Below the pieces are notes generated by a model. It searched no databases, was not told the DNA's origin, and was given only the letters and a program-made list of their open reading frames with translations. Below, one piece after another: positions 1 through 64,000 of a stretch of DNA of 64,000 bases. The translations under genes and the position numbers were made by a program. Position 1 is the first letter of the stretch; each line of letters opens with the position of its first letter. The stretch is from assembly GCA_003671275.1 (NCBI GenBank), contig QWPB01000184.1, positions 62,001 through 126,000 of the forward strand. Direction: 5' to 3'. The DNA comes from Planctomycetota bacterium. GTDB taxonomy: Bacteria > Planctomycetota > Planctomycetia > Planctomycetales > Planctomycetaceae.

Positions 1-595
1 TCACTTCCTTCATCGGAAAGACCGCTGTTTTCAAGTGCTGATCGATGGATCCCAGTGTCGAAGCCCAAGCGCTGCCCGCATCAACCGGTTCGAGCCGTTC
101 CACGCGTCCCAGCAGATCGGCCAGGGCCGACTCATCGAGCTGGGCCTGTTTCACAAGTGGCTGATCCGGACGGGAGGACGTGACCACGGTCACGCTGTCT
201 TGCGGCCCAATCTGACGAAGAATCTCTCCCGCTGTTCGGCGAGCCCGATCGAAGGTCGTCGTAGTCGCCAGCTTGTGCCCCATGCTCAACGAATCGTCAA
301 GCACGACGATGCGGCTGGCCCGGCCCGTCAATCGCAGCATCCCGGCCAGGTTGGTCCCCTTTCCCACCGGTCGGGCAACCGCAAAAACCAGCAGCATCAC
401 TGCCAGTGTTCGCAGGGCCAGCAGAATCCATTGCTCGATCTGTAGCCGCCGCTTGTTGGTCTTGAGCGTGAGCTTCAGGTACTTCATCGGTGCCCAGTCG
501 ACCCGAATGAACCGCTTGCGGTTCAGCAGGTGAATGATGATCGGCGCACTGGCAAGCAGCAGACCGAAGAGCAAACTGGGAACGAGGAAGGACAC
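1..595 (-). CDS. BatA-like membrane protein with von Willebrand A region (3' end outside window)
   Basis: The minus strand is open from a GTG at 595 to the window edge. Residues 1-25 are a hydrophobic segment leading into HLLNRKR, the hallmark of the aerotolerance-regulator N-terminal (BatA) domain, and a second hydrophobic segment follows near residues 55-70. Beyond it, [10 protein letters not shown] matches the metal-binding DxSxS motif of a VWA domain. Planctomycetes commonly encode such proteins beside DUF58 and MoxR, as here, and they are thought to act together in MoxR-dependent maturation at the membrane. GTG is the only plausible start near the conserved N-terminus, and no clear Shine-Dalgarno is present. 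The C-terminal part is not visible. Confidence 0.8.
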
Positions 596-900
596 GTATG
601 GAAGGGGTTAGAGGTGAGTGATCAGCGAGCGGCAGACGTCAGTCGACCCAGAAACTCGAAGCACGAAATTCCAAGCGAACGGCAGACGTAAGTCTGCCGT
701 GAATCGGCGTCTCTCGTCACCGGTCGTCCGTTGAGGAATCACTCTGAAGTCAGAGGATGAACCACGAAGACATGGAGGCGCGGAGGCGGAATCGAGTAAG
801 TTCAACGGCAGTCTCAGTGGCACAGACATTTTTGTCTGTACGGTGACGTGAGCCTCCTGCGGGCCGGTGTACCTCCGTGGTGAATCCTCTGTTTTGAGTT
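596..900. other. Intergenic region made of mosaic inverted repeats, no gene
   Basis: No credible gene is seen here. A 98-codon minus-strand ORF at 608-904 has a composition set by the repeats and no family likeness. The stretch holds a perfect 9-bp inverted repeat with a 4-base loop (679-700, arms ACGGCAGAC), a degenerate copy near 630-645, a second hairpin at 822-839 (arms ACAGACA, T-rich loop) and a short 7-bp repeat array at 654-674. The element beginning near 606 resembles the one beginning near 1848, so the same composite repeat occurs in two neighbouring gaps. Confidence 0.6.
654..674. repeat. Short heptamer array (three 7-bp units)
   Basis: Three consecutive 7-bp units are readable: ACTCGAA, GCACGAA and ATTCCAA. 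The same units, in another order, make up the larger inverted arrays at 1878-1956. It follows a stretch (GGTTAGAGG then GAGTGA) that also precedes the second array. Confidence 0.55.
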
Positions 901-1836
901 TCATGCCCCTCCCTCCTCAGCGCGGCCCAGACCGGTCATCCGCCCGCGATGGCGTGTCGGCCCCGAAAGCTGCCTGGCATGGAGGAAATGGCTCAACCGG
1001 ATGCCGAGATTCTCATCCGTCAGCACTTGCAGGTAGTCAATCCCACAGTATTGGCACCGCGTCCGGACCTCGCTGATGAACCCTTCCATCGCGGCCTGAT
1101 ATGCTTCGCGGAAGGCCCACGGCTCGGCAAACAGCTCCTCGGTCCCCTCGATATCCTTGAAGATCACCGAGTCCTTGAACGGCATTTCGATCTCGTCTCG
1201 ATGCAGAACGTGCAGGATTAGAATCTCGTGACCCGAGTGCTGGAGTTTGCCCAACGCATCATACAACCGGTCCAGCGGAGTCAGCAGATCGGACAGCAGT
1301 ACCATCATTCCGCGACGGGGGTACTTGTCGGCCAGCATCTTCACGACCGCTCCGAGGTCGGTTTCGCCCGTACATTTTGTTTTTCCCAGCATGTCATCCA
1401 GCCGCATCAATTGCGACGAGGCACTCGACTGCGGGAGTTCTTGCGAGACCTTCGTACTGATCGTGGCCAGTCCTACCGAGTCACGTTGCTGAATCAGCGC
1501 GCCAGCCATGGAACAGGCAATCGTCGACGCAACATCAAACTTGCTGCGCGGTTGGCCATAGGTCATCGACGCACTGGCATCGACAACAAAAAACGCCCGC
1601 AGGTTCGACTCTTCTTCGTACCGCTTGATGTAGAACCGGTCGCTGCGGCCAAACACTTTCCAGTCGATGTTCTTGAGGTCATCGCCCGGAGTGTACGACC
1701 GGTAGTCGGCGAACTCAGGCGAAAGTCCATGCAGCGGAGACCGATGCAGTCCGGAGATTGACCCCTCCATCGGCTGACGGGCTTTGACGCCAATCGCCGA
1801 GAGTCGCGAGAGCAGTTCGGGGTCGATGTAGGACAT
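901..1836 (-). CDS. DUF58 domain protein
   Basis: A 311-residue protein of the DUF58 family, soluble proteins with a VWA-like fold found beside MoxR ATPases. The family signature is clear at residues 45-75 (RSYTPGDDLKNIDWK, then FYIKRYEEE). A DxSxS metal-site motif follows at D86-S90 (DASAS). There is no signal peptide or membrane segment. It lies between the BatA-like gene and the MoxR gene on one strand, the usual planctomycete arrangement. It probably works as a partner or substrate adaptor of the MoxR ATPase, but the molecular role of DUF58 is not established. The ATG at 1836 opens directly into the conserved N-terminus. Confidence 0.9.
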   Translation of the reverse strand: MSYIDPELLSRLSAIGVKARQPMEGSISGLHRSPLHGLSPEFADYRSYTPGDDLKNIDWKVFGRSDRFYIKRYEEESNLRAFFVVDASASMTYGQPRSKFDVASTIACSMAGALIQQRDSVGLATISTKVSQELPQSSASSQLMRLDDMLGKTKCTGETDLGAVVKMLADKYPRRGMMVLLSDLLTPLDRLYDALGKLQHSGHEILILHVLHRDEIEMPFKDSVIFKDIEGTEELFAEPWAFREAYQAAMEGFISEVRTRCQYCGIDYLQVLTDENLGIRLSHFLHARQLSGPTRHRGRMTGLGRAEEGGA

Positions 1837-1877
1837 GAGGGGGACGAGAGGTTAGAGGCGAGTGACGAGAGATGGAA

Positions 1878-1956
1878 ACTCGAAATCCGAAGCACCAAAT
1901 TCGAACATGCGAAGAACAGTCGGCTGGTTTCGAATTTCGGATTTCGTGCTTCGAGT
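1878..1956. repeat. Facing heptamer arrays forming a long hairpin
   Basis: On the plus strand 1878-1905 reads as four 7-bp units: ACTCGAA, ATCCGAA, GCACCAA, ATTCGAA. On the minus strand 1956-1929 reads as ACTCGAA, GCACGAA, ATCCGAA, ATTCGAA. The outer and inner units pair perfectly while the two middle units have exchanged places, so the arms are modular rather than simple copies. The spacer is 23 bases. The array sits between the MoxR and DUF58 genes. Confidence 0.75.
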
Positions 1957-1960
1957 TTTC

Positions 1961-3007
1961 CTACTTCAGGGCCCTCTGAACCTGCGGGTCGCTCGTCGTC
2001 GGTGACGCATGCACCGGCATGCTGTCGACGAGTTTGCGGATCACCGTGTCGGGCGATTGGCCTTCCGCCTCGGCGTTGTAGCTGAGGACGATACGGTGGC
2101 GGAGGACGGGGACGGCGGCGGCCTTGAGGTCTTCAACGGTGACTTCGGGGCGGCCGTAGAGGGCAGCGCGGGCCTTGGCGGCCAAGATCATCGATTGGCC
2201 CCCGCGGGGACCGACGCCCCACAGTACCCAGTTGCGGACAAACTCGGGAGACTCCGGATCGTCCTTCCGCGTCGCTCGCACAATGTTCATTGTGTAGTCG
2301 ACCAGCAGGTCGCTGATCGGCACCCGGCGGATCAAGTTCTGCAACTCGATCACCTCTTCCCCGCTGAGGACCGGCGTCGGGTCGCTGGGCGGCGCACCGG
2401 TCATGGCGCGGTAAATCTTGCGCTCTTCGTCCTTAGTAGGGTAGCCGACGATGACCTTCATAATGAAGCGGTCCAACTGGGCTTCGGGCAAGGGGTAGGT
2501 GCCTTCCTGCTCGATCGGGTTCTGCGTGGCGAGGACGAAGAACGGGCTGGGCAGCTTGTAGTGGTGATTGCCCGCAGAGATCTGGCGTTCCTGCATCCCT
2601 TGCAGCAAGGCGGCCTGGGTCTTGGGCGGGGTGCGGTTGATTTCGTCCGCGAGCAGGATGTTGGCAAAGATTGGCCCGTGGACGAACTTGAATTCGCGTG
2701 TGCCGGTCTGCCGGTCCTCGTGCAGCACTTCGGTCCCGGTGATGTCGGCGGGCATCAGATCGGGAGTGAACTGGATGCGTCCGAAGTTGAGGGACAGGCT
2801 CCGCGCCACGGTTTGCACCAGCAGCGTCTTCGCCAGCCCCGGCACCCCTTCGAGAATGCAGTGCCCCCCCGCGAAGATCGCGATCAGCAACTGCTCCACA
2901 ACCTCTTCCTGACCGATCACGACGGTCCGAATCTGTTCGCGGATGCGTTCCTGGGCACTCTTGAGCTTGGCGAGGGCCGCGAGGTCCGGTGGTGTTTCTT
3001 GGGTCAT
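1961..3007 (-). CDS. MoxR family AAA+ ATPase
   Basis: A 348-residue AAA+ ATPase of the MoxR branch. Walker A is GVPGLAKT at residues 54-61, Walker B is LLADEINR at 118-125, and the sensor-1 stretch LATQNPIEQEGTYPLPEAQ is the characteristic MoxR sequence. Length is normal for the family. MoxR ATPases act as chaperone-like factors, often with VWA proteins, and the DUF58 and BatA-like genes downstream on the same strand fit that. The start ATG at 3007 gives a typical short N-terminus before the helical lid. About 100 bases of heptamer repeats separate it from the gene upstream. Confidence 0.93.
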   Translation of the reverse strand: MTQETPPDLAALAKLKSAQERIREQIRTVVIGQEEVVEQLLIAIFAGGHCILEGVPGLAKTLLVQTVARSLSLNFGRIQFTPDLMPADITGTEVLHEDRQTGTREFKFVHGPIFANILLADEINRTPPKTQAALLQGMQERQISAGNHHYKLPSPFFVLATQNPIEQEGTYPLPEAQLDRFIMKVIVGYPTKDEERKIYRAMTGAPPSDPTPVLSGEEVIELQNLIRRVPISDLLVDYTMNIVRATRKDDPESPEFVRNWVLWGVGPRGGQSMILAAKARAALYGRPEVTVEDLKAAAVPVLRHRIVLSYNAEAEGQSPDTVIRKLVDSMPVHASPTTSDPQVQRALK

Positions 3008-3042
3008 CGGAAGGTCTCAGGTGTCGATCAGTGAATGATGTG

Positions 3043-3097
3043 AAGTGGCAAGTATCAAAGGACAAGTGCCAAACGATCTGCTTGTCACTTGCCACTT
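3043..3097. repeat. Facing heptamer arrays between MoxR and cyclase-fold genes
   Basis: From 3043 to 3077 the plus strand reads as 7-bp units: AAGTGGC, AAGTATC, AAAGGAC, AAGTGCC, AAACGAT. From 3097 backwards the minus strand reads AAGTGGC, AAGTGAC, AAGCAGA. The facing AAGTGGC-AAGT arms can pair as a 12-bp stem. Unit length equals that of the arrays at 1878-1956 although the unit sequence differs. Confidence 0.65.
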
Positions 3098-3105
3098 TCG
3101 CTTCT

Positions 3106-4176
3106 CTACCGCTGGTAGATCGGCAGGTACTTGTACGGCAGTTGCAGCAGCGTACACGCCAGGCTGGTTCCGAAGACCGGACCGACCTCACCGGTCCACG
3201 AGCCCTCCCCTGATTGCTGCTTGATCAGGTTGTCGCGAGCCTTCGGGAAGTATGCATCCCACCGCTCATCCCCCGCCTGGTAGAACGCCTGCGATGCGTA
3301 CAGGTGCAGGTAGAAGTAGTGCCCGCTCCGGAACTCGTTGTTCGTGCTCTTGAACTGTTCGAGAACGTAGTTCATGCACGATTCGGCCAGCGGAGATTCG
3401 TACTCCCCTGCCGAGTAGAGACAGCAGACCGCCGCAGCCGTGATCGGCAGCCGCGTCCCACCGCCGGAACCGTACGAGTAGCAAATCCCGCCTTCGGGGG
3501 TCTTGCACAGTTCGAGGTAGCGGATCGCCTGTTCGGTGGTGGCCTTGGGAATGGTGAACCCGGCGTTGTGGGCGGCCCGCAGTCCCTGCATCTGGGTCAC
3601 CGTCACGCTGCCCTCATCACCACCGCCCGGGTAGTAGGTCCAGCCGCCGAGGTTGCTTTGGCCTTTCGCGGTGAGCTGGATGGCGTTCTTGATGACCCCT
3701 TCCATCTTCTTGCGGACCTCGGGGCGCGTCTCCATGCCGTACGCACTGGCCAGAAACATCAGCCCGAACCCGTGCCCGTACATGGGGTGGCCCTGCTCTT
3801 CGCCCTCCGCAATCAGGCCGGTCGGCTGGGCGCGACTCACGATGTATGAGGTGGCCTTCCGCACGGAGTCCGCATAGGCCCCCCGCGTCGATGTGCTGCC
3901 ATTCGCCAGGAACGCCATCCCCGCCAATGCCGCCATTGCCACGGGATAAGTGTCCGCATCCGGGTGCCCGTGCCAGCTGCCGTCGGAGGCTTGGGCCTTG
4001 GCCAGAAAATCGAGGCCCTTCTTGACCGCGACGACCGTCTCTTTAGTGATGTGCTTTGGGAGCAGATCATCGGCCCGCAACAACCCTGCCACACCGCCCA
4101 CCAGCGCAGCTGACAGCCCCGCAAGCAGGCGGCGGCGGCTCATTTCTGGATGCTGGAGCATGACAGGGGAATCCAT
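3106..4176 (-). CDS. Tat-signal terpenoid-cyclase-fold (prenyltransferase/squalene oxidase repeat) protein
   Basis: About 356 residues. A twin-arginine signal (MSRRRLLAGLSAALVGG) is followed by alpha-alpha barrel repeats of the squalene cyclase/prenyltransferase fold, visible as recurring Gly-Trp/Gly-Tyr motifs such as GSWHGHP, LGGWTYYP, GGICYSYG and GSWTGE. The catalytic DxDD motif of true squalene-hopene cyclases is not seen, so an enzymatic role is doubtful; planctomycetes encode many such exported proteins of unknown function. The open frame runs up to 4353, but the extra N-terminus overlaps the neighbouring gene and is non-conserved in character. Starts at 4176, 4161 or 4143 all keep the Tat signal, and none has a good Shine-Dalgarno. 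Confidence 0.75.
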   Translation of the reverse strand: MDSPVMLQHPEMSRRRLLAGLSAALVGGVAGLLRADDLLPKHITKETVVAVKKGLDFLAKAQASDGSWHGHPDADTYPVAMAALAGMAFLANGSTSTRGAYADSVRKATSYIVSRAQPTGLIAEGEEQGHPMYGHGFGLMFLASAYGMETRPEVRKKMEGVIKNAIQLTAKGQSNLGGWTYYPGGGDEGSVTVTQMQGLRAAHNAGFTIPKATTEQAIRYLELCKTPEGGICYSYGSGGGTRLPITAAAVCCLYSAGEYESPLAESCMNYVLEQFKSTNNEFRSGHYFYLHLYASQAFYQAGDERWDAYFPKARDNLIKQQSGEGSWTGEVGPVFGTSLACTLLQLPYKYLPIYQR

Positions 4177-4231
4177 GACAGGCGGATCAGGACGACCGGA
4201 AGATTGACCATCGGGGATGACCAGACAGGCA

Positions 4232-5062
4232 CTATGGCTGAACTTCGAACTCGACATCGATGGCCGCCGAAACGGAGATCTCCTGGAGACTGGAACTGGT
4301 ATAGAGTTCCGCCTCCTTCTCCGAGTTGGGGGGCATGAAGCCATAGACCACATTGACCTGTTGCTGCGGCTGTGGCGTGCTGGGTGATTCCGTTATCGCC
4401 CGGACTTTGCCGAGCTTCAGTCCGGACAAGGTCGCCAGACGCTCGCCCTGCCTTTGGGCGTTCTTCATGGCTTCTTCGAATGCTTTTTGTCGGGCACTTT
4501 CCACGTCAGAGAGCCGGAACCGGGCCATTGCCGATCCCGACGTATTGTACCCGCCAGTGTAGGGGTTGTATGTCGGGGAGTCCTTCGCCCCGAGCGTGAC
4601 GCCCGCGTCTTTACCGGCATCCACAATCTTCACCAGCATCTCAATGATCTGCTCATTGGTCAGCGCGTCGATGCCATCAATCCGAATCGACAACGGCTCG
4701 GCCACATTCAGTGGACGCGAAGCAGACACCGTGGCAGGCATGCCACGCTGCATGGCCTGAATGGCGGCCTGGTCCATCTGGGCGGTGATGTCGATTCGCC
4801 CGGCCTGGATCTTCAGGCTGGGAATTTGCAGGGCCTCGATCGCTTCAACAGCTCGCTGCCGGTTGCTGCGATACTTGGTGATAGCATCGCCGGCCAGTTC
4901 GGCATTGCCGCTGACGTGCCCTTCCAGCTCAAGGACATCAGGCCGCATTTTCACAACTCCGGTCGCCTTGACCGCGATTCCCGATCGGCCCTGGGCCTGG
5001 GCTGCGGCAGACCAGGCCCACATCGAAAAAGCAATCACCAGTGTGCGTGCCCATCTGTCCAT
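4232..5062 (-). CDS. SIMPL (DUF541) domain secreted protein
   Basis: A 276-residue protein with a signal peptide (MDRWARTLVIAFSMWAW, cleavage near AQAQG) followed by a SIMPL/DUF541 domain. The domain opening, VKATGVVKMRPDVLELEGHV, resembles the family start with its A-x-G-x-V and P-D motifs. SIMPL proteins are periplasmic or outer-membrane-associated and functionally poorly understood. An upstream in-frame ATG at 5149 overlaps the stop of the preceding gene as ATGA and would add 29 residues. I prefer 5062 because it places the signal peptide at the N-terminus and has an AGGA about ten bases upstream. Confidence 0.75.
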   Translation of the reverse strand: MDRWARTLVIAFSMWAWSAAAQAQGRSGIAVKATGVVKMRPDVLELEGHVSGNAELAGDAITKYRSNRQRAVEAIEALQIPSLKIQAGRIDITAQMDQAAIQAMQRGMPATVSASRPLNVAEPLSIRIDGIDALTNEQIIEMLVKIVDAGKDAGVTLGAKDSPTYNPYTGGYNTSGSAMARFRLSDVESARQKAFEEAMKNAQRQGERLATLSGLKLGKVRAITESPSTPQPQQQVNVVYGFMPPNSEKEAELYTSSSLQEISVSAAIDVEFEVQP

Positions 5063-5145
5063 CGGAGACCAATCCTGGAAAGGAAATCGTTCGGTGGGAA
5101 CCCCCGAACCCCTGCGGTAGCTGAAAGATCCAGCAGTCGAGTGGC

Positions 5146-7254
5146 TCATGGCTGGCCCTCGGATGCGGAAGTTGACGTATCCGGCAACACCGAGGTGGAC
5201 GCTGCCGCCCCGAGAGCCAGGGAATACCCGGTGACCGCATGATCAGAAATCGTGACCAGATGGTCTCCGATCAGTTGCATTGAAATCCCCGCCACATCGG
5301 TCTCGTCCGTACGAACAATCCGCACGATGCGACCGTCGTTCTTGTCGATCTCAAACAGTCCGCGACGGGTTGCCACGAATGCCGTCTTGGGCCCCGAGGC
5401 GATACTCAACCCCCCGCCAGCAATCGGCAGCTTGACCGACCACACCAGTTTTCCATCAACGCGGCTATGAGCCGACAGCTCGGAATTCATCAGGTAGATG
5501 AAGCGATCATCCACATCAACGATCATCGCCGAGGAGACCGTAGGACGCTTCCAGAGTACGTTTTGCGACTGAATATCCACGCAGTACAGTTCCGTCCGGC
5601 CCACCTCTTTGAACAGCAACAGTCCATCCCGCACCAGCATGCGGCCTCGCGTGTGCAGTTGAGTCTCTTCCGAGGGCGCCGCGTTATAGTAGTAGTTTTG
5701 CTGATTTGTCGTAGTGGGCTGTTCGTAGAGGCGGAACTGGCCGTCGATCTTTTTCTCACCGGGAGAGATCTGCAGGATCGAGCCCGAGTTCGTCATCAGA
5801 CAGAGCTGACGTCCGATTTCACCGTACTCTGGAACGGGGAAGACCTGCCCGCCGGAGTAGGGGTTCTGCTTCCCGGTGATCGTGCCCAAGGGCATCGTCC
5901 ATTCCGACTTTCCAGTGCTCAGATTCAGAAAGTTCAATGTCATGTTGGCCTGCTGCTGCTGATGCGAAACGATCAGCCCGCCGCCATTCCACGGATAGAC
6001 CCGCCCGATGTAACTCAGTTGCCCGTTCTGGTCTCCACCACTGGCCCAGCCCTTGGCCCCGGACTGTGCATTCCAGGTCGACAGCATGACCGCTGGCTGC
6101 CAGTAATTGAGCCGATCCAGCGGCACCATGGTTGCGAATACCTGTTCTCCGATGACTTGAATGTCGTAGCGTGACAAGTCAACCCGGCCCTGCTGCATCT
6201 CATTGAAATGCGGATGGATCTTTTCAAACGGCTCGGTACGCCACAGCAGTTTTCCGGACTGCACATCGACTGCGAAGATAATCCCCAGCCAATTCACGAA
6301 AACCCGCTGGCCATCATTGGCGTGGTTCGGAACCATCGTTTCGAAACCGGATCGGTAATAGTAGTTCTGAGAAACCGCTGCCTTCAGCGCGCTCCGTCCC
6401 TTGGCGGAGTTGAAAGAGACCTCCCAGGATTTCTTGAGATTCTCCTGGCCCAGCTTCAACTCGGTGGAGGCTCCACCCACATTCTCCGTTCCCATTCGGA
6501 CGGAGCCGCCGAGTAACCCTGTGACATACTCCACCGCACTCCACTCACGACCGGCCACTTTTACCTGGGCTTGGGCATGTCGCTGCTTGAGCTGCCCCAA
6601 CAGCTGCTGGGCTTCCAGAGCCCGTCCAGCCCCCACATAAGCCGAGGCACTCTTTACAAGCAGCTGCGGTACCGACAGATCCGTATCCGTGTGATAATCG
6701 ACGATCGACTTCCAACGATTTGCCGCTTCGATGAATTGCCCTTTCTCAAAGGCCACATCACCCAGCAAATTCGCCACATCATCCCCGTACGAGGTAATGA
6801 AGTACTGGTCGTAGATCAGTTCGGCGTTCTTGAACGCCTCTGCGGGATTGGAGGCCAGCTGGCCTTGCATCTGGGTATAGAGTTGCTTCGCCTTGGGCTC
6901 GTAGAACAATCGGAATGCTTGGCGTCCTTCGGCGTTTACGTCCACCAGCATGCGCCACAGCTTGACGCGGCTGGGAACCATGAACCCATTACCCATGGGG
7001 AGCATTCCCACTCGCTTCTCTGCGGGAAGGTTCTCGAGAACACGAAACGCTTTCTGCCAGTCGCCACGTTCCCCATGGCGTTCAAAATCAATGACCGCGT
7101 TCTGCACGGCTTCATCCACGGTCAGCAAACCGCCCGGCTGCGTTTGGGCATTGGCATCCACGGGGATGCCGTTAACGATCTGGATGAACTGCGAGTGGGC
7201 GAAAGCACTGAAACCAAAAATAGTTACGAACACTGTTAAAACACAGCGAACCAT
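5146..7254 (-). CDS. Secreted PQQ-like beta-propeller protein
   Basis: About 702 residues with a signal peptide (MVRCVLTVFVTIFGFSAFA). The first third is helical and TPR-like (residues about 60-260, e.g. LLGDVAFEKGQFIEAANRW). The rest is a beta propeller of PQQ/BamB-type blades with recurring patterns such as VFVNWLGIIFAVDVQSGKLLWR and YCVDIQSQNVLWKRP. No catalytic residues of a quinoprotein dehydrogenase are evident, so a scaffold or binding role is more likely than PQQ enzymology. The open frame extends to 7299, but the start at 7254 puts the signal peptide at the N-terminus. It is followed by the SIMPL gene, probably in one transcript. Confidence 0.8.
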   Translation of the reverse strand: MVRCVLTVFVTIFGFSAFAHSQFIQIVNGIPVDANAQTQPGGLLTVDEAVQNAVIDFERHGERGDWQKAFRVLENLPAEKRVGMLPMGNGFMVPSRVKLWRMLVDVNAEGRQAFRLFYEPKAKQLYTQMQGQLASNPAEAFKNAELIYDQYFITSYGDDVANLLGDVAFEKGQFIEAANRWKSIVDYHTDTDLSVPQLLVKSASAYVGAGRALEAQQLLGQLKQRHAQAQVKVAGREWSAVEYVTGLLGGSVRMGTENVGGASTELKLGQENLKKSWEVSFNSAKGRSALKAAVSQNYYYRSGFETMVPNHANDGQRVFVNWLGIIFAVDVQSGKLLWRTEPFEKIHPHFNEMQQGRVDLSRYDIQVIGEQVFATMVPLDRLNYWQPAVMLSTWNAQSGAKGWASGGDQNGQLSYIGRVYPWNGGGLIVSHQQQQANMTLNFLNLSTGKSEWTMPLGTITGKQNPYSGGQVFPVPEYGEIGRQLCLMTNSGSILQISPGEKKIDGQFRLYEQPTTTNQQNYYYNAAPSEETQLHTRGRMLVRDGLLLFKEVGRTELYCVDIQSQNVLWKRPTVSSAMIVDVDDRFIYLMNSELSAHSRVDGKLVWSVKLPIAGGGLSIASGPKTAFVATRRGLFEIDKNDGRIVRIVRTDETDVAGISMQLIGDHLVTISDHAVTGYSLALGAAASTSVLPDTSTSASEGQP

Positions 7255-7542
7255 CCATCCGGGTGCAGGAATTCCCTTCAACGCAAACCTCCCGCACAAA
7301 ACACAGCCTCACGGAGGCAACCGCCCAGAGAATGGACGTTGGAATTGTCGCCGACGATGACAAAAATCCGGTCAGAAAACCCAGATTTCCCAAAATGATT
7401 CTGCCAAGGGCCGAGACAGATCGCAACCCCCTGAGACTTTGGACTCCCCCCCAGGGGACCGCGTTGAACCCCTTTCACTTCTGCGGTATGTTGCCGTCTT
7501 CACCGTCTCTGCACGGTCCAGCACATCATTGAGGACTCCGCC

Positions 7543-8355
7543 ATGGGGCTTTTCGAAGGCAAAAAGGGCGTCATCTTCGGGATCGCCAACGATCATTCGA
7601 TCGCTTGGGCGATCACCCAGCAGCTTGCCAAAGAGGGTGCTGTCATGGGCTTTACGCACATGCCGGACAAAGATCCCGCACGCCCCAAGAACGAAAACAA
7701 GGTCCGGAAACTCGTTGAGCCGATTGGGGCCAAGTTCGTCGTCCCCTGCGACGTGCAGAGCGATGCCGACCTCGACAGAACCTTTGAAACCGTCAAGAAC
7801 GAACTCGGCAACATTGACTTCATGTTGCACGCCATCGCGTTTGCGCCTCCCGCCGATCTGACAGGACCGGTTTACAACGTCAGCCGTGATGGCTTCCGGG
7901 TCTCCATGGATATTAGCGCATACAGTCTGATTGCCATGACGGGTCGGGCCAAGCCGCTGATGAATCCCGGTGGCAGCATCCTGACGCTGTCCTACCTGGG
8001 CGGCGAGATTGTGATCCCCGGTTACAACCTGATGGGGTTGTGCAAGGCGGCCCTGGAAAGCGCCGTCACCTATCTCGCCAGCGAAACCGGACCATCTGGA
8101 ATCCGCGTGAATGCCCTATCGGCGGGGCCGGTGCGGACGATCAGCGCCAGCGGCGTTGGCGATTTCAAGAAGATGTTGACCCTGTACGAAACCTTCTCAC
8201 CCCTCCGTCGTAATATCACGGAAGAGGAAGTCGGCAAGGTCGGAATGTTCCTGCTCAGTGATCTGTCGAGCGGCGTGACGGGGGAAACCCTGCACGTGGA
8301 CTGCGGCTATCACGTCATGGGAGGCCCGCCCCTCGACGCAATCAAGGCTGAATAG
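7543..8355 (+). CDS. fabI: Enoyl-[acyl-carrier-protein] reductase (NADH)
   Basis: A 270-residue FabI, the last enzyme of the fatty-acid elongation cycle, reducing trans-2-enoyl-ACP. The N-terminal [19 protein letters not shown] is the classical FabI nucleotide-binding motif. The catalytic region shows the Tyr and Lys of Y-x6-K in [16 protein letters not shown], and [17 protein letters not shown] is the substrate-loop signature. Length is normal. It is divergent from the PQQ-propeller gene across a 288-base gap that presumably holds both promoters. The ATG at 7543 starts right at the conserved N-terminus. Confidence 0.95.
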
Positions 8356-8458
8356 TCGGCTTGTGGTGTTGCGATGGCTCACGGCCATTCGCGTCGACTG
8401 CATCGCACTGGCCCCGAGCCAGCGGCCCTCAGCCTCATTGCCTCTACAGGAGTTCGCC

Positions 8459-8884
8459 ATGCCCCCCAAGCTGGTCCGGGTTGGGATCTCGGTCGTGGAA
8501 CACAACGACCACTATCTCGTAGGAGTCCGGGGACCATCCGGCCCCCTCGCGGGCTACGATGAATTCCCCGGCGGAAAGTGCCTGGTCAACGAAACACCGG
8601 TGGCCTGTGCCGTACGGGAATGCATGGAAGAAACCGGGCTGCTCGTGCGGATTCTGCAACCGCTCTACCACCGCCGGTTCGATTATACCCACGCCACTGT
8701 GGACCTGAGCTTTTACCTCTGCGCCATCGAGAACCCTGAAGGAGACCTCACTCCGACAGCTCCATTCCGATGGGTCGACCTGCGCGAACTGTGTTCGTTG
8801 CGATTCCCGGATGCCAATCAGGAAGTCGTCTCACTCCTGTGGGATCGGGCTCAGAAGCGGGAAGAAGAACGGCACTGGACCTGA
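8459..8884 (+). CDS. Nudix hydrolase
   Basis: A 141-residue single-domain Nudix protein. The Nudix box (G-x5-E-x7-RE-x2-EE-x-G) is complete, from GKCLVNE to RECMEETGL, so a Mg-dependent pyrophosphohydrolase activity is expected; substrate cannot be assigned, though MutT-like nucleotide clean-up is possible. The frame is open from 8363, but a clear AGGAG at 8448-8452, six bases before the ATG at 8459, fixes the start. It follows fabI on the same strand by about 100 bases and is closed by a hairpin terminator. Confidence 0.85.
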   Translation: MPPKLVRVGISVVEHNDHYLVGVRGPSGPLAGYDEFPGGKCLVNETPVACAVRECMEETGLLVRILQPLYHRRFDYTHATVDLSFYLCAIENPEGDLTPTAPFRWVDLRELCSLRFPDANQEVVSLLWDRAQKREEERHWT

Positions 8885-8908
8885 TCCCGACGCGCTCCTC
8901 AACTGTTC

Positions 8909-8936
8909 AAGGGCAGCCCACGGGCGGCCCTTTTTC
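8909..8936 (+). terminator. Rho-independent terminator after the Nudix gene
   Basis: A stem with arms AAGGGC and GCCCTT (8909-8914 and 8927-8932) is followed by a run of T, 25 bases after the stop codon. Confidence 0.75.
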
Positions 8937-8954
8937 TTGACAGCTGCTCTTCCA

Positions 8955-8989
8955 TGAAAAAACGGCTGCGGAGGGGATCCGCAGCCGTT
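8955..8989 (-). terminator. Terminator for the minus-strand gene at 9146
   Basis: A 12-bp perfect stem (8961-8972 with 8978-8989, arms AACGGCTGCGGA) is followed on the minus strand by a run of six T. It faces the terminator of the Nudix gene and probably ends the convergent transcript from 9146, although about 155 bases separate it from that stop codon. Confidence 0.6.
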
Positions 8990-8999
8990 TCGCAGAGAA

Positions 9000-9047
9000 G
9001 GGAGGGGAAGTGGGGTGGGAGACCGTCAGAAGGGAGGGGAGGAGGGG
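9000..9047 (+). repeat. Guanine-run tract with G-quadruplex potential
   Basis: Four G-runs at 9000-9002, 9004-9007, 9012-9015 and 9017-9019 meet the usual G-quadruplex rule (runs of at least three, loops of one to seven). A second cluster of G-runs follows at 9032-9047. It lies between the two convergent genes. Confidence 0.45.
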
Positions 9048-9145
9048 AAGTGACTCTTAGTGTGGAAACGATGGCGGGTGGGCGGCTGGCCAGGACAGCC
9101 GAAAGAATGACCACACACCCGTCAGTAGGGGTTCAAGGCAGCAGG

Positions 9146-10204
9146 TTACTTGTTGGAAACAATGGCTGACTTTCCGCGAGGAGCGATGGACCGTGGAGCC
9201 AGCGTCTCTCGGGCGGTCGGCGTGTGCGTCTTCCAGCCATCGTCGCCGTTCTGGGCGACCGTGGTGGCGGGCACCTTGGCCACGCGGGCAACATCCCGCT
9301 CCTTGACGGGAGTCGGTTCCGCTTTGCCCGGTACAGCTCGATTCTTCTGAATCGAACTGCTCTTCAAGCCGCCGGGGAGCTTGTCCCCTTCGGTCGCACG
9401 AGTGGGCTCTTTTTCTTCCTGAGCACTGCGGGTGGCCGAAGGAGCGATGACCGTACCGAACGGGTCCACGTACGCGTACTGCACCGTTGGAACACTGACC
9501 GTCCTGGTGGTGGTGTACGGCTCCAAGCGGGTGACCGTCTGCTTCTGCATTTCCGTATCGTAGTAGGCCACCTGGCGGGTTGCCTCGTAGGCCACCTGCT
9601 TCATGACGTTCTGGACCACCTTGCGAGTGGTCGGCACGGCGACCTGTCGCTGGACTGGCACATTGCACTGGCAGACTTGCGGCACAAACTGACGATGGGT
9701 CGTGTAGTTTGGCTGGAAGGCGGTCCGCATCTGGTAGCCCATGCGGTTCATCGAACCGACCACTCCAGGACGGCTGTCGTACTGACACGGAGCCATCTTG
9801 GGCACCGGCTGTACAATCGTCTGCCAGCGGCTCTTATTGATGGTCCGGGGCACCATCTCGGTCACCGTCTGGTAGGTCATCGCCGGGACTTCAACCGTCC
9901 TGGTTTCCATCTCCGGACGGTAAGCCGTGTACTTTTCGGTGCGGTACTTCAGCTTCTGCACCGGGACTTCTTCGGTGTACTGCTTCTCGCGGTAGGCGGT
10001 GACTTGCACCTCCTTCTGGACCATCTGGGTCACCGGCTGCAGACACTGGCAGGCCGTCGTCACCACCGGGGCCGGAGCCGCCACATACGGCGTGTAACAG
10101 CTGCAGTCTCCGCCCATCGGGCTCCATTGAGCGTGGAGGGCATGCGGCCCGGTAATCAGGGCAACCATCGCGGCTGCCAGCGTTCGGGTGCGGATTCCAA
10201 ACAT
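9146..10204 (-). CDS. Secreted Val/Thr/Tyr/Gln-rich protein, unknown function
   Basis: About 352 residues. A signal peptide (MFGIRTRTLAAAMVALITG, cleavage near HALHA) is followed by a cysteine-containing segment (CSCYTPY, CQCLQP, later CQCNVP) and a long alternating sequence in which Val, Thr, Tyr, Gln and Arg recur in short imperfect repeats (EVQVTAYREKQYTEEVPV and similar). The pattern suggests many short beta strands, and planctomycetes encode similar Tyr-Thr-Val-rich surface proteins. The last 100 residues are charged and disordered-looking. The open frame reaches 10396, but the ATG at 10204 with an AGGAT upstream starts the signal peptide. I cannot assign a function. Confidence 0.7.
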   Translation of the reverse strand: MFGIRTRTLAAAMVALITGPHALHAQWSPMGGDCSCYTPYVAAPAPVVTTACQCLQPVTQMVQKEVQVTAYREKQYTEEVPVQKLKYRTEKYTAYRPEMETRTVEVPAMTYQTVTEMVPRTINKSRWQTIVQPVPKMAPCQYDSRPGVVGSMNRMGYQMRTAFQPNYTTHRQFVPQVCQCNVPVQRQVAVPTTRKVVQNVMKQVAYEATRQVAYYDTEMQKQTVTRLEPYTTTRTVSVPTVQYAYVDPFGTVIAPSATRSAQEEKEPTRATEGDKLPGGLKSSSIQKNRAVPGKAEPTPVKERDVARVAKVPATTVAQNGDDGWKTHTPTARETLAPRSIAPRGKSAIVSNK

Positions 10205-10503
10205 GGGGAGAATCCTGTCAAAAGCGTGGGAAGGTTGTTGAGCAGAGAGAGCCCGGACACGGGCCACTCGCGAACGAGCGACGGTCAGGGCGGGCGGGTT
10301 TGTACCGGCGATTCCAAAAACGGAGCAAGACGATGGGCGAGAATTGCCGGTCGGTTCTGAAAGGTTTGTATATGTTACAGCCCCTCGTCTTTTCACGAGG
10401 AAAAGCTGAAGTTATCCCTGCGGGTGTTTCGGACGGTTCGCTCGCCTGCGATCAGCAGCAGGGCTCTGTCCGTCCATTCACGGCAGTCACAGCCGACCAA
10501 TGG
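10205..10503. other. Intergenic region upstream of the secreted protein gene
   Basis: No gene is seen. It contains the 5' region of the minus-strand gene at 10204 and the 3' flank of the minus-strand SDR gene. A short hairpin (10383-10400, arms CCTCGT and ACGAGG) lies near an AT-rich stretch at about 10365-10380 that could be a minus-strand promoter; I could not settle -35/-10 boxes. Confidence 0.4.
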
Positions 10504-11292
10504 CTAACTGAACTTCACCTGAAACCCGGAGATCATCATTCCGCCATCCACGGTCAGGGTCTGGCCGGTCACCAGCAGGCTGCCGTTCACCAGACTGAGA
10601 ACACCCTCGGCAATATCGGCGGGAGTGCATACCCGGCCCAGAGGCAGCGTCTGTTCGTAGGCCGCGATCAGCCCGTGATAGCGGTCACCCAGCCCGGATT
10701 GCGTCCACCGTCCAGCAATGAATCCGGGCGCAATGCCATTCACCCGAATCTGGGGAGCCAGTGTACGAGCCAGCGACACGGTAAGGTTGTCGAGAGCCGC
10801 CTTGGAACAGCAATAGGGAATGGAACTTCCCTGCCCCAACTGGGCGGCCACACTGCTGATGTTGATGATCTGCCCACCGCCCGCGGCCCGCAACGGTTCC
10901 TGGACGGCTCGCGCACAATGAAAGGCCCCCATCACATTCACCTGGTACAGTCGCAGCCACACATCGTCCGTAACCTGTTCCAGATCCGCAAACGGAATGA
11001 ACTCCGTCGTCCCCGCGCAGTTCACGAGCAGATCGATCCGCCCCCACGCTTGAAGCACGGAAGTCACCATCGCGCGGCAGGCGGCATCCTCCGCGACATC
11101 CGCTGCAATCGCGATCGCCTGCCCGCCCGTGGCGAGAATCCCGGCGACCGTCTCTTCGGACTCGACGCGTGAGCGGGAATAAACCACGGCAACGGACCAC
11201 CCCTGCCCGGCCAGTTGCTGCGCGGTCGCCTGCCCCACTCCGGTTCCACCGCCAGTGATAATGGCCACGCGGGATGATGTTTTCATCGACAA
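10504..11292 (-). CDS. SDR family oxidoreductase
   Basis: A 262-residue classical short-chain dehydrogenase/reductase. The nucleotide-binding TGGGTGVG is at residues 14-21 and the structural NCAG near residue 91. The catalytic Ser is in NISSVAAQ, with Tyr and Lys in PYCCSKAAL. The C-terminal QTLTVDGGMM is typical of FabG-like members. The substrate is unknown. It follows the ABC exporter genes by 28 bases on the same strand and is probably co-transcribed with them. Confidence 0.85.
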   Translation of the reverse strand: MSMKTSSRVAIITGGGTGVGQATAQQLAGQGWSVAVVYSRSRVESEETVAGILATGGQAIAIAADVAEDAACRAMVTSVLQAWGRIDLLVNCAGTTEFIPFADLEQVTDDVWLRLYQVNVMGAFHCARAVQEPLRAAGGGQIINISSVAAQLGQGSSIPYCCSKAALDNLTVSLARTLAPQIRVNGIAPGFIAGRWTQSGLGDRYHGLIAAYEQTLPLGRVCTPADIAEGVLSLVNGSLLVTGQTLTVDGGMMISGFQVKFS

Positions 11293-11320
11293 CCCCTTTT
11301 CACTCGCGGGAATGAAATGA

Positions 11321-12166
11321 TCACGCCCCGGTCGGACGGCGCGTCATCCAGACTCCCAGCGACACACAACTCGCAGCAAACAGACTGCTGACCAGAAGAC
11401 TCACGGGTAACGAAGGCAGGCTGTCAGTGACGCCCTGGCCAATCACATGTCGCAACGCTGACAGTCCGTAAGACAGCGGGTTGACAGACACAACCCAGCT
11501 GAGCCAGCGACTGCCGCTGGGCGGGAAGAAGGCCCCCGACAACAACCACATGGGCATCAGCAGAACACTCATCACACCGTGAAATCCCTGCACCGAATCG
11601 ATCTTCCACGCGAACAGGAACCCCAGTCCAGCCATTCCCATCCCCGTCAGAAACAGCACGCCCATCATGGCCAGCGACTGCACCCCCGAGAATCCCATCG
11701 GCATCTCGGGAGCCAGCCCCACGTATTGCAGCAGCGGGGCCGACCAGAGAAACAACATGGCCTGGGTCAGCGCCAGCAGCGCCCCGCCACACAGCTTACC
11801 GAGCACCAGTGACAATCTCGGCACCGGCGAGGCCAGCACGCCTTGCAGGAATCCTTCGTTGCGGTCTTGAATCACCGAAATCGAAGAGAAGATCGACGTG
11901 AACAGCACAATCATGAGGGCCGCCCCCGGCAGGAAGTACTCCTGAAAGGAGACATCGCCGCCGTTGGCGGACTTCATCTGAAACGCCCCGCGAAGCCCGG
12001 CACCGAACAGCACCCAGAAAATGACAGGCTGAGCCAGGGCTCCCACCACGCGGGACCGCTGTCGAAAGAACCGCACGAACTCCCGTTCGACCAGCATGGT
12101 GATCGGAAGAACATACGCTGCAAACAATCCGGAGATCATCGAAGTGGCTCGTGTATTTTGTGACAT
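11321..12166 (-). CDS. ABC-2 type transporter permease
   Basis: A 281-residue integral membrane protein with about six hydrophobic segments, of the ABC-2 permease family (drug/polysaccharide export type). RDRNEGFLQGVLASPVPR-like wording near residues 100-117 is the family's conserved cytoplasmic loop after the second membrane segment. It starts two bases after the stop of the ATPase gene, so the pair is translationally linked and forms one exporter. The substrate is unknown. Nearness to the oxidase genes does not by itself prove a role in oxidase assembly. Confidence 0.85.
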   Translation of the reverse strand: MSQNTRATSMISGLFAAYVLPITMLVEREFVRFFRQRSRVVGALAQPVIFWVLFGAGLRGAFQMKSANGGDVSFQEYFLPGAALMIVLFTSIFSSISVIQDRNEGFLQGVLASPVPRLSLVLGKLCGGALLALTQAMLFLWSAPLLQYVGLAPEMPMGFSGVQSLAMMGVLFLTGMGMAGLGFLFAWKIDSVQGFHGVMSVLLMPMWLLSGAFFPPSGSRWLSWVVSVNPLSYGLSALRHVIGQGVTDSLPSLPVSLLVSSLFAASCVSLGVWMTRRPTGA

Positions 12167-12168
12167 GG

Positions 12169-13149
12169 TTATCGACGATCTCCGGGCTTGCGGAGGGCTG
12201 GTGCCCCTGCCTCATCCTCCCAGAATTGATGCCCCGTGGCGCGAATGAAGACGTCTTCCAGTGTCGGCTTGCCGAGCGTGATCGAGCGGATCTCATCGGA
12301 ATATTCGCTCGTCAGCGTATGCACCAGATGCGCGCCCTCGGGAGCCTCGATTCGCAATTGGCTATTCAGCAGTTGCGGCGTGATCTGGTGTGACTTTTGA
12401 ATCCGCTGAACCAGCGTTCCGGCCCGCTCCGCGTCGTACGCCTGAATCGTGATGCAGTCTCCTCCAATGCCCGACCGCAGTTCGTCTGGCGTTCCGATCG
12501 CGACCAGCTGACCACGATCCAGAATGGCCAGCCGATCACATTTCTCGGCTTCTTCCATCATGTGGGTCGTCACGAGGACCGTCACTCCAGACTCCGCTCG
12601 CAGTTTCTGAATCGCTCGCCACAGATCGAAGCGGGCTCCCGGATCGAGCCCCGTACTGGGCTCATCCAGCAGCAGCACTGGCGGGCGGTGCAACAGACTC
12701 TTGGCAATCTCCACTCGCCGCTTCAGCCCGCCGGACAGTGTCTGCACGATGTCGCTGGCCCGGTCCGCAATTTGAAAACGCTCCATCTGTTCCGCGACGC
12801 GATCCCGTAACGTGGCTCCCGACAATCCATACAGCCGCCCCTGATAGACGATGTTCTCCCGTACGGTCAGCTTCACATCGACGCTGGGTGACTGAAACGT
12901 AACGCCGATCGATCGTCGGACTTCATCCGGCTGAGAGCGAACGTCAAACCCCGCCACCGACAAACGCCCCGATTGAAGCGGCATCAGAGTGGTCAGCAGT
13001 TTGAAGAGCGTCGTCTTGCCTCCCCCGTTGGGGCCGAGCAGCCCGAATATCTCGCCGGACTGAACGGCAAAGGACAAGTCGTTCAAAGCCATTCGCTCGC
13101 CGTATCGGTGAGCCACTGAATCAATTGTGATCGCCGGAAGAACCTGCAT
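12169..13149 (-). CDS. ABC transporter ATP-binding protein
   Basis: A 326-residue ATPase subunit of a NodI/DrrA-like exporter. Walker A is GPNGGGKTT (about residues 38-46), the signature is LSGGLKRRVEIAKSL, and Walker B is LLLDEPSTGLDP, with the H-loop in TTHMMEEAEKCD. The C-terminal 90 residues form the accessory domain usual in this subgroup. It is the first gene of a probable operon with the permease and SDR. A terminator at 13222-13260 separates it from the oxidase genes upstream. Confidence 0.9.
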   Translation of the reverse strand: MQVLPAITIDSVAHRYGERMALNDLSFAVQSGEIFGLLGPNGGGKTTLFKLLTTLMPLQSGRLSVAGFDVRSQPDEVRRSIGVTFQSPSVDVKLTVRENIVYQGRLYGLSGATLRDRVAEQMERFQIADRASDIVQTLSGGLKRRVEIAKSLLHRPPVLLLDEPSTGLDPGARFDLWRAIQKLRAESGVTVLVTTHMMEEAEKCDRLAILDRGQLVAIGTPDELRSGIGGDCITIQAYDAERAGTLVQRIQKSHQITPQLLNSQLRIEAPEGAHLVHTLTSEYSDEIRSITLGKPTLEDVFIRATGHQFWEDEAGAPALRKPGDRR

Positions 13150-13221
13150 GTCTGACTTTCTGGCTGGCCCATCCCATCACGGGAATTCCGCAGGCTAGGT
13201 GCGTCCCTACAGATCATAGCC

Positions 13222-13260
13222 AAAACAAAAGCCAGCGTCCGCCGGAAGCGTCCACTGGCT
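13222..13260 (-). terminator. Terminator at the end of the oxidase operon
   Basis: On the minus strand, arms AGCCAG and CTGGCT (13255-13260 and 13230-13235) enclose a GC-rich loop with internal pairing. They are followed by a T-rich run (complement of 13222-13230), about 45 bases past the subunit IV stop codon. Confidence 0.65.
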
Positions 13261-13302
13261 GGGAAATCATCATGGTTTCGCACCGGCAAGCACGAGATAT
13301 GC

Positions 13303-13716
13303 TCAATGACCGTGTGCGTGGTCATCCTGGTTGTCGATAGACGCGGCGGGCAGCGTCTGCTTCACCTGGGGAACATCTGGCTCGTAGTAATGCAGACCGA
13401 TATCCGGGGCCAGCGCAAACATCAGGCCGATCGCCAGAATGGTGGTGGGCAACAGAATGATGAACTTCCAGTTCCCCTCAAACTTCAGATGCATGAAGTA
13501 GGTCAGGACAAACATCGCCTTGGCACAGGCCACAGACAGCACCAGCGCGACGACAACCGTCTTCATCGCCCCGCTTTTGACATCGAACAGATCGAAGAGA
13601 ATCGACAGCCCCGTGCAGATGCACAGCGCGATGAAGATCCCAAAATAGTTCACATGCGGATGGGCTCCGTGGTCTGCGTGACCATGGGTATCGTGCGGGG
13701 CAGCTTCATGAGTCAT
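13303..13716 (-). CDS. Cytochrome c oxidase subunit IV-like protein
   Basis: A 137-residue protein with three predicted membrane segments (about residues 24-42, 52-72 and 82-102), matching the small prokaryotic cytochrome oxidase subunit IV family (YFMHLKFEGNWK is typical). Both ends are rich in His: HDTHGHADHGAHPH at the N-terminus and DDHAHGH at the C-terminus, which could bind metal ions. It is the last gene of the oxidase cluster. Confidence 0.85.
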   Translation of the reverse strand: MTHEAAPHDTHGHADHGAHPHVNYFGIFIALCICTGLSILFDLFDVKSGAMKTVVVALVLSVACAKAMFVLTYFMHLKFEGNWKFIILLPTTILAIGLMFALAPDIGLHYYEPDVPQVKQTLPAASIDNQDDHAHGH

Positions 13717-13871
13717 GATGTGAACCTGACGGGGATTGAGAATGGCTGAGTTTTGTCATCATGCGTCTGGCCTTCGACTCCCATCGAAGTTCGAACGACT
13801 GTCTGACATCACCCGACCGCTCTCCTCGTGCCTTCTGAACGGACAACCAAAAACAGTGAACTGACGACACC

Positions 13872-15014
13872 CTACGCCGCTGACATCAAGCCCGGAAGGA
13901 TATACAGCAGCGGGAACAGGAAGATCCACACCAAGTCCACGAAGTGCCAGTACAGACCAGCGTTCTCCATGAAATCGGCCCACTTCTCATTGAGACCCCG
14001 CCCTTGCATCAGCAAGACCGCGAACAGGGTCATCCCGACCAGCACGTGGATCGCATGGAACCCTGTCATCAGGAAGTAGCAGCTGGCAAACAGGTTGCCA
14101 TACGGCATGACAAAGGGGTGGTGGATCTGGTGTCCCAGATCGATCACTCCCGCGAGGAGCGTGGCCGATGCGACATTGTCAGGAGCGATGGAGACTTCTT
14201 CGCCAGTGGGGACTTTGACCTTGTAAGCCTGCTTAGCCTTGAACGCTTCCAGATTGTCCACGGTACCCGTGATATGGGTCAGATCACGCCCATCCGCAGC
14301 CTTCAGCACCGAGGTCTTTGTATCCACGACCACGGTCTTCGGGAAATCGACTTCCAGCCGGTCCTGCACCTGCTTCAGACTCAGCTTGTTGGCCGAAACT
14401 TCCGTTCGCAGACGAGCGAACTCCTCGTTCCAGCCCAGCCACGCACGCAGCTGCCGATTGCGCGGCGAATCGCTGTCACCGGTCTTGGCGTCGCTCAGTT
14501 CCTTGTTCAGTACGACCAGTTTTTCGTGGGGCTTTTCGCTGCCAGCCACCAGCAAATCCAGCTGTCCATCAACCGCACTCTGCATGGCCTTGACGGTGTT
14601 GTTCATCGCCTGGAAATCATTTTCGGCGATCTTGCCCGGCAGGATGTTGTGCGTGAACTTGCCGTTGTACTCGTACGACTTGATCCCCAAAAACACAAAC
14701 GCCAGTACCATCGTGTAGATCAAAAACTGGCGGGCCCTGGCAAAGTTCCGCAGTCCCATCGCCTCGTGGGCCACGACAACAAAGTAGCTCGACAGAATCA
14801 GCACGAAAGTGTTGATCCCGCCCGCGGCAATGTTGATGTGCGTCTGGTGCGTATCCGTTGGCCACCCCGGAGACCCGAAGAAGCAGACGATGTACGTTCC
14901 AATGAACGCCGTGAAGAACATAATCTCGGTACCGAGGAACAACCACATCCCGAGCTTGGCGCGCGAGATGGGAATCCCCATTTTCACCGAGGTTTTGGCA
15001 GGTGTGTGTGACAT
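13872..15014 (-). CDS. ctaE: Cytochrome c oxidase subunit III with a large internal insertion
   Basis: A 380-residue heme-copper oxidase subunit III. The first three membrane segments (residues about 20-115, with [17 protein letters not shown] and [14 protein letters not shown]) and the C-terminal ones (from about 305, [17 protein letters not shown]) follow the family. Between residues about 127 and 290, where homologues have a short loop, there is an extra hydrophilic stretch of roughly 160 residues, partly helical and charged, ending with a small beta-rich part. The frame is continuous, so this is a true insertion and not a frameshift. It lies between heme O synthase and subunit IV. Confidence 0.88.
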
Positions 15015-15081
15015 GCTTACTCGAACCCTTCGGCGGTCTCGCCCCTGCGAAAACGCCCGCTTGTCGATCAGCTCATGAGAT

Positions 15082-16038
15082 CTAACTCAAGAGCCGCCAA
15101 TGATCCAGTGTGAGAACCGCCAGCAACAGGGGCAGGTACAGGAACGATGCCCAGAGCACGCGACGGGCCGAAGCATCCGTACCCTGACGCGCGAACTCGA
15201 TCGCACTCCAGAGATACGCCGCTCCAAAACCAATCGCCGTCAGCGTGTAAAACTGTCCTGCCAGACCGCTGGACCGCACCAGCAGACTGCCGGGAATCAA
15301 TGCCAGGGCATAACCCACAGCCAGAAGCCCAATCCCGCGTCCCGACAGCTGGGGCATCATCCGCAGTTCGGCAGCGGAATACTGCTCACGCAAGAGCCAC
15401 GCGATCGCCAGAAAATGGGGAAATTGCCATAGAAACAAGAGCACAAACAGCGAGAACGCTCCCGAATCCAGCGAGCCCCCGGCAGCGGTCCATCCCAATA
15501 CCGGTGGCAGTGCGCCCGGAATTGCTCCCACCACCGTACTGAGACTCGACCACCGCTTCAACGGGGTATAACAACCGACATAGCTCAGCAGCGTCACCAG
15601 ACCGAGAACTGCCGTCAGCAGATTGATCTGTGTGGCAAGCCACACCAGCCCCATGGTCCCTGTTGCCAAACCGAAAGCCAGGGACTCCTGAACCGTCAGT
15701 CGGCCACTGGGCAACGGACGCCGGGCGGTCCGGGTCATCAGACGATCCGTATCGCGTTCGATCAGTTGATTCAGCACGCTACAGGAAATCGCCACCAGCC
15801 CCACTCCGAAGAGTGCGCTCAGCAGCCGGTGACCGTTCCATTCCCCCTGGCTTCCCAGAAAGAATCCCACAGCCACCGTGAACAGCCCCATGACCGCAAT
15901 CTTGGGCTTGCTCAACTCCACGTAGGCTCGAATACGTTCCATCGCCACGCTCCGCGGCAAGGCGACATACACCGGCCCAGCCAGCGGCGGGGCGGTCAGT
16001 TCAGGAGCTGCGGAACTCATACCGCACCTCCCGCCCAT
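15082..16038 (-). CDS. ctaB: Protoheme IX farnesyltransferase (heme O synthase)
   Basis: A 318-residue UbiA-superfamily membrane prenyltransferase that converts heme B to heme O by adding a farnesyl group. The Asp-rich signature lies in [19 protein letters not shown], followed by LPSGRL, the CtaB/CyoE hallmark; a second conserved loop is [13 protein letters not shown]. About eight to nine membrane segments are visible. Its start overlaps the end of the heme A synthase gene by 22 bases, indicating tight coupling of the two steps of heme A synthesis. Confidence 0.93.
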
Positions 16039-16976
16039 TGATTGGAGTGCGGGCGTCCCAGAGCATCGGTGGGAGTCGGGCGGGCGACCGAATACACGCG
16101 GAACACACGTGCCGCGTACACCACCGACACCATGAACGTCAGAATCCCCACCACCGCATGGGCCGTACGAATACTGACCTGTTCAATCGAATCAACAACG
16201 GCAACGTAGCTGCCGTGACCGTACCTCATGACCCAGGAACCCAGCCCCAGCAAAACCTGAATCGTGACCACCAGCACCAGCAGGGTACCCGCTTGCCGAA
16301 TCCACCGGACACCACTGGTCATCGCCAGCCAGGCATTGGCGAACAGCAGGCACAGGACGATGAATCCCATTCCCAGATGCTCATGCAGGCCAGTCCCATG
16401 ATGACGGATCAGACCTCCCAAAAAATATTGAAAGGCCAATGCCACGATACTGATCACGGCGAATGGCCGCAGGTGTTCCACATCGGCTGTGGGAGACTCA
16501 CTTGCGGCCTGTACCCAGCGGGCTCCCAGCATGGTCATCACCATGGCAATCGCCGAGCAGACAATGGCGGCGAAGGCCCCATGCAATTGCGCCAGTCCGA
16601 AATCGTCCAAACGCACTCGGAAGCCACCTAATAGTCCCTGGCAGATGACGCCGCACAACACACCCACCGAAGTCCATCGCACACTGCGCCGGGCTTCATA
16701 ACGATGGGTCACAGCCACCAGGCCAATGGCAAACAAGCCAATCGCCATCCCGGCCAGCCGATGACCATGCTCCAGGAAACGATCCCAGTCACTGGCAAAA
16801 TCACGGAACCACGGATAGGTCACCATCAAATACCCATCCGATGTCGGCCAGTCGCGAAAAGCCATCCCCGCCTTCATCGATGTCACCAGGGTGCCCGCCA
16901 CCACGGTCACCAACGCTACGCCCAGCGTGGCCGCTGCGTATCGTTGGAGCCAGGGATGAAGGCGAGCTTCGGACAT
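16017..16976 (-). CDS. ctaA: Heme A synthase
   Basis: About 319 residues, a COX15/CtaA family membrane protein that oxidises heme O to heme A. Eight membrane segments are evident. The conserved histidines appear in EHGHRLAGMAIGL, QLHGAFAAI, HHGTGLHEHLGMG and TAHAVVGIL, two in each half as expected of the four-helix repeat. The open frame begins at 17279, but everything before about 17000 overlaps the subunit I gene. The ATG at 16976 starts just before the first hydrophobic region; 17000 is possible. Confidence 0.9.
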   Translation of the reverse strand: MSEARLHPWLQRYAAATLGVALVTVVAGTLVTSMKAGMAFRDWPTSDGYLMVTYPWFRDFASDWDRFLEHGHRLAGMAIGLFAIGLVAVTHRYEARRSVRWTSVGVLCGVICQGLLGGFRVRLDDFGLAQLHGAFAAIVCSAIAMVMTMLGARWVQAASESPTADVEHLRPFAVISIVALAFQYFLGGLIRHHGTGLHEHLGMGFIVLCLLFANAWLAMTSGVRWIRQAGTLLVLVVTIQVLLGLGSWVMRYGHGSYVAVVDSIEQVSIRTAHAVVGILTFMVSVVYAARVFRVYSVARPTPTDALGRPHSNQWAGGAV

Positions 16977-17019
16977 TACACCACTTGCAAGAAAGAGCAT
17001 CCCCCGCAGGGGGCCAGGA

Positions 17020-18852
<1,833 letters not shown>

Positions 18853-18948
18853 CGACTCACTCCGCTCGTTATCACCGCTGGGTGATGTTGGCGATCTTGC
18901 ATTGCGGAACTCGTAAGAGATCCGCCGTCAGAGTTCTTGCGAACACTG

Positions 18949-19812
18949 CTACTCTTCACCCTGGGCAACTTCGTTCGTCGCTTCGGGCACGCCATCGTAG
19001 TTCTGCTGCACGGTCAGTTGCCGCATGAACTCCATGTGGTCGGCTTCCGGCTGGGCGACCAGCTTGGCCTTCATCTTGTAGTGGCCCCAGCCGCACAGTT
19101 CGGCACACAGCAGCGTGTAGTCACCGCTCTTGGACGCCTCGAACCAGACGGGGATATCCAGGCCCGGCACGGCGTCCTGCTTCACCCGCAGTTCGGGGAG
19201 GAAGAACGCATGTTGCACGTCACCACTTTGCAGGATGATCATGGAGGGCTCACCCGTCGGCACCCGCAGGTCATTGACCGTGTACAAATCCGTCGGCTGC
19301 GGCTTGGGCATCAGAGGCAGCTTCTTGCCGTCCGGGCCGATGCCGGGATAGCGAATCCGCCATTCGAATTGCCGAGCCGTGACTTCCGCGATGGCGACCG
19401 TGCCGCCTTTTGTTTCAGCGGGGAAGGCCGACTTAACGCGAACTTCCTTCACCACATCCATCTGGTACAGGGCGATGAACAGCAGGATGCAGGCCGGAAC
19501 GATCGTCCAGATCACTTCCAGATTATGGCTGCCGTGCGAGTACCAGACCTTCTGTTCATTCCCTTCGTCGGTCATGGCCGCGCCCTTGAAGAGCACGTAG
19601 CCCAGAGCCACCTGGGTACCCACGAACGTCGCGGTCGTGATGTACAGAATCATGTAGTACAGGTCGTCGATTCGCTCGCCGATCGGGCTGGCGGCTTTCA
19701 TCCCCGTCGGACCATTCGACGGGAACCACCAACCCATGTCCGGTGCAATCCAGCACAGCACGAAGGCCACAATCGGCCAGAACATGAAGAAGAAGCACCA
19801 GAATCGTTTCAC
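18949..19812 (-). CDS. ctaC: Cytochrome c oxidase subunit II
   Basis: A 287-residue CuA-bearing subunit. There are three hydrophobic segments (about residues 3-22, 50-75 and 100-118), then a periplasmic cupredoxin domain. The CuA ligands are all present: His in DVQHAFFLPELRVKQD and C-A-E-L-C, then H and M, in CAELCGWGHYKMK. There is no fused cytochrome c domain, unlike caa3 oxidases, so an external cytochrome or cupredoxin must deliver electrons; candidates are the lipoproteins encoded just upstream. It is 96 bases before subunit I. Confidence 0.93.
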   Translation of the reverse strand: MKRFWCFFFMFWPIVAFVLCWIAPDMGWWFPSNGPTGMKAASPIGERIDDLYYMILYITTATFVGTQVALGYVLFKGAAMTDEGNEQKVWYSHGSHNLEVIWTIVPACILLFIALYQMDVVKEVRVKSAFPAETKGGTVAIAEVTARQFEWRIRYPGIGPDGKKLPLMPKPQPTDLYTVNDLRVPTGEPSMIILQSGDVQHAFFLPELRVKQDAVPGLDIPVWFEASKSGDYTLLCAELCGWGHYKMKAKLVAQPEADHMEFMRQLTVQQNYDGVPEATNEVAQGEE

Positions 19813-19881
19813 GGCATCGGTCCTTGCGGAGTGTGGAATCCCGTCCGGGATTCCTTCGCTGGCTCGTGGAGGTCGCGGGAA

Positions 19882-21276
19882 TCAGTGAGCAGCTGCCGGA
19901 GCAGCTGGGGCGGCGTTGGCGGTGACAGGGGCCACGCCTGTTCCGGGAGTTCGTGCTTCATGGGGCAGTTCGAGAATGTAGTTCACGAGATCCCACTTCT
20001 GCTGTTCTGTCATTTTGCCACCGAAGGCCGGCATGGGGGTTCCCTTGATTCCGGCTTCGATACGGGCGTAGACGTCAATCGGGCGGCGTCCTCCGCGGAA
20101 CATCCCCAGCCGCAGGTTACGCGGCTTGATTTTGTTGCCCCAGGTGTCGTACAGGCCAGGCTCCAGATTTGGCTTCTGTGTTTCCGTATTCACCGTAATC
20201 GAATAGGTCTGAATCCCGTCGCCCAATCCCGAGTCTCCGTGGCAGGCCACACAGTTCAGGTTGTTTGAGAGATAGAGTGCCCGCCCGCGTTCGATCGAGG
20301 CCGCATCGCTGGCGTACCGCTTTTCCTTGGGAACAATGATCGCTTCCGGTGTCTGGGCGGTCGTCCAGTCGCCAATCATTTTTTCCAGCATCGACGAGGC
20401 ATCGTCGTCGATCTCGCCTTCCTTTACGCGAGTGACGAATTCAGACACGATCTTGTCTTCGGTTTCGCCATCTTTCACGCGAGTCGCGATGCTGTCGTTC
20501 GAGTAATCGCCCGCCAGAATGTTGTACAGAGCGTACTCTGTTTCACCCCGCATCGACAGGTACAACACGTACTCGATGATCGCCTGTGACTCGTTCTTCT
20601 TGAGCAGCTTGAACGATGGCATATAGGTGCCGGGGATTCCCTCCTCGACGATGCGTCCGAGATCGTCGCGATGTGCCTTCAGACCTTCCTTGGTGGAGGT
20701 AAACTTGAACAGCCCCTTACGGTAGTCGCGGGGGCGAATGTTCAGATAAGGCGCCGTCGGCCCCTTACCGTCGCCGCCCACTCCGTGACAGTGCTGACAG
20801 TGTTCGGCGTACAGTGCCCGACCGTGGACCAGCACGGCTCCTGGCCCCACAACCACGCGATCACCCGTTTTGGGGGGCGCGGGAGGAGCTGCTGAGAGCT
20901 TGAGCAGGTTCGCTTCCGCGTTCCACGATTCGGCTTTCACCTTGGCCGAATCCTGAGGCATGCTCGTGCCTGCGACCCAGACCACTTCCTGGCCGTTGAC
21001 CAGATCGCGATGCTGTTCAACGAGCGTCAGAGGCAGGATCTTATCCTGGGCTCCCTCGCCGACGACCGCAGTCGCGGCGTGCGGCCTTAGAGGCAGTCGA
21101 TCCCAAACGCGTATGTCGTTTGGGATTCCGAATTTTTGATCAATGGAGGTGCGGACGTACTCATCCATCGCCGGGGCCAAGCCCTGACGAGAACTGAAAG
21201 TGGGTTCCGACCGTCCGCAACCGCTGACGACCGCCACGCACGCCACAACCACAAGGGCAGGCAACCTGGACCTCAC
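19882..21276 (-). CDS. Diheme cytochrome c lipoprotein
   Basis: A 464-residue lipoprotein (lipobox VVSGC, Cys20) with two cytochrome c domains. The heme sites are CQHCHG at residues 160-164 and CVACHG at 342-346, each followed by a Met-bearing loop (GTYMPSF and GTPMPAF) that likely gives the sixth ligand. Residues 21-140 form an unknown N-terminal domain, and the C-terminus is Ala/Pro-rich. The open frame runs back to 21558, but a GTG at 21276 with GGGAGAGGA just upstream starts the signal sequence. Its place directly before subunit II suggests that it feeds electrons to CuA. Confidence 0.85.
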   Translation of the reverse strand: MRSRLPALVVVACVAVVSGCGRSEPTFSSRQGLAPAMDEYVRTSIDQKFGIPNDIRVWDRLPLRPHAATAVVGEGAQDKILPLTLVEQHRDLVNGQEVVWVAGTSMPQDSAKVKAESWNAEANLLKLSAAPPAPPKTGDRVVVGPGAVLVHGRALYAEHCQHCHGVGGDGKGPTAPYLNIRPRDYRKGLFKFTSTKEGLKAHRDDLGRIVEEGIPGTYMPSFKLLKKNESQAIIEYVLYLSMRGETEYALYNILAGDYSNDSIATRVKDGETEDKIVSEFVTRVKEGEIDDDASSMLEKMIGDWTTAQTPEAIIVPKEKRYASDAASIERGRALYLSNNLNCVACHGDSGLGDGIQTYSITVNTETQKPNLEPGLYDTWGNKIKPRNLRLGMFRGGRRPIDVYARIEAGIKGTPMPAFGGKMTEQQKWDLVNYILELPHEARTPGTGVAPVTANAAPAAPAAAH

Positions 21277-21383
21277 GGATCCTCTCCCGTCCTGAAACGA
21301 CTGAGCAGACCTTGCGGTCCGCCCGACTGAACACCAGCGAAGCACATTCGCCGTCCACAACGACTCGACCGTCCCGGTCGAAA

Positions 21384-21593
21384 CTACTTCGACTCCGCAG
21401 CGGGGGCCGAAGCCTCTGCTGCCGAGCCAGCCTGTACACGCCCTTGGGCGTCTACCTGCACTTTCACCTGATTTTCCTGAAGCACACGGGTCGCTTCTGT
21501 CGGAACCGGATCTGGCTGGCACCCGCACAGAGCGGACACCACCAGCAGCATTCCCCAATGACAGAACCGCTGACCTTGAGCTGAATTATTCAC
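21384..21593 (-). CDS. Small lipoprotein of unknown function in the respiratory cluster
   Basis: A 69-residue reading frame with a GTG start preceded by a G-rich stretch. It encodes a lipoprotein signal (MLLVVSALCGC, lipobox Cys at about residue 25) and a short hydrophilic tail ending in Ala/Glu-rich sequence. It lies between the cupredoxin and diheme cytochrome genes on the same strand, with gaps of about 52 and 107 bases. The clear lipobox and position argue that it is real. I recognise no family; it could be a small accessory subunit. Confidence 0.55.
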   Translation of the reverse strand: MNNSAQGQRFCHWGMLLVVSALCGCQPDPVPTEATRVLQENQVKVQVDAQGRVQAGSAAEASAPAAESK

Positions 21594-21645
21594 GACGACG
21601 CCCCCCGAACCACTGTCTCGCTACCGATTCCCGGATCTGACCACG

Positions 21646-22512
21646 CTACTTCGACAACTTGGCCGCCAGCACCTTGACGGAGATCTCCGTCACCTGATCC
21701 GGAACAATGTCCACCTTGAGGGATCGCTCCACGTAGCCGATCTTTTCGTGCCAGACCACAAACTCCTGCTTGCCAGCCGGAGCATTGGGGATCTCGAACG
21801 AACCATCCGCTGTGCTGATCACCGCCCATGGATGATCCACGACAAGATGGAAGCTGTCCATCCAGGCGTGGAAGTCACAGACGGTACGAATCGGCAGGGG
21901 CTCGGCCTTCTCGTAGATGAGATCCGTGCCCTTCGTGTCGTTGCCCTGCAAAGCAGAGTTCAGCGGCTTGTTGAGGGAGAAGCTATGAACGTTGTGAGCA
22001 ACCGGGTCGGAATTCTTCACGTTGATGGTCTGACCCACCCGTGCGATGAATGCATGCGGCAGGAACTTGCACCCCTGCTGGTCAAACGTGACAGGCATCG
22101 CCGGAGCTGCGGGGATATCGACCCCCTTGGGAGTCTTCTTCAGGTAAATGAACACGTTGGCCAAGCCACCGTTTTCACCACTTACGGATTCATCCGGAAC
22201 GCCGTTGATGGCACAGACCGCGTCTTTCGTCGACTGTCCCTTTTCCAGCTTCATGGCCAGAGTAGGCAACGCTCCGTCTACGGTCACCTTTCCCTTGATC
22301 GTGCCGAAACCGGCCACAGCCTGGGGAGCCGCATCGGTCGTCTCCACCACCGGGATGTCCCCCCCTGCCGTGCCCGAGACGATCAGGGTGACTTTCGGTG
22401 CCGACTTGAAGCCACCTCCCAGACCCTGTTCACAGCCAGCCAGAGCTAGCAACGACAAGAGCGAGACGCCCCATCGGGTCATTGTTCGCTGGGTCTTTGT
22501 TCGGTTTTGCAT
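21646..22512 (-). CDS. Cupredoxin-like (plastocyanin-type) lipoprotein
   Basis: About 288 residues. A lipoprotein signal ends in LLALAGC. A first domain of about 90 residues resembles a carboxypeptidase-regulatory or transthyretin-like fold (GTIKGKVTVDGALP). A cupredoxin-like region follows: the His in NSDPVAHNVHSF and C-x2-H-x2-M in VCDFHAWMDSF are the expected type-1 copper ligands. The C-terminus is again beta-rich (GSFEIPNAPAGKQEFVVWH). It may be an electron carrier between the Rieske/b complex and the oxidase, or a copper-binding structural subunit. ATGs at 22527 and 22482 are alternatives. Confidence 0.78.
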   Translation of the reverse strand: MQNRTKTQRTMTRWGVSLLSLLALAGCEQGLGGGFKSAPKVTLIVSGTAGGDIPVVETTDAAPQAVAGFGTIKGKVTVDGALPTLAMKLEKGQSTKDAVCAINGVPDESVSGENGGLANVFIYLKKTPKGVDIPAAPAMPVTFDQQGCKFLPHAFIARVGQTINVKNSDPVAHNVHSFSLNKPLNSALQGNDTKGTDLIYEKAEPLPIRTVCDFHAWMDSFHLVVDHPWAVISTADGSFEIPNAPAGKQEFVVWHEKIGYVERSLKVDIVPDQVTEISVKVLAAKLSK

Positions 22513-22581
22513 GTTCAAGATCCGCACGCTGCGGCAGAAGGAATGTGACTCGACGGATGAAACTGTCCCTGACGGGCCCCA

Positions 22582-25500
22582 CTAGTTGGTTGCGGGCGGG
22601 GCCGCTGCCGCCGGGGGTGGCGGCAGATCCACGGCCTTTCCGTGTCGCTCCAGCATCTTGTAGTAGTTCATCAGTGCGTCCACGGTCGCCTGAATCTGCG
22701 GAGCCCCCTGCCCACCGAAGAACTGTGAGTAGACAGGTTTATCCGCCGCATAGATCTGCAGCATCGAGGTGTAGGGCGTCACCCACTTCGGATTGGTCAC
22801 CCACAACTGGACCCAGTCAGGTCGCAATCGTTTTTCCACCTGATCCAGATTGGGGCCTCGAATGTCCTTGGTCGGATCGACCAGGACATATTCGCGACCG
22901 CCGACCTGATGACATTTCTTGCAGTCCCCACCGGACAACATCTTCCAACCAGCGGTGATCCGATCCTCAGCGGCCCCCGGGAAGGCGGCCTTGTGAGCAG
23001 CCTCCATCCGGTCCAGATAATCGGGAGATTGACGCTCGTTGGTCTGGTAGGGGAACTCGGCTCCATCCACAGCTGCAAAGTAGTTCGCGAGCACCATTGC
23101 CTCGGAATCGTCCATGTTGAACTTCGGCATCCGCAGAACGGTCGTGTGGCGAATCTGCTGGGGATCTTTCAGGAACTGGTACAGCCACGGAGTCTGCACC
23201 TTTTGACCTTCACGTACCAGGGGAGGAGGCGAGGCCTGCCAGGCGATATCACCGATCCCGTTCGTGAGATTTTCCATCAACTGGGGGACCAGCCAGTGAG
23301 CAAATTCCCCACCGCGTCCCGTGCCCCGCGAGATCAACTTCTGCACCGGAATTCCAACAGGATCACCGGGGAAGAGCGTCTTGTCGCCGACCTTCATCAC
23401 GTCCCAGCTGGTCACGTACAGGATCTGATCTTCCAGGCTTTCCAGCAGATCAGGTTCTTGCTTTACCAGCCCGTGAACGGAAAGGATCAATTCCCCCGAC
23501 TTTGTCTTGGGAACCCGATGAGGATCGAACACCGTCGGAGTGACAAATTTCTCCAACAGCTGGACAGAGTCGGGATAATTGTTCGGAGTCAGCCCGGGAA
23601 CCTGTAGATTCTCCAGCGAGGTGGCGAACTCGAACTTCGGCATTTCCAGAACGTGGCATCCCCCACAGTTGTACTTCGCGAGCAGGCGTTCCCCTTCCAG
23701 GCGGGCGGCCTTCGCTCCTGAAGCTTTGTACTGGTAGGCCGGGGCGGGCGGATCGGCTACGAGACCCACGACAAACGTGGCCACGGACTCGATCTGCTTC
23801 TCCGTGAACGGGAACTTTGGCATCCGCAGACGCTCGTCCCACCCCTTGGTCTCGATCTTCTTGTAGTCATAGCTGCGGGGATCACGAAGCTTCTGCCAGA
23901 TGAACCCCGGACGCCCATGATGGGTCAGGCTGTTGATGTAAAACGCTGCCGAGAGATCTTCGGGCTTGGCATCGCCATCATTCTTCTGACGTTCGACCGC
24001 ACCTTCGACCCGTGCCAGTGTACTGGAACCATCCGGCTCACCGTGGTGATGCAGGTACTCGGCAATGTGCTCCGGTGCCAGCTTGGCCGGATCCTTGCGG
24101 CCCCAGTCCTGAAGGGCGACACCGATCGGGCCCGCCTCTTCAAATCCGGGGATGTCATGGCATCCGTAACAGCCATAACGCCCAATGGTTTTGCGACCAA
24201 CGTAGAGCTGCTTTTTCCGTTGCCACTCTGCGGCATCGAAGGCCTGATCCGGGGCGAACAGAAGCTCGACTTCGTCCCCCTTCACGAGATCCGCGCTCAC
24301 CGGGTATTTCCCGCTTTGCATCGTCTCGTTGACCTGGGCCATTGAGGGGAGAGCCTTCTTCAGGTACAGCCGAACCAGATCATCCAGCGGTGAAGAGACC
24401 TGAACCTCGCTTGTCAACGTTGCTCCGTTGCGAATGAAAGTCAACGTGACCTTTTCACCGGAATGAAGCTGTGCCACCTGCTCGTGCAAGCTGTCGACCG
24501 AGCGGATGGTCTCAGAGCCCAGTTTCACCAGAATGTCGTCTACCAGCAGGGACTTTTCCGCGAGATCTAGATTCTCCAGGCGGGTCGCGGCTGATCCCGG
24601 CAGCACTTCAGATACTCGAACACCGACATGATCCGCCCCGAGAGCAGCAGCTTCCTCGGCGGTGAACTCGGGGTCACAAACCACACCCAGCACACTGGTC
24701 GATTGAGCGAATTTTGGAAACTCGGTGGCTCCCTTGGCCAGCAGGAAGGCTGCAATGTCAGCGGCTGGGTCGACGTACTTCTCCCCTTCGCCCTCGGGCT
24801 TCAGGAACAGATTCGGCATCTTCGTCCGGGTATGGTACTTACTTGGCTCATTGAGCCAGGTGTACATCCACAGGAACCCATCGACACCGGGTTTAATCTT
24901 CTCATGAATTCGCGAGAGGTCCGGACCGAAGTCGGCGTTCACGCCCTTCAACTCGGCATCGTCATACGAGTGACACGCCATGCATCCCCGGCGAGAGAAG
25001 AGCAGCTTGCCCCGCTCAGGATTGACGACATAGCCATCCTTCGGCTTCAGCAGCGTCAGCGGCTGGGACCTCTGTTCGAGGTAGGCCGCCGTGGCCTCCA
25101 ATTCCACCGGCTGCAACATCTCCGCCAGATGATCGTTCTGGTTGGTATTGCCGAAGAATTTCGGCATTTTGGTCGTTGGGCGGAACGCCTGGGGATCTTT
25201 GACCCACGCGGCGATGAACTCCGACGAGGACTTCTGTGCGATATGCCGTAGTGATGGACCAACCTTCCGCATTTTCCCGGCAACTGCCGTGGGATCGGCG
25301 GCAATCTTCGCAGCCTGCTCTTCACTACCGGGTTCCAGACGCAGATCTGGACCGATCGGCTTGCCAGCATCAAAGCCGTTCACCTCATGGCAACCGTAGC
25401 AGCCGTATTCGCTGATCAGACGATGCCCTTCGACCACTTGCGGAGCCGAGTTGCCGTGCTTGTCGCTATGAGCCAGTTCCGTGATGCCGTGATGGCAACG

Positions 25501-26601
25501 AATACAGGCTGCTTCTGCCAAGTGCTTCGGATACATCGGCACTTCCCAGAAGTGATTGGAGTGCCAGTGATGGTTCTCCTCCCACAGCGCAGCCTGAGCC
25601 GGATTGCGGGGGCTGTGTTCGGCGTTCTGGAACGACGTGCCGGACCCATCGCCTTCATGACAGATCGTGCAGCCGAACTTGTCAATCGGATGTGCACTGG
25701 TCGCTGTGAGGAACAGGTCGGGATTCGGATGAGCCGAGAACGGCTGGGCGTAGGTCCCATGTTCGCCGTCCCCAGCGGGATAACCAGCCACATTGCCGGC
25801 GGCAAAATCGTTGATGTTCACATGACATGACCGGCAACGATCCACACGGTCGACATTGGCCATCCCCAGCTGCTGCTTCAGCCCCCGGGGCCAGTCGTAT
25901 TGAATCTTGAGGTGCGGATTGAAGCCGTTAATGATCGGCCATTCCTTGAATGCCCGCTTGAAAGCCACCGCTTTGTTCGAGGGCTTCAGCAGTTCAATCT
26001 GTTCCTGAATGGCGACCTGGCTGGCCTTGAGTTTACCCAGCTCTGCAATCTGGTCTTCGACCGGCTTCTTCAGTACGGTCAGTGATTCAGTCTTCGCCGT
26101 CGTCTCGGTCTTTACGGTTTCCACCAGACGGGCATACTCTTCAGACTTCAGCTGCTCAGCGTCATATTTGGCTTTGACCTTGGCCAGCTGGTTATCGGGG
26201 ATCGCATCGCGGACAGCGATATCAAATTCAGCCCGAGCCACGTCCCGCTTGGCATTCTGAAACTTGGCTTCCGTCGAGATCCGGACGACATCGCCCTTGA
26301 GCTTGTCCACCTCTCCAGTCAGCTTCGCGATCTCGGTGGTTGCATCGCCCGTGGTCAGAGATTGAATCTGCTTTTCGATGGTCTCGATCTGCGTTTTCAA
26401 CTGATCGGTTTGAACGGCTTTCAGCTCACTGTCCAGCTTCTGCAGCTTGAGTTCTTCGGCCTGGCGCTGGTAGTCGCGCCATTCCCGCTTCTCATCGCGA
26501 GCCATCATCAGCAAGGTGGCGGCAAACAGCGCGAAGGCGCTGGCGGCAAATACCTTGTGCATCGTCCCGAGATCGCGCCAATACTGATCGTTCGCTGGCA
26601 T
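22582..26601 (-). CDS. Octaheme c-type cytochrome with coiled coil and PDZ domain
   Basis: A 1339-residue protein. It has an N-terminal membrane anchor (about residues 14-33), a long charged coiled coil (about 37-205), then eight CxxCH heme sites at 256, 311, 366, 401, 540, 811, 979 and 1227. A PDZ-like domain lies between the fifth and sixth hemes (about 636-736, with VRVSEVLPGSAA and GEKVTLTFIRNGA). The tail is Pro/Ala-rich. It follows the Rieske, cytochrome b and subunit-IV-like genes and takes the place of cytochrome c1/f in the complex. Multiheme partners are known for anammox planctomycete Rieske/b complexes, but I do not recall a PDZ insert there. The frame is continuous, so this is a real fusion. 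Confidence 0.9.
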   Translation of the reverse strand: MPANDQYWRDLGTMHKVFAASAFALFAATLLMMARDEKREWRDYQRQAEELKLQKLDSELKAVQTDQLKTQIETIEKQIQSLTTGDATTEIAKLTGEVDKLKGDVVRISTEAKFQNAKRDVARAEFDIAVRDAIPDNQLAKVKAKYDAEQLKSEEYARLVETVKTETTAKTESLTVLKKPVEDQIAELGKLKASQVAIQEQIELLKPSNKAVAFKRAFKEWPIINGFNPHLKIQYDWPRGLKQQLGMANVDRVDRCRSCHVNINDFAAGNVAGYPAGDGEHGTYAQPFSAHPNPDLFLTATSAHPIDKFGCTICHEGDGSGTSFQNAEHSPRNPAQAALWEENHHWHSNHFWEVPMYPKHLAEAACIRCHHGITELAHSDKHGNSAPQVVEGHRLISEYGCYGCHEVNGFDAGKPIGPDLRLEPGSEEQAAKIAADPTAVAGKMRKVGPSLRHIAQKSSSEFIAAWVKDPQAFRPTTKMPKFFGNTNQNDHLAEMLQPVELEATAAYLEQRSQPLTLLKPKDGYVVNPERGKLLFSRRGCMACHSYDDAELKGVNADFGPDLSRIHEKIKPGVDGFLWMYTWLNEPSKYHTRTKMPNLFLKPEGEGEKYVDPAADIAAFLLAKGATEFPKFAQSTSVLGVVCDPEFTAEEAAALGADHVGVRVSEVLPGSAATRLENLDLAEKSLLVDDILVKLGSETIRSVDSLHEQVAQLHSGEKVTLTFIRNGATLTSEVQVSSPLDDLVRLYLKKALPSMAQVNETMQSGKYPVSADLVKGDEVELLFAPDQAFDAAEWQRKKQLYVGRKTIGRYGCYGCHDIPGFEEAGPIGVALQDWGRKDPAKLAPEHIAEYLHHHGEPDGSSTLARVEGAVERQKNDGDAKPEDLSAAFYINSLTHHGRPGFIWQKLRDPRSYDYKKIETKGWDERLRMPKFPFTEKQIESVATFVVGLVADPPAPAYQYKASGAKAARLEGERLLAKYNCGGCHVLEMPKFEFATSLENLQVPGLTPNNYPDSVQLLEKFVTPTVFDPHRVPKTKSGELILSVHGLVKQEPDLLESLEDQILYVTSWDVMKVGDKTLFPGDPVGIPVQKLISRGTGRGGEFAHWLVPQLMENLTNGIGDIAWQASPPPLVREGQKVQTPWLYQFLKDPQQIRHTTVLRMPKFNMDDSEAMVLANYFAAVDGAEFPYQTNERQSPDYLDRMEAAHKAAFPGAAEDRITAGWKMLSGGDCKKCHQVGGREYVLVDPTKDIRGPNLDQVEKRLRPDWVQLWVTNPKWVTPYTSMLQIYAADKPVYSQFFGGQGAPQIQATVDALMNYYKMLERHGKAVDLPPPPAAAAPPATN

Positions 26602-26670
26602 GGGTGATGGTCGTTGGTCGAGTGAAGTGGAGTGTGGTTCAGACGCAGGGGGTGACCTGATCGGCTCAGA

Positions 26671-28035
26671 TCAGATGTTAAAGAACCATTCCGGAATGGC
26701 CACGATGTACTTCAGATTGAAGGCCCACCGCAGAACCATCTTGATGGGCAGCAAGGCCATGAACAGCAACAGGTTCGCCAGCACCATGTAACGGATGACA
26801 CCCATCCGGACATAGAACTTGCGAAGGAAGGTCAAGGCCATCAGATTCGGCAAGGCCATGAAATATCCGATGACCATCAATATCCCGACACCTTCTCGCA
26901 TGAAGATGGCAAGGCATTGACTGATCAGTCCGGATGCCGGGTCGGGCTTGGGCAGCGGTTGCTCCAGATTCACGACCCAGATGATCTCGCTGAGGTTCCG
27001 GTTGTTCAACACTTCGAGTTTGTGAACATCCCAGAACTCATACAGGCCAAACATATTCCAGTTAGGACCACGAATGAACGTTCCGAGGACGATCATCCCG
27101 ACCCACAGGGGAATAAAACCAAACAGGAAGATGATCACCGAGAACTTGCGATCGGCGAACGAGTAATACCCGTTCCCCTTCTTGTTGAAGTCGATGTACG
27201 GAATGGCCATCAGCCCCTGAACAATGACCAGCGGCAACACCACTCCCGCAAGCCACGGATCGAAGTACACCAGCATTTCCTGAAGCCCGAGGAAGTACCA
27301 GGGGGCCTTCGACGGATTCGGCGTCTTCACTGCTTGACCGGGCTCTTCCAGCGGAGCCTGAAGAAAGACTCCCCAGACAATCAGCAGAGCTGTCAACAGA
27401 ATCATGCAGAGCATTTCCGTGTACACCAAATCGGGCCACACCAGCACCTGCTCTTTCAGCTCCTGTTCCGCCAACGGGCGGCCTTCCGCCACACGACGGT
27501 CGTTGTCCACAGCCTTCTTAAAGTAAAGCCACGTGAAGTAACCCCCAATGAACAGCATCCCCACGATGGGCACATTGTCCGGCTTTCCGACAATCTGCCG
27601 GAAGTCATAGTCGGTCATACTGAGACCGAGAAACAGGCAACCCACATTGAACAGGATCCAGCCCACGGTGTCGCGGGTGAGGAATTCACGCCAGACGATC
27701 ATCCCCACAAACGCCGCCACCGACAGACCAAAGTAGATCCGGGCATCGCGAAAGATCACATCCACCGACAGCTTGAACCACTCGGGCAGGCGGAGCAGAA
27801 ACTCCTCCGGAGCGGATCGCGAAGTCAGATGCGTTACCGCCAGCAGCATCAGAAACGCCGCATAGAACGCCCAGACCGTGGCCTTGGGAATATGCTGAAA
27901 CCCGAGCACGGACTCGTAGTACCCGTCGCGCTTATAGCTGCGCATGGTCCAGCCAATATTGGCAAGGAACAGCAGCATATACAGCCATCCAAGGCCGTTA
28001 ATCACGCCGTGTGTGAGATCAGGATGAGCGTGCAT
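26671..28035 (-). CDS. Cytochrome b/b6 C-terminal (subunit IV)-like membrane protein with extra helices
   Basis: A 454-residue polytopic membrane protein. The central part (about residues 195-300, TPNPSKAPWYFLGLQEML) matches the C-terminal half of cytochrome b, equivalent to subunit IV (PetD). The Qo-site motif PEWY is replaced by APWY at 244-247. Residues 1-175 add about five membrane helices and the C-terminus adds more (about 385-445), so it is much longer than a plain subunit IV of about 160 residues. It lies 104 bases after cytochrome b. It should complete the quinol oxidation site of the complex. Confidence 0.85.
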   Translation of the reverse strand: MHAHPDLTHGVINGLGWLYMLLFLANIGWTMRSYKRDGYYESVLGFQHIPKATVWAFYAAFLMLLAVTHLTSRSAPEEFLLRLPEWFKLSVDVIFRDARIYFGLSVAAFVGMIVWREFLTRDTVGWILFNVGCLFLGLSMTDYDFRQIVGKPDNVPIVGMLFIGGYFTWLYFKKAVDNDRRVAEGRPLAEQELKEQVLVWPDLVYTEMLCMILLTALLIVWGVFLQAPLEEPGQAVKTPNPSKAPWYFLGLQEMLVYFDPWLAGVVLPLVIVQGLMAIPYIDFNKKGNGYYSFADRKFSVIIFLFGFIPLWVGMIVLGTFIRGPNWNMFGLYEFWDVHKLEVLNNRNLSEIIWVVNLEQPLPKPDPASGLISQCLAIFMREGVGILMVIGYFMALPNLMALTFLRKFYVRMGVIRYMVLANLLLFMALLPIKMVLRWAFNLKYIVAIPEWFFNI

Positions 28036-28139
28036 GTGGTTAGGGCTTCTCGGGGCCGATCACTGGCCGGGAATGCTCAAAGATGCCGAACGATTCGCTC
28101 ACCGGTCCGCCTGTTCGGCAAACCAGATGAGGCCAGGCT

Positions 28140-28913
28140 CTACAAGGGCTGACTGATGCCGCCATCCTTGCGGACGCGCCAGAAGTGAATCGCAATCAAC
28201 AGCGACACCACCACTGGAATGGCCACACAGTGCAGGATGTAGAAGCGATTCAGAGTTTCTTCACCGACGTTCCGGGCTCCAAGGAGCAGGAACCGGGCGT
28301 CAGACGCATTGGTAATCAGGTCGTAGCCCCCGATGTTCAACAGCTGAAAGCCCGGACCTTCGTGACCAAGCACCGGATGGGCGCGAGCCATGTTCGATCC
28401 GACGGTGATCGCCCAGATGGCCAGCTGATCCCATGGAAGCAGATAGCCCGTGAACGACAGCAGCAGGGTGAGCACCAGCAGCAGCACGCCGATAACCCAG
28501 TTGAACTCGCGGGGCGGCTTGTAGCTGCCCGTGAGGAAGACGCGATACATGTGCAACCACACAGTAATCACCATCGCATGGGCTCCCCAGCGATGGATTT
28601 CCCGCATAATCCCCAGTGTGGTCACATCTCGCAGGGCGCGAATGTCGGTAAAGGCCCACTCCAGCGTGGGCCGGTAGTAGAACATTAACAGCACACCCGT
28701 CAGCGCCTCGACCAGGAACAGGAAGAACGTTACCCCGCCCATACACCAAGTGTACGACAGAGCAATCCCGCCCTTCTGAGCTGACACCGGATGCAGGTGC
28801 AGAAAGAAGTTGGTCAGCACGACGACCGCACGATTTCGGCGATCGGTCGGTGCCGGATGCCGGAAGATGCTTCGCCAGATCTGCGAATTGCGAATTGTCT
28901 CACCGATCGACAT
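28140..28913 (-). CDS. Cytochrome b6-like subunit of a Rieske/b complex
   Basis: A 257-residue cytochrome b N-terminal protein with four core membrane helices. The heme-ligand His pairs are H107/H121 and H228/H243; the 14 and 15 residue spacings are those of cytochrome b6. C57 in YTWCMGG lies where b6 carries the Cys that binds the extra heme c_i. Charged Arg residues and the GYLLPWDQLAIWA motif (about residues 156-168) are typical of the Q-site helix. It is encoded 75 bases after the Rieske gene and forms the quinol-oxidising core with the subunit-IV-like protein. Confidence 0.93.
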   Translation of the reverse strand: MSIGETIRNSQIWRSIFRHPAPTDRRNRAVVVLTNFFLHLHPVSAQKGGIALSYTWCMGGVTFFLFLVEALTGVLLMFYYRPTLEWAFTDIRALRDVTTLGIMREIHRWGAHAMVITVWLHMYRVFLTGSYKPPREFNWVIGVLLLVLTLLLSFTGYLLPWDQLAIWAITVGSNMARAHPVLGHEGPGFQLLNIGGYDLITNASDARFLLLGARNVGEETLNRFYILHCVAIPVVVSLLIAIHFWRVRKDGGISQPL

Positions 28914-28988
28914 GCGATGATCCCAGGCTGTCGGTCATGAACCCAAAGGTTCGCTGTTGACTGTGTGTGAAATGCCGCGACGTCCCGA

Positions 28989-30044
28989 CTATCCGACCCG
29001 CACGAATGACTTGGGGTCAGTCCACTGCCCGAGTTCTTCCTGGAACTTCAAGCTCTTGTCGACTTCCAACAAGCCATCCGCACCGAGGACCAACCCCACC
29101 CGCTCCAGCGGACGCGGAGCCGGCCCCTCGAAGTTGATGCCGTTGATGTAGAAGCCCGACCCGTGACACGGGCACTTGTATTTCTGCTCAGCATCCAACC
29201 AGCTGGGGGTGCATCCCAAGTGGGTACAAACTGAGGAAAGCGCGTAGACGACATTCTGGCCATCGTAGCTGTCGGTATGAACAATCCACACCCCCCGACT
29301 GGCCTTAAACTTCTCTGACACAGTACCGAGCGGAAAATCGCCCAGCGACCCGATCTTGAACTTACTTGGCAGCTCAAGCACCGTATTGGGCATCATGAAA
29401 CGGGCAATACCCAGCCCCCACAGCCCCCCAATGGCCGACATCAGCGTCCACGCCATGTAGTACGGGGTGCAGATCAACTCAAAGAAGACCGCCGGGAAAG
29501 AACGGCGAGGCAGCTCTTGCTTCTTGCCAGCCGCTGCGGACTTGGGGGGAAACTTCGGTTTGGCCGATTCGGTCACAACCGCAGATCCCGCTCGCATGGC
29601 CTGAATCATTTCGGCGGGCGACTTTCCCGCGGATGCCGGAGCGGCAACCTTCGGGGCCACCGCTACAGCGACCGACGCTGCGGCAGGAGCGACACCCGCA
29701 GCGGCAGCTCCCTTGGCGCGGATCGCCGCCATAATGTCCGACGTGCCCTTCGGCTTAGCCGCTGGAGTTCCACTGGCTGGAGTTCCAGCTGCCGGAGCAG
29801 GTGGCGCGGCCGCCACAGGAGCGATGGCCCCCTTGGCGCGAATCGCCGCCATGATATCGGCTGTACCCTTGGGCTTGGCTGCGGGAGTGGCCGGAGTCAC
29901 TGCGGGTTCAGCCGGAGCTGAAGCCGCCGCAGGCACTGCCGATGCTTCAGTCGCAGGAGCCGGAGGGGGCGCGGAGGCACCTTCGGCGGACTTCTTGCGA
30001 AGCATCGCCATGATCTCGGCTGTGGACGGTTTCTTGTCGGTCAT
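28989..30044 (-). CDS. Rieske iron-sulfur protein with repeat-bearing N-terminal extension
   Basis: A 351-residue Rieske protein. The [2Fe-2S] boxes are CTHLGC at 273-278 and CPCHGS at 291-296, followed by GPAPRPL. One membrane helix lies at about 187-218. The first 175 residues are unusual: an Ala/Pro-rich extension holding four copies of a short helical motif, TAEIMAMLRKKSA (8-20), TADIMAAIRAKGA (61-73), TSDIMAAIRAKGA (101-113) and SPAEMIQAMRAGSA (142-155). This part should face the cytoplasm. It is the first gene of the respiratory block, 250 bases downstream of the cyclophilin gene. Confidence 0.93.
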   Translation of the reverse strand: MTDKKPSTAEIMAMLRKKSAEGASAPPPAPATEASAVPAAASAPAEPAVTPATPAAKPKGTADIMAAIRAKGAIAPVAAAPPAPAAGTPASGTPAAKPKGTSDIMAAIRAKGAAAAGVAPAAASVAVAVAPKVAAPASAGKSPAEMIQAMRAGSAVVTESAKPKFPPKSAAAGKKQELPRRSFPAVFFELICTPYYMAWTLMSAIGGLWGLGIARFMMPNTVLELPSKFKIGSLGDFPLGTVSEKFKASRGVWIVHTDSYDGQNVVYALSSVCTHLGCTPSWLDAEQKYKCPCHGSGFYINGINFEGPAPRPLERVGLVLGADGLLEVDKSLKFQEELGQWTDPKSFVRVG

Positions 30045-30294
30045 GGTCTCATTCCGGGGCCCAACCCCGGTTCAAACGCGACAAATGATCGGAAACCCGA
30101 GCGGAGTCGCCCGAGCTGTGAATACTGTGTGAATGATGGCAACTCGATTCGAGCGCGACAACCAAGCCCTGCCATATGGGCACGGATTCTCAAGGTCAGG
30201 AAGCCGATCATCCGGGACTCAAGGCTATCAGGGAGTTACGTCAATATCAATAATTCATCCTGATCCCAATAGGCTCAAGAATCCGGCACCGGGG

Positions 30295-31008
30295 CTACTC
30301 GCTGCGAACCTGAATGACGCCGTCTCGCTCTTCGACACTGGCCTTCGTGATGGCATCCAGTCGTGGAAAGGACTGCTTCAGGTAGGCATTCCCCCGCCGT
30401 CCGATTTTCCCCTGGTCGGGCTCCTCTTTATAGCCACTGTACAGAGCGTCAGCAGCCTCCATCCCTTCAACCACCTTGGCGAATGGGGTAAATCCCCGTT
30501 GATCCAATTCGGTGTTGTCCCGCAGATTAATGAAAAACTGCGTGGTCCGGCTGTCCGGCTTGTCGGTGGCTGCGAACGTGACGAATCCGCGTTTGTTCGA
30601 CTGCACCACCCGATCATCACGAAGTGACCGCTTCACCCAGGCCGCATTGATCGAAGGATCGCCATTCATCCCGACTTGTGCCACAAACCCCGGCACCACC
30701 CGGTAGAAGATATTCTCGTCGTAAAAACCAGCCTCCACCAGTTCGCGAAACCGCTGGGCGCCTCGGGGAGCCCACTCCGGATGCACTTCCAGAACGATCG
30801 GCCCCTGCGTCGTTTCCAGTCGGACGTAAAACACCTCGTGCGGCATGTCGGTGCTGGACACCTGCTCAATTTGCCGATTCAGCGCAGCCCCGGTGTACGG
30901 ATCTTCGTCCTTGGAAGGGGCACTGGCCACCGTTCGGCTGCGAGAACACCCAGCCATCACCGCCCACGAGAGGCACAACCAGCAGATCCAGCGGGGCGAG
31001 ACGAGCAT
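30295..31008 (-). CDS. Cyclophilin-type peptidyl-prolyl isomerase lipoprotein
   Basis: A 237-residue lipoprotein (MLVSPRWICWLCL..., lipobox AVMAGC) with a cyclophilin domain from about residue 60. TTQGPIVLEVHPEWAP, FYDENIFYRVVPGFVAQVG and TTQFFINLRDN are the typical strands, the last including the active-site Phe and Asn region. It should speed proline isomerisation of exported proteins. The open frame extends to 31137, but the ATG at 31008 with AAGGATG about six bases upstream starts the signal. It is upstream of the Rieske gene but with a 250-base gap, so probably a separate unit. Confidence 0.85.
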   Translation of the reverse strand: MLVSPRWICWLCLSWAVMAGCSRSRTVASAPSKDEDPYTGAALNRQIEQVSSTDMPHEVFYVRLETTQGPIVLEVHPEWAPRGAQRFRELVEAGFYDENIFYRVVPGFVAQVGMNGDPSINAAWVKRSLRDDRVVQSNKRGFVTFAATDKPDSRTTQFFINLRDNTELDQRGFTPFAKVVEGMEAADALYSGYKEEPDQGKIGRRGNAYLKQSFPRLDAITKASVEERDGVIQVRSE

Positions 31009-31212
31009 TTTCGCATCCTTGCGAACAGGCGGATCAACATCTGGCTGGGAAACTGCGCAGTGCCGGCACCTTTTCAAGAGGAGCATGTAGCATATTCTCA
31101 TTCTGCGAATCAAGATGACTACTCGCTCAGTCTGCAAATCCAGCGAACGGCCCGGTACTCGACGCCCTGTGATGCCCTTCCCCCGATTCCAGGGGGCAGT
31201 GGAACGATCGAA

Positions 31213-31569
31213 TCACGGCCGCCCTGGCTGCCCGGGGAATCGCACTCCCCGATCGTAAAGCAGAGGAGTTCCCCGAGCAGAAGCCACGACCAGAAACGTC
31301 TCTGAACTCCGGTTTATTTCATAGTGGCTGACCCGATGATGGCCCAGTTGGCCATTCGCGGGGAGTTGGATTCCATTGATTTCCCGGTAACGCCTGGCAT
31401 CCGCGGCGGTGATCGGCATTTCTGGATCAAATACCTGATGACGTTGGTCGTCCGAGAGTTCGGGCATTCCCGATTCTTGACGAAGGACGTCAGCAGTCAA
31501 CCGCGAGCCGGAATCCACAATGACATAACCTGCCACGAGTAGTGTCCACAACATCGCCATTTCTTTCAT
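31213..31569 (-). CDS. Small exported hypothetical protein
   Basis: A 118-residue frame with an N-terminal hydrophobic stretch (MLWTLLVAGYVIVDSG) that could be a signal or anchor. A hydrophilic remainder follows, with a DARRYREINGIQLP segment and a final beta-like part (ETFLVVASARGTPLLYDRG). GGAG lies seven bases before the ATG at 31569, which supports translation. I recognise no family and see no operon partner. Confidence 0.5.
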   Translation of the reverse strand: MKEMAMLWTLLVAGYVIVDSGSRLTADVLRQESGMPELSDDQRHQVFDPEMPITAADARRYREINGIQLPANGQLGHHRVSHYEINRSSETFLVVASARGTPLLYDRGVRFPGQPGRP

Positions 31570-31942
31570 GTATCAGCTCCAACCGTGTCGTTCCTCATCG
31601 CCAGAATCGACCGGTAATCCCGCGCTGTTCATTCCTTTGGAAAGCTCCGCTGAAGTCACCTGATGCAACCCGCATGCCGGGCTTGACACTTGCTGCCGGA
31701 ACTACCGCTTCAATGACTGTCTATGTGGCAAACACTCACTCTGAAGATGAACCTTCCCTGATAATCGTGACAATTAGAGCTATCTCGAATTCATTCGGCA
31801 GCCGCAATAATCCACTGATTCGAGCCCCTCATGACTGACTGTCCGTGCTGGAACAACAGGCATTCCCGGTTAACGAAAAACCCGGCTGAGCAACACTTGC
31901 CCAGCCGGGGTGAAGAGAAATCCAGTTCAGCGAGAGCGACGG
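31570..31942. other. Intergenic region between two minus-strand genes
   Basis: No gene is supported here. It contains the terminator of the Gfo/Idh/MocA gene near 31876-31909, and an AT-richer part (about 31750-31830) that may hold the promoter of the small gene at 31569. A plus-strand 98-codon ORF (31542-31838) has no family likeness. Confidence 0.45.
31876..31909 (-). terminator. Rho-independent terminator after the Gfo/Idh/MocA gene
   Basis: On the minus strand, arms CCCCGGCTG and CAGCCGGG (31901-31909 and 31881-31888) enclose a 12-base loop and are followed by TTTTT. It begins about 34 bases past the stop codon at 31943. Confidence 0.75.
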
Positions 31943-33259
31943 TTAGACGCCCTTGAACTTGCCGGGGACCGCGATCGGATACTCCCCGTTCTCGTTCGGC
32001 ATGACGGGAGGTTCGGCGTCGAAGGCGAACGACTTGGGCATGATGCTAATTTCCGAATTCAGCGCCTGCTCCATGGTGATCACCTTTCCGGAGTACGTAC
32101 ACAGCCGCCCCAGAATGGAGGTCATGGTACTCATGGCCCCATACTCGGCTTCGTTGTAGTCCTTGGCCCCGGTGCGGATCGCGTGGAACAGATCGTCGTG
32201 TTCGACCTGGTACGGGTTATCGCTCTTGCCCTTAGGAGTGATCTTCTCACCGTTCGGCAGATCGATGTGACATCCGCGGGCGTTACCACCAGCCAGGTGG
32301 ATCGTCCCCTTGCTGCCGTGGGCGTGCTCTTCCACCGCATTCCAGCAACCCGGAATATGGCGGCACTGACTGAACATCTTGGTGCCATCGGCGTAGGTGT
32401 ATTCGACGGCGTGATGGTCGTAGATTTCGCCATAGCGCTTGTCGACACGAACTTCGCGACCACCCATCCCGTTGGCCGAGACCGGGAAGCCATTCTTCAG
32501 CCAGTTCCCGACGTCCAGATTATGGATGTGCTGTTCGCAGATATGGTCCCCGCACAGCCAGTTGTAGTAGTACCAGTTCCACATCTGGTACTCCATTTCC
32601 GTTTTCACTTGATCGCGACCGCGCTTCGGCTCCCACACGCCCCCTCCATTCCAGTAGACGCGGCTGGCGATCACGTCGCCAATCACTCCGTCGTGTACCT
32701 GCTTGACGAGTTCGATGTAAGAGGCCTCGTGGCGCCGCTGCAGCCCCACCCCGACCTTCAGGTCTTTCAGCTTGGCCCGCTTCGCGTTTTCCAAGACCGA
32801 ACGCACCCCGGCGGAATCCGTGGCGACCGGCTTTTCCATGAACACATGGCGGCCCTTGTCGACGGCATACCCGAAGTGGATCGGACGGAACCCCGGAGGA
32901 GTCGCGATCAGCACCACATCAATGTCGCTGTCAATCACCTTCTGATAGGCATCGAAGCCGCTGAATTTCTGCACATCGGCGGGGTTAAACTCATTTGGTT
33001 TCCCCTTCACAGCATTCGAGATCTGGTTCACGCCGTAGTCGATCACCTCGCCAAAGGCGTCCGCAACAGCCACCAGCTTGACCTTGCCTTCGGTCGACAG
33101 TGCCTGCCCGGCAGCCCCGGTTCCGCGACCGCCGACCCCGATCAGACCCACCTTCACGACATCATCACCCGCTGCAAACACCGCCGACGACAGGCCCTGC
33201 AAGGCCGCAGCGCCTGCGGCAATCGCAGCACTGTTTTTCAAAAAGGTACGACGAGACAT
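31943..33259 (-). CDS. Tat-exported Gfo/Idh/MocA family oxidoreductase
   Basis: A 438-residue protein with a twin-arginine signal (MSRRTFLKNSAAIAAG) followed by a Rossmann domain (VGLIGVGGRGTGAAG). The EKPVATD-type Lys-Pro motif is in FMEKPVATDSAGVRS, usual for the family's catalytic region. The C-terminal half is the substrate-binding alpha/beta domain. Such Tat-bound members are abundant in planctomycetes and are presumed to act on sugars or their derivatives in the periplasm. The ATG at 33259 has GAGGA upstream; the longer frame to 33367 lacks any conserved sequence. Confidence 0.9.
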   Translation of the reverse strand: MSRRTFLKNSAAIAAGAAALQGLSSAVFAAGDDVVKVGLIGVGGRGTGAAGQALSTEGKVKLVAVADAFGEVIDYGVNQISNAVKGKPNEFNPADVQKFSGFDAYQKVIDSDIDVVLIATPPGFRPIHFGYAVDKGRHVFMEKPVATDSAGVRSVLENAKRAKLKDLKVGVGLQRRHEASYIELVKQVHDGVIGDVIASRVYWNGGGVWEPKRGRDQVKTEMEYQMWNWYYYNWLCGDHICEQHIHNLDVGNWLKNGFPVSANGMGGREVRVDKRYGEIYDHHAVEYTYADGTKMFSQCRHIPGCWNAVEEHAHGSKGTIHLAGGNARGCHIDLPNGEKITPKGKSDNPYQVEHDDLFHAIRTGAKDYNEAEYGAMSTMTSILGRLCTYSGKVITMEQALNSEISIMPKSFAFDAEPPVMPNENGEYPIAVPGKFKGV

Positions 33260-33528
33260 GAATGCGATCCTCAGAGGTCGAATGGGAAGTTCGATTCGCA
33301 GGTAGCCCCCAGTTGATCTACCTGCCATGCCCCATAGCATAAACAGAGAAAGATGGGAGTGCCACACGTCCGAGGTCCGCAGGGCCTCTCGGGAAGGACC
33401 GACGCCCCGTCTCCGGACCGTACGCGACTGCTCCCGGTGTTGGGATGACCTCGAATCGCGGGTAGACTTCGCTGTCCGCTGTCACCGCTCGCTTTCGTAC
33501 TGGCCAGCCCTTTCCACCTCGAAATCAT

Positions 33529-33987
33529 ATGATCATCCGCCCCGCACAACTGAGTGATCTGCCCGTCATCGTGGAGTTCAATCGGCAGCTGGCACTGGAA
33601 ACGGAGTCGATCACGCTCTCTGTCGAATTATTAACCCAGGGAGTCCAGGCAGCGTTGCTGGACTCGCAAAAGGCCCGATATTTTGTCGCTGAAATCGAAG
33701 GCGTTGTGGTGGGCCAGTTGATGCATACTCGCGAGTGGAGCGACTGGCGAAACGGAGATATCTGGTGGCTGCAAAGCGTCTATGTGCATCCCGATCACCG
33801 GCAGCAGGGTGTTTTTCGCCAGTTGATCGAAACACTGACCACCGAGGCCCAGGCGAACACACAGGTGGTGGGACTGCGACTTTACGTCGAGGAGCACAAT
33901 GACCGGGCGGCCGCGACCTACGACCGGCTAGGGTTATCCGAGGCGGGGTACGTGGTCCGCGAGCGCATCTGGCGGACGTGGGAGTAG
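33529..33987 (+). CDS. GNAT family N-acetyltransferase
   Basis: A 152-residue GNAT protein. IIRPAQLSDLPVIVEFNRQLA is a typical beta1-alpha1 opening, and the acetyl-CoA binding motif A is VYVHPDHRQQGVFRQLIETL (about residues 84-103). VGLRLYVEEHNDRAAATYDRLG is the usual motif B with its Asn and Tyr. Substrate unknown. The ATG at 33529 starts at the first beta strand. It is an isolated gene. Confidence 0.85.
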   Translation: MIIRPAQLSDLPVIVEFNRQLALETESITLSVELLTQGVQAALLDSQKARYFVAEIEGVVVGQLMHTREWSDWRNGDIWWLQSVYVHPDHRQQGVFRQLIETLTTEAQANTQVVGLRLYVEEHNDRAAATYDRLGLSEAGYVVRERIWRTWE

Positions 33988-34171
33988 TGCGGGGGGGCGA
34001 GGCGAAGCACAGAATGACCGGAGGGGCGTATGAATCGTCCCGCCTGCAACCTTTCCGCAGCCATCGTCCGGGCGCACATCAGCGACTGTTTCTGAACGGG
34101 GACTGCGTCGCCCGACGCAGGGCGTTCGCGTTACACTCTCGCCATTCGTCCCCGGAACGGAGAACCACCGC

Positions 34172-36622
34172 GTGTCGCTACTGGATGGCCTGACCTTGAA
34201 TCAGCAGCGGGCGGTCGAGCATATCGACGGACCGCTGCTTGTGCTGGCCGGACCGGGGTCGGGGAAGACACGGGTCGTGACGCGACGGGTCGCGCACCTT
34301 GTCGATCGAGGCGTACCGCCCTGGCAGATTCTGGCGATCACCTTCACCAATAAAGCCTCGCAGGAAATGGCCGAACGGGTCCAGCACCTGCTCCCCGGCA
34401 GCCGCGTGCGAGTCTCGACATTTCATCGTTTCTGCGCCAGCCTGCTGCGGCAATACTCAGAATTTGTCGGCCTGCAACCCAACTACTCCATCCTCGATAC
34501 CGGGGATCAGCGAACACTGCTCAAGCAGGCGATGAATGACGCGGACATCGACACATCGCACTTCACTCCCGACAAGATCGCCTGGCGAATTTCGACGCTC
34601 AAGAACGATCTCGTCACAGCCGAGGTCTATGCCGACCAGATGCGGGATGCGGCGGGCGATCTCTGGGAGTGCATGACCGCCCGACTCTATCCCGCATATC
34701 AAAAGAAACTGCTCGAAGCGAACTGTGTCGACTTCGACGATCTGCTGATGCATACGGCGAAGATGCTGACCGAAAACGAAGAGCTGCGGCTCGCGCTCGA
34801 TCAGCGTTTCCGGTACATCATGGTCGACGAGTACCAGGACACGAACGCGGCGCAGTATCAGATCGTACTGGCCCTTTCGCAGCGGTTCCCCAACCTGTGC
34901 GTGACTGGCGACCCGGACCAGTCGATCTATGGTTGGCGGGGAGCCCGCATCGCCAACATCCTCCGATTCGAGAAAGACTTTCCCGCCGCCCAGCTGATCC
35001 GGCTGGAAGAGAATTTCCGCAGTTCACCCGAAATCCTGCAGGCTGCCGACTCGTTGATTGCGCATAACTCGCAGCGTAAGGAAAAACATCTGATCGCCAC
35101 CCAGCCATCGGGGCCCCCGGTCAAAGCCCTGCTGTATGAAAACGGGAATGACGAGGCGGACGGGATCGCGGGCCGAATTCGGTTGAAGATCGATGATGGT
35201 GAGTGGAAGCCCTCGGATGTCGCCATCTTCTACCGCACCAATGCGCTCTCACGCCAGGCGGAGCTGGCCCTGCAGCGAATGAAGGTCCCGTACCAGATCG
35301 CAGCTGGCGTCGCCTTTTACGAGCGGACCGAGATCAAAGACGCGATCGCTTATTTGCGACTCATCTCGAATCCCAGCGACCGCGCCGCCTTCACGCGGAT
35401 CATCAACAAACCGTTGCGGGGATTGGGGGAGACTTCCCGGAACCGGCTGCTCTACTGGGCCGACCGCGAGGGATTGGCCCCGCTGGAAGCCTGTCTGCGA
35501 GCAAAGGAAGTCGGCAAGCTCAGTGCCAAGGCCGTCTTTAGTTTCAAGCTGTTTGCGGAGATGATGCGCGGGCTTTCGCTGGCCGATGCGGGCTCGGTTG
35601 CGGACCTGCTGGATCTGATTCTGGAGAAAAGCAAGTACCGCATGGCACTCGCCATGAGCCCGCATGAAGAAGACCACGAACGACTCCAGAATTTGGACGA
35701 ACTAATCTCCGCAGCCCGGCAATACGACGATCAGGCGGGGGAAGACCGGACCCTCGCCGGATTTCTAGAGCAGGTGTCTCTCGTCAGTGAAACCGACTCG
35801 CTCGACGCATCAGCGGGCAGCGTCACACTGATGACCCTGCACGCCGCCAAGGGACTGGAATTCCCCATCGTGTTCATTCTCGGGGTCGAAGAAGGACTGC
35901 TGCCCCATGAACGGGCCATCAAGGACGAAAACCGCAGCGCCATCGAAGAGGAACGCCGGTTGATGTTCGTGGGCATGACCCGCGCCCAGCGCGAACTGTT
36001 TCTGACACACACGGCTGTCCGTGTAATTCGCGGACGAATGCTGACCTCGATCCCCAGCCTGTTCCTGTCCGAGTTTCTGCATCAACAGGAGTTACAAGAG
36101 TCGGTCTACGGCGTCGGCCACAGCTTCAAGATGCCCGTATGGGACCCGGATGATGATGTGATCGATGTGTCGAAAGAGGGAATCGAGACCCGAGACCCAA
36201 GCCCCGAGCCAGAACTGGTGTTTCATCCCCCGCGAAGGAAGGGCATTCTGGCCAAGGGGCTCACTCCAGTGACGGAAGACCTGGAAGATGTGGTCGGGCA
36301 GAACGCTGGCCATCCGTCACACCACAATGACTCCTCCACACTGCCCTCGCCTTCCATCCCTCCACGAAAAAAGAAAACTCCGCCCGCGCTGCCGACGCTC
36401 ACCACCGCCGCGAACCTTCTGACCGGTAAGACGGAAACCGTCAATATCCCCATCGGATTCACACCCGGCATGCAAGTTCGCCATCCACGGTATGGCCTGG
36501 GCCAGGTTCTACAAACCGGGCATATTGCCTCTCGCCGGACAGTCACCGTGATGTTTAACGAGGATGGCCGTATCGAGACCTTTGTCGCCTCCAAGTGCCC
36601 CCTGCAACCCGTCGGAATTTAA
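34172..36622 (+). CDS. UvrD/PcrA-type superfamily 1 DNA helicase
   Basis: An 816-residue 3'-5' helicase. Motifs in order: Q-motif LNQQRAVEH, Walker A AGPGSGKT (26-33), motif Ia ITFTNKAS, Walker B with MVDEYQDTN, motif III TGDPDQSIYGWRGA, motif IV RLEENFRS, motif V VTLMTLHAAKGLEF and motif VI MTRAQRELFLTH. After a variable linker the last 45 residues form the Tudor-like PcrA tail (VRHPRYGLGQV). It probably works in repair and in clearing replication or transcription blocks. The GTG start at 34172 opens directly into the conserved N-terminus. Confidence 0.92.
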   Translation: MSLLDGLTLNQQRAVEHIDGPLLVLAGPGSGKTRVVTRRVAHLVDRGVPPWQILAITFTNKASQEMAERVQHLLPGSRVRVSTFHRFCASLLRQYSEFVGLQPNYSILDTGDQRTLLKQAMNDADIDTSHFTPDKIAWRISTLKNDLVTAEVYADQMRDAAGDLWECMTARLYPAYQKKLLEANCVDFDDLLMHTAKMLTENEELRLALDQRFRYIMVDEYQDTNAAQYQIVLALSQRFPNLCVTGDPDQSIYGWRGARIANILRFEKDFPAAQLIRLEENFRSSPEILQAADSLIAHNSQRKEKHLIATQPSGPPVKALLYENGNDEADGIAGRIRLKIDDGEWKPSDVAIFYRTNALSRQAELALQRMKVPYQIAAGVAFYERTEIKDAIAYLRLISNPSDRAAFTRIINKPLRGLGETSRNRLLYWADREGLAPLEACLRAKEVGKLSAKAVFSFKLFAEMMRGLSLADAGSVADLLDLILEKSKYRMALAMSPHEEDHERLQNLDELISAARQYDDQAGEDRTLAGFLEQVSLVSETDSLDASAGSVTLMTLHAAKGLEFPIVFILGVEEGLLPHERAIKDENRSAIEEERRLMFVGMTRAQRELFLTHTAVRVIRGRMLTSIPSLFLSEFLHQQELQESVYGVGHSFKMPVWDPDDDVIDVSKEGIETRDPSPEPELVFHPPRRKGILAKGLTPVTEDLEDVVGQNAGHPSHHNDSSTLPSPSIPPRKKKTPPALPTLTTAANLLTGKTETVNIPIGFTPGMQVRHPRYGLGQVLQTGHIASRRTVTVMFNEDGRIETFVASKCPLQPVGI

Positions 36623-36644
36623 CAGCCACCGAATCGATGGGGTA

Positions 36645-37535
36645 TCAGGCCGATGCGGGGTGACGGACTTCCAGTTCGCGGAGGCTCTTCTCAATCCCCT
36701 GACAGATCGTCTCCAGCGGCAGATCGTTCGTATCATCTCCGAAGGGGTCCTCGATCTCGACACCGATCTCCTCAATCCCAAACAACGTATAGGCGATCGC
36801 CAGCGTCACCGGGAGCGTCACCAGTCCGAACTTCTCGACCAGCGCCAGCGGCAGCGTAAAACAGTAGACCATCAGCGCCCGTCGCAGATGGACCGCGTAC
36901 GCATACGGCATCGGCGTCGACCGGATACGCTCACATCCCCCGCAATAATCCGCCAGCAACTGAATATTCTGATCCATCGACTGCAACTGATGACTGTCGA
37001 TCAGTTCGCGATTCCGGGCCTCCAGAACCAGATCCGTGATCCGCCTTAACGTTGCCAACGGAACATGATTCGATTGCAGAACCGCATGCGTCGTCTCCGC
37101 AGGCAGATCGCGGACCATCGGCCCCAGATCAGCGGTCCCCCGCAACCGCCGCATCGTGCCATAGGCAAACGCGATCGTCCAACGGATCGTCTCATTCGCA
37201 ATTGCCCGATCAGCCCCCAGCCACGATTCCGCCTGCCGGGCCAGATTGCGGGTCTCGTTGACGATGCCGCCCCACAGTTTGCGCCCCTCCCAGAACCGGT
37301 CGTACGATGAGTTCGTTCGGAATACGAGCAGCAGCCCCAGCGATGCCCCGATCAGCGCATGGGCCGTCTCCGGGATTGCCAGGTGACGAAACCACGGGGG
37401 CCCATAGACCTGCATTAGGGTGACGACGATGGCCCACACCACGCACGCCAGCACGCGTCCAATGATCTCGCGGACCAGTGAACCTTCAAAATCGAACAGA
37501 TGGCTGGTCCAGTCGTGTGGATCGTAATTGGTCAT
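36645..37535 (-). CDS. Bestrophin/UPF0187 family membrane protein
   Basis: A 296-residue protein of the bacterial bestrophin-like (YneE) family, which form pentameric anion or cation channels. Visible features are the early membrane helix (ACVVWAIVVTLM), FRTNSSYDRFWEGRKLWGGI, the strongly conserved NSSYDRWWE-like motif, and paired late helices (FTLPLALVEKFGLVTLPVTL). The Trp-Trp of the motif is Phe-Trp here. The ATG at 37535 is chosen over 37577. It converges on the helicase gene with 22 bases between stops. Confidence 0.85.
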   Translation of the reverse strand: MTNYDPHDWTSHLFDFEGSLVREIIGRVLACVVWAIVVTLMQVYGPPWFRHLAIPETAHALIGASLGLLLVFRTNSSYDRFWEGRKLWGGIVNETRNLARQAESWLGADRAIANETIRWTIAFAYGTMRRLRGTADLGPMVRDLPAETTHAVLQSNHVPLATLRRITDLVLEARNRELIDSHQLQSMDQNIQLLADYCGGCERIRSTPMPYAYAVHLRRALMVYCFTLPLALVEKFGLVTLPVTLAIAYTLFGIEEIGVEIEDPFGDDTNDLPLETICQGIEKSLRELEVRHPASA

Positions 37536-37765
37536 GGAGTCACCGCGCGAGGATCGAACCCCGGCCATACAGTACACGGGGCTCCGGAGGGTATAGAAAC
37601 CTTGCCATCGACGAAACCACTCCCCACCCGGATTGCATCGCGGGTGCCGGACACGAGTTATGGGGCGGTAAGTTTTGGAAAAACGTCAATCGGACAAATC
37701 GGCGAATGTTCGTGGTTGGGGAAGTGTGGCAGGATCGCCAGCGATTTTCCGTCGAGGAGGCGAGC

Positions 37766-38080
37766 ATGGATGCGGTTCGGGAATCGTCGAAGGAGTTGAT
37801 GTCGCGGTTGGTGCAGACGTTCCTGGATGAATCGGTGACGGCCCAGACGTTTGATCTGGACGTGATACCGTTTGCGGCAATGGAGCAGTTGGGGCATGGA
37901 TTGAGAAAGGTGCTGACGTGGCAGATTCAGGTCGCCTTGGCCGAGGCTCAGGCAGCGTGGATGAGAGAGCAGCACGGCGACGAGCATGCCTGTTCGCATG
38001 ACATTTCATGTCCTGTACCCCACGGCTGTGATAAACTCTCGCCTCACGGCGACAAACCACGGAACCTGTTGCCTCCATAA
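37766..38080 (+). CDS. Small hypothetical protein, possible transposase N-terminal fragment
   Basis: A 104-codon frame with an excellent ribosome site: AGGAGG at 37755-37760, five bases before the ATG. The first 75 residues look like a helical domain ([20 protein letters not shown], then [19 protein letters not shown]). They are followed by Cys/His-rich sequence ([15 protein letters not shown]) and a frayed end. The organisation recalls the N-terminus of an ISKra4-like transposase cut short, but I could not confirm that. It could equally be a small independent gene. Confidence 0.4.
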
Positions 38081-38141
38081 AGCGTCTTCTGGTGGCAGAC
38101 GACGCGCGCCTTTTTCCTTCGGCTCTCAGGACACCCCTCCG

Positions 38142-39335
38142 ATGTCGCACCGATCCAGCGAACAGACCATCGCCTTGTTCAGCAAGTATGTGGTTCCCAA
38201 CTATCGCCGGTATCCGGTCTGCCTGGTCAAAGGCGAGGGCAGTTACGTCTGGGACGCCGAGGGAAAACGCTACCTCGACCTGTTCCCAGGCTGGGGCTGC
38301 AACATGCTTGGCTACACCCCGAAGAAGGTGATCGAAGCGGTCCAGAAGCAGGTCGCTGAACTGATTCATGTCCCGAATACATGGTACATCGAGAAACAGG
38401 GCGAACTCGCCGAGGCCCTTTGCACTCGCAGCTTCGGAATGGCGTTCTTCTGCAACAGCGGAGCGGAAGCCAACGAAGGGGCGATTAAGCTGGCCCGGCT
38501 GCACACTCCGGCGGGAAAGTACAAGATCATCACATTTCTCGATGGTTTTCACGGACGGACATTCGGAGCCGTCTCCGCCACAGCCCAGCCGAAATACCAC
38601 GAGGGGATTGGCCCCATGCTGCCGGGGTTCACCTATGCTCCTCGGAATGACCTGAATGCGGTTCGCGAATTGATCGACGACGAGACCGCCGCGATCATGA
38701 TCGAGCCCGTTCAGGGAGAGGGAGGGGTCAACATTCCCGCACCCGGATTCCTGGAAGGGCTCCGCCAGCTGTGTGATGAATTCGGCTTACTCCTGATTTT
38801 CGACGAAGTCCAGACCTGTAATGGCCGGACCGGAAACTGGTTCGGCTACCAGACCTTTGGGGTGCAGCCCGACATTATCACCTTGGCGAAGGGGGTCGCA
38901 TCGGGCGTGGCTTGCGGTGCGATTATCTGCAAGGAGGAGATCGCACCGAGTCTGCGTCCCGGGATGCATGCCAGTACGTTTGGCGGAAACCCGATCGCGA
39001 TGGCAGCGGGTCTGGCCACGATTCAGATGATTGAAGAGGACGACCTGCTTGCTCATAGCCGCAAGATGTCCGAGCGATTCCGCCAGCACTTTACCAAACT
39101 CAAGGCGGAACTGCCGCTGATTCGCGAACTGCGGATCTGCAACATGATGATCGGTATGGAATTGGCGATCACGGCGACTCCAGCCGTCGGCAAATGCATG
39201 GAGAAGGGCCTGCTGATTAATGCCACACACGACACGGTCGTGCGATTGCTCCCCGCTCTGAACATCACCCCGGAGCAGGTCGACGAAGGCTGCGACATTC
39301 TGGGAGGTGTCCTTCGCGAGATGGCTGCCGGGTGA
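38142..39335 (+). CDS. Class III PLP aminotransferase, acetylornithine aminotransferase-like
   Basis: A 397-residue fold-type I, class III aminotransferase. [15 protein letters not shown] binds the cofactor phosphate, [20 protein letters not shown] is the ArgD-type signature, [15 protein letters not shown] holds the PLP Asp, and [14 protein letters not shown] carries the Schiff-base Lys. The overall pattern is nearest to acetylornithine/succinylornithine aminotransferase (ArgD), probably serving arginine synthesis; related omega-amino aminotransferases cannot be excluded. The frame opens at 37986, but the conserved N-terminus and an AGGA upstream favour the ATG at 38142. Confidence 0.88.
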
Positions 39336-39380
39336 GTGCGGAACTCGGGTGCCTCGTGGCTGTTGTTCAAAGGCGATTGC

Positions 39381-40667
39381 TCAGTGGCGGGTGATCTGTT
39401 GCAAGGCGGTCAGGGCTACCTGGGCGGCTACGGCATGGGAGTGCCGGTCTCGGACTTTGGTGGCCCCGGCATGTGCCAGTCGGCGGTGCTGCGCGGGATC
39501 GCGTTTCAGGCGGAGAATGGCCTCGGCCAGCAATTCCGCATTTTGCGGAGGGACGAGCAGGCCACCCGATTCGTCCGTTCCCACCAACTCGGGGTAGGCC
39601 CCCGTGTTCGGCTGTACGACGGGGACACCGCTGGCCCAGGCTTCCAGGACAGGAATTCCCTTGGGTTCCGCGTACTCGGCGGGTACCGAAAACAGATCCA
39701 GTTCTCGATAAAAAGCCACCTTGTCCTCGATGGTGTTCGGACTTCCGCAAAACCGAAAGCGTTCGCCGAAAGCCGCCCCGCGTCGCAGCTGGGCCTCGTA
39801 GTATCTCCGGTGCTGGACCGGCAGGTAGCCGCCGACGTGCAGCCGAATTTCCGAGTCTTGCCGGGCGACGATTTCGAAGGCGTCCAACAGGTGGTGCAGC
39901 CCCTTTTCTGGAGCCAGTCGCGAGAAGAACCCCAAAGTGAAAGGCCGCTCCTTGGAGACAAATGGAGAAACGATGTGGGGATCGAGGTCAATTGAGAGCG
40001 GAATTCTTTGGAACCGCTCGGGAGGCAGAGACAGCAGGTTCGCCATCAAATCTCGGTAATACCACGAATGCGTCAGAAAACCATCAAACTCCTGCGCCCG
40101 TGCGGATACAGCGGCAATGGCGGGTAAGCGGTGCGAAGTGGGAAGCCCATTCAAGAAGATGTCATCCCCTTGCAGAATGCAGGCCACGGGGCCCGCGAAC
40201 TCCCGACGGACCTGAGGCAAACAACCACTCAACAACGCGTTACTGAAGACCACGATGTCGGGGCGCAGCTCGTGACCGATGTAATTGGCCAATTCTTCGC
40301 CCGCTTCCCGCAGGGGGCCGTCTTCACCCTCCAGCATTCGAAGGGTCAATTCCCCGAGTTCGCTCGCGTCATTGCTTATCGAGAATCTGGTAAGCTGGCG
40401 GATGATCCATGGCTGGTCCAGCCAGCTTTTCGTCCAACCCGGCAAGGCCGCCCAGAAACGTGACCGGGCGTTCAGGTAGACATTGACTCCACCGAAAAAG
40501 ACTCGAGACTGGGCATGGTTAGATTCGTCGACGCGAATGGGGGTATAGGTCGGAATTAGCGTGACGGGCGTTCCCGAGACCATCAAACCCCGGGCCCACG
40601 TGTTGTCCTGCATGCAGGAGCCGCAGAACATTCCGGCCCCGCCAGCAGTGACGATTGCAACGTGCAT
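39381..40667 (-). CDS. Glycosyltransferase family 4 protein
   Basis: A 428-residue GT-B glycosyltransferase. The N-terminus carries AIVTAGGAGMFCGSCMQDN, and the C-terminal domain has the GT4 (group 1) donor-site signature (GFFSRLAPEKGLHHLLDAF, then FSVPAEYAEPKGIPVLEAWASG with the E-x7-E region). The acceptor is unknown, perhaps a surface polysaccharide or lipid. It is convergent with the aminotransferase gene and divergent from rplS, with a 280-base gap in between. Confidence 0.88.
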   Translation of the reverse strand: MHVAIVTAGGAGMFCGSCMQDNTWARGLMVSGTPVTLIPTYTPIRVDESNHAQSRVFFGGVNVYLNARSRFWAALPGWTKSWLDQPWIIRQLTRFSISNDASELGELTLRMLEGEDGPLREAGEELANYIGHELRPDIVVFSNALLSGCLPQVRREFAGPVACILQGDDIFLNGLPTSHRLPAIAAVSARAQEFDGFLTHSWYYRDLMANLLSLPPERFQRIPLSIDLDPHIVSPFVSKERPFTLGFFSRLAPEKGLHHLLDAFEIVARQDSEIRLHVGGYLPVQHRRYYEAQLRRGAAFGERFRFCGSPNTIEDKVAFYRELDLFSVPAEYAEPKGIPVLEAWASGVPVVQPNTGAYPELVGTDESGGLLVPPQNAELLAEAILRLKRDPAQHRRLAHAGATKVRDRHSHAVAAQVALTALQQITRH

Positions 40668-40899
40668 CGAGGGGGCTCTCGGGTGAAGGACGATCTTTCA
40701 ATCGTAGCAAAAGTGGGTTCCACTGGTCTACGAAATAGACGTATCATCAATTCTGAAAAACCCTTGCGACACCATCGCCGGGTTGTGGCCGCCGCACAAA
40801 AACATCGGCAGGGAACGCTTGCCGCGTGAGCGACGATCGGATACCCTTCCCGATTCCCCCGCCTGGCCCTTGGCTTGGGTGGAGACAGGTCCGGACTTG

Positions 40900-40941
40900 C
40901 AGGTCAAAACCGTGCGGGTCAGAACCGAGACAGGTCAAAAC
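40900..40941 (+). repeat. Three direct repeats in the rplS leader
   Basis: CAGGTCAAAAC at 40900-40910, CGGGTCAGAAC at 40915-40925 and CAGGTCAAAAC at 40931-40941 recur at 15-16 base spacing directly before the rplS start codon. The last copy's AGG may serve as the ribosome site. Confidence 0.5.
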
Positions 40942-40947
40942 AACGCC

Positions 40948-41316
40948 ATGCACAAGCTCATCACGCTCGCTGAACAACCTCACATCCGCGAAAAGCGGTT
41001 CAATTTCCAGATCGGGGACAGTGTTGATGTCCACACCCGAATTCTGGACGGGGATAAAGAACGCATCCAGATCTACTCCGGCGTCGTAATTTCGATGCGT
41101 GGAGCGGGCATGGGTGAAATGTTCACCGTTCGCCGGATCGTCGCCAGCGAAGGTGTCGAGCGAACCTTCCCCATCAACAGCCCCAAGATCGCTGACGTGG
41201 TCGTCAAGCGGCATGGTGTTGTTCGCCGTGCCAAGCTGTACTTCCTCCGTGATCGCGTGGGTAAGAAGACCCGCCTGACCGAGCGTCGTGCCAAGGCCTC
41301 TTCGTCCGACGAATAG
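40948..41316 (+). CDS. rplS: 50S ribosomal protein L19
   Basis: A 122-residue ribosomal protein bL19. FQIGDSVDVHTRI and RIQIYSGVVISMRGAGM match the conserved core, and ERTFPINSPKIADVVVKRHG with VVRRAKLYFLRDRVGKKTRL is the canonical C-terminal part, so length and signature fit the family. The open frame continues upstream to 40783, but only the ATG at 40948 gives a family-length protein. It is followed by a strong terminator, so it is transcribed without the usual rpsP-trmD neighbours in this window. Confidence 0.96.
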   Translation: MHKLITLAEQPHIREKRFNFQIGDSVDVHTRILDGDKERIQIYSGVVISMRGAGMGEMFTVRRIVASEGVERTFPINSPKIADVVVKRHGVVRRAKLYFLRDRVGKKTRLTERRAKASSSDE

Positions 41317-41369
41317 TCTTAACCGAACGGTTAGGCTGTACCATCCAGACTTCAAAGTCTGCCTCCTCT

Positions 41370-41400
41370 AAAAACCGTCGGCGGGTCCGGCGGTTTTTTG
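41370..41400 (+). terminator. Rho-independent terminator after rplS
   Basis: AAAACCG...CGGTTTTTT forms a GC-rich stem (about 41372-41380 with 41387-41396) followed by T's, some 55 bases beyond the stop codon. A small palindrome (CAGACTT/AAGTCTG, 41347-41362) precedes it. Confidence 0.8.
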
Positions 41401-41446
41401 TTTTCCAGGGGCCGTGTACGATCTGTGCTGTCCTCAGGAGACAGCT

Positions 41447-41827
41447 GTGATTCCTCAACGCTGGTGGGCCTATCTATTCGGAAATCGGGGAGAGCGACTG
41501 GCCGCTCGAACATTGCAGGCCAAGGGCTATCGCATCCTGGCGAGGAACTGTCGGAATCGTTTCGGTGAGATTGATCTAATTGCCTGCGATGGGGAGACCA
41601 TCGTGTTTGTCGAGGTCAAAACGAGATCTCAGACAGGTAGCGGGCGTCCGGAAGAATCGATCACTGCAGGCAAGAAACGCTCGCTGACGCGGGCCGCTTC
41701 GGCTTGGCTTCACCGCTACCGACTCGATCACCGCCGATGCCGGTTTGATGTGGTGGCCATTTTATGGCGAGAGGGGCAGCCACCGGAGATTGAACATTAT
41801 ACGTCGGCCTTCGACGCGACGAATTAG
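41447..41827 (+). CDS. YraN family (UPF0102) putative endonuclease-fold protein
   Basis: A 126-residue protein of the YraN/UPF0102 family, a restriction-endonuclease-like fold. GERLAARTLQAKGYRILARN, FGEIDLIACDGETIVFVEVKTR (with the E-D-E-x-K-like catalytic set) and the C-terminal RRCRFDVVAI match the family. Its function is unclear; a role with Holliday junction or DNA processing has been proposed for relatives. The GTG at 41447 with AGGAG six bases upstream is preferred over the GTG at 41414. Confidence 0.88.
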   Translation: MIPQRWWAYLFGNRGERLAARTLQAKGYRILARNCRNRFGEIDLIACDGETIVFVEVKTRSQTGSGRPEESITAGKKRSLTRAASAWLHRYRLDHRRCRFDVVAILWREGQPPEIEHYTSAFDATN

Positions 41828-41927
41828 AGAGTTCAGCCTCTCCGTTCGGCAGTGCAGGGATGTCTGTGTCACTGACCGATGGAGTGGACAGCCTCGTCTG
41901 TCTTCCCAGTGGGGTCCAGCCCAGATG

Positions 41928-42461
41928 TCAGGATACCGTTGTGGCCGGCTCGTTGGAGGCCACTTCCGGCAGTTGAAGCAACTCGTCCAGACGACGGGGA
42001 TCAGCCTGATTCGTCGTGGCCTTGCGGGCCTGGTAGAACTCGATGAATTCATTAAACAGCTTCTCAAAGTCAGTTAGCAGATCCCCATCCCGCAGTTTGA
42101 CGGGCCGGGGAGCTTTCCCCGCCATCAGGTCTTTCAGGGCGTGCGAGAACCGCACCAGCGGTCCTGCGACCCGGTGGGTTTGTCGGATCACCTCGTACAT
42201 GACGATCGGCAGCATCACACAGGCCCCGACAACGAGCGGGGTGTATTCCGACAAAAAGTGCGAGTACAACTGATCGACCGACCGCATGACGCTCGTGCCA
42301 GTTAACTGGCCGATTCGTTCCCGGATGAAGAAGTACAGGAACGAGGCATGCCACAAGGCGAGATGATACAACGCCTAGTACATCGCGAATCGCACAACCA
42401 AGGTTCCCTGGATGCCGGAGCTGACAAACAGCTTCTTGCGAGAAAATAGACTGAAGGCCAT
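41928..42461 (-). pseudogene. Membrane protein gene interrupted by an in-frame TAG
   Basis: On the minus strand an ATG at 42461 starts a frame reading MAFSLFSRKKLFVSSG and continuing to MY, then TAG at 42377-42375. The same frame goes on without further stops to 41928 (ALYHLALWHASFLYFFIRE... to the end). A TGG (Trp) at the TAG would restore about 177 residues: two membrane helices followed by a HAMP-like linker (VIRQTHRVAGPLVRF, DGDLLTDFEKLFNEF). A TTG at 42371 could restart translation and give 147 residues. It is either a recent nonsense mutation, a sequencing error or a restart. Confidence 0.65.
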
Positions 42462-42669
42462 GACGCACGACACGACACTGGAGGAATACAGAGAAACCAA
42501 GTCGATCAAGGCTTCTGCAGAAATCCTAGGTCACAGCGCGCGGGGGATGTGGCGAAAGCGCCATCCGTAAAGTTCGTCCAGCCGCAAACGCCCTGTTGCC
42601 GCCCCGATTTTACGGATTGGCCTCTTGGGTTGGTTAATAACGATTATAGGAAACGGGATGATGTTTCTG

Positions 42670-45600
42670 TTATGTCGCGGGGGGCGCTGCCGGTGGGGAC
42701 TGTCCCATCTCCGAGCGGATCTGGTCGCGGCGTCGGGTCAGCCGGTCCCTGAAGGGGCGCACCAGAAAGTCTTCGGGGTGATTCACCAGGAAATCGTCCA
42801 TCACCGCAACGGCCCGATCCAACAGGACGACCGACTCGGCAGCCCGTTCTGTACGAGCCAGCAAATCCGCCAGTCCCGACAGCGATTTGACATAAGTGAT
42901 CTGATACAGGCTCGTCGTGGGATAGCGCCGGGCAAGGGAGCCTTGAATCTCGATCGCCCGTCGATACCCGCTTTCGGCCTGGGCCTCTTTGTTGGTCGCC
43001 AACTGGATCATCGCCAGCCGACGCAGGGCCGACCCCATGAGGGACTGGTACTCCGGGATGGTTGGGGATTCATTCAGCAGGTTCTCCAAAAGGGTAATCG
43101 CCCTTTCCAGTCGGCTGATGCTCTCCTCGTCAGGTTCCGCGGGGTGATCGGTCGGTACGGGGACACACAACAGATCGGCGAGTTCAAACCGATAGGTGGG
43201 AGACTCCGGAGAGGTTTCTCCCAGGCTGGTCATGTGGTCAATCGCGGTTTGTAGATCCTGTCGAGCCTTTTCTGATTGTCGTTCCCGGCGATGGAGATAG
43301 TGTCGATTGCGATAGGCCCGTGAGAGCAACAGCTTCACCTGCATGTTGGTGGGCTGGGACTGGGACAGGCGTTCGAGGATCTCGACGGCTTCGAACGACA
43401 AGCGGCTCCAGATGTCGGGACCACGTGAGCGAGGCTCTCGTCCGGGATCCCGGTCGCTGCGGTCCGGACCACGTCGTCGATCGCGATCACCCGTGTTCGG
43501 TCGTGGTCCATCGGTGGCAGGCGGACGGGTGTCTGTACTGGAGCTGTTGGGGGGTGGGGGCGGACGACGCCCCTCCAGAAACATCGCCGAAACCAGTTCG
43601 TAGCTGCCGGAACGGATGAAGACCGTGTCAATCAGCAGCAGTGTTTCGGCCAGCTCCAACTGGACTTCAAAGACATCCGAATACCTTGAATCCGACAGGA
43701 TGGATCGGGCTTGGGCGTGGGATTCAAAGGCCGTGCGTCCCGCTCCCCGCTGGGTCATGGCGACGCCCAGTCGGTTCCAGCATTCGGCATGCGCAATTCG
43801 CAGGGGAACCGACGCGGGCTGGGTCTGGCGCAGCTTGGCATACATTGACTCACTCTGGCGATAGGCCGCTTCCGCAGCGTCAGCCCGCCCCAGTTGCAGA
43901 TGGATGTCGCCAATCCTCCGATGAATCTGTGCGGTCTCCAGGGTGAAGTCGGTCTGGTTTTGCTGAGCGAATTGATCAAAAAATTCCAACAGCCGGGCCA
44001 GCAAGGCGGCGTCGGCGGCACTGACCTCCGAGGCATGTACCACAACAGGTTCATCCGGCTCACCGTCGGCAATCATCGACAACCGGCTGCCCCGGGCGGC
44101 AATGTTGTCCATGATGTCTTCAAATGAGCGGATGGCGAGTTTCAGGTTGGCGTCGGCCAGTTCGCGATCCCGTCGGGCTTCGGTGGCGGCGTTCTCCGCC
44201 TGGGTACTTTTCAGGTCGAGGTGGGTCATCGCCTTTTGAATCCGCCGATTCGAGACCCCCAATACCGCGACCAGTGAGAGCATCAGAAGCATACTGATGG
44301 CCGTCAAGGCGGCGATCGTGGGGTTGTGGCGACTCCATCGCCACAGTCTCTCGACGGGGGTGACTTGCCGGGCTTTAATCGGCTGATCGTTACAGAACCG
44401 GCGCAGGTCTTCCGCAAACTCAGCAGCGGTTTGATAGCGATGGATCGGATCCGCAGCGCACGCTTTGATCGTGATTGTTTCCAGGTCAGCTGGGATGGCC
44501 GGATTGATCGATCGCGGCTTCCGCGGAAGTTCGCGAGTACCACGCCGTACGATTTCCGCCAGAGGCTCATCCGGAAACGCAGCCGTCAGTGTCAGCCACT
44601 CAAATAACGTAAGCCCCAGCCCGTAGATGTCGCTGCGCTGGTCCGATTTCCCCTGCAGTTGTTCCGGGGCGACATACCGCATGGTTCCAATAAAATCGCC
44701 ACTACCCGTGATGGATTGATCCTGCACGTCAAGACGGGCGAGACCGAAGTCCGTGATCCAGGCGACTCCCTCTCGATCGAGAATCAGATTGGCCGGTTTC
44801 ACATCGCGGTGCAGCACTCCCCAATGGTGGGAATGGGCCAGCGCATCCGCCGCAGAGGCAATGGTCGCAGCAATCTCCATCCATGCGGCGGGGCGTGTCA
44901 TCACCGCTTGCGGGGTGACCGGGGGGGTGGCGGGTCCGGCGACAATGCGCAGATTATCACCACTGGTCGATTCCGTAGTGACTTGCAGGGGAGAGACGAC
45001 GCGCGAACCCGTTTCTTGGCTGTCGAGTTCGGTGAATCCAGTTCCTGATCCCGTCGAGGTGTCTTCCAGCCCACTCACCAGCAGCCGTTGAACCGTGCCG
45101 CTGATCGAGGCCATGGAGCTGGGGGTTTCTCGGAGCGCTCCATGCTTCAGATCATCGGGAAGCCCTTTTCGCCAAGCCTGGATGAGTCGGCTGAGGGGCA
45201 CCCCGTCGATGAATTGCATCGCGTAGAAATGCAGGCCCTGATCTTCACCAATCCCATAGACCGGGACGATATTCGTATGGTGCAGCCGGGCTGCGGCTTC
45301 GGCCTCGCGACGGAAGCGGGCACTTTGCCGAGAATTCATTCCCAACTGGGTGCCCAGGACCTTCAGGGCGACCCGGCGATGCAGCGAGAGCTGCTCCGCT
45401 TCGTAAACAACGCCCATGCCGCCGCGACCGATTTCGCGAACGATTCGAAAGTCGCCCAGCTGGGCCGGCGGGGCTGGACCGATCGACGCGGGGCGACTCC
45501 CCGAGGAGTGAACCTTGTGCAGCTTGAGCTGTTCGAGTTCCAGCACCGTGGGGAACAGCTCGCGGATTTCTTCCGCTAATTCAGGGTGTCGTACGGCGTA

Positions 45601-45696
45601 TTCCTCGATCGTCGGTCGTTCGCCATTCCGAAACCGGGCCACGAACTCTTCGGAGAGCTTGTCGAGCGGATCGCAGGTCTCCGACGTGTTAAACAT
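42670..45696 (-). CDS. Membrane-anchored Ser/Thr protein kinase with TPR-like C-terminal region
   Basis: A 1008-residue Hanks-type kinase. A short N-terminal leader with a recruitment motif (DKLSEEFVARFRNGERPTIEEY) is followed by the kinase: GRGGMGVVYEA loop, the VALKVL lysine, HRDVKPANLIL catalytic loop, DFGLARL and APEQLQGKSDQRSDIYGLG. An insertion of about 110 mostly low-complexity residues splits it before the catalytic loop. One membrane helix near 465-485 (LTAISMLLMLSLVAVLGV) is followed by a large TPR-like region. Its start overlaps the sigma factor gene by eight bases, so the two form one signalling unit. Confidence 0.92.
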   Translation of the reverse strand: MFNTSETCDPLDKLSEEFVARFRNGERPTIEEYAVRHPELAEEIRELFPTVLELEQLKLHKVHSSGSRPASIGPAPPAQLGDFRIVREIGRGGMGVVYEAEQLSLHRRVALKVLGTQLGMNSRQSARFRREAEAAARLHHTNIVPVYGIGEDQGLHFYAMQFIDGVPLSRLIQAWRKGLPDDLKHGALRETPSSMASISGTVQRLLVSGLEDTSTGSGTGFTELDSQETGSRVVSPLQVTTESTSGDNLRIVAGPATPPVTPQAVMTRPAAWMEIAATIASAADALAHSHHWGVLHRDVKPANLILDREGVAWITDFGLARLDVQDQSITGSGDFIGTMRYVAPEQLQGKSDQRSDIYGLGLTLFEWLTLTAAFPDEPLAEIVRRGTRELPRKPRSINPAIPADLETITIKACAADPIHRYQTAAEFAEDLRRFCNDQPIKARQVTPVERLWRWSRHNPTIAALTAISMLLMLSLVAVLGVSNRRIQKAMTHLDLKSTQAENAATEARRDRELADANLKLAIRSFEDIMDNIAARGSRLSMIADGEPDEPVVVHASEVSAADAALLARLLEFFDQFAQQNQTDFTLETAQIHRRIGDIHLQLGRADAAEAAYRQSESMYAKLRQTQPASVPLRIAHAECWNRLGVAMTQRGAGRTAFESHAQARSILSDSRYSDVFEVQLELAETLLLIDTVFIRSGSYELVSAMFLEGRRPPPPPNSSSTDTRPPATDGPRPNTGDRDRRRGPDRSDRDPGREPRSRGPDIWSRLSFEAVEILERLSQSQPTNMQVKLLLSRAYRNRHYLHRRERQSEKARQDLQTAIDHMTSLGETSPESPTYRFELADLLCVPVPTDHPAEPDEESISRLERAITLLENLLNESPTIPEYQSLMGSALRRLAMIQLATNKEAQAESGYRRAIEIQGSLARRYPTTSLYQITYVKSLSGLADLLARTERAAESVVLLDRAVAVMDDFLVNHPEDFLVRPFRDRLTRRRDQIRSEMGQSPPAAPPAT

Positions 45697-46345
45697 CCCG
45701 AGGCTTCCCCATGAAGGTTGACAAGGTTCCCAGGATCTCTTTGAGTCGCTTGAGAGCCCGGATGTAACGAATGCTGGCTGCTTTGACTTGAATTCCCAGA
45801 ACCTCCGCGACCTCGTTGTTGCTCAACTCTTCAAAATGCCGGAGAGCCAGTACCTCGCGGTCAATGGGCTCCATATTGTTAATGACCTGCTCCAGACGTC
45901 GCGAAGCTTCGTCCCGCATCAAGGCTTGACTCGGGCTGGATTCCGCCCCCAGTAACTGCCGGGCGATGGCCTGGGAGGTGTCGCTGGACTGGACCTGCTC
46001 AATGGAGACCTCGCGAAAGGCATCCCGCATTTTCGCACCCAGATGCCGGCGATGCACATCAATGATGGTCTGCAAGGCAATCAGCCGCAGCCACACATAG
46101 ATCGACATGGCTGTCGATTCCAGATAGCTGTCCAGACGACTCCGGGCTGCCAGCCAAGCTTCCTGAAGAACATCATCCGGGTCGACCCGGCTGATGGCCA
46201 TCGGATCCATGCGGAATGCCACCAGCCGTCGAAGTCGCGGATGGTGTTTGGTGAATTGCTCCGCCAGCACCCGGTCCGGATCGTCCCGTAACCGCTGTCG
46301 CAGTTGCGGGTCGTCACGCACCAATGACTCCTCGGGTTCGGGCAT
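45689..46345 (-). CDS. ECF-type RNA polymerase sigma factor (planctomycete group)
   Basis: A 218-residue sigma-70 family factor with region 2 (DPDDVLQEAWLAARSRLDSYLE) and region 4 (ALRHFEELSNNEVAEVLGIQVKAASIRYIRAL). No anti-sigma gene is present; the overlapping kinase presumably controls it, as in planctomycete ECF-kinase pairs. The overlap of stop and start codons points to translational coupling. Target promoters are unknown. Confidence 0.92.
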   Translation of the reverse strand: MPEPEESLVRDDPQLRQRLRDDPDRVLAEQFTKHHPRLRRLVAFRMDPMAISRVDPDDVLQEAWLAARSRLDSYLESTAMSIYVWLRLIALQTIIDVHRRHLGAKMRDAFREVSIEQVQSSDTSQAIARQLLGAESSPSQALMRDEASRRLEQVINNMEPIDREVLALRHFEELSNNEVAEVLGIQVKAASIRYIRALKRLKEILGTLSTFMGKPRDV

Positions 46346-46448
46346 GAGTGGACATACTCGGAGAACGGATCAGTGAAGACTGAGTCTACACGGAGCAAGA
46401 CCGGGATGCATGAGAAAGTTGAACACTGGCATAAGATGCCAGTGTTCG

Positions 46449-47348
46449 CTATTTCATCGAAGGGGATCGGCACTGCGACAAAAACTCATCCAGTGCCTGG
46501 GTGGCGGGGTCGTCAGGGGCCCCGAGGTTTTCGTTGATTCGTGAGTGCGTCGTGTCACGGGCCCCGAAAACACGGACCGGGATTTGGGCCTCTTTCAGCA
46601 CAGCTCCCAGCCGCTGAGCCTGGGCCGAAGTGTCCGGATGCTCGCCGACATGGAGAATCAGAAATGGCGGAATCCCCTTGTCGGGAGCGACGTGCGTGAC
46701 GGCTGAAAAATCGATGTGTTTTTCAGGGTCATTCCCAAACTTTTCCCGATGCCCGTACTTGGCTTGCGGCAGATTGTGGACACGCCGTCGGACCTCGGTC
46801 GCCATGATCATCGCGGGCAGGTCGTAGGTGTCGCCATCCACCGGCAGACATCCTTTAATGAACTCCAGCGAGAGCCCTTCCGCTTTGAGATACCGATCAT
46901 CGGTGCAGATCAGGGCTGCCAGCTGGGCCCCCGCCGAGTGCCCCATGACGAGGACTCGCTGCGGGTCTCCGCCATAGTCTGCAATGTGGTCGTGTACCCA
47001 GTGCAGCGACAGCGCCACGTCGCGTACCAGAGTTCCCATGTCCACATGGGGCAACAGGCGGTAGTTGGTCGACACGAAGACGTATCCTCGATCGACAAAA
47101 GCCTGAGGCTTACGCTGGACTTCGGTTTTGTCACCCGCCTGCCATCCGCCCCCGTGAATCCAGAATACAACCGGCAGGGATTGAGCCCCCACCGGAGCAT
47201 GAATGTCCAGAACCTGCCGCTCATGGCCGAACTCGACATACCGCAGGTTCGCGGTAAGCTGGATTTCCGCGGCATGAGCCGGGAAACAGGCCACCAAGCA
47301 GACGACAGCTAACAGGCTGACACCCCATCGGGAAGAGAGACTTTTCAC
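46449..47348 (-). CDS. Exported alpha/beta hydrolase (esterase/lipase-like)
   Basis: A 299-residue protein with a signal peptide ([17 protein letters not shown]) and an alpha/beta-hydrolase core. The oxyanion motif is [12 protein letters not shown], the nucleophile Ser sits in [12 protein letters not shown], and an Asp and His follow near LHVGEHPDT and [12 protein letters not shown]. It resembles the BD-FAE/carboxylesterase group. Substrate unknown. It is divergent from the aldolase gene across 408 bases. Confidence 0.85.
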
Positions 47349-47756
47349 GGCAGATCGCTCCTGAAATGGCGGGGATTCGGAAGATTAGATTCCGGAAGTT
47401 TACCCCGACACGGCCTTCTCGGCGACCAGTGATCCACCAATCTGGATTTGATCCCCGTTGCTTTCCGTTCGATGGGTCAATCCCTTACCATCTTCGCTCG
47501 GTTGTTCTTGGCTTCTGGCGATCTGACGCGGGACAGCTGAATTGGGGGGCCGATTGAACGTCCTTTCGTGCCAGGCGAGGAGCACTCTACACCCCCGACC
47601 GAGTGTGCGTGAGCGTGTGTTCACCATCGACAGGCAAGCCGAGCGGAGCGTCTCCGATTCCGATTTGACTGTATTCCGCTTCCCAGAACTCATTCCGCTG
47701 CCTGCGAGTCGCCTCCCGATCTCTCGGCGGAACAGACCCTCACCGGAGATATTGAA
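47349..47756. other. Divergent intergenic region between hydrolase and aldolase genes
   Basis: No gene is seen. It presumably carries promoters for both neighbours. The part at 47655-47700 has a TTGACT-like box but no convincing -10 at normal spacing, so I claim no promoter. A GGAG before the aldolase ATG is the visible ribosome site. Confidence 0.4.
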
Positions 47757-48809
47757 ATGCCATTGGTTCCCCTTCGCACCGTCCTCGATCACGCCGCTGA
47801 GCACAATTACGGCGTGGGGGCGTTTAACGTCAACAACATGGAGCAGATCCAGTCGATCATGGAAGCGGCGAAAGAAACCAATTCGCCCGTGATCGTCCAG
47901 GCCAGCCGCGGAGCGAGGTCTTACTCGCAGGACAACTACCTGCGGCATCTCATGCTGGCGGCTGTGGAACTCTATCCGCAGATTCCAATCGTCATGCATC
48001 AGGACCACGGCAACAGCCCGGCGACCTGCTTTAGCGCGATCAAGTATGGCTTCACGTCTGTCATGATGGACGGGTCGTTGATGGAAGATGCCGCGACTCC
48101 CGGCTCGTTCGAATACAACGTCCGCGTGACGAAGGAAGTCGTGGCTGTCGCGCACGCGATGGGAGTCTCGGTCGAAGGCGAAATCGGCTGCCTGGGACAG
48201 GTGGGTGCGGCTCCCATCGTCCCGGCCAAGGATGTGAAGCACGACGCCGACCTCGAGAAGGAGCCCGGCGACAAGGACGGCCACGCCACCGCCGCACACG
48301 GTGGCATGGACAGCTCGCATCTGACCGACCCGGACGAAGCGGAGCGGTTCGTCGCCGAGACCAAGGTTGACGCACTGGCCGTCGCGATCGGGACGAGCCA
48401 CGGGGCCTACAAGTTCAGCAAGAAGCCAACCGGCGAAGTCCTCAAGATGACGCTGATCGAAGAGATCCACCGCCGTCTGCCCAACACGCACCTCGTGATG
48501 CACGGTAGCTCGTCGGTGCCGGAAGATCTTCTGGAAGTGATCCGCAAGTACGGCGGCCAGATGGAAGAAACCTATGGTGTGCCCGTGGAAGAGATCCAGC
48601 GCGGGATCAAGAACGGCGTCCGCAAGATCAACGTCGACACGGATTGTCGCTTGGCCATCACCGGAGCGATCCGCAAGGTCTTCGCCGAGAAGCCCAAGGC
48701 GTTCGATCCGCGTGAATACCTGAAGCCCGCTCGCGATGCGATGAAGGCCACCGTCATGGCCCGCATGATCGCCTTCGGTCAGGCCGGTCAGGCCAGCAAG
48801 TTCAAGTAG
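47757..48809 (+). CDS. fba: Class II fructose-bisphosphate aldolase
   Basis: A 350-residue zinc-dependent aldolase for glycolysis and gluconeogenesis. [30 protein letters not shown] is the normal start; [13 protein letters not shown] contains the zinc-binding His, [10 protein letters not shown] the phosphate-side residues, GEIGCLG a zinc Glu region, and GTSHGAYKF and [10 protein letters not shown] the later zinc and substrate loops. Length is normal. GGAG eight bases before the ATG supports the start. A terminator follows. Confidence 0.95.
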
Positions 48810-48850
48810 TCGACGATTCGGTGAGCGTCAAAACACTGACCGAAAACACG

Positions 48851-48882
48851 AACGCCACGGGAAATCCCCGTGGCGTTTTTGT
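48851..48882 (+). terminator. Rho-independent terminator after the aldolase gene
   Basis: Perfect 11-bp arms AACGCCACGGG and CCCGTGGCGTT (48851-48861 and 48867-48877, loop AAATC-like) are followed by T's, 42 bases past the stop codon. Confidence 0.85.
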
Positions 48883-48974
48883 TGGGCACTCCCAATGAAT
48901 CCCTCGGTCGCGCCACCGAAGGTCATCCCTCGCGAGAATCACCGGGAGGAATCCCAGCCGGAGTGATTGGGTTC

Positions 48975-49385
48975 CTACTCCTCCTCGATCTCCATCAGTG
49001 ACTCATCCCAGTGGCAGTCCAGCGCCAGCCACAATGCTCGCGTATGCCGAAACGCCAACGCGGGGAACACCATGCAGAACCCGGTGAGCGGGAAGGTCAA
49101 TTGCCGGTTGGTCCAACCGAGAATGACATGCAGTACCACGTACGAGACCGTGGTGGCCATCGCCGTGAGTCCGTAGTTGATATAGATCGAACCTAGGAAG
49201 TAGCCTGGAGCCCGTTCGTATTTCAAACGGCAATGTGAGCAGCGTTCGCAGGTCGTCAGAGGGCCGCTGAACATCTTCCCCACACCGCATCGGGGACAGC
49301 GCAATCGAAGGGCCCGTCCCATGAGTGTGCTCCAGGGAACTGGGGGGAAACGACGAGGCGAGGGGGAGGGTTCGGTGTCGGACAT
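48975..49385 (-). CDS. DUF983 family zinc-ribbon membrane protein
   Basis: A 136-residue DUF983 protein. A zinc ribbon CPRCGVGKMF...CERCSHCRLKYE (about residues 30-55) is followed by two membrane helices (YGLTAMATTVSYVVLHVILG and GFCMVFPALAFRHTRALWLA). DUF983 members are widespread, and some lie near cytochrome oxidase genes, but no such context is seen here. The function is unknown. The start at 49385 is an ATG. Confidence 0.85.
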   Translation of the reverse strand: MSDTEPSPSPRRFPPVPWSTLMGRALRLRCPRCGVGKMFSGPLTTCERCSHCRLKYERAPGYFLGSIYINYGLTAMATTVSYVVLHVILGWTNRQLTFPLTGFCMVFPALAFRHTRALWLALDCHWDESLMEIEEE

Positions 49386-49481
49386 GGTTCACTCCGAGGG
49401 CGGCGTCGCAGCTTGATGAAGAACGCCGTGGGATAGGCATCCAGCCCGTCAATCCCTTCAGAATATCGACAGGCGGGAAGT

Positions 49482-50291
49482 CTATCCCACGTTTTTCAAC
49501 GGACTGCCAGGGAGGAACTCTATCGGGTCACACTCGACGCGGCTGGACCAGACCGTCAATTCCCGCCAGCGGGATTGCAGATCCGCGGCCAGCCATTCGA
49601 CGGCGGGACGTTCACTGGCATAGTGCCCTAGTAAAACCAGGGCCATTCCCCGTTCACGGGCTTCGAGACAGGCATGGAACCGGGCCTCACCCGTAATGAG
49701 AACTTCGCACCGGGCTGAGGCGGCATCGGGCAGAAACTCCGCCGCAGCTCCGCATGCGATGGCAATGCGTGAAACGGGCAGGTCCAGATCGCCGACGAAT
49801 GCGGTTGTCGTCACGTGCTGTTGTTGGGCGATCACAGCGATCAGTTCCCGAAGCGAGCGAGCGGATGGCCACTCTCCTCGACGCCCCGATCCATCGGTGC
49901 CATTGGGCAGAACACGCAGCGGGGCAATCGCGCTCAGCCCCAGCTTCGTCGCGATTCCCTGGTTGATCCCCGCCCGAGCGCTGTCAAAGGCTGTGTGCGG
50001 GGAATAAACCGCCACACGGGCCTCGGCCATGGCGAGTAACATTCGCCCTTCAATGCTTCCCGTCGTCAGACGCTGGATGGCCTTAAAGAGAATCGGGTGA
50101 TGCGTAATCACCAGATCGACTTGCTCGCGAATCGCCTCTTCGGCAACATCACTGGTCAGCGTCAAGCAGGTCATGACTCGTCGTACTGGACGCTCGGCAT
50201 CGCCCAGGAGTAATCCCACGTTGTCCCACGACTCGGCCAGAGTCGGGGGGATCCGAACCTCGAGTTCGTTCAGCAGCTCGACAATCCGCAT
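49482..50291 (-). CDS. Nif3-like dinuclear metal center protein
   Basis: A 269-residue member of the Nif3/YbgI family of hexameric proteins with a dinuclear metal centre. AESWDNVGLLLGD, VDLVITHHPILFKAIQRLT (metal His pair) and the C-terminal VLLGHYASERPAVEWLA (His and Glu) are the family motifs. GTP cyclohydrolase-like and other roles have been proposed, and none is settled. The ATG at 50291 begins at the normal N-terminus. Confidence 0.9.
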   Translation of the reverse strand: MRIVELLNELEVRIPPTLAESWDNVGLLLGDAERPVRRVMTCLTLTSDVAEEAIREQVDLVITHHPILFKAIQRLTTGSIEGRMLLAMAEARVAVYSPHTAFDSARAGINQGIATKLGLSAIAPLRVLPNGTDGSGRRGEWPSARSLRELIAVIAQQQHVTTTAFVGDLDLPVSRIAIACGAAAEFLPDAASARCEVLITGEARFHACLEARERGMALVLLGHYASERPAVEWLAADLQSRWRELTVWSSRVECDPIEFLPGSPLKNVG

Positions 50292-50315
50292 CAGTTCTCC
50301 CCGCCTGGTCTTCGA

Positions 50316-50747
50316 TTAGCGGTAACTATACGCGGGAGACTCTTCGGCCAACACCGGAATCAGATGAATCTTTCCCTGCGGCGAGTCGACCGTGGTCGGC
50401 ACGGGGACCGGGGGACGGGCGTTCTTCTTGAGACGACGAACCGGAACGGTCAGCCAGCCGACGTTGCCGCGGTTGTCGATCAATCGATATTGCCCCGGGG
50501 CCACGTCTTTCAGCTCCGAGCGGGGGGCACTAACGACGACAATCGCCGCAGGCGGCTCGATGGTCTGGCCGGTGGATTGGCTCTCGGCATAATTGACGGC
50601 TCGCATCCTGGCTCGTTGTGCGGCGATCTCGGTTTGCATCTTCTCGTCGGTCGACCAGAGATTCGCAAACGCCACCATCGCTGCTACAAGAGCGAGGAGT
50701 CGCAAGACCGGATGTGTTGAGGCAGACGAAGTCACGACAGTCCCCAC
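50316..50747 (-). CDS. Hypothetical membrane-anchored protein
   Basis: A 143-residue frame with a GTG start and one hydrophobic segment (VLRLLALVAAMVAFANLW, about residues 13-30). A hydrophilic, slightly beta-rich remainder follows (AIVVVSAPRSELKDVAPGQYRLI, GWLTVPVRRLKK). It lies 24 bases before the Nif3-like gene on the same strand. I recognise no family. A GTG at 50735 with G-rich sequence upstream is an alternative start. Confidence 0.5.
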   Translation of the reverse strand: MGTVVTSSASTHPVLRLLALVAAMVAFANLWSTDEKMQTEIAAQRARMRAVNYAESQSTGQTIEPPAAIVVVSAPRSELKDVAPGQYRLIDNRGNVGWLTVPVRRLKKNARPPVPVPTTVDSPQGKIHLIPVLAEESPAYSYR

Positions 50748-50916
50748 CGATGTCGGAGCCAGGAGGTTTGGGCAGAGCCCCCTTTGGCTATCGACGGGTG
50801 GATGAGTCGACCTATGGCGTAAAGAATGCCGGTAACCCGGTCATCCGAAAACTAGCCAAACCGTGACGGTTGTTTCGGTTGTAGGATGACCATCGGACGA
50901 GTTCTCACGGACGCTT

Positions 50917-51729
50917 TTACGTCAGTTCGCGGCTCACGGTCAGCAACAACTCAGAGTCGATTTCGGAACGATGATCGGCTGCCGCCGCGAGACAGGCTGC
51001 CCGGCTCAATCGGTTGATCTGCCGCATGTTTCCCTGACTGATCCGAGCCATCAGCTGGACCGCATCACGCGAAAACTGGATTGTGGAGACCATTCCCCGC
51101 TCCAGAGAATCATCCAGGTAGGCCCCCATCTCAGCAGACTCCAACGGGGTCAATTCAATGCGCAGTCCCGAATGTCCCCCCAGTATTTTCAGCAGGGACG
51201 ATCGCCCCTCGGGCCGTGTGGCAAATAACAGGACCGCTCCAGCATTGGCGGCCAGATGCAATACCTGTTCCACAGCTGCCAGGGCACCGGGCCGTAGACG
51301 ATCTGCGTGGTCCAGCAGCAGTACCCACGGATGCTGAACCCGGCCCGCCGCAGTGAACACCAGTTCCAGATCGTTGATCATCGATTCCGCCGAAAGCCCA
51401 TCACTGGGATTCAGTCCCACCGCGATGGCCAGCCGGTGCAGTAGAGTCGATTCGCTGGCTCCCGCCAGATCGATTCGCTGGACTTTCATCCCGGATCGCC
51501 GCAGCAAAGTTTCCAACCGGAAAAACACCGTGGTCTTACCAGATCCGGAATCCCCCGTCAGAACTCCGCAGCGTTCATGGGATTCCGTCAAATACAGCAA
51601 CCGCGACAATGCCTCTTCGTGAGTGTCCGTCGGGAAATAAGTGTCGCGCGAGGCCGCTTCGCTGAACGGGGGAAAGTTGATTTCGTTCCAGCGAACCCCG
51701 CTGTGGAGTGGACGAACGGTCACGGTCAT
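50917..51729 (-). CDS. ExeA-like AAA ATPase
   Basis: A 270-residue AAA protein similar to the ATPase core of ExeA/GspA. FPTDTHEEALSRLLYLTESHE is the typical opening, Walker A is GDSGSGKTT, and Walker B is WVLLLDHADRL. The C-terminal helical domain includes ISQGNMRQINRLSRAACLAAA. The peptidoglycan-binding region of full-length ExeA is absent, and no secretion genes are near, so a role in secretion is inference. AAGGA eight bases before the ATG at 51729 fixes the start; the frame to 51972 is extra. Confidence 0.82.
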   Translation of the reverse strand: MTVTVRPLHSGVRWNEINFPPFSEAASRDTYFPTDTHEEALSRLLYLTESHERCGVLTGDSGSGKTTVFFRLETLLRRSGMKVQRIDLAGASESTLLHRLAIAVGLNPSDGLSAESMINDLELVFTAAGRVQHPWVLLLDHADRLRPGALAAVEQVLHLAANAGAVLLFATRPEGRSSLLKILGGHSGLRIELTPLESAEMGAYLDDSLERGMVSTIQFSRDAVQLMARISQGNMRQINRLSRAACLAAAADHRSEIDSELLLTVSRELT

Positions 51730-51893
51730 CAAACAATCCTTTTCGTCGCGTATGCTTCCGATCGTGGAAGCGATGCGGCGGTATCCTGGCGGCAGTCGGC
51801 AAGAGGCCACTCGTTCCATCGACTGGCCACCAGCCCCATCCGCAGGGTTCGGAATTCCCGGCAGAGAACTTGAAACAAGAGCGTCCCTCCTCC

Positions 51894-52625
51894 ATGGATC
51901 GATTCTTTCATCCGGCAGATCTGTCACGACCGACGTTATCGCTCGATGAGGCAGAGTCCCATCACGCCGCACGCGTCCTCCGAAAAAAAGAGGGGGACTC
52001 GGTCGAGTTATTCGATGGACGAGGGCAGGCGGTTCGCGGGCAAATCTCGCTCCTCAAGAAAACCAGCGTCGAGATCCGGGTTCTCGAACAGCTTCCCCCT
52101 CAGCCCCCTGCGAAGCCCCGGATTACCCTGGCTGTGGCGGCTCCCAAGGGGGACCGGTTGAAATGGCTGATTGAAAAGGCCACGGAGCTGGGGGTTGATC
52201 GGGTGATCCCGCTGCTGACGGAACGCACCATCGTGGAATCGGGGGCTTCAAAGCTGGAAACACTGCGGGCCGGGGTCGTCGCGGCGTGTAAGCAATCGGG
52301 ACGAAATTGGGTGATGGAAATCACCGAGAACCAACCTCTGACATCAGTGTGTCAACCTCCCCCTTCAGAAAGTGATTTGCCCACCCTCACATTGATCGGT
52401 GAACCAGCCAGCCCGGTCTTTCGGCCTGCCTGGATTACCCCCGAAATCACGAATGTTCAGTTGGTGATCGGTCCGGAAGGGGGCTGGACCGACGCCGAAC
52501 TCACCTTGCTGGTGGCTGCGGGTGCGATCCGGACACGTGTGGCAGATCATGTGCTGCGGACGGAGACGGCAGCACTCCAGCTGGCTGGTTTGGCTGTCTG
52601 GTGGCGTGAAAGCCTGCGGAGTTAA
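51894..52625 (+). CDS. rsmE: 16S rRNA (uracil-1498-N3) methyltransferase
   Basis: A 243-residue SPOUT methyltransferase. The N-terminal PUA-like part reads LDEAESHHAARVLRKKEGD; the SPOUT part has AAPKGDRLKWLIEKATELGVDRVIPL, the SAM-knot motif VQLVIGPEGGWTDAEL, and HVLRTETAALQLAGL. It methylates U1498 of 16S rRNA. It is divergent from the ExeA-like gene. The upstream frame (from 51708) overlaps that gene's promoter, so the ATG at 51894 is preferred. Confidence 0.92.
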   Translation: MDRFFHPADLSRPTLSLDEAESHHAARVLRKKEGDSVELFDGRGQAVRGQISLLKKTSVEIRVLEQLPPQPPAKPRITLAVAAPKGDRLKWLIEKATELGVDRVIPLLTERTIVESGASKLETLRAGVVAACKQSGRNWVMEITENQPLTSVCQPPPSESDLPTLTLIGEPASPVFRPAWITPEITNVQLVIGPEGGWTDAELTLLVAAGAIRTRVADHVLRTETAALQLAGLAVWWRESLRS

Positions 52626-52912
52626 GGAATTCAGAAAAGACAGCGGATGGTGGATGCCTGATGGTTGCCTGCTGGCTCAGGCGATCCAGCAGTTCCGCCA
52701 TCCCTGGACGGGCCCTCCGTTTGTTCCGAATCCACCGATCCGGGGGGCCCGGGAATTGGCTTTTTGCCGGGCCCGGGAAATAGTGGATATTGACATCCAG
52801 ATTTCGGACGATCAAGATTGCATCAGGTACGGCTGATTCCATCGCCTAGTGGAGGACGTATCTCCCGCCTTCTGGTCGCTCTGGCGGCCCTTCTCCTCGT
52901 GGGAGCCCTCCC

Positions 52913-55168
52913 ATGCTGTCTCTGTCTCTTCGTTCCATCGTCCGCCTGTTCGGATTGGCCGGGGCGATCTTGGTGGTTGGATTCGGGGGTGAGGCCCCGC
53001 TCCTGGTCGCGGATGACGCCAGCGACTTCTTCGAAACCCGCATTCGACCGGTGCTGATCGAGAAATGCGGGGACTGCCATACGGGGGAGACACCCGAGGG
53101 GGACTTCAAAATCGAATCGCGGGGCGATCTCGTCACGGGGGGCATGGCGGGCCCCTCCTTTCAACCGGGCAAGCCGGATGACAGCGAGTTGATCCGGCGG
53201 CTGGAGCATACCAATCCCAAAAAACGGATGCCGCCGGAAGACAAGCTGCCTGACAATGTGATCGCGGATTTCAAACAGTGGATTCGGGACGGGGCTGTCT
53301 GGCCCGAATCGATGAAAATGAGTGTGGACCCGGCCACGGCAGACAAGTTGCCCTGGGCATTTCATCCACTGAAGTCGATTGTCCCCCCGGAGGTCAATGA
53401 CCCTTGGTGCCGGACCGAAATCGATCAGTTCATCCGAGCGGCTCAGGCGTCGCGCAAACTCGACCCGGTCGCTCCGGCGGACAAACGGACGTTACTGCGG
53501 CGAGTGACGCTCGACCTGACGGGTCTTCCCCCCACACCGGAGGAGAGCGACGCCTATCTGGCTGACAGTTCGCCAGAAGCATTTGCCACGGTCGTCGATC
53601 GGCTGCTGGCAAGTGCTGCTTATGGCGAGCGGTGGGGCCGTCATTGGCTCGATCTTGTGCGATATGCGGACACCAGCGGCGATGGTACGGACATGCCCGT
53701 CCCCGAAGCTCGTTACTACCGCGATTATGTTATTGCCGCATTCAACCGCGACATGCCTTATGACCAGTTCCTGACTGAACAGCTGGCCGGAGACCTGCTG
53801 GCTCAGCAAACTCCCGAAGATCCCCGCAACCATGAAAAGGTGATCGCTACCGGGTTTATTGCGTTATCGAGGCGGTTTGGAAACTCCCGGAATGCCGAAT
53901 ACGAACTGATCGTGGATGACACGATCGACACGATGGGACGCACGATGCTGGGGCTGTCACTGGGGTGTGCCCGCTGCCATCATCACAAGTTTGATCCGGT
54001 CTCGTCGGAAGATTACTACGGGATGTTCGGGTACTTTCACAGTACGCTTTACCCGCATGCCGGAACCGAACATCAGAAGGAACGGGCCGACTTTGTGTCG
54101 CTGACGATTCCCGAAAACCTCAAGTCGGTCTACGACTCATCCGAAGCGTGGGCTGTCCGCGACAAACGGGAAGGCGTCGGCGATGTCTCGATCTATCTGG
54201 CCGGTGATCCGCACAAGAAGGGGGACAAAGCCCCTCGCGGCTATATCCGCTCCATCAATTCCACCCTGCCGCAGATTCCCGAAGGCCAGAGCGGTCGGCT
54301 GCAACTGGCTCAGTGGATTGTTTCGCCGGATCATCCGTTGACGCCCCGCGTGGTCGTCAACCGGATCTGGCAGCACCATTTTGGCAAGGGGCTGGTCGTC
54401 ACTCCCAGCAACTTTGGGATGCAGGCCGAGCCGCCCAGCCATCCTGAACTGCTCGACTGGCTGGCCCGCGAGTTCATGGATCATCACTGGTCGTTCAAAC
54501 ACCTGCACCGCAAGATTGTTCTCTCGGCCGTCTATCAACTGGGGAGCGAGTCATCGCCAACACAGCACTCGCTCGATGACACGAATCGTTATTACTGGCG
54601 ATTTGATCGTCAACGGATGGATGCCGAGACGTTGCGGGATTCGATTCTGGCGGTCAGCGGATCGCTGCTACCTGGGTCCAATGGTCGCCACCCGTTCCCG
54701 GCGAGCGACCAGCTGAAATTTTCTCAGGGGAACCCGTTCAGTGCTGTCTTCGATCACAATCATCGGTCGGTCTACCTGATGACACCGCGACTGAACAAGC
54801 ATCCCTTCATGGCGTTGTACGATGGTCCCGATCCCAACAAAAGTACCGAAAAGCGGGCCAGTTCCACGGTAGCCCTGCAAGCTTTAGCGCTCATGAATGG
54901 AGCGTTCCTCAAAGAGAAGTCGACCGCTCTGGCTCAACGATTACTTCGCGAAGCCCCTGACAACGAGGCACGCATTCAGCGGGCCTACCGCTTGATTCTG
55001 GGCCGTCCTCCGGAATCAACAGAATTGGCCGAAGGGTTGGACTACCTGCAGGTCTTTCAGTCGGAATTGCAGGCGGAAGGCCGATCCGCTGAAGACGCGA
55101 CCCAGTTCGCATGGGTCAGTTACTCGCGGGTGCTATTCAGCTCCAACGAGTTCGTCTACGTCGAGTAA
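52913..55168 (+). CDS. PSCyt1-DUF1549-DUF1553 (PSD1) planctomycete cytochrome-like protein
   Basis: A 751-residue exported protein with a signal peptide (about residues 1-33), then PSCyt1 with one CxxCH (CGDCH, about residue 52), a DUF1549/PSCyt2 region (DLTGLPPTPEESDAYL, WGRHWLDLVRYADTSG), and a C-terminal DUF1553/PSD1 part (VVNRIWQHHFGKGLV, WRFDRQRMDAETLRDSILAVSG). CARCHHHKFDP gives a second heme-like CxxCH. These proteins are typical of planctomycetes; their function is not known, though sulfatase or polysaccharide contexts are common. It is followed by its DUF1501 partner, as usual. Confidence 0.93.
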   Translation: MLSLSLRSIVRLFGLAGAILVVGFGGEAPLLVADDASDFFETRIRPVLIEKCGDCHTGETPEGDFKIESRGDLVTGGMAGPSFQPGKPDDSELIRRLEHTNPKKRMPPEDKLPDNVIADFKQWIRDGAVWPESMKMSVDPATADKLPWAFHPLKSIVPPEVNDPWCRTEIDQFIRAAQASRKLDPVAPADKRTLLRRVTLDLTGLPPTPEESDAYLADSSPEAFATVVDRLLASAAYGERWGRHWLDLVRYADTSGDGTDMPVPEARYYRDYVIAAFNRDMPYDQFLTEQLAGDLLAQQTPEDPRNHEKVIATGFIALSRRFGNSRNAEYELIVDDTIDTMGRTMLGLSLGCARCHHHKFDPVSSEDYYGMFGYFHSTLYPHAGTEHQKERADFVSLTIPENLKSVYDSSEAWAVRDKREGVGDVSIYLAGDPHKKGDKAPRGYIRSINSTLPQIPEGQSGRLQLAQWIVSPDHPLTPRVVVNRIWQHHFGKGLVVTPSNFGMQAEPPSHPELLDWLAREFMDHHWSFKHLHRKIVLSAVYQLGSESSPTQHSLDDTNRYYWRFDRQRMDAETLRDSILAVSGSLLPGSNGRHPFPASDQLKFSQGNPFSAVFDHNHRSVYLMTPRLNKHPFMALYDGPDPNKSTEKRASSTVALQALALMNGAFLKEKSTALAQRLLREAPDNEARIQRAYRLILGRPPESTELAEGLDYLQVFQSELQAEGRSAEDATQFAWVSYSRVLFSSNEFVYVE

Positions 55169-55233
55169 GGCAGCCCTGCTCGGGAACCCGCCGCCCCCCT
55201 CCCCTTGAAAAGACACCCGTCAGCGAGTCGATC

Positions 55234-56589
55234 ATGTCATTACAAATCACCCGAAGGGAACTTCTGCAATACTCTCTGGCCGGAACGATCGTTGCGGGAG
55301 CCGGAGGGATGTTTCCCCAGGGAGCCCTGGCCAATCCGCTGGCTCCAAGGCCCACACAGTTCGTTGCCAAAGCCAAGCGGGTGATCTTGTTCTTCATGCC
55401 GGGCGGCGTCTCGCATGTCGACACATTTGATCCCAAAACCCAGCTTCAGAAGGACCATGGCAAGGAGTTCAGCAAAGACCGCGTGCTGGCCCGCAGCCTG
55501 TGGGGTTCGCAGCGGTACGGGGAATCCGGGCTGGAGATCTCGGACCTGTTTCCGCATACCGCTCAGTGCGCCGACGATCTCTGTTTGATCCGGTCGATGC
55601 ACGGTGATAAGGGTGACCACTTTGAGGCCACACTGAGCATGCACTCGGGGGCCCGGGCGGGCACACTGCCCGGAATCGGTGCGTGGGTCAGTTATGGGAT
55701 GGGGACACAGAACGCGAATCTGCCATCCCATGTGGTGTTCGCCAAGAATCTGCCGTATGCCGGATCGCAGGCGTGGGACTCAAACTTCCTGCCCGCCTAC
55801 CACCAGGGAACCCGGATTACGCCCGGCCCCGAGCCGATTGCCAACCTGAATCCCGACCCCGCCTTTGCCCGGCATCAGACTCGCGAGTTGGATTTACTCA
55901 ACCGGATGAATGCTCGCCATCGCGATGCCCGGGCCGGGGACGCGCTGCTGGATGCCCGCATGTACTCCTTCCAGGCGGCTGTCGGCCTGCAAAAGACAGC
56001 TCCTCAGGTGTTCGACCTGTCGCAAGAGTCCGATGCCACGCTCGCCCTGTATGGCATCGATCGGAACGACCGCCAGAGCTTTGCGTGGCAATGTCTGGTG
56101 GCCCGCCGAATGAGTGAACAGGGGGTGCGGTTTATTGAACTGATTGACACGGGGGCGGGTGGCAACTGGGATGCTCACGGCAATATGAAATCCTATGAGA
56201 AGCTGGCCCGGAACGTCGACCAGGGGATGGGCGCTCTGCTGACCGATCTCAAACAGCGGGGGCTGCTCGATGAAACGCTGATCGTTTGGTGTACGGAATT
56301 CGGACGAACGCCCAGTGCCAAGAAGGACGCTACGGATGGCCGCGATCACTACAAAGATGCATTCACCTGCTGGCTGGCTGGTGGTGGGGTCAAGGGCGGT
56401 CTGGCCTATGGAGCGACCGACGAATACGGCGTCAAAATCGCCGAAAACCCCGTCCACATTCACGACTTCCACGCGACGATTCTGCACTTGCTGGGGTTCG
56501 ATCATACAAAGCTGACCTACTTCACCTCGGGACGCGACTTTCGCCTGACAGGGCTGGCCGGGCAGGTAATCTCCGGGATTCTCGCGTGA
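55234..56589 (+). CDS. DUF1501 domain Tat-exported protein
   Basis: A 451-residue protein with a twin-arginine-like signal (QITRRELLQYSLAGTIVAG) and a DUF1501 domain of the alkaline-phosphatase-like superfamily. VILFFMPGGVSHVDTFDPK and LDETLIVWCTEFGRTPS are characteristic. In planctomycetes it is almost always encoded after a PSD1/DUF1553 gene, as here, and the two are thought to work together; the reaction is unknown. The frame opens at 55111 but the ATG at 55234 starts the signal. Confidence 0.92.
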   Translation: MSLQITRRELLQYSLAGTIVAGAGGMFPQGALANPLAPRPTQFVAKAKRVILFFMPGGVSHVDTFDPKTQLQKDHGKEFSKDRVLARSLWGSQRYGESGLEISDLFPHTAQCADDLCLIRSMHGDKGDHFEATLSMHSGARAGTLPGIGAWVSYGMGTQNANLPSHVVFAKNLPYAGSQAWDSNFLPAYHQGTRITPGPEPIANLNPDPAFARHQTRELDLLNRMNARHRDARAGDALLDARMYSFQAAVGLQKTAPQVFDLSQESDATLALYGIDRNDRQSFAWQCLVARRMSEQGVRFIELIDTGAGGNWDAHGNMKSYEKLARNVDQGMGALLTDLKQRGLLDETLIVWCTEFGRTPSAKKDATDGRDHYKDAFTCWLAGGGVKGGLAYGATDEYGVKIAENPVHIHDFHATILHLLGFDHTKLTYFTSGRDFRLTGLAGQVISGILA

Positions 56590-56724
56590 CGGGTTCTCAG
56601 GGAGTGGAGAACGCCTGCCATTCTCTCAAGCTCGTTAGGCCAATTTCGGTTTCCATCGTAAGATAGTCGTACCGGCTCCTTGGTCAGGGATCACCGCACG
56701 TGGGGAATCGCAAAGAGGTTCGCT

Positions 56725-58458
56725 GTGAAACGCCTCTCGGTCTTGGTGGTTGGTCAGGAAGCAGCGGCAATCCCGCTCGGAGAAAACTGCGAGGTCGTTC
56801 GGGCCGTCACCCTGGGGCAAGCCTTGTCCCAGCTGAGGGCGGGATCGGTCGACGCGATGTTGCTGGGGCAGGTGGCGAACTGTCCGGCGTCGCTCGTGCT
56901 GGAGGCGGGCGGACTGCTGGAAAAAATCCCCGATGGACTGGCCCTGCTCGACATCGATACACGGATCATCTGGTGCAATCGGCATCTCCAGCAGCTGTCG
57001 GGAAAGCCCGAAACGATTGTCGGCCAGCGGTTCTTCGAAGCGTTCCCCACACACTCGATTTTGGGCCCTGACTTTGAGCCGTTGTCTTCGGCCATCGGGA
57101 CCGGCGAGCCAGCTTCCACAACCATGCGGCTGGGCGACAAATGCTACCTGACGATTGATGTCACGCCGCTTCAGACGGCTGCCAATGATCCCGCCGATCA
57201 GTTGATCGTTACGGCCCGCGACTCAACGCAGGAGTACATTCAGCGGCAGAAGCTGGAAAAGATTCACCAGGCGGGTCTGGCCTTGGGCGATCTGCAACCG
57301 GACGAGGTCAGTGACTTGTCCGAAGAGGATCGGATCGAACTCCTCAAATCGCAAATCCTCGAATCGACAGAGGAGATCCTCGGTTACGAATCGGTCGAGA
57401 TTCGACTGCTCGAACGGGAGACTGGGGAGTTGCGGGCTCTGCTCGCCATCGGCTTTGTCGATGAGGCTGTCGATCGCAAGCTGTACGCACTCCCCGAAGG
57501 AAACGGAGTGACCGGGTTTGTGGCCGCCACCGGTCGCAGCTATCTGTGCCTGGATACCCAGGAAGACAAAAAGTACATCGTGGGCGCTGCCGGAGCCCGC
57601 AGTTCTATCACGGTGCCTCTGGTCCTGCGCAACGAGATCCTGGGAACGTTTAATGTCGAAAGCCCCCGTCCGGGAGCCTTCGGCGATAACGACCTGCAAT
57701 TCCTGGAACTGTTCTGCCGAGAAGTGGCGCGGGCCCTCAACACCCTGGAACTGCTGGTCGCTGAACAAACGCAGACTGCGGCGGAGAACACCTCACGCAT
57801 CCTCTGCGAGGTGGCTGACCCCGTGGATGAAATCCTGAATGCCGCCACCTGGCTGCGGGAAAAAGTCAAAGACGAAGATCCGCGAGTGGCGGCTCGGTTA
57901 CAGGAGATCCTCGTGAATGCTCGCGGGATCCGTCAGTCGATTCTCAGCGTGGGGAATGAACTCCTCAAAACCAACGGGCATAGCCTGGCACAGACGTTCT
58001 CTCATAATTCACTCAAAGGTAAACGCATTCTGATTGTGGATGCCGACAAGGAAATCCGTCGCCTGGGACACGAAATCCTGGGGCGGTTTGGATGCAACAT
58101 TGAGACCGCTCACGATGCCGCCGAAGCCCTGATGATGGCCCGCACCCATAAGTACGATGTGGTGATTGCCGATATCCGCCTGCCCGATATCAAGGCCGAC
58201 CAGCTGTTCCTTCAGCTGCGGGGGTTTGATCCGCTGCAGCAGGTCATTTTGATGGCGGGTTTTGGATACGATGCCAATCACACCATTGTCAAAGCCCGAC
58301 AGATGGGCCTTCAGTCCGTGATCTACAAACCGTTTCGACGTGAGCAACTGCTCAAGGCGCTCGATTTGGCGATCACCTCCCGGGCCCAGGCGGAAGCCGA
58401 AGCCCGGGCCAAGCTGGAGACCTCTGAGGAACCGCAGCCGCCCCCCCCGATTCCGTGA
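56725..58458 (+). CDS. PAS-GAF-receiver signalling protein without kinase domain
   Basis: A 577-residue soluble protein. Residues 1-55 form a degenerate receiver-like domain. A PAS domain follows (IPDGLALLDIDTRIIWCNRHL), then GAF (about 190-340, VTGFVAATGRSYLCLDTQED), a helical DHp-like segment that has no His box, and a canonical receiver domain at the C-terminus (about 430-555). The phospho-acceptor Asp is in VVIADIRLPD and the conserved Lys in VIYKPFRREQ. No histidine-kinase ATPase domain exists, so it must be phosphorylated by another protein or act allosterically. The GTG at 56725 has GAGG upstream. Confidence 0.83.
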   Translation: MKRLSVLVVGQEAAAIPLGENCEVVRAVTLGQALSQLRAGSVDAMLLGQVANCPASLVLEAGGLLEKIPDGLALLDIDTRIIWCNRHLQQLSGKPETIVGQRFFEAFPTHSILGPDFEPLSSAIGTGEPASTTMRLGDKCYLTIDVTPLQTAANDPADQLIVTARDSTQEYIQRQKLEKIHQAGLALGDLQPDEVSDLSEEDRIELLKSQILESTEEILGYESVEIRLLERETGELRALLAIGFVDEAVDRKLYALPEGNGVTGFVAATGRSYLCLDTQEDKKYIVGAAGARSSITVPLVLRNEILGTFNVESPRPGAFGDNDLQFLELFCREVARALNTLELLVAEQTQTAAENTSRILCEVADPVDEILNAATWLREKVKDEDPRVAARLQEILVNARGIRQSILSVGNELLKTNGHSLAQTFSHNSLKGKRILIVDADKEIRRLGHEILGRFGCNIETAHDAAEALMMARTHKYDVVIADIRLPDIKADQLFLQLRGFDPLQQVILMAGFGYDANHTIVKARQMGLQSVIYKPFRREQLLKALDLAITSRAQAEAEARAKLETSEEPQPPPPIP

Positions 58459-58499
58459 AATCAGTCACGCGACCGATCGATCGCGGTAGAGGACCAGGC

Positions 58500-59885
58500 A
58501 TGAGTCAGACCACGGAACTGCGGACCGCTTCCGACGTGGCACCGATCCTCCCGCGATCACGGTTTCGTCGATGGTATTTTCGAGGACTGCTGTTGCTGGT
58601 CGTGTGGGGGGGCGTCGAACTGATGGCGTGGGGGTTGCTGACGCTGGTCCTCGCCGGGGGATTGACCAGCGTTTGGATCATGCAGGATGGAACACTGAAA
58701 AAGTCGCCCCAGGGGGATGGGGTTGCAGCTCATTCAACCCAGGCGGTCCATCCCTTTCTGGGCTGGGTCCGTAACCCGGACATTCTCCCGGGAGAGATCA
58801 GCGAGGGAGTACCGCTTCAAACTTCCCGATATGGATTTATGGATACGACGGACGGGATTCACCAGCGCCGCCCGGACCGACTGATTGTCGGCATCACGGG
58901 CGGGTCGGTGGCCCATTACATGTCGGTAGCCGGGGCGGACGCATTGCGGGATCGATTGCGGAGTGTCCCGGATTTTCGGGATCGGGAAATCATCATCGTG
59001 CGGTTGGCCCAACTGGCCTACAAGCAGCCACAAGCCCTGTTTTCTCTCAACTATTTTTTACTGCACGGAGGGGAGTTCGACATTGTCATCAATCTCGATG
59101 GCTACAACGAAATCGCCCTGGCGATGATGGAAGGCTACCACTGGAAGATGGCCCTCGATTACCCCCAGGGGTGGTCCATCCGCGCTGCCGAAATCGTGGA
59201 CCCCCGCGACTCGGAAGTCGCCCTTCGTATTATCGAGTTGCGGGGAGCCCGACAACGGGCCACCCAATCGGCCAGACAGTCTCCGTTTCGATGGCTGCCT
59301 ACGCACGCCCTGCTGTGGTACGTCCAGGAACGACGCTCGCAGGCCGCCATGATCGACGCCCAGCAGGAGCTGAGCCAGGCCCGCGCGGGACAGCGCTCCT
59401 TCCTGCGGTTTGGGCCACCCGCAACCGTCCAGAATGCCGATGAGGCCCTGGAGGAATGCGTGCGGCTGTGGAAACAGTCTTCACTGCAGATGCATCAGAT
59501 TTGTGAGGCGAACCACATTCTCTACGTCCATGCCATCCAGCCGAACCAGCACGATCCGGGGTCCAAGCCGTTGACCGCCGAGGAGTCCCACTTCATCGAT
59601 CTGGAAAGTCCGCTGAACGCCCATCGCAACTACGGACCGGTCATCGCCCAGGGGTTTCCCATGTTGCGAGCGGCAGGCCAGGAACTTCGTCTGGCAGGGG
59701 TCCGGAATCTGGATCTGACATCGATCTTTTCCAGTCATGCTGAGTCGCTGTATATCGACTCGTGCTGTCACGTGAACCCCACAGGATCTCAGATCCTGGC
59801 CACCGCCATCGCCGATTACGTGATCGAGCAATTACCCATGGAGACCCCAGAGGCCGCTCCTTCAGGTGCGGGCGATCGCCGATAG
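58500..59885 (+). CDS. SGNH-hydrolase-like membrane protein
   Basis: A 461-residue protein. Residues about 25-60 hold one or two membrane helices (LLLLVVWGGVELMAWGLL). A periplasmic domain follows that shows SGNH-like blocks: IVGITGGSVAHYM (block I, Gly-Gly-Ser), VINLDGYNEIAL (block III Asn) and CHVNPTGSQILATAIADYV (block V His). It may modify or deacetylate a surface glycan, but the substrate is unknown. GAGGACCAGG precedes the ATG at 58500. Its last 24 bases overlap the end of the convergent permease gene. Confidence 0.68.
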   Translation: MSQTTELRTASDVAPILPRSRFRRWYFRGLLLLVVWGGVELMAWGLLTLVLAGGLTSVWIMQDGTLKKSPQGDGVAAHSTQAVHPFLGWVRNPDILPGEISEGVPLQTSRYGFMDTTDGIHQRRPDRLIVGITGGSVAHYMSVAGADALRDRLRSVPDFRDREIIIVRLAQLAYKQPQALFSLNYFLLHGGEFDIVINLDGYNEIALAMMEGYHWKMALDYPQGWSIRAAEIVDPRDSEVALRIIELRGARQRATQSARQSPFRWLPTHALLWYVQERRSQAAMIDAQQELSQARAGQRSFLRFGPPATVQNADEALEECVRLWKQSSLQMHQICEANHILYVHAIQPNQHDPGSKPLTAEESHFIDLESPLNAHRNYGPVIAQGFPMLRAAGQELRLAGVRNLDLTSIFSSHAESLYIDSCCHVNPTGSQILATAIADYVIEQLPMETPEAAPSGAGDRR

Positions 59886-61043
59886 CCACCCTGCCAGCGG
59901 TCCGCCAATCAGAATCGGTGTCCAGGCGGCTAACTCGGGGCGAACCAGTGCCGACTGCCCCAGAAAGTCCATCCCCTGGGCGATCCCCAGCAGCAACGCC
60001 AGCACCAGGGTACAGGTCGCCACATTGGCCACGAGGCTGTCCTGCTCTTTACGCAGAACCAGAGGAATGACCAGCAGCACGCTGATCACGGCCAGGATCG
60101 GACGAGTCAGGCGGGAGTGCAGATGCATCACCTGCGCCTGCGTGGAGGAAGCCTGCGACGTGGGATGCTGGATGCGGTCGATCAAGTCACCCGTCGAGAG
60201 ATAGCGAAAGCCAGTATTGCGGTTCTGCAGCTGGTCAAACGTCAATCCCAGCTTCAGGAACAGATCGCGGCCATTCTTGTGGGGCAGGACCACCTTTCGT
60301 CCCGCTTCCGTGAGCTTTAAGGTTTCGAATCCCGGCTGGGCATCCTTGAGCAACCATCCCGCCGGACGGTTCCCCTGAGCCGGATAGTAGGCGGCATACC
60401 CGGCCCGGATGGGCTCCTGGAAGTCCGTCACCAGCTGGGGCATCGGCAACATGAAGCTGGCTTCCTGGATCTGGCGTTTGGAGGGGACCAGTTCCGTTCC
60501 CGAAACAAAAACCCAGGTGCGGGCGTCGTACTGCGGATCAAAATGGCGAGCATCGTGGGCCATGTCGCCGTGCGTGCCTTGCAGGTGGTGCGAGATGCGG
60601 GGGATCACCAGTTCCTGATTGGCGATCAGCAGCCCATTCACCACCAGCACGCCCACAACCAGTGAAAGGGCAACGCGATACGTTGGGACACCGATCGACA
60701 ACAGCGCGTAAAACTCGTGATGCTTCAACAGCATCGCCAGTACCACCATGGCCGAAATCACGGCGAGCGACGGCCCCACCATTTCAAAGATCAGACTGCT
60801 TTGATAGAGGTAATGCGTTCCCATTCGGGTCATCAGGGCGATCGTCCCTTCCCCTTTTTGCTGGAACGCATCCAGATTCGTGAACCCGTCGACGACCACA
60901 AACAGGCCCAGCACCGCTGCGAAAAAGATCACGCAGGTGTAGCAGTAGCGGCCAAACAGGTAACGGTCGAACGTCGTCCACACGGGGTGGGGAGCTTCTG
61001 AGGGGAGCCCAAGTCGAGGGAATTCACCGGGCCGACTTGGCAC
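59862..61043 (-). CDS. LptF/LptG family permease
   Basis: A 393-residue YjgP/YjgQ-family protein. It has two membrane helices before and several after a large periplasmic domain (residues about 140-295). TTFDRYLFGRYCYTCVIFF and HHEFYALLSIGVPTYRVALSL are the conserved start and the coupling-helix region (E-x-x-A-L). It is probably part of the lipopolysaccharide export permease LptBFG, implying an outer membrane with LPS-like lipid, or a related lipid exporter. Only one LptF/G-type gene is seen in the window. It is convergent with the SGNH-like gene. Confidence 0.85.
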   Translation of the reverse strand: MPSRPGEFPRLGLPSEAPHPVWTTFDRYLFGRYCYTCVIFFAAVLGLFVVVDGFTNLDAFQQKGEGTIALMTRMGTHYLYQSSLIFEMVGPSLAVISAMVVLAMLLKHHEFYALLSIGVPTYRVALSLVVGVLVVNGLLIANQELVIPRISHHLQGTHGDMAHDARHFDPQYDARTWVFVSGTELVPSKRQIQEASFMLPMPQLVTDFQEPIRAGYAAYYPAQGNRPAGWLLKDAQPGFETLKLTEAGRKVVLPHKNGRDLFLKLGLTFDQLQNRNTGFRYLSTGDLIDRIQHPTSQASSTQAQVMHLHSRLTRPILAVISVLLVIPLVLRKEQDSLVANVATCTLVLALLLGIAQGMDFLGQSALVRPELAAWTPILIGGPLAGWLSAIART

Positions 61044-61158
61044 GGCGCACGTCGCGGTCTATAGAACCACACTGGCCCAGACCGCTCTGGCGGGCGGATT
61101 ACACGCGTTGAGCGTCGCCGGGGTCAAGGCCAGTCCTCTCTTTCCAGGCGATTACCTC

Positions 61159-61728
61159 GTGGTTTACCTCAATCGGATCTACACAAAAACCGGCGATGGT
61201 GGCGAAACGTCACTGGGGGACGGCACGCGCGTCCCCAAGACCCATGTGCGGATTGTCGCCTATGGCGGGGTCGATGAGCTGAATTCGGTACTGGGCGTCG
61301 CGAGGGCCCACGGGGTGCCCGACGACCTGACCCTCACCATTTCCCGAATCCAGAATGACCTGTTCGATGTCGGGGCGGACCTGTGCATTCCCGAATCCGA
61401 AAAACCACCGGCGTGGACTCCGCTGCGGATCACCACCGAGCAGGTCGCCCGTCTCGAAGGCTGGATTGATCAATGGAATGATCGACTCGAACCGCTGAAC
61501 AGCTTCGTTCTGCCGGGTGGGTCATTGGCCGCGGCCCATCTTCATCTGGCACGAACCATCTGCCGCCGAGTGGAGATTGGTGTTATCGCCCTGGCTGCCA
61601 TCGAGAAGGTCAATCCCCGTGTCATTGAGTACCTGAACCGGCTGTCGGATTTGTTATTCGTGATCGCCCGGATTGCCAATGACGACGGGCGAGCGGATGT
61701 GAAATGGATCCCGGGAGCGAATCGTTAG
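61159..61728 (+). CDS. Cob(I)yrinic acid a,c-diamide adenosyltransferase (PduO type)
   Basis: A 189-residue PduO/MMAB-type ATP:cob(I)alamin adenosyltransferase. VYLNRIYTKTGDGGETSLGD is the ATP-binding start motif, VRIVAYGGVDELNSVLGVA the second signature, and SLAAAHLHLARTICRRVE with YLNRLSDLLFVIARIAN the C-terminal helices with the catalytic Arg and Asp. It makes adenosylcobalamin for B12-dependent enzymes or salvage. The longer frame to 61108 adds no conserved sequence. The GTG at 61159 gives the family-normal start. Confidence 0.9.
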   Translation: MVYLNRIYTKTGDGGETSLGDGTRVPKTHVRIVAYGGVDELNSVLGVARAHGVPDDLTLTISRIQNDLFDVGADLCIPESEKPPAWTPLRITTEQVARLEGWIDQWNDRLEPLNSFVLPGGSLAAAHLHLARTICRRVEIGVIALAAIEKVNPRVIEYLNRLSDLLFVIARIANDDGRADVKWIPGANR

Positions 61729-61859
61729 CGATGAACCACGCCGGTCCCGTGATGCACGCCCGGCCCGTGCGGTTTGACGCCGGTCGTTTGTCGTGGTGAG
61801 CTACTCGCTGGCCCGTTGTGTCGTGTATTCTGTGAATGTCTCTCCTCACAGGTCTTTCC

Positions 61860-62615
61860 ATGTCCGCTCCCGCAGTCGACAAGTCCGGTCATCGTATTCG
61901 CCAGATGTTTGGTGCTATCGCGGGCTGGTATGACTTTCTAAACCATTTTTTGTCGCTTGGGATCGACATTTGGTGGCGAAAGAAGACCGTTACAACTGTC
62001 TCGCCAAAGGGTTCCGCACCGATCCTTGATGTCTGTACCGGAACCGGGGATCTGGCGATTGCCTACTGGTATGCGGGTGACCAGAAGCTGGCCGTCACTG
62101 GTTCGGACTTTACCCCCCAAATGCTCGATAAGGCTCGTCTGAAGGGGCACCGCGCCCGCACCGATTCGAGCACGGCGGAGTTGACCTTTGTCGAGGCCGA
62201 CACGACCCAGCTGCCATTCCCCTCCGACCAGTTTCAGATCGTGTCAGTGGCTTTCGGAATCCGCAACGTGACCGACTACCAGGCCGGAATCCGCGAGATG
62301 ATTCGCGTCTGTCAGCCGGGCGGACGGGTCGCCATTCTGGAGTTCTCTCGCCCAACAAACAGCCTTCTTGGCAAACTGTATCTGTTCTACTTTCGCCAGA
62401 TCCTGCCTCGGTTGGGACAGTTGTTCTCCCGGAATGATCAGTCCGCCTACAACTACCTGCCCGCGTCCGTATTGCAGTTCCCCAGCGGGCCCGAATTCGA
62501 ACAGGAGTTGAGAAACTGCGGCCTGATCGAAGTTCGCAGCTGTCCGATGACATTCGGGATCTGCACGCTGTATTACGGGGAGAAGCCCGGGAAGCAGAAC
62601 TCTGCCAACCTGTAA
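61860..62615 (+). CDS. ubiE: Demethylmenaquinone methyltransferase (UbiE/MenG)
   Basis: A 251-residue class I SAM methyltransferase of the UbiE/MenG type. RIRQMFGAIAGWYDFLNHFLSLGID is the family N-terminus, LDVCTGTGDLAIA the SAM motif I, and VAFGIRNVTDYQAGIREMIRVCQPGGRV the diagnostic UbiE block. In planctomycetes it should methylate demethylmenaquinone to menaquinone, the likely quinol used by the respiratory block in this window. ATGs at 61836 and 61860 are possible; 61860 has an AGG upstream. Confidence 0.9.
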   Translation: MSAPAVDKSGHRIRQMFGAIAGWYDFLNHFLSLGIDIWWRKKTVTTVSPKGSAPILDVCTGTGDLAIAYWYAGDQKLAVTGSDFTPQMLDKARLKGHRARTDSSTAELTFVEADTTQLPFPSDQFQIVSVAFGIRNVTDYQAGIREMIRVCQPGGRVAILEFSRPTNSLLGKLYLFYFRQILPRLGQLFSRNDQSAYNYLPASVLQFPSGPEFEQELRNCGLIEVRSCPMTFGICTLYYGEKPGKQNSANL

Positions 62616-62721
62616 TAGAACCCCCCCAGGCTCCGTCCACCAGTCTGACGCACACTCGATCCCTGGCTGTGGTAACAGCCAACTGGGTTATCGCCGGGCG
62701 GTCCTCTATATTTCTTCCACT

Positions 62722-64000
62722 ATGGTCGCCACGTTCGAAGAACTCACCCCGCAGAACTTCTCCTACAACAGCCCTCTCGGCTGGTGTCCCGCTTGTCAGG
62801 GACTGGGTGTCGAGCGTGGCACGGGGCAGGCGGCCATCATCTCGAATCCGAATCTGTCGCTCTGGGAGCGGGCGATCGGATTCTGGCCCGACCCGCGGCA
62901 GAACCGGCTCTTTGCCCGAATGCTGTTAGCCCTCGCTGCGGAGTTGCCGGTGGATGTGCAAACCCCGTGGTACCAGCTGGCCCCGCTGACGCAGCGGACA
63001 TTGATGTACGGGCTAGAGCGAGAACTCGCCGTCCCTGCTGAGGCGGACCAACCAGGATTCAAGTTCCTCTACAAGGGGATTTACCCCTCGATCGAGGAGG
63101 CCACCCGCGTCAGCTACTCGCATCGAGCGCTGTTCCAAGACCTTGTCGGCGAGCGGCCCTGCTCCGTCTGCAACGGCGACCGCGTGCGTGAGGATGCAGC
63201 TGCGGTGCGGCTCGATGACAAGACGCTGCCGCAGTTGTGCAAGCTCCCGCTGACGGAGGCGTTGGAGTTCCTGAAGGGGATCAAGCTCACCAAGGAGCAG
63301 AAGAAGTTCGCGGGGGATCTGCTGGCCGAGGCGATTCACCGGTTGGAGTTCCTGGTCGAAGTCGGGCTGCATTATCTGGCCCTCGATCGCGGGATGCCGA
63401 CGCTCTCGGGGGGGGAGAGTCAGCGGATTCGGCTGGCCGGACAGATCGGTCGGGCGTTGACCGGGGTGCTGTATGTCCTCGATGAGCCGACGATCGGGCT
63501 GCACCCGCGCGACAATGGCCGGCTGATTGGGGCGCTTCATCGACTCCGCGACCTCGGGAACACGGTCGTGCTGGTCGAGCATGATCGCGAGGTGTTGGAG
63601 GCCGCCGACCGGCTGTATGACTTCGGTCCCGGCTCGGGGCGGTACGGGGGGCAGATCACTGCCGAGGGGACACCCGCCGAAATCGAGGCCAACCCCGAAG
63701 GGTCGCTGACGGGGGCGTACCTGAGCGGGGCGAAGTCGATTCCGATTCCGAGCGTCCGGCGGCTGGTGCGGAAGGGCCTAGGGCCTAGGGGCCAGGGCCT
63801 AGGTGCAGCTGATGTGGCGGTGAGTTCGGCACCACTCAAGAAGGGGAAGAAGGGCCAAGCGGCTCAATCACTGTTTGCTGAACCGAATGACGAAAGCCCC
63901 CTCACCCCCAGCCCCCCTCCCCAGGGGAGAGGGGAGCCGGAGAAGACGATTTCAATTCCGGTCGCTCAACCCTCAACGCTCAACCCTCAACCTCTCCCCG
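62722..64000 (+). CDS. uvrA: UvrA-like excinuclease subunit lacking its N-terminal part (3' end outside window)
   Basis: 426 codons up to the window edge without a stop. The first residues, MVATFEELTPQNFSYNSPL, align with the middle of the UvrA N-terminal half, just after the first zinc-finger Cys pair, so the first Walker A domain is missing. GWCPACQGLG (zinc finger half) and CSVCNGDRVRED follow. The first ABC signature and Walker B are intact: MPTLSGGESQRIRLAGQIGRAL and LYVLDEPTIGLHPRDN. The linker after SLTGAYLSGAKSIP is expanded with repeat-derived sequence. It could be a truncated paralog, a pseudogene or an internal start in a rearranged gene. Confidence 0.72.
   Translation, partial: MVATFEELTPQNFSYNSPLGWCPACQGLGVERGTGQAAIISNPNLSLWERAIGFWPDPRQNRLFARMLLALAAELPVDVQTPWYQLAPLTQRTLMYGLERELAVPAEADQPGFKFLYKGIYPSIEEATRVSYSHRALFQDLVGERPCSVCNGDRVREDAAAVRLDDKTLPQLCKLPLTEALEFLKGIKLTKEQKKFAGDLLAEAIHRLEFLVEVGLHYLALDRGMPTLSGGESQRIRLAGQIGRALTGVLYVLDEPTIGLHPRDNGRLIGALHRLRDLGNTVVLVEHDREVLEAADRLYDFGPGSGRYGGQITAEGTPAEIEANPEGSLTGAYLSGAKSIPIPSVRRLVRKGLGPRGQGLGAADVAVSSAPLKKGKKGQAAQSLFAEPNDESPLTPSPPPQGRGEPEKTISIPVAQPSTLNPQPLP
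63773..63803 (+). repeat. Heptamer repeats inside the UvrA-like gene
   Basis: Units AGGGCCT, AGGGCCT, AGGGGCC, AGGGCCT occur at seven-base spacing within the coding frame, encoding Gly/Leu/Arg-rich sequence in the expanded linker. Confidence 0.6.
63897..63991. repeat. Low-complexity repeat DNA inside the UvrA-like gene
   Basis: A C-rich tract followed by a G-rich tract (63897-63938, arms CTCCCC and GGGGAG) can fold back on itself. It is followed at 63964-63991 by four heptamers: GCTCAAC, CCTCAAC, GCTCAAC, CCTCAAC. All lie in the open frame. Confidence 0.6.

Follow-up and report, generated by a model that had tools for sequence, protein, structure and literature searches.

Repeated short motifs in the N-terminal extension of a planctomycete Rieske protein and in the tail of an SH3-like protein suggest a common docking system

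Multivalent short docking motifs are known mainly from Rubisco condensates and polar hubs. In the Rubisco linkers EPYC1 and CsoS2, short docking motifs are repeated along a disordered chain. In PopZ, from the polar microdomain of Caulobacter, clients are bound by helix 1, which is short and conserved and sits on a disordered, Pro-rich chain (PMC9926476). On the side of the electron-transfer complexes, PetP is a cytoplasmic-side subunit of cytochrome b6f with a fold grouped with those of FTR, NdhS, and PsaE (PMC9342900).

The Rieske protein described here is encoded in a 64-kb stretch of planctomycete DNA, which we call the window (Table 1). Like the Rieske subunits of the bc1 and b6f complexes, it has a cluster-binding domain, a single N-terminal anchor, a twin-arginine pair, and adjoining cytochrome b and petD-like genes; it differs from them in having an arm of about 178 residues with putative docking motifs. 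The protein matches PF00355 (Rieske) at 30.5 bits, above the curated cut-off of 20.3, and contains both Cys-His ligand boxes (CTHLGC and CPCHGSGF), which identifies it as a Rieske [2Fe-2S] protein. It falls below the cut-offs of both the bc1 equivalog TIGR01416 (52.8 bits against 97.4) and the b6f (PetC) equivalog NF045928 (55.6 bits against 250). Positions 29565-30044 correspond to residues 1-160 of the open reading frame on the minus strand, and the plus strand of this interval does not encode these residues. The twin-arginine pair, which we take to be a Tat signal, is followed by one hydrophobic stretch, and the pair together with a single membrane helix would place the arm on the cytoplasmic side. 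Beyond the multihaem cytochrome, cytochrome oxidase genes follow in the same direction, as judged by eye. We also noted that the multihaem cytochrome (22582-26601), whose gene adjoins the cytochrome b genes, has a long N-terminus that looks coiled-coil-like by eye, and that the petD-like protein (26671-28035) is far longer than ordinary subunit IV, with a weak Cytochrom_B_C match.

Table 1. Features of the Rieske gene and of neighbouring genes in the window.
Feature	Position	Strand	Basis
Rieske iron-sulfur protein with motif-bearing N-terminal extension, 351 aa	28989..30044	-	ORF; Pfam PF00355
Motif 1, residues 8-20 TAEIMAMLRKKSA, N-terminal motif class	29985..30023	-	low-confidence AlphaFold2 helix 8-18
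Motif 2, residues 61-73 TADIMAAIRAKGA, middle class	29826..29864	-	low-confidence AlphaFold2 helix 62-70
Motif 3, residues 101-113 TSDIMAAIRAKGA, middle class	29706..29744	-	no helix called in low-confidence model
Motif 4, residues 142-155 SPAEMIQAMRAGSA, juxtamembrane class, ~37 residues before twin Arg	29580..29621	-	low-confidence helix 143-151
Twin-arginine pair, residues 180-181 (RRSF), start of likely export signal/anchor	29502..29507	-	sequence; same position in most relatives
Membrane anchor helix, ~residues 183-217	29394..29498	-	hydrophobic sequence; long helix in low-confidence model
[2Fe-2S] cluster ligand region CTHLGC ... CPCHG, residues 273-295	29160..29228	-	sequence, Pfam
Cytochrome b (b6-like), downstream, same direction	28140..28913	-	PF00033 139.4 bits
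454-aa protein with cytochrome b C-terminal/petD-like region	26671..28035	-	PF00032 24.0 bits, cut-off 20.7
1339-aa multihaem cytochrome c with PDZ-like region, same direction	22582..26601	-	domain search

The initial annotation described four short repeats within residues 1-160, and all four are present. They follow the pattern [STP]-x-[DE]-[IM]-[LMI]-x-x-x-R and are spaced along the Ala/Pro-rich extension. When we shuffled the first 178 residues 200,000 times, 199,998 of the shuffled sequences had no motif match and 2 had one, against four in the real sequence; because the pattern was derived from the four window copies, its fit to them is built in. Over 18 codons, repeats 2 and 3 have 42 of 54 nucleotides in common, so a fresh DNA duplication does not explain them. 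Compared with a congener (G002), 56 of 60 motif positions are identical, 25 of these through different synonymous codons, while the linkers are identical in 71 of 132 columns, with 19 gapped; from the twin arginine onwards the identity is 143/172. Within the extension, constraint is thus strongest on the motifs, and the arm has the character of a selected, repeated motif carried on a linker that evolves fast. The full-length AlphaFold2 model has a mean pLDDT of 43 and is usable for helix positions at most.

Conservation extends well beyond close relatives. Among the 59 genomes in which we sought the Rieske protein, our own included, we inspected the 30 best loci, and motif arrays were found in 29 of them, each with at least two matches to a loose pattern (112 in total); the 30th locus (L027) is interrupted by a contig end. 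The usual order is a single N-terminal motif, then one to three in the middle, and finally a juxtamembrane one, which lies some 37-64 residues ahead of the twin arginine. In family f2 the repeats read TLKEKLAAARAGG, with the frame unchanged and Lys replacing Ile; the variant TLKEKLAAAR was seen in the six proteins read from the 29 Rieske-positive f2 genomes. Distant Rieske proteins (G039 and G041) have short extensions without motifs. As a separate observation, one genome without such a Rieske gene (G023) contains a standalone frame of up to 309 aa (L076 123-1052, minus strand), divergent from an adjoining D-glutamate-cyclase-like gene, in which the exact TADILAAAR motif occurs twice alongside several looser copies. 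At two other loci (L166 and L176), the Rieske gene sits beside the D-glutamate-cyclase-like gene where G023 has the motif frame, and the G023 frame looks like a Rieske gene that has lost the Rieske part and kept the arm.

A search of the whole genome that contains the window with the DNA pattern of the motif gave five places, and the reversed control gave none. Three of the places are in the window Rieske gene, one is in an unrelated 338-aa protein, and one is in a 209-aa SH3-like protein outside the window (contig 156 of G000). The latter protein consists of a 72-residue N-terminal domain and an Ala/Pro-rich C-terminal tail with the motifs KSPLDAIRAAG, VSPLDAIRKQM, and RPKTTADILAAIRKQ. The SH3-like domain was found in 46 of the 59 genomes, and the protein in 271 of 397 genomes of the class (268 strong matches and three weak ones). 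A cultured relative, Thalassoglobus neptunius KOR42, has an SH3-like protein of this kind (L121). In 61 genomes that were scored, the tails have one to six motif matches, mostly three to five. Tails in family f1 are mostly of the SPLELARQQGA type, often ending at the last residues, and those of other families are of the TADILAAAR type, with the exact TADILAAAR motif in several families. Several tails hold both types, and because the two interchange in position we judged that they could be treated as one class. Three paralogues of the SH3-like protein (L188 2378-3985, L191 6001-7836, and L269) lie in frames of 536-612 aa that contain numerous SPLDxIR-type repeats and end in a helix-hairpin-helix-like region, which matches HHH_5/DUF4332 in L191 and was recognized by eye in L188 and L269.

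The AlphaFold2 model of the SH3-like domain is confident (block means 81-96 over residues 1-70), and two of the tail motifs are modelled as short helices with lower confidence. The domain aligns with NdhS (6khi_S, Z 8.1, rmsd 2.3, 60 aligned; another NdhS, 7.9), with the variable chain of ferredoxin-thioredoxin reductase (Z 7.8), and with PetP (2n5u, Z 7.4, rmsd 2.9, 66 aligned), but KOW/NusG-type folds tie with PetP and NdhS (KOW-type Z 7.8 and below), and the best Foldseek match is Spt4/5 (E 0.008). No convincing sequence kin of the domain was found in Pfam, NCBIfam, or PDB sequences. PetP, NdhS, the FTR variable chain, and PsaE are small subunits of photosynthetic electron transport with an SH3 fold that the motif-bearing protein may share, its Z scores of 7-8 being tied with those of the KOW type, and to our knowledge none of them has a tail with a motif array. 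In 5 of 80 SH3 loci, the motif-bearing Rieske gene has the SH3 gene about 3 kb upstream of it. The modelled fold, this proximity, and the co-evolution described below are suggestive of a link between the SH3-like protein and the cytochrome b complex. We also considered function from other neighbours: in 32 of the 80 SH3 loci (L115-L194) the SH3 gene is immediately followed by a LarC-type nickel-insertion gene (one copy of which was checked in Pfam), whose product often has a His/Asp-rich C-terminus, and we regard this as probably incidental.

The initial annotation had proposed searching for the motif in other planctomycete proteins, and the motif turned out to be nearly exclusive to these two families. 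A motif profile of 19 positions (20 rows, four of them not exact copies of real motifs) gave 27 matches at E<=1e-3 in six whole genomes, of which 26 are in the Rieske and SH3-like families; the remaining one is in the linker of a nitrite reductase fusion (G006), and the next best match has an E of 0.077. The motif pattern was found in 135 of the 397 class genomes, with four matches overall for the reversed control. We fetched 40 stretches around pattern matches, picked to span families, and the 39 that were read comprise 26 SH3-like tails, 7 Rieske extensions, and 6 others. Apart from the G006 linker and the L225 protein described below, the further matches that were read lie in folded proteins or doubtful frames. 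A strict SPLE-type pattern gave eight matches in three of ten genomes, all in the SH3-like protein, with one control match; it missed the SH3 protein in 7 of the 10 genomes, our own included, and is too strict for showing absence.

The fusion protein in G006 (L077 1885-4767) combines nitrite/sulfite reductase, Rieske, and FAD/NAD reductase parts and has one STADILAAARAG motif in its linker; the two homologues of the fusion that were read lack this motif. A 200-aa protein in G396 (L225 1176-1775, minus strand) starts with MNKPSTADILAAARAAKK. We considered whether the motif is a general tag of many enzymes and rejected the idea, as these two proteins were the only extra carriers among the matches read.

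The repeats of the Rieske extension are real, selected, and specific. The initial annotation had named two results as speaking against it, that the repeats would not be conserved in close relatives or that similar low-complexity tails would occur on unrelated proteins without motif conservation. Given the conservation beyond close relatives and a profile that yields almost only two families, we found neither.

The two proteins tend to be present or absent together. A profile of the Rieske core is positive in 220 of the 397 class genomes at 1e-30, and outside f2 the SH3-like protein occurs in 184 of 191 Rieske-positive genomes. Among the 124 genomes of family f1, 92 have both proteins, 1 has the Rieske protein only, 14 the SH3-like protein only, and 17 neither (Fisher p 1.2e-11, uncorrected for kinship). 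The 14 genomes with an SH3-like protein and without this Rieske protein mean that the SH3 tail must have a separate use. The Rieske protein without an SH3 match was seen in G292, and also in G018 in the first genome set. In f2, none of the 29 Rieske-positive genomes has an SH3-like match, while the Rieske motifs persist. One genus of f1 (g54) accounts for 15 of the 17 genomes with neither protein, and all 15 of its sampled genomes are of this kind. The motifs themselves also come and go together. In the motif-bearing families, 61 of 63 paired genomes have motifs in both proteins, and the other two are cut by contig ends; 11 genomes are motif-free in both (six in f3, three in f8, and one each in f4 and f6). 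One f7 genome (G045) is mixed (motif-free Rieske protein, SH3 tail with a single motif-like stretch), and two further f7 genomes (G075 and G272), with a motif-free Rieske protein, are outside the joint count. Because joint presence and absence amounts to few lineage-level changes, we give it moderate weight.

The residue before the motif Arg provides a finer comparison. In both proteins most genera have Ala at this position, and others have an Ile-like residue (I, V, L, or M). The two proteins agree in 54 of 61 genomes (19 Ile-type in both, 35 Ala-type in both, and 7 discordant), leaving out G016, where the SH3 tail is cut by a contig end, and G022, where the Rieske arm is cut; G001 and G002 were omitted from a first small test only. 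On a tree built from the Rieske core and the SH3 domain, in which support is weak for 28 of the 58 inner branches, each trait requires eight changes, and Ile-type pairs arise in about five separate places. A purpose-written Pagel-type likelihood test gave an LR of 20.9 (4 df, p 3.3e-4). For calibration, the SH3-tail state was tested against 105 variable columns of both folded domains, and the maximum LR was 11.8; the motif pair, at 20.2 in the shorter fit, is above all 105 control columns. Linker Ile content is flat between the classes (0.0046 and 0.0049), the Ile share of the core does not differ (p 0.94), and linker Ala is 0.34 versus 0.31. A phylogenetic sign test on well-supported branches, which is underpowered, has 3-4 independent pairs, with 1.6-1.7 changing the same way and 0 the opposite way. 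An uncorrected column test for the SH3 domain had a best p of 2e-9, which we read as phylogenetic confounding. The co-variation is the strongest evidence that both arrays may meet one surface.

Based on these sequence comparisons, we lean, with moderate confidence, towards a reading in which both arrays dock on one common surface on the cytoplasmic side. The Rieske extension would be a disordered cytoplasmic arm with several copies of one helical docking motif, laid out as an N-cap Ser or Thr, an acidic residue, a hydrophobic pair, an Ala-rich turn, and Arg, and the separate SH3-like protein, of the putative PetP/NdhS fold class, would bear an array of the same motif class. A single binding surface, most likely on a third protein, would read both arrays and thereby keep the SH3-like protein together with the Rieske/cytochrome b complex, or collect both at a single site on the cytoplasmic face. 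The initial annotation had suggested multivalent binding sites on the cytoplasmic side that could cluster complexes or bind a soluble partner. This is supported in part: the docking reading survived the tests of conservation, specificity, and co-evolution, and the cytoplasmic location, the helical bound state, the common reader, and the clustering would be what the proposal adds to them.

Part of this evidence could be accommodated without a third protein if the Ala-rich helices pack against each other, so that the arms of the Rieske protein and the tails of the SH3-like protein are joined in a homotypic network. In that case the Ala/Ile switch would reflect matched helix packing, and the co-variation would be accounted for without a missing partner, as would the f2 genomes with motifs and no SH3-like protein and the SH3-only genomes without the Rieske protein. 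Isolated 10-residue helices associate weakly, however, and the carriers of a single motif (the G006 nitrite reductase linker and the L225 N-terminus) look more like client tags. We judge this explanation unlikely, and treat direct motif-motif packing as a serious rival.

It is less probable still that the SH3-like domain is itself the reader, binding the motif in the Rieske protein and in its own tail as a two-component scaffold. Domain and motif do occur together on one protein, and the domain accompanies nearly all Rieske-positive class genomes outside f2 (the 184/191 above), but its columns show no excess over the Rieske core in tracking the switch (1 of 41 above an LR of 9.5, versus 3 of 64), f2 retains the motifs without the domain, and the genomes read from f3, f4, f6, and f8 have the domain without any motif. 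For these reasons we favour a third protein as the reader over the SH3 domain.

The gene neighbourhood raises the idea of a maturation tag: the extension would bring an iron-sulfur carrier or a chaperone to the precursor ahead of twin-arginine export, and the SH3-like protein would take part in the same pathway. At the two loci read fully, the SH3 and Rieske genes are separated by a gene for an ApbC/Mrp-type iron-sulfur carrier, the product of the L166 copy matches the ApbC/NUBPL families, and in 8 of 80 loci an Mrp-like gene follows the SH3 gene at a distance of about 1 kb. This adjacency is nevertheless rare and lineage-bound, with a nickel-insertion-type gene nearby instead in 32 of the 80, maturation of most Rieske proteins proceeds without an arm of this kind, and several motif copies are left unexplained, which makes a maturation tag distinctly improbable. 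That the repeats are chance or composition-driven features of a low-complexity Ala/Pro tail with no specific function fits the freely varying Ala/Pro-rich linkers, but it is contradicted by the shuffle test, by motifs more conserved between congeners than the Rieske core, by the genome-wide specificity, and by the co-evolution with flat Ile controls, and we consider it highly implausible.

If the third-protein reading is right, a bacterial respiratory complex would be organized by multivalent docking motifs common to a second protein. A motif peptide of the STADILAAARAQ or SPLELARQQGAA type would be a ready probe for the reader, and the matched Ala/Ile switches predict which genera would have exchangeable motifs. 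It would also point to an uncharacterised planctomycete SH3-like family whose members are likely to be partners or co-clients of the cytochrome b complex. More tentatively, it is possible that in several families of Planctomycetes a cytoplasmic scaffold on one hub, reading a common helical tag, brings together the Rieske/cytochrome b complex, a PetP-like SH3 regulator, and in some cases a further redox enzyme, such as the nitrite reductase fusion of G006, in a membrane-attached electron-transfer assembly.

In the titles and abstract beginnings returned by our literature searches, we found none on these repeats, and the two-protein docking-motif system is one that we did not find described there. 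The motif of alphaproteobacterial PopZ (...EEILASIR...) resembles that of the Rieske arm. PopZ helix 1 is single-copy and belongs to a different host group, whereas the planctomycete motif is multi-copy. When we looked for a kinship, the profile of this short motif retrieved no PopZ among PDB sequences at E<=10. With EPYC1 and CsoS2 the Rieske arm shares a chain of repeated docking motifs, with unrelated cargo and an unrelated motif, and the membrane-attached assembly proposed here would be a respiratory counterpart of the pyrenoid/carboxysome linker principle. Unlike in EPYC1 and CsoS2, the planctomycete array is an extension of a membrane respiratory subunit and recurs on a second protein.
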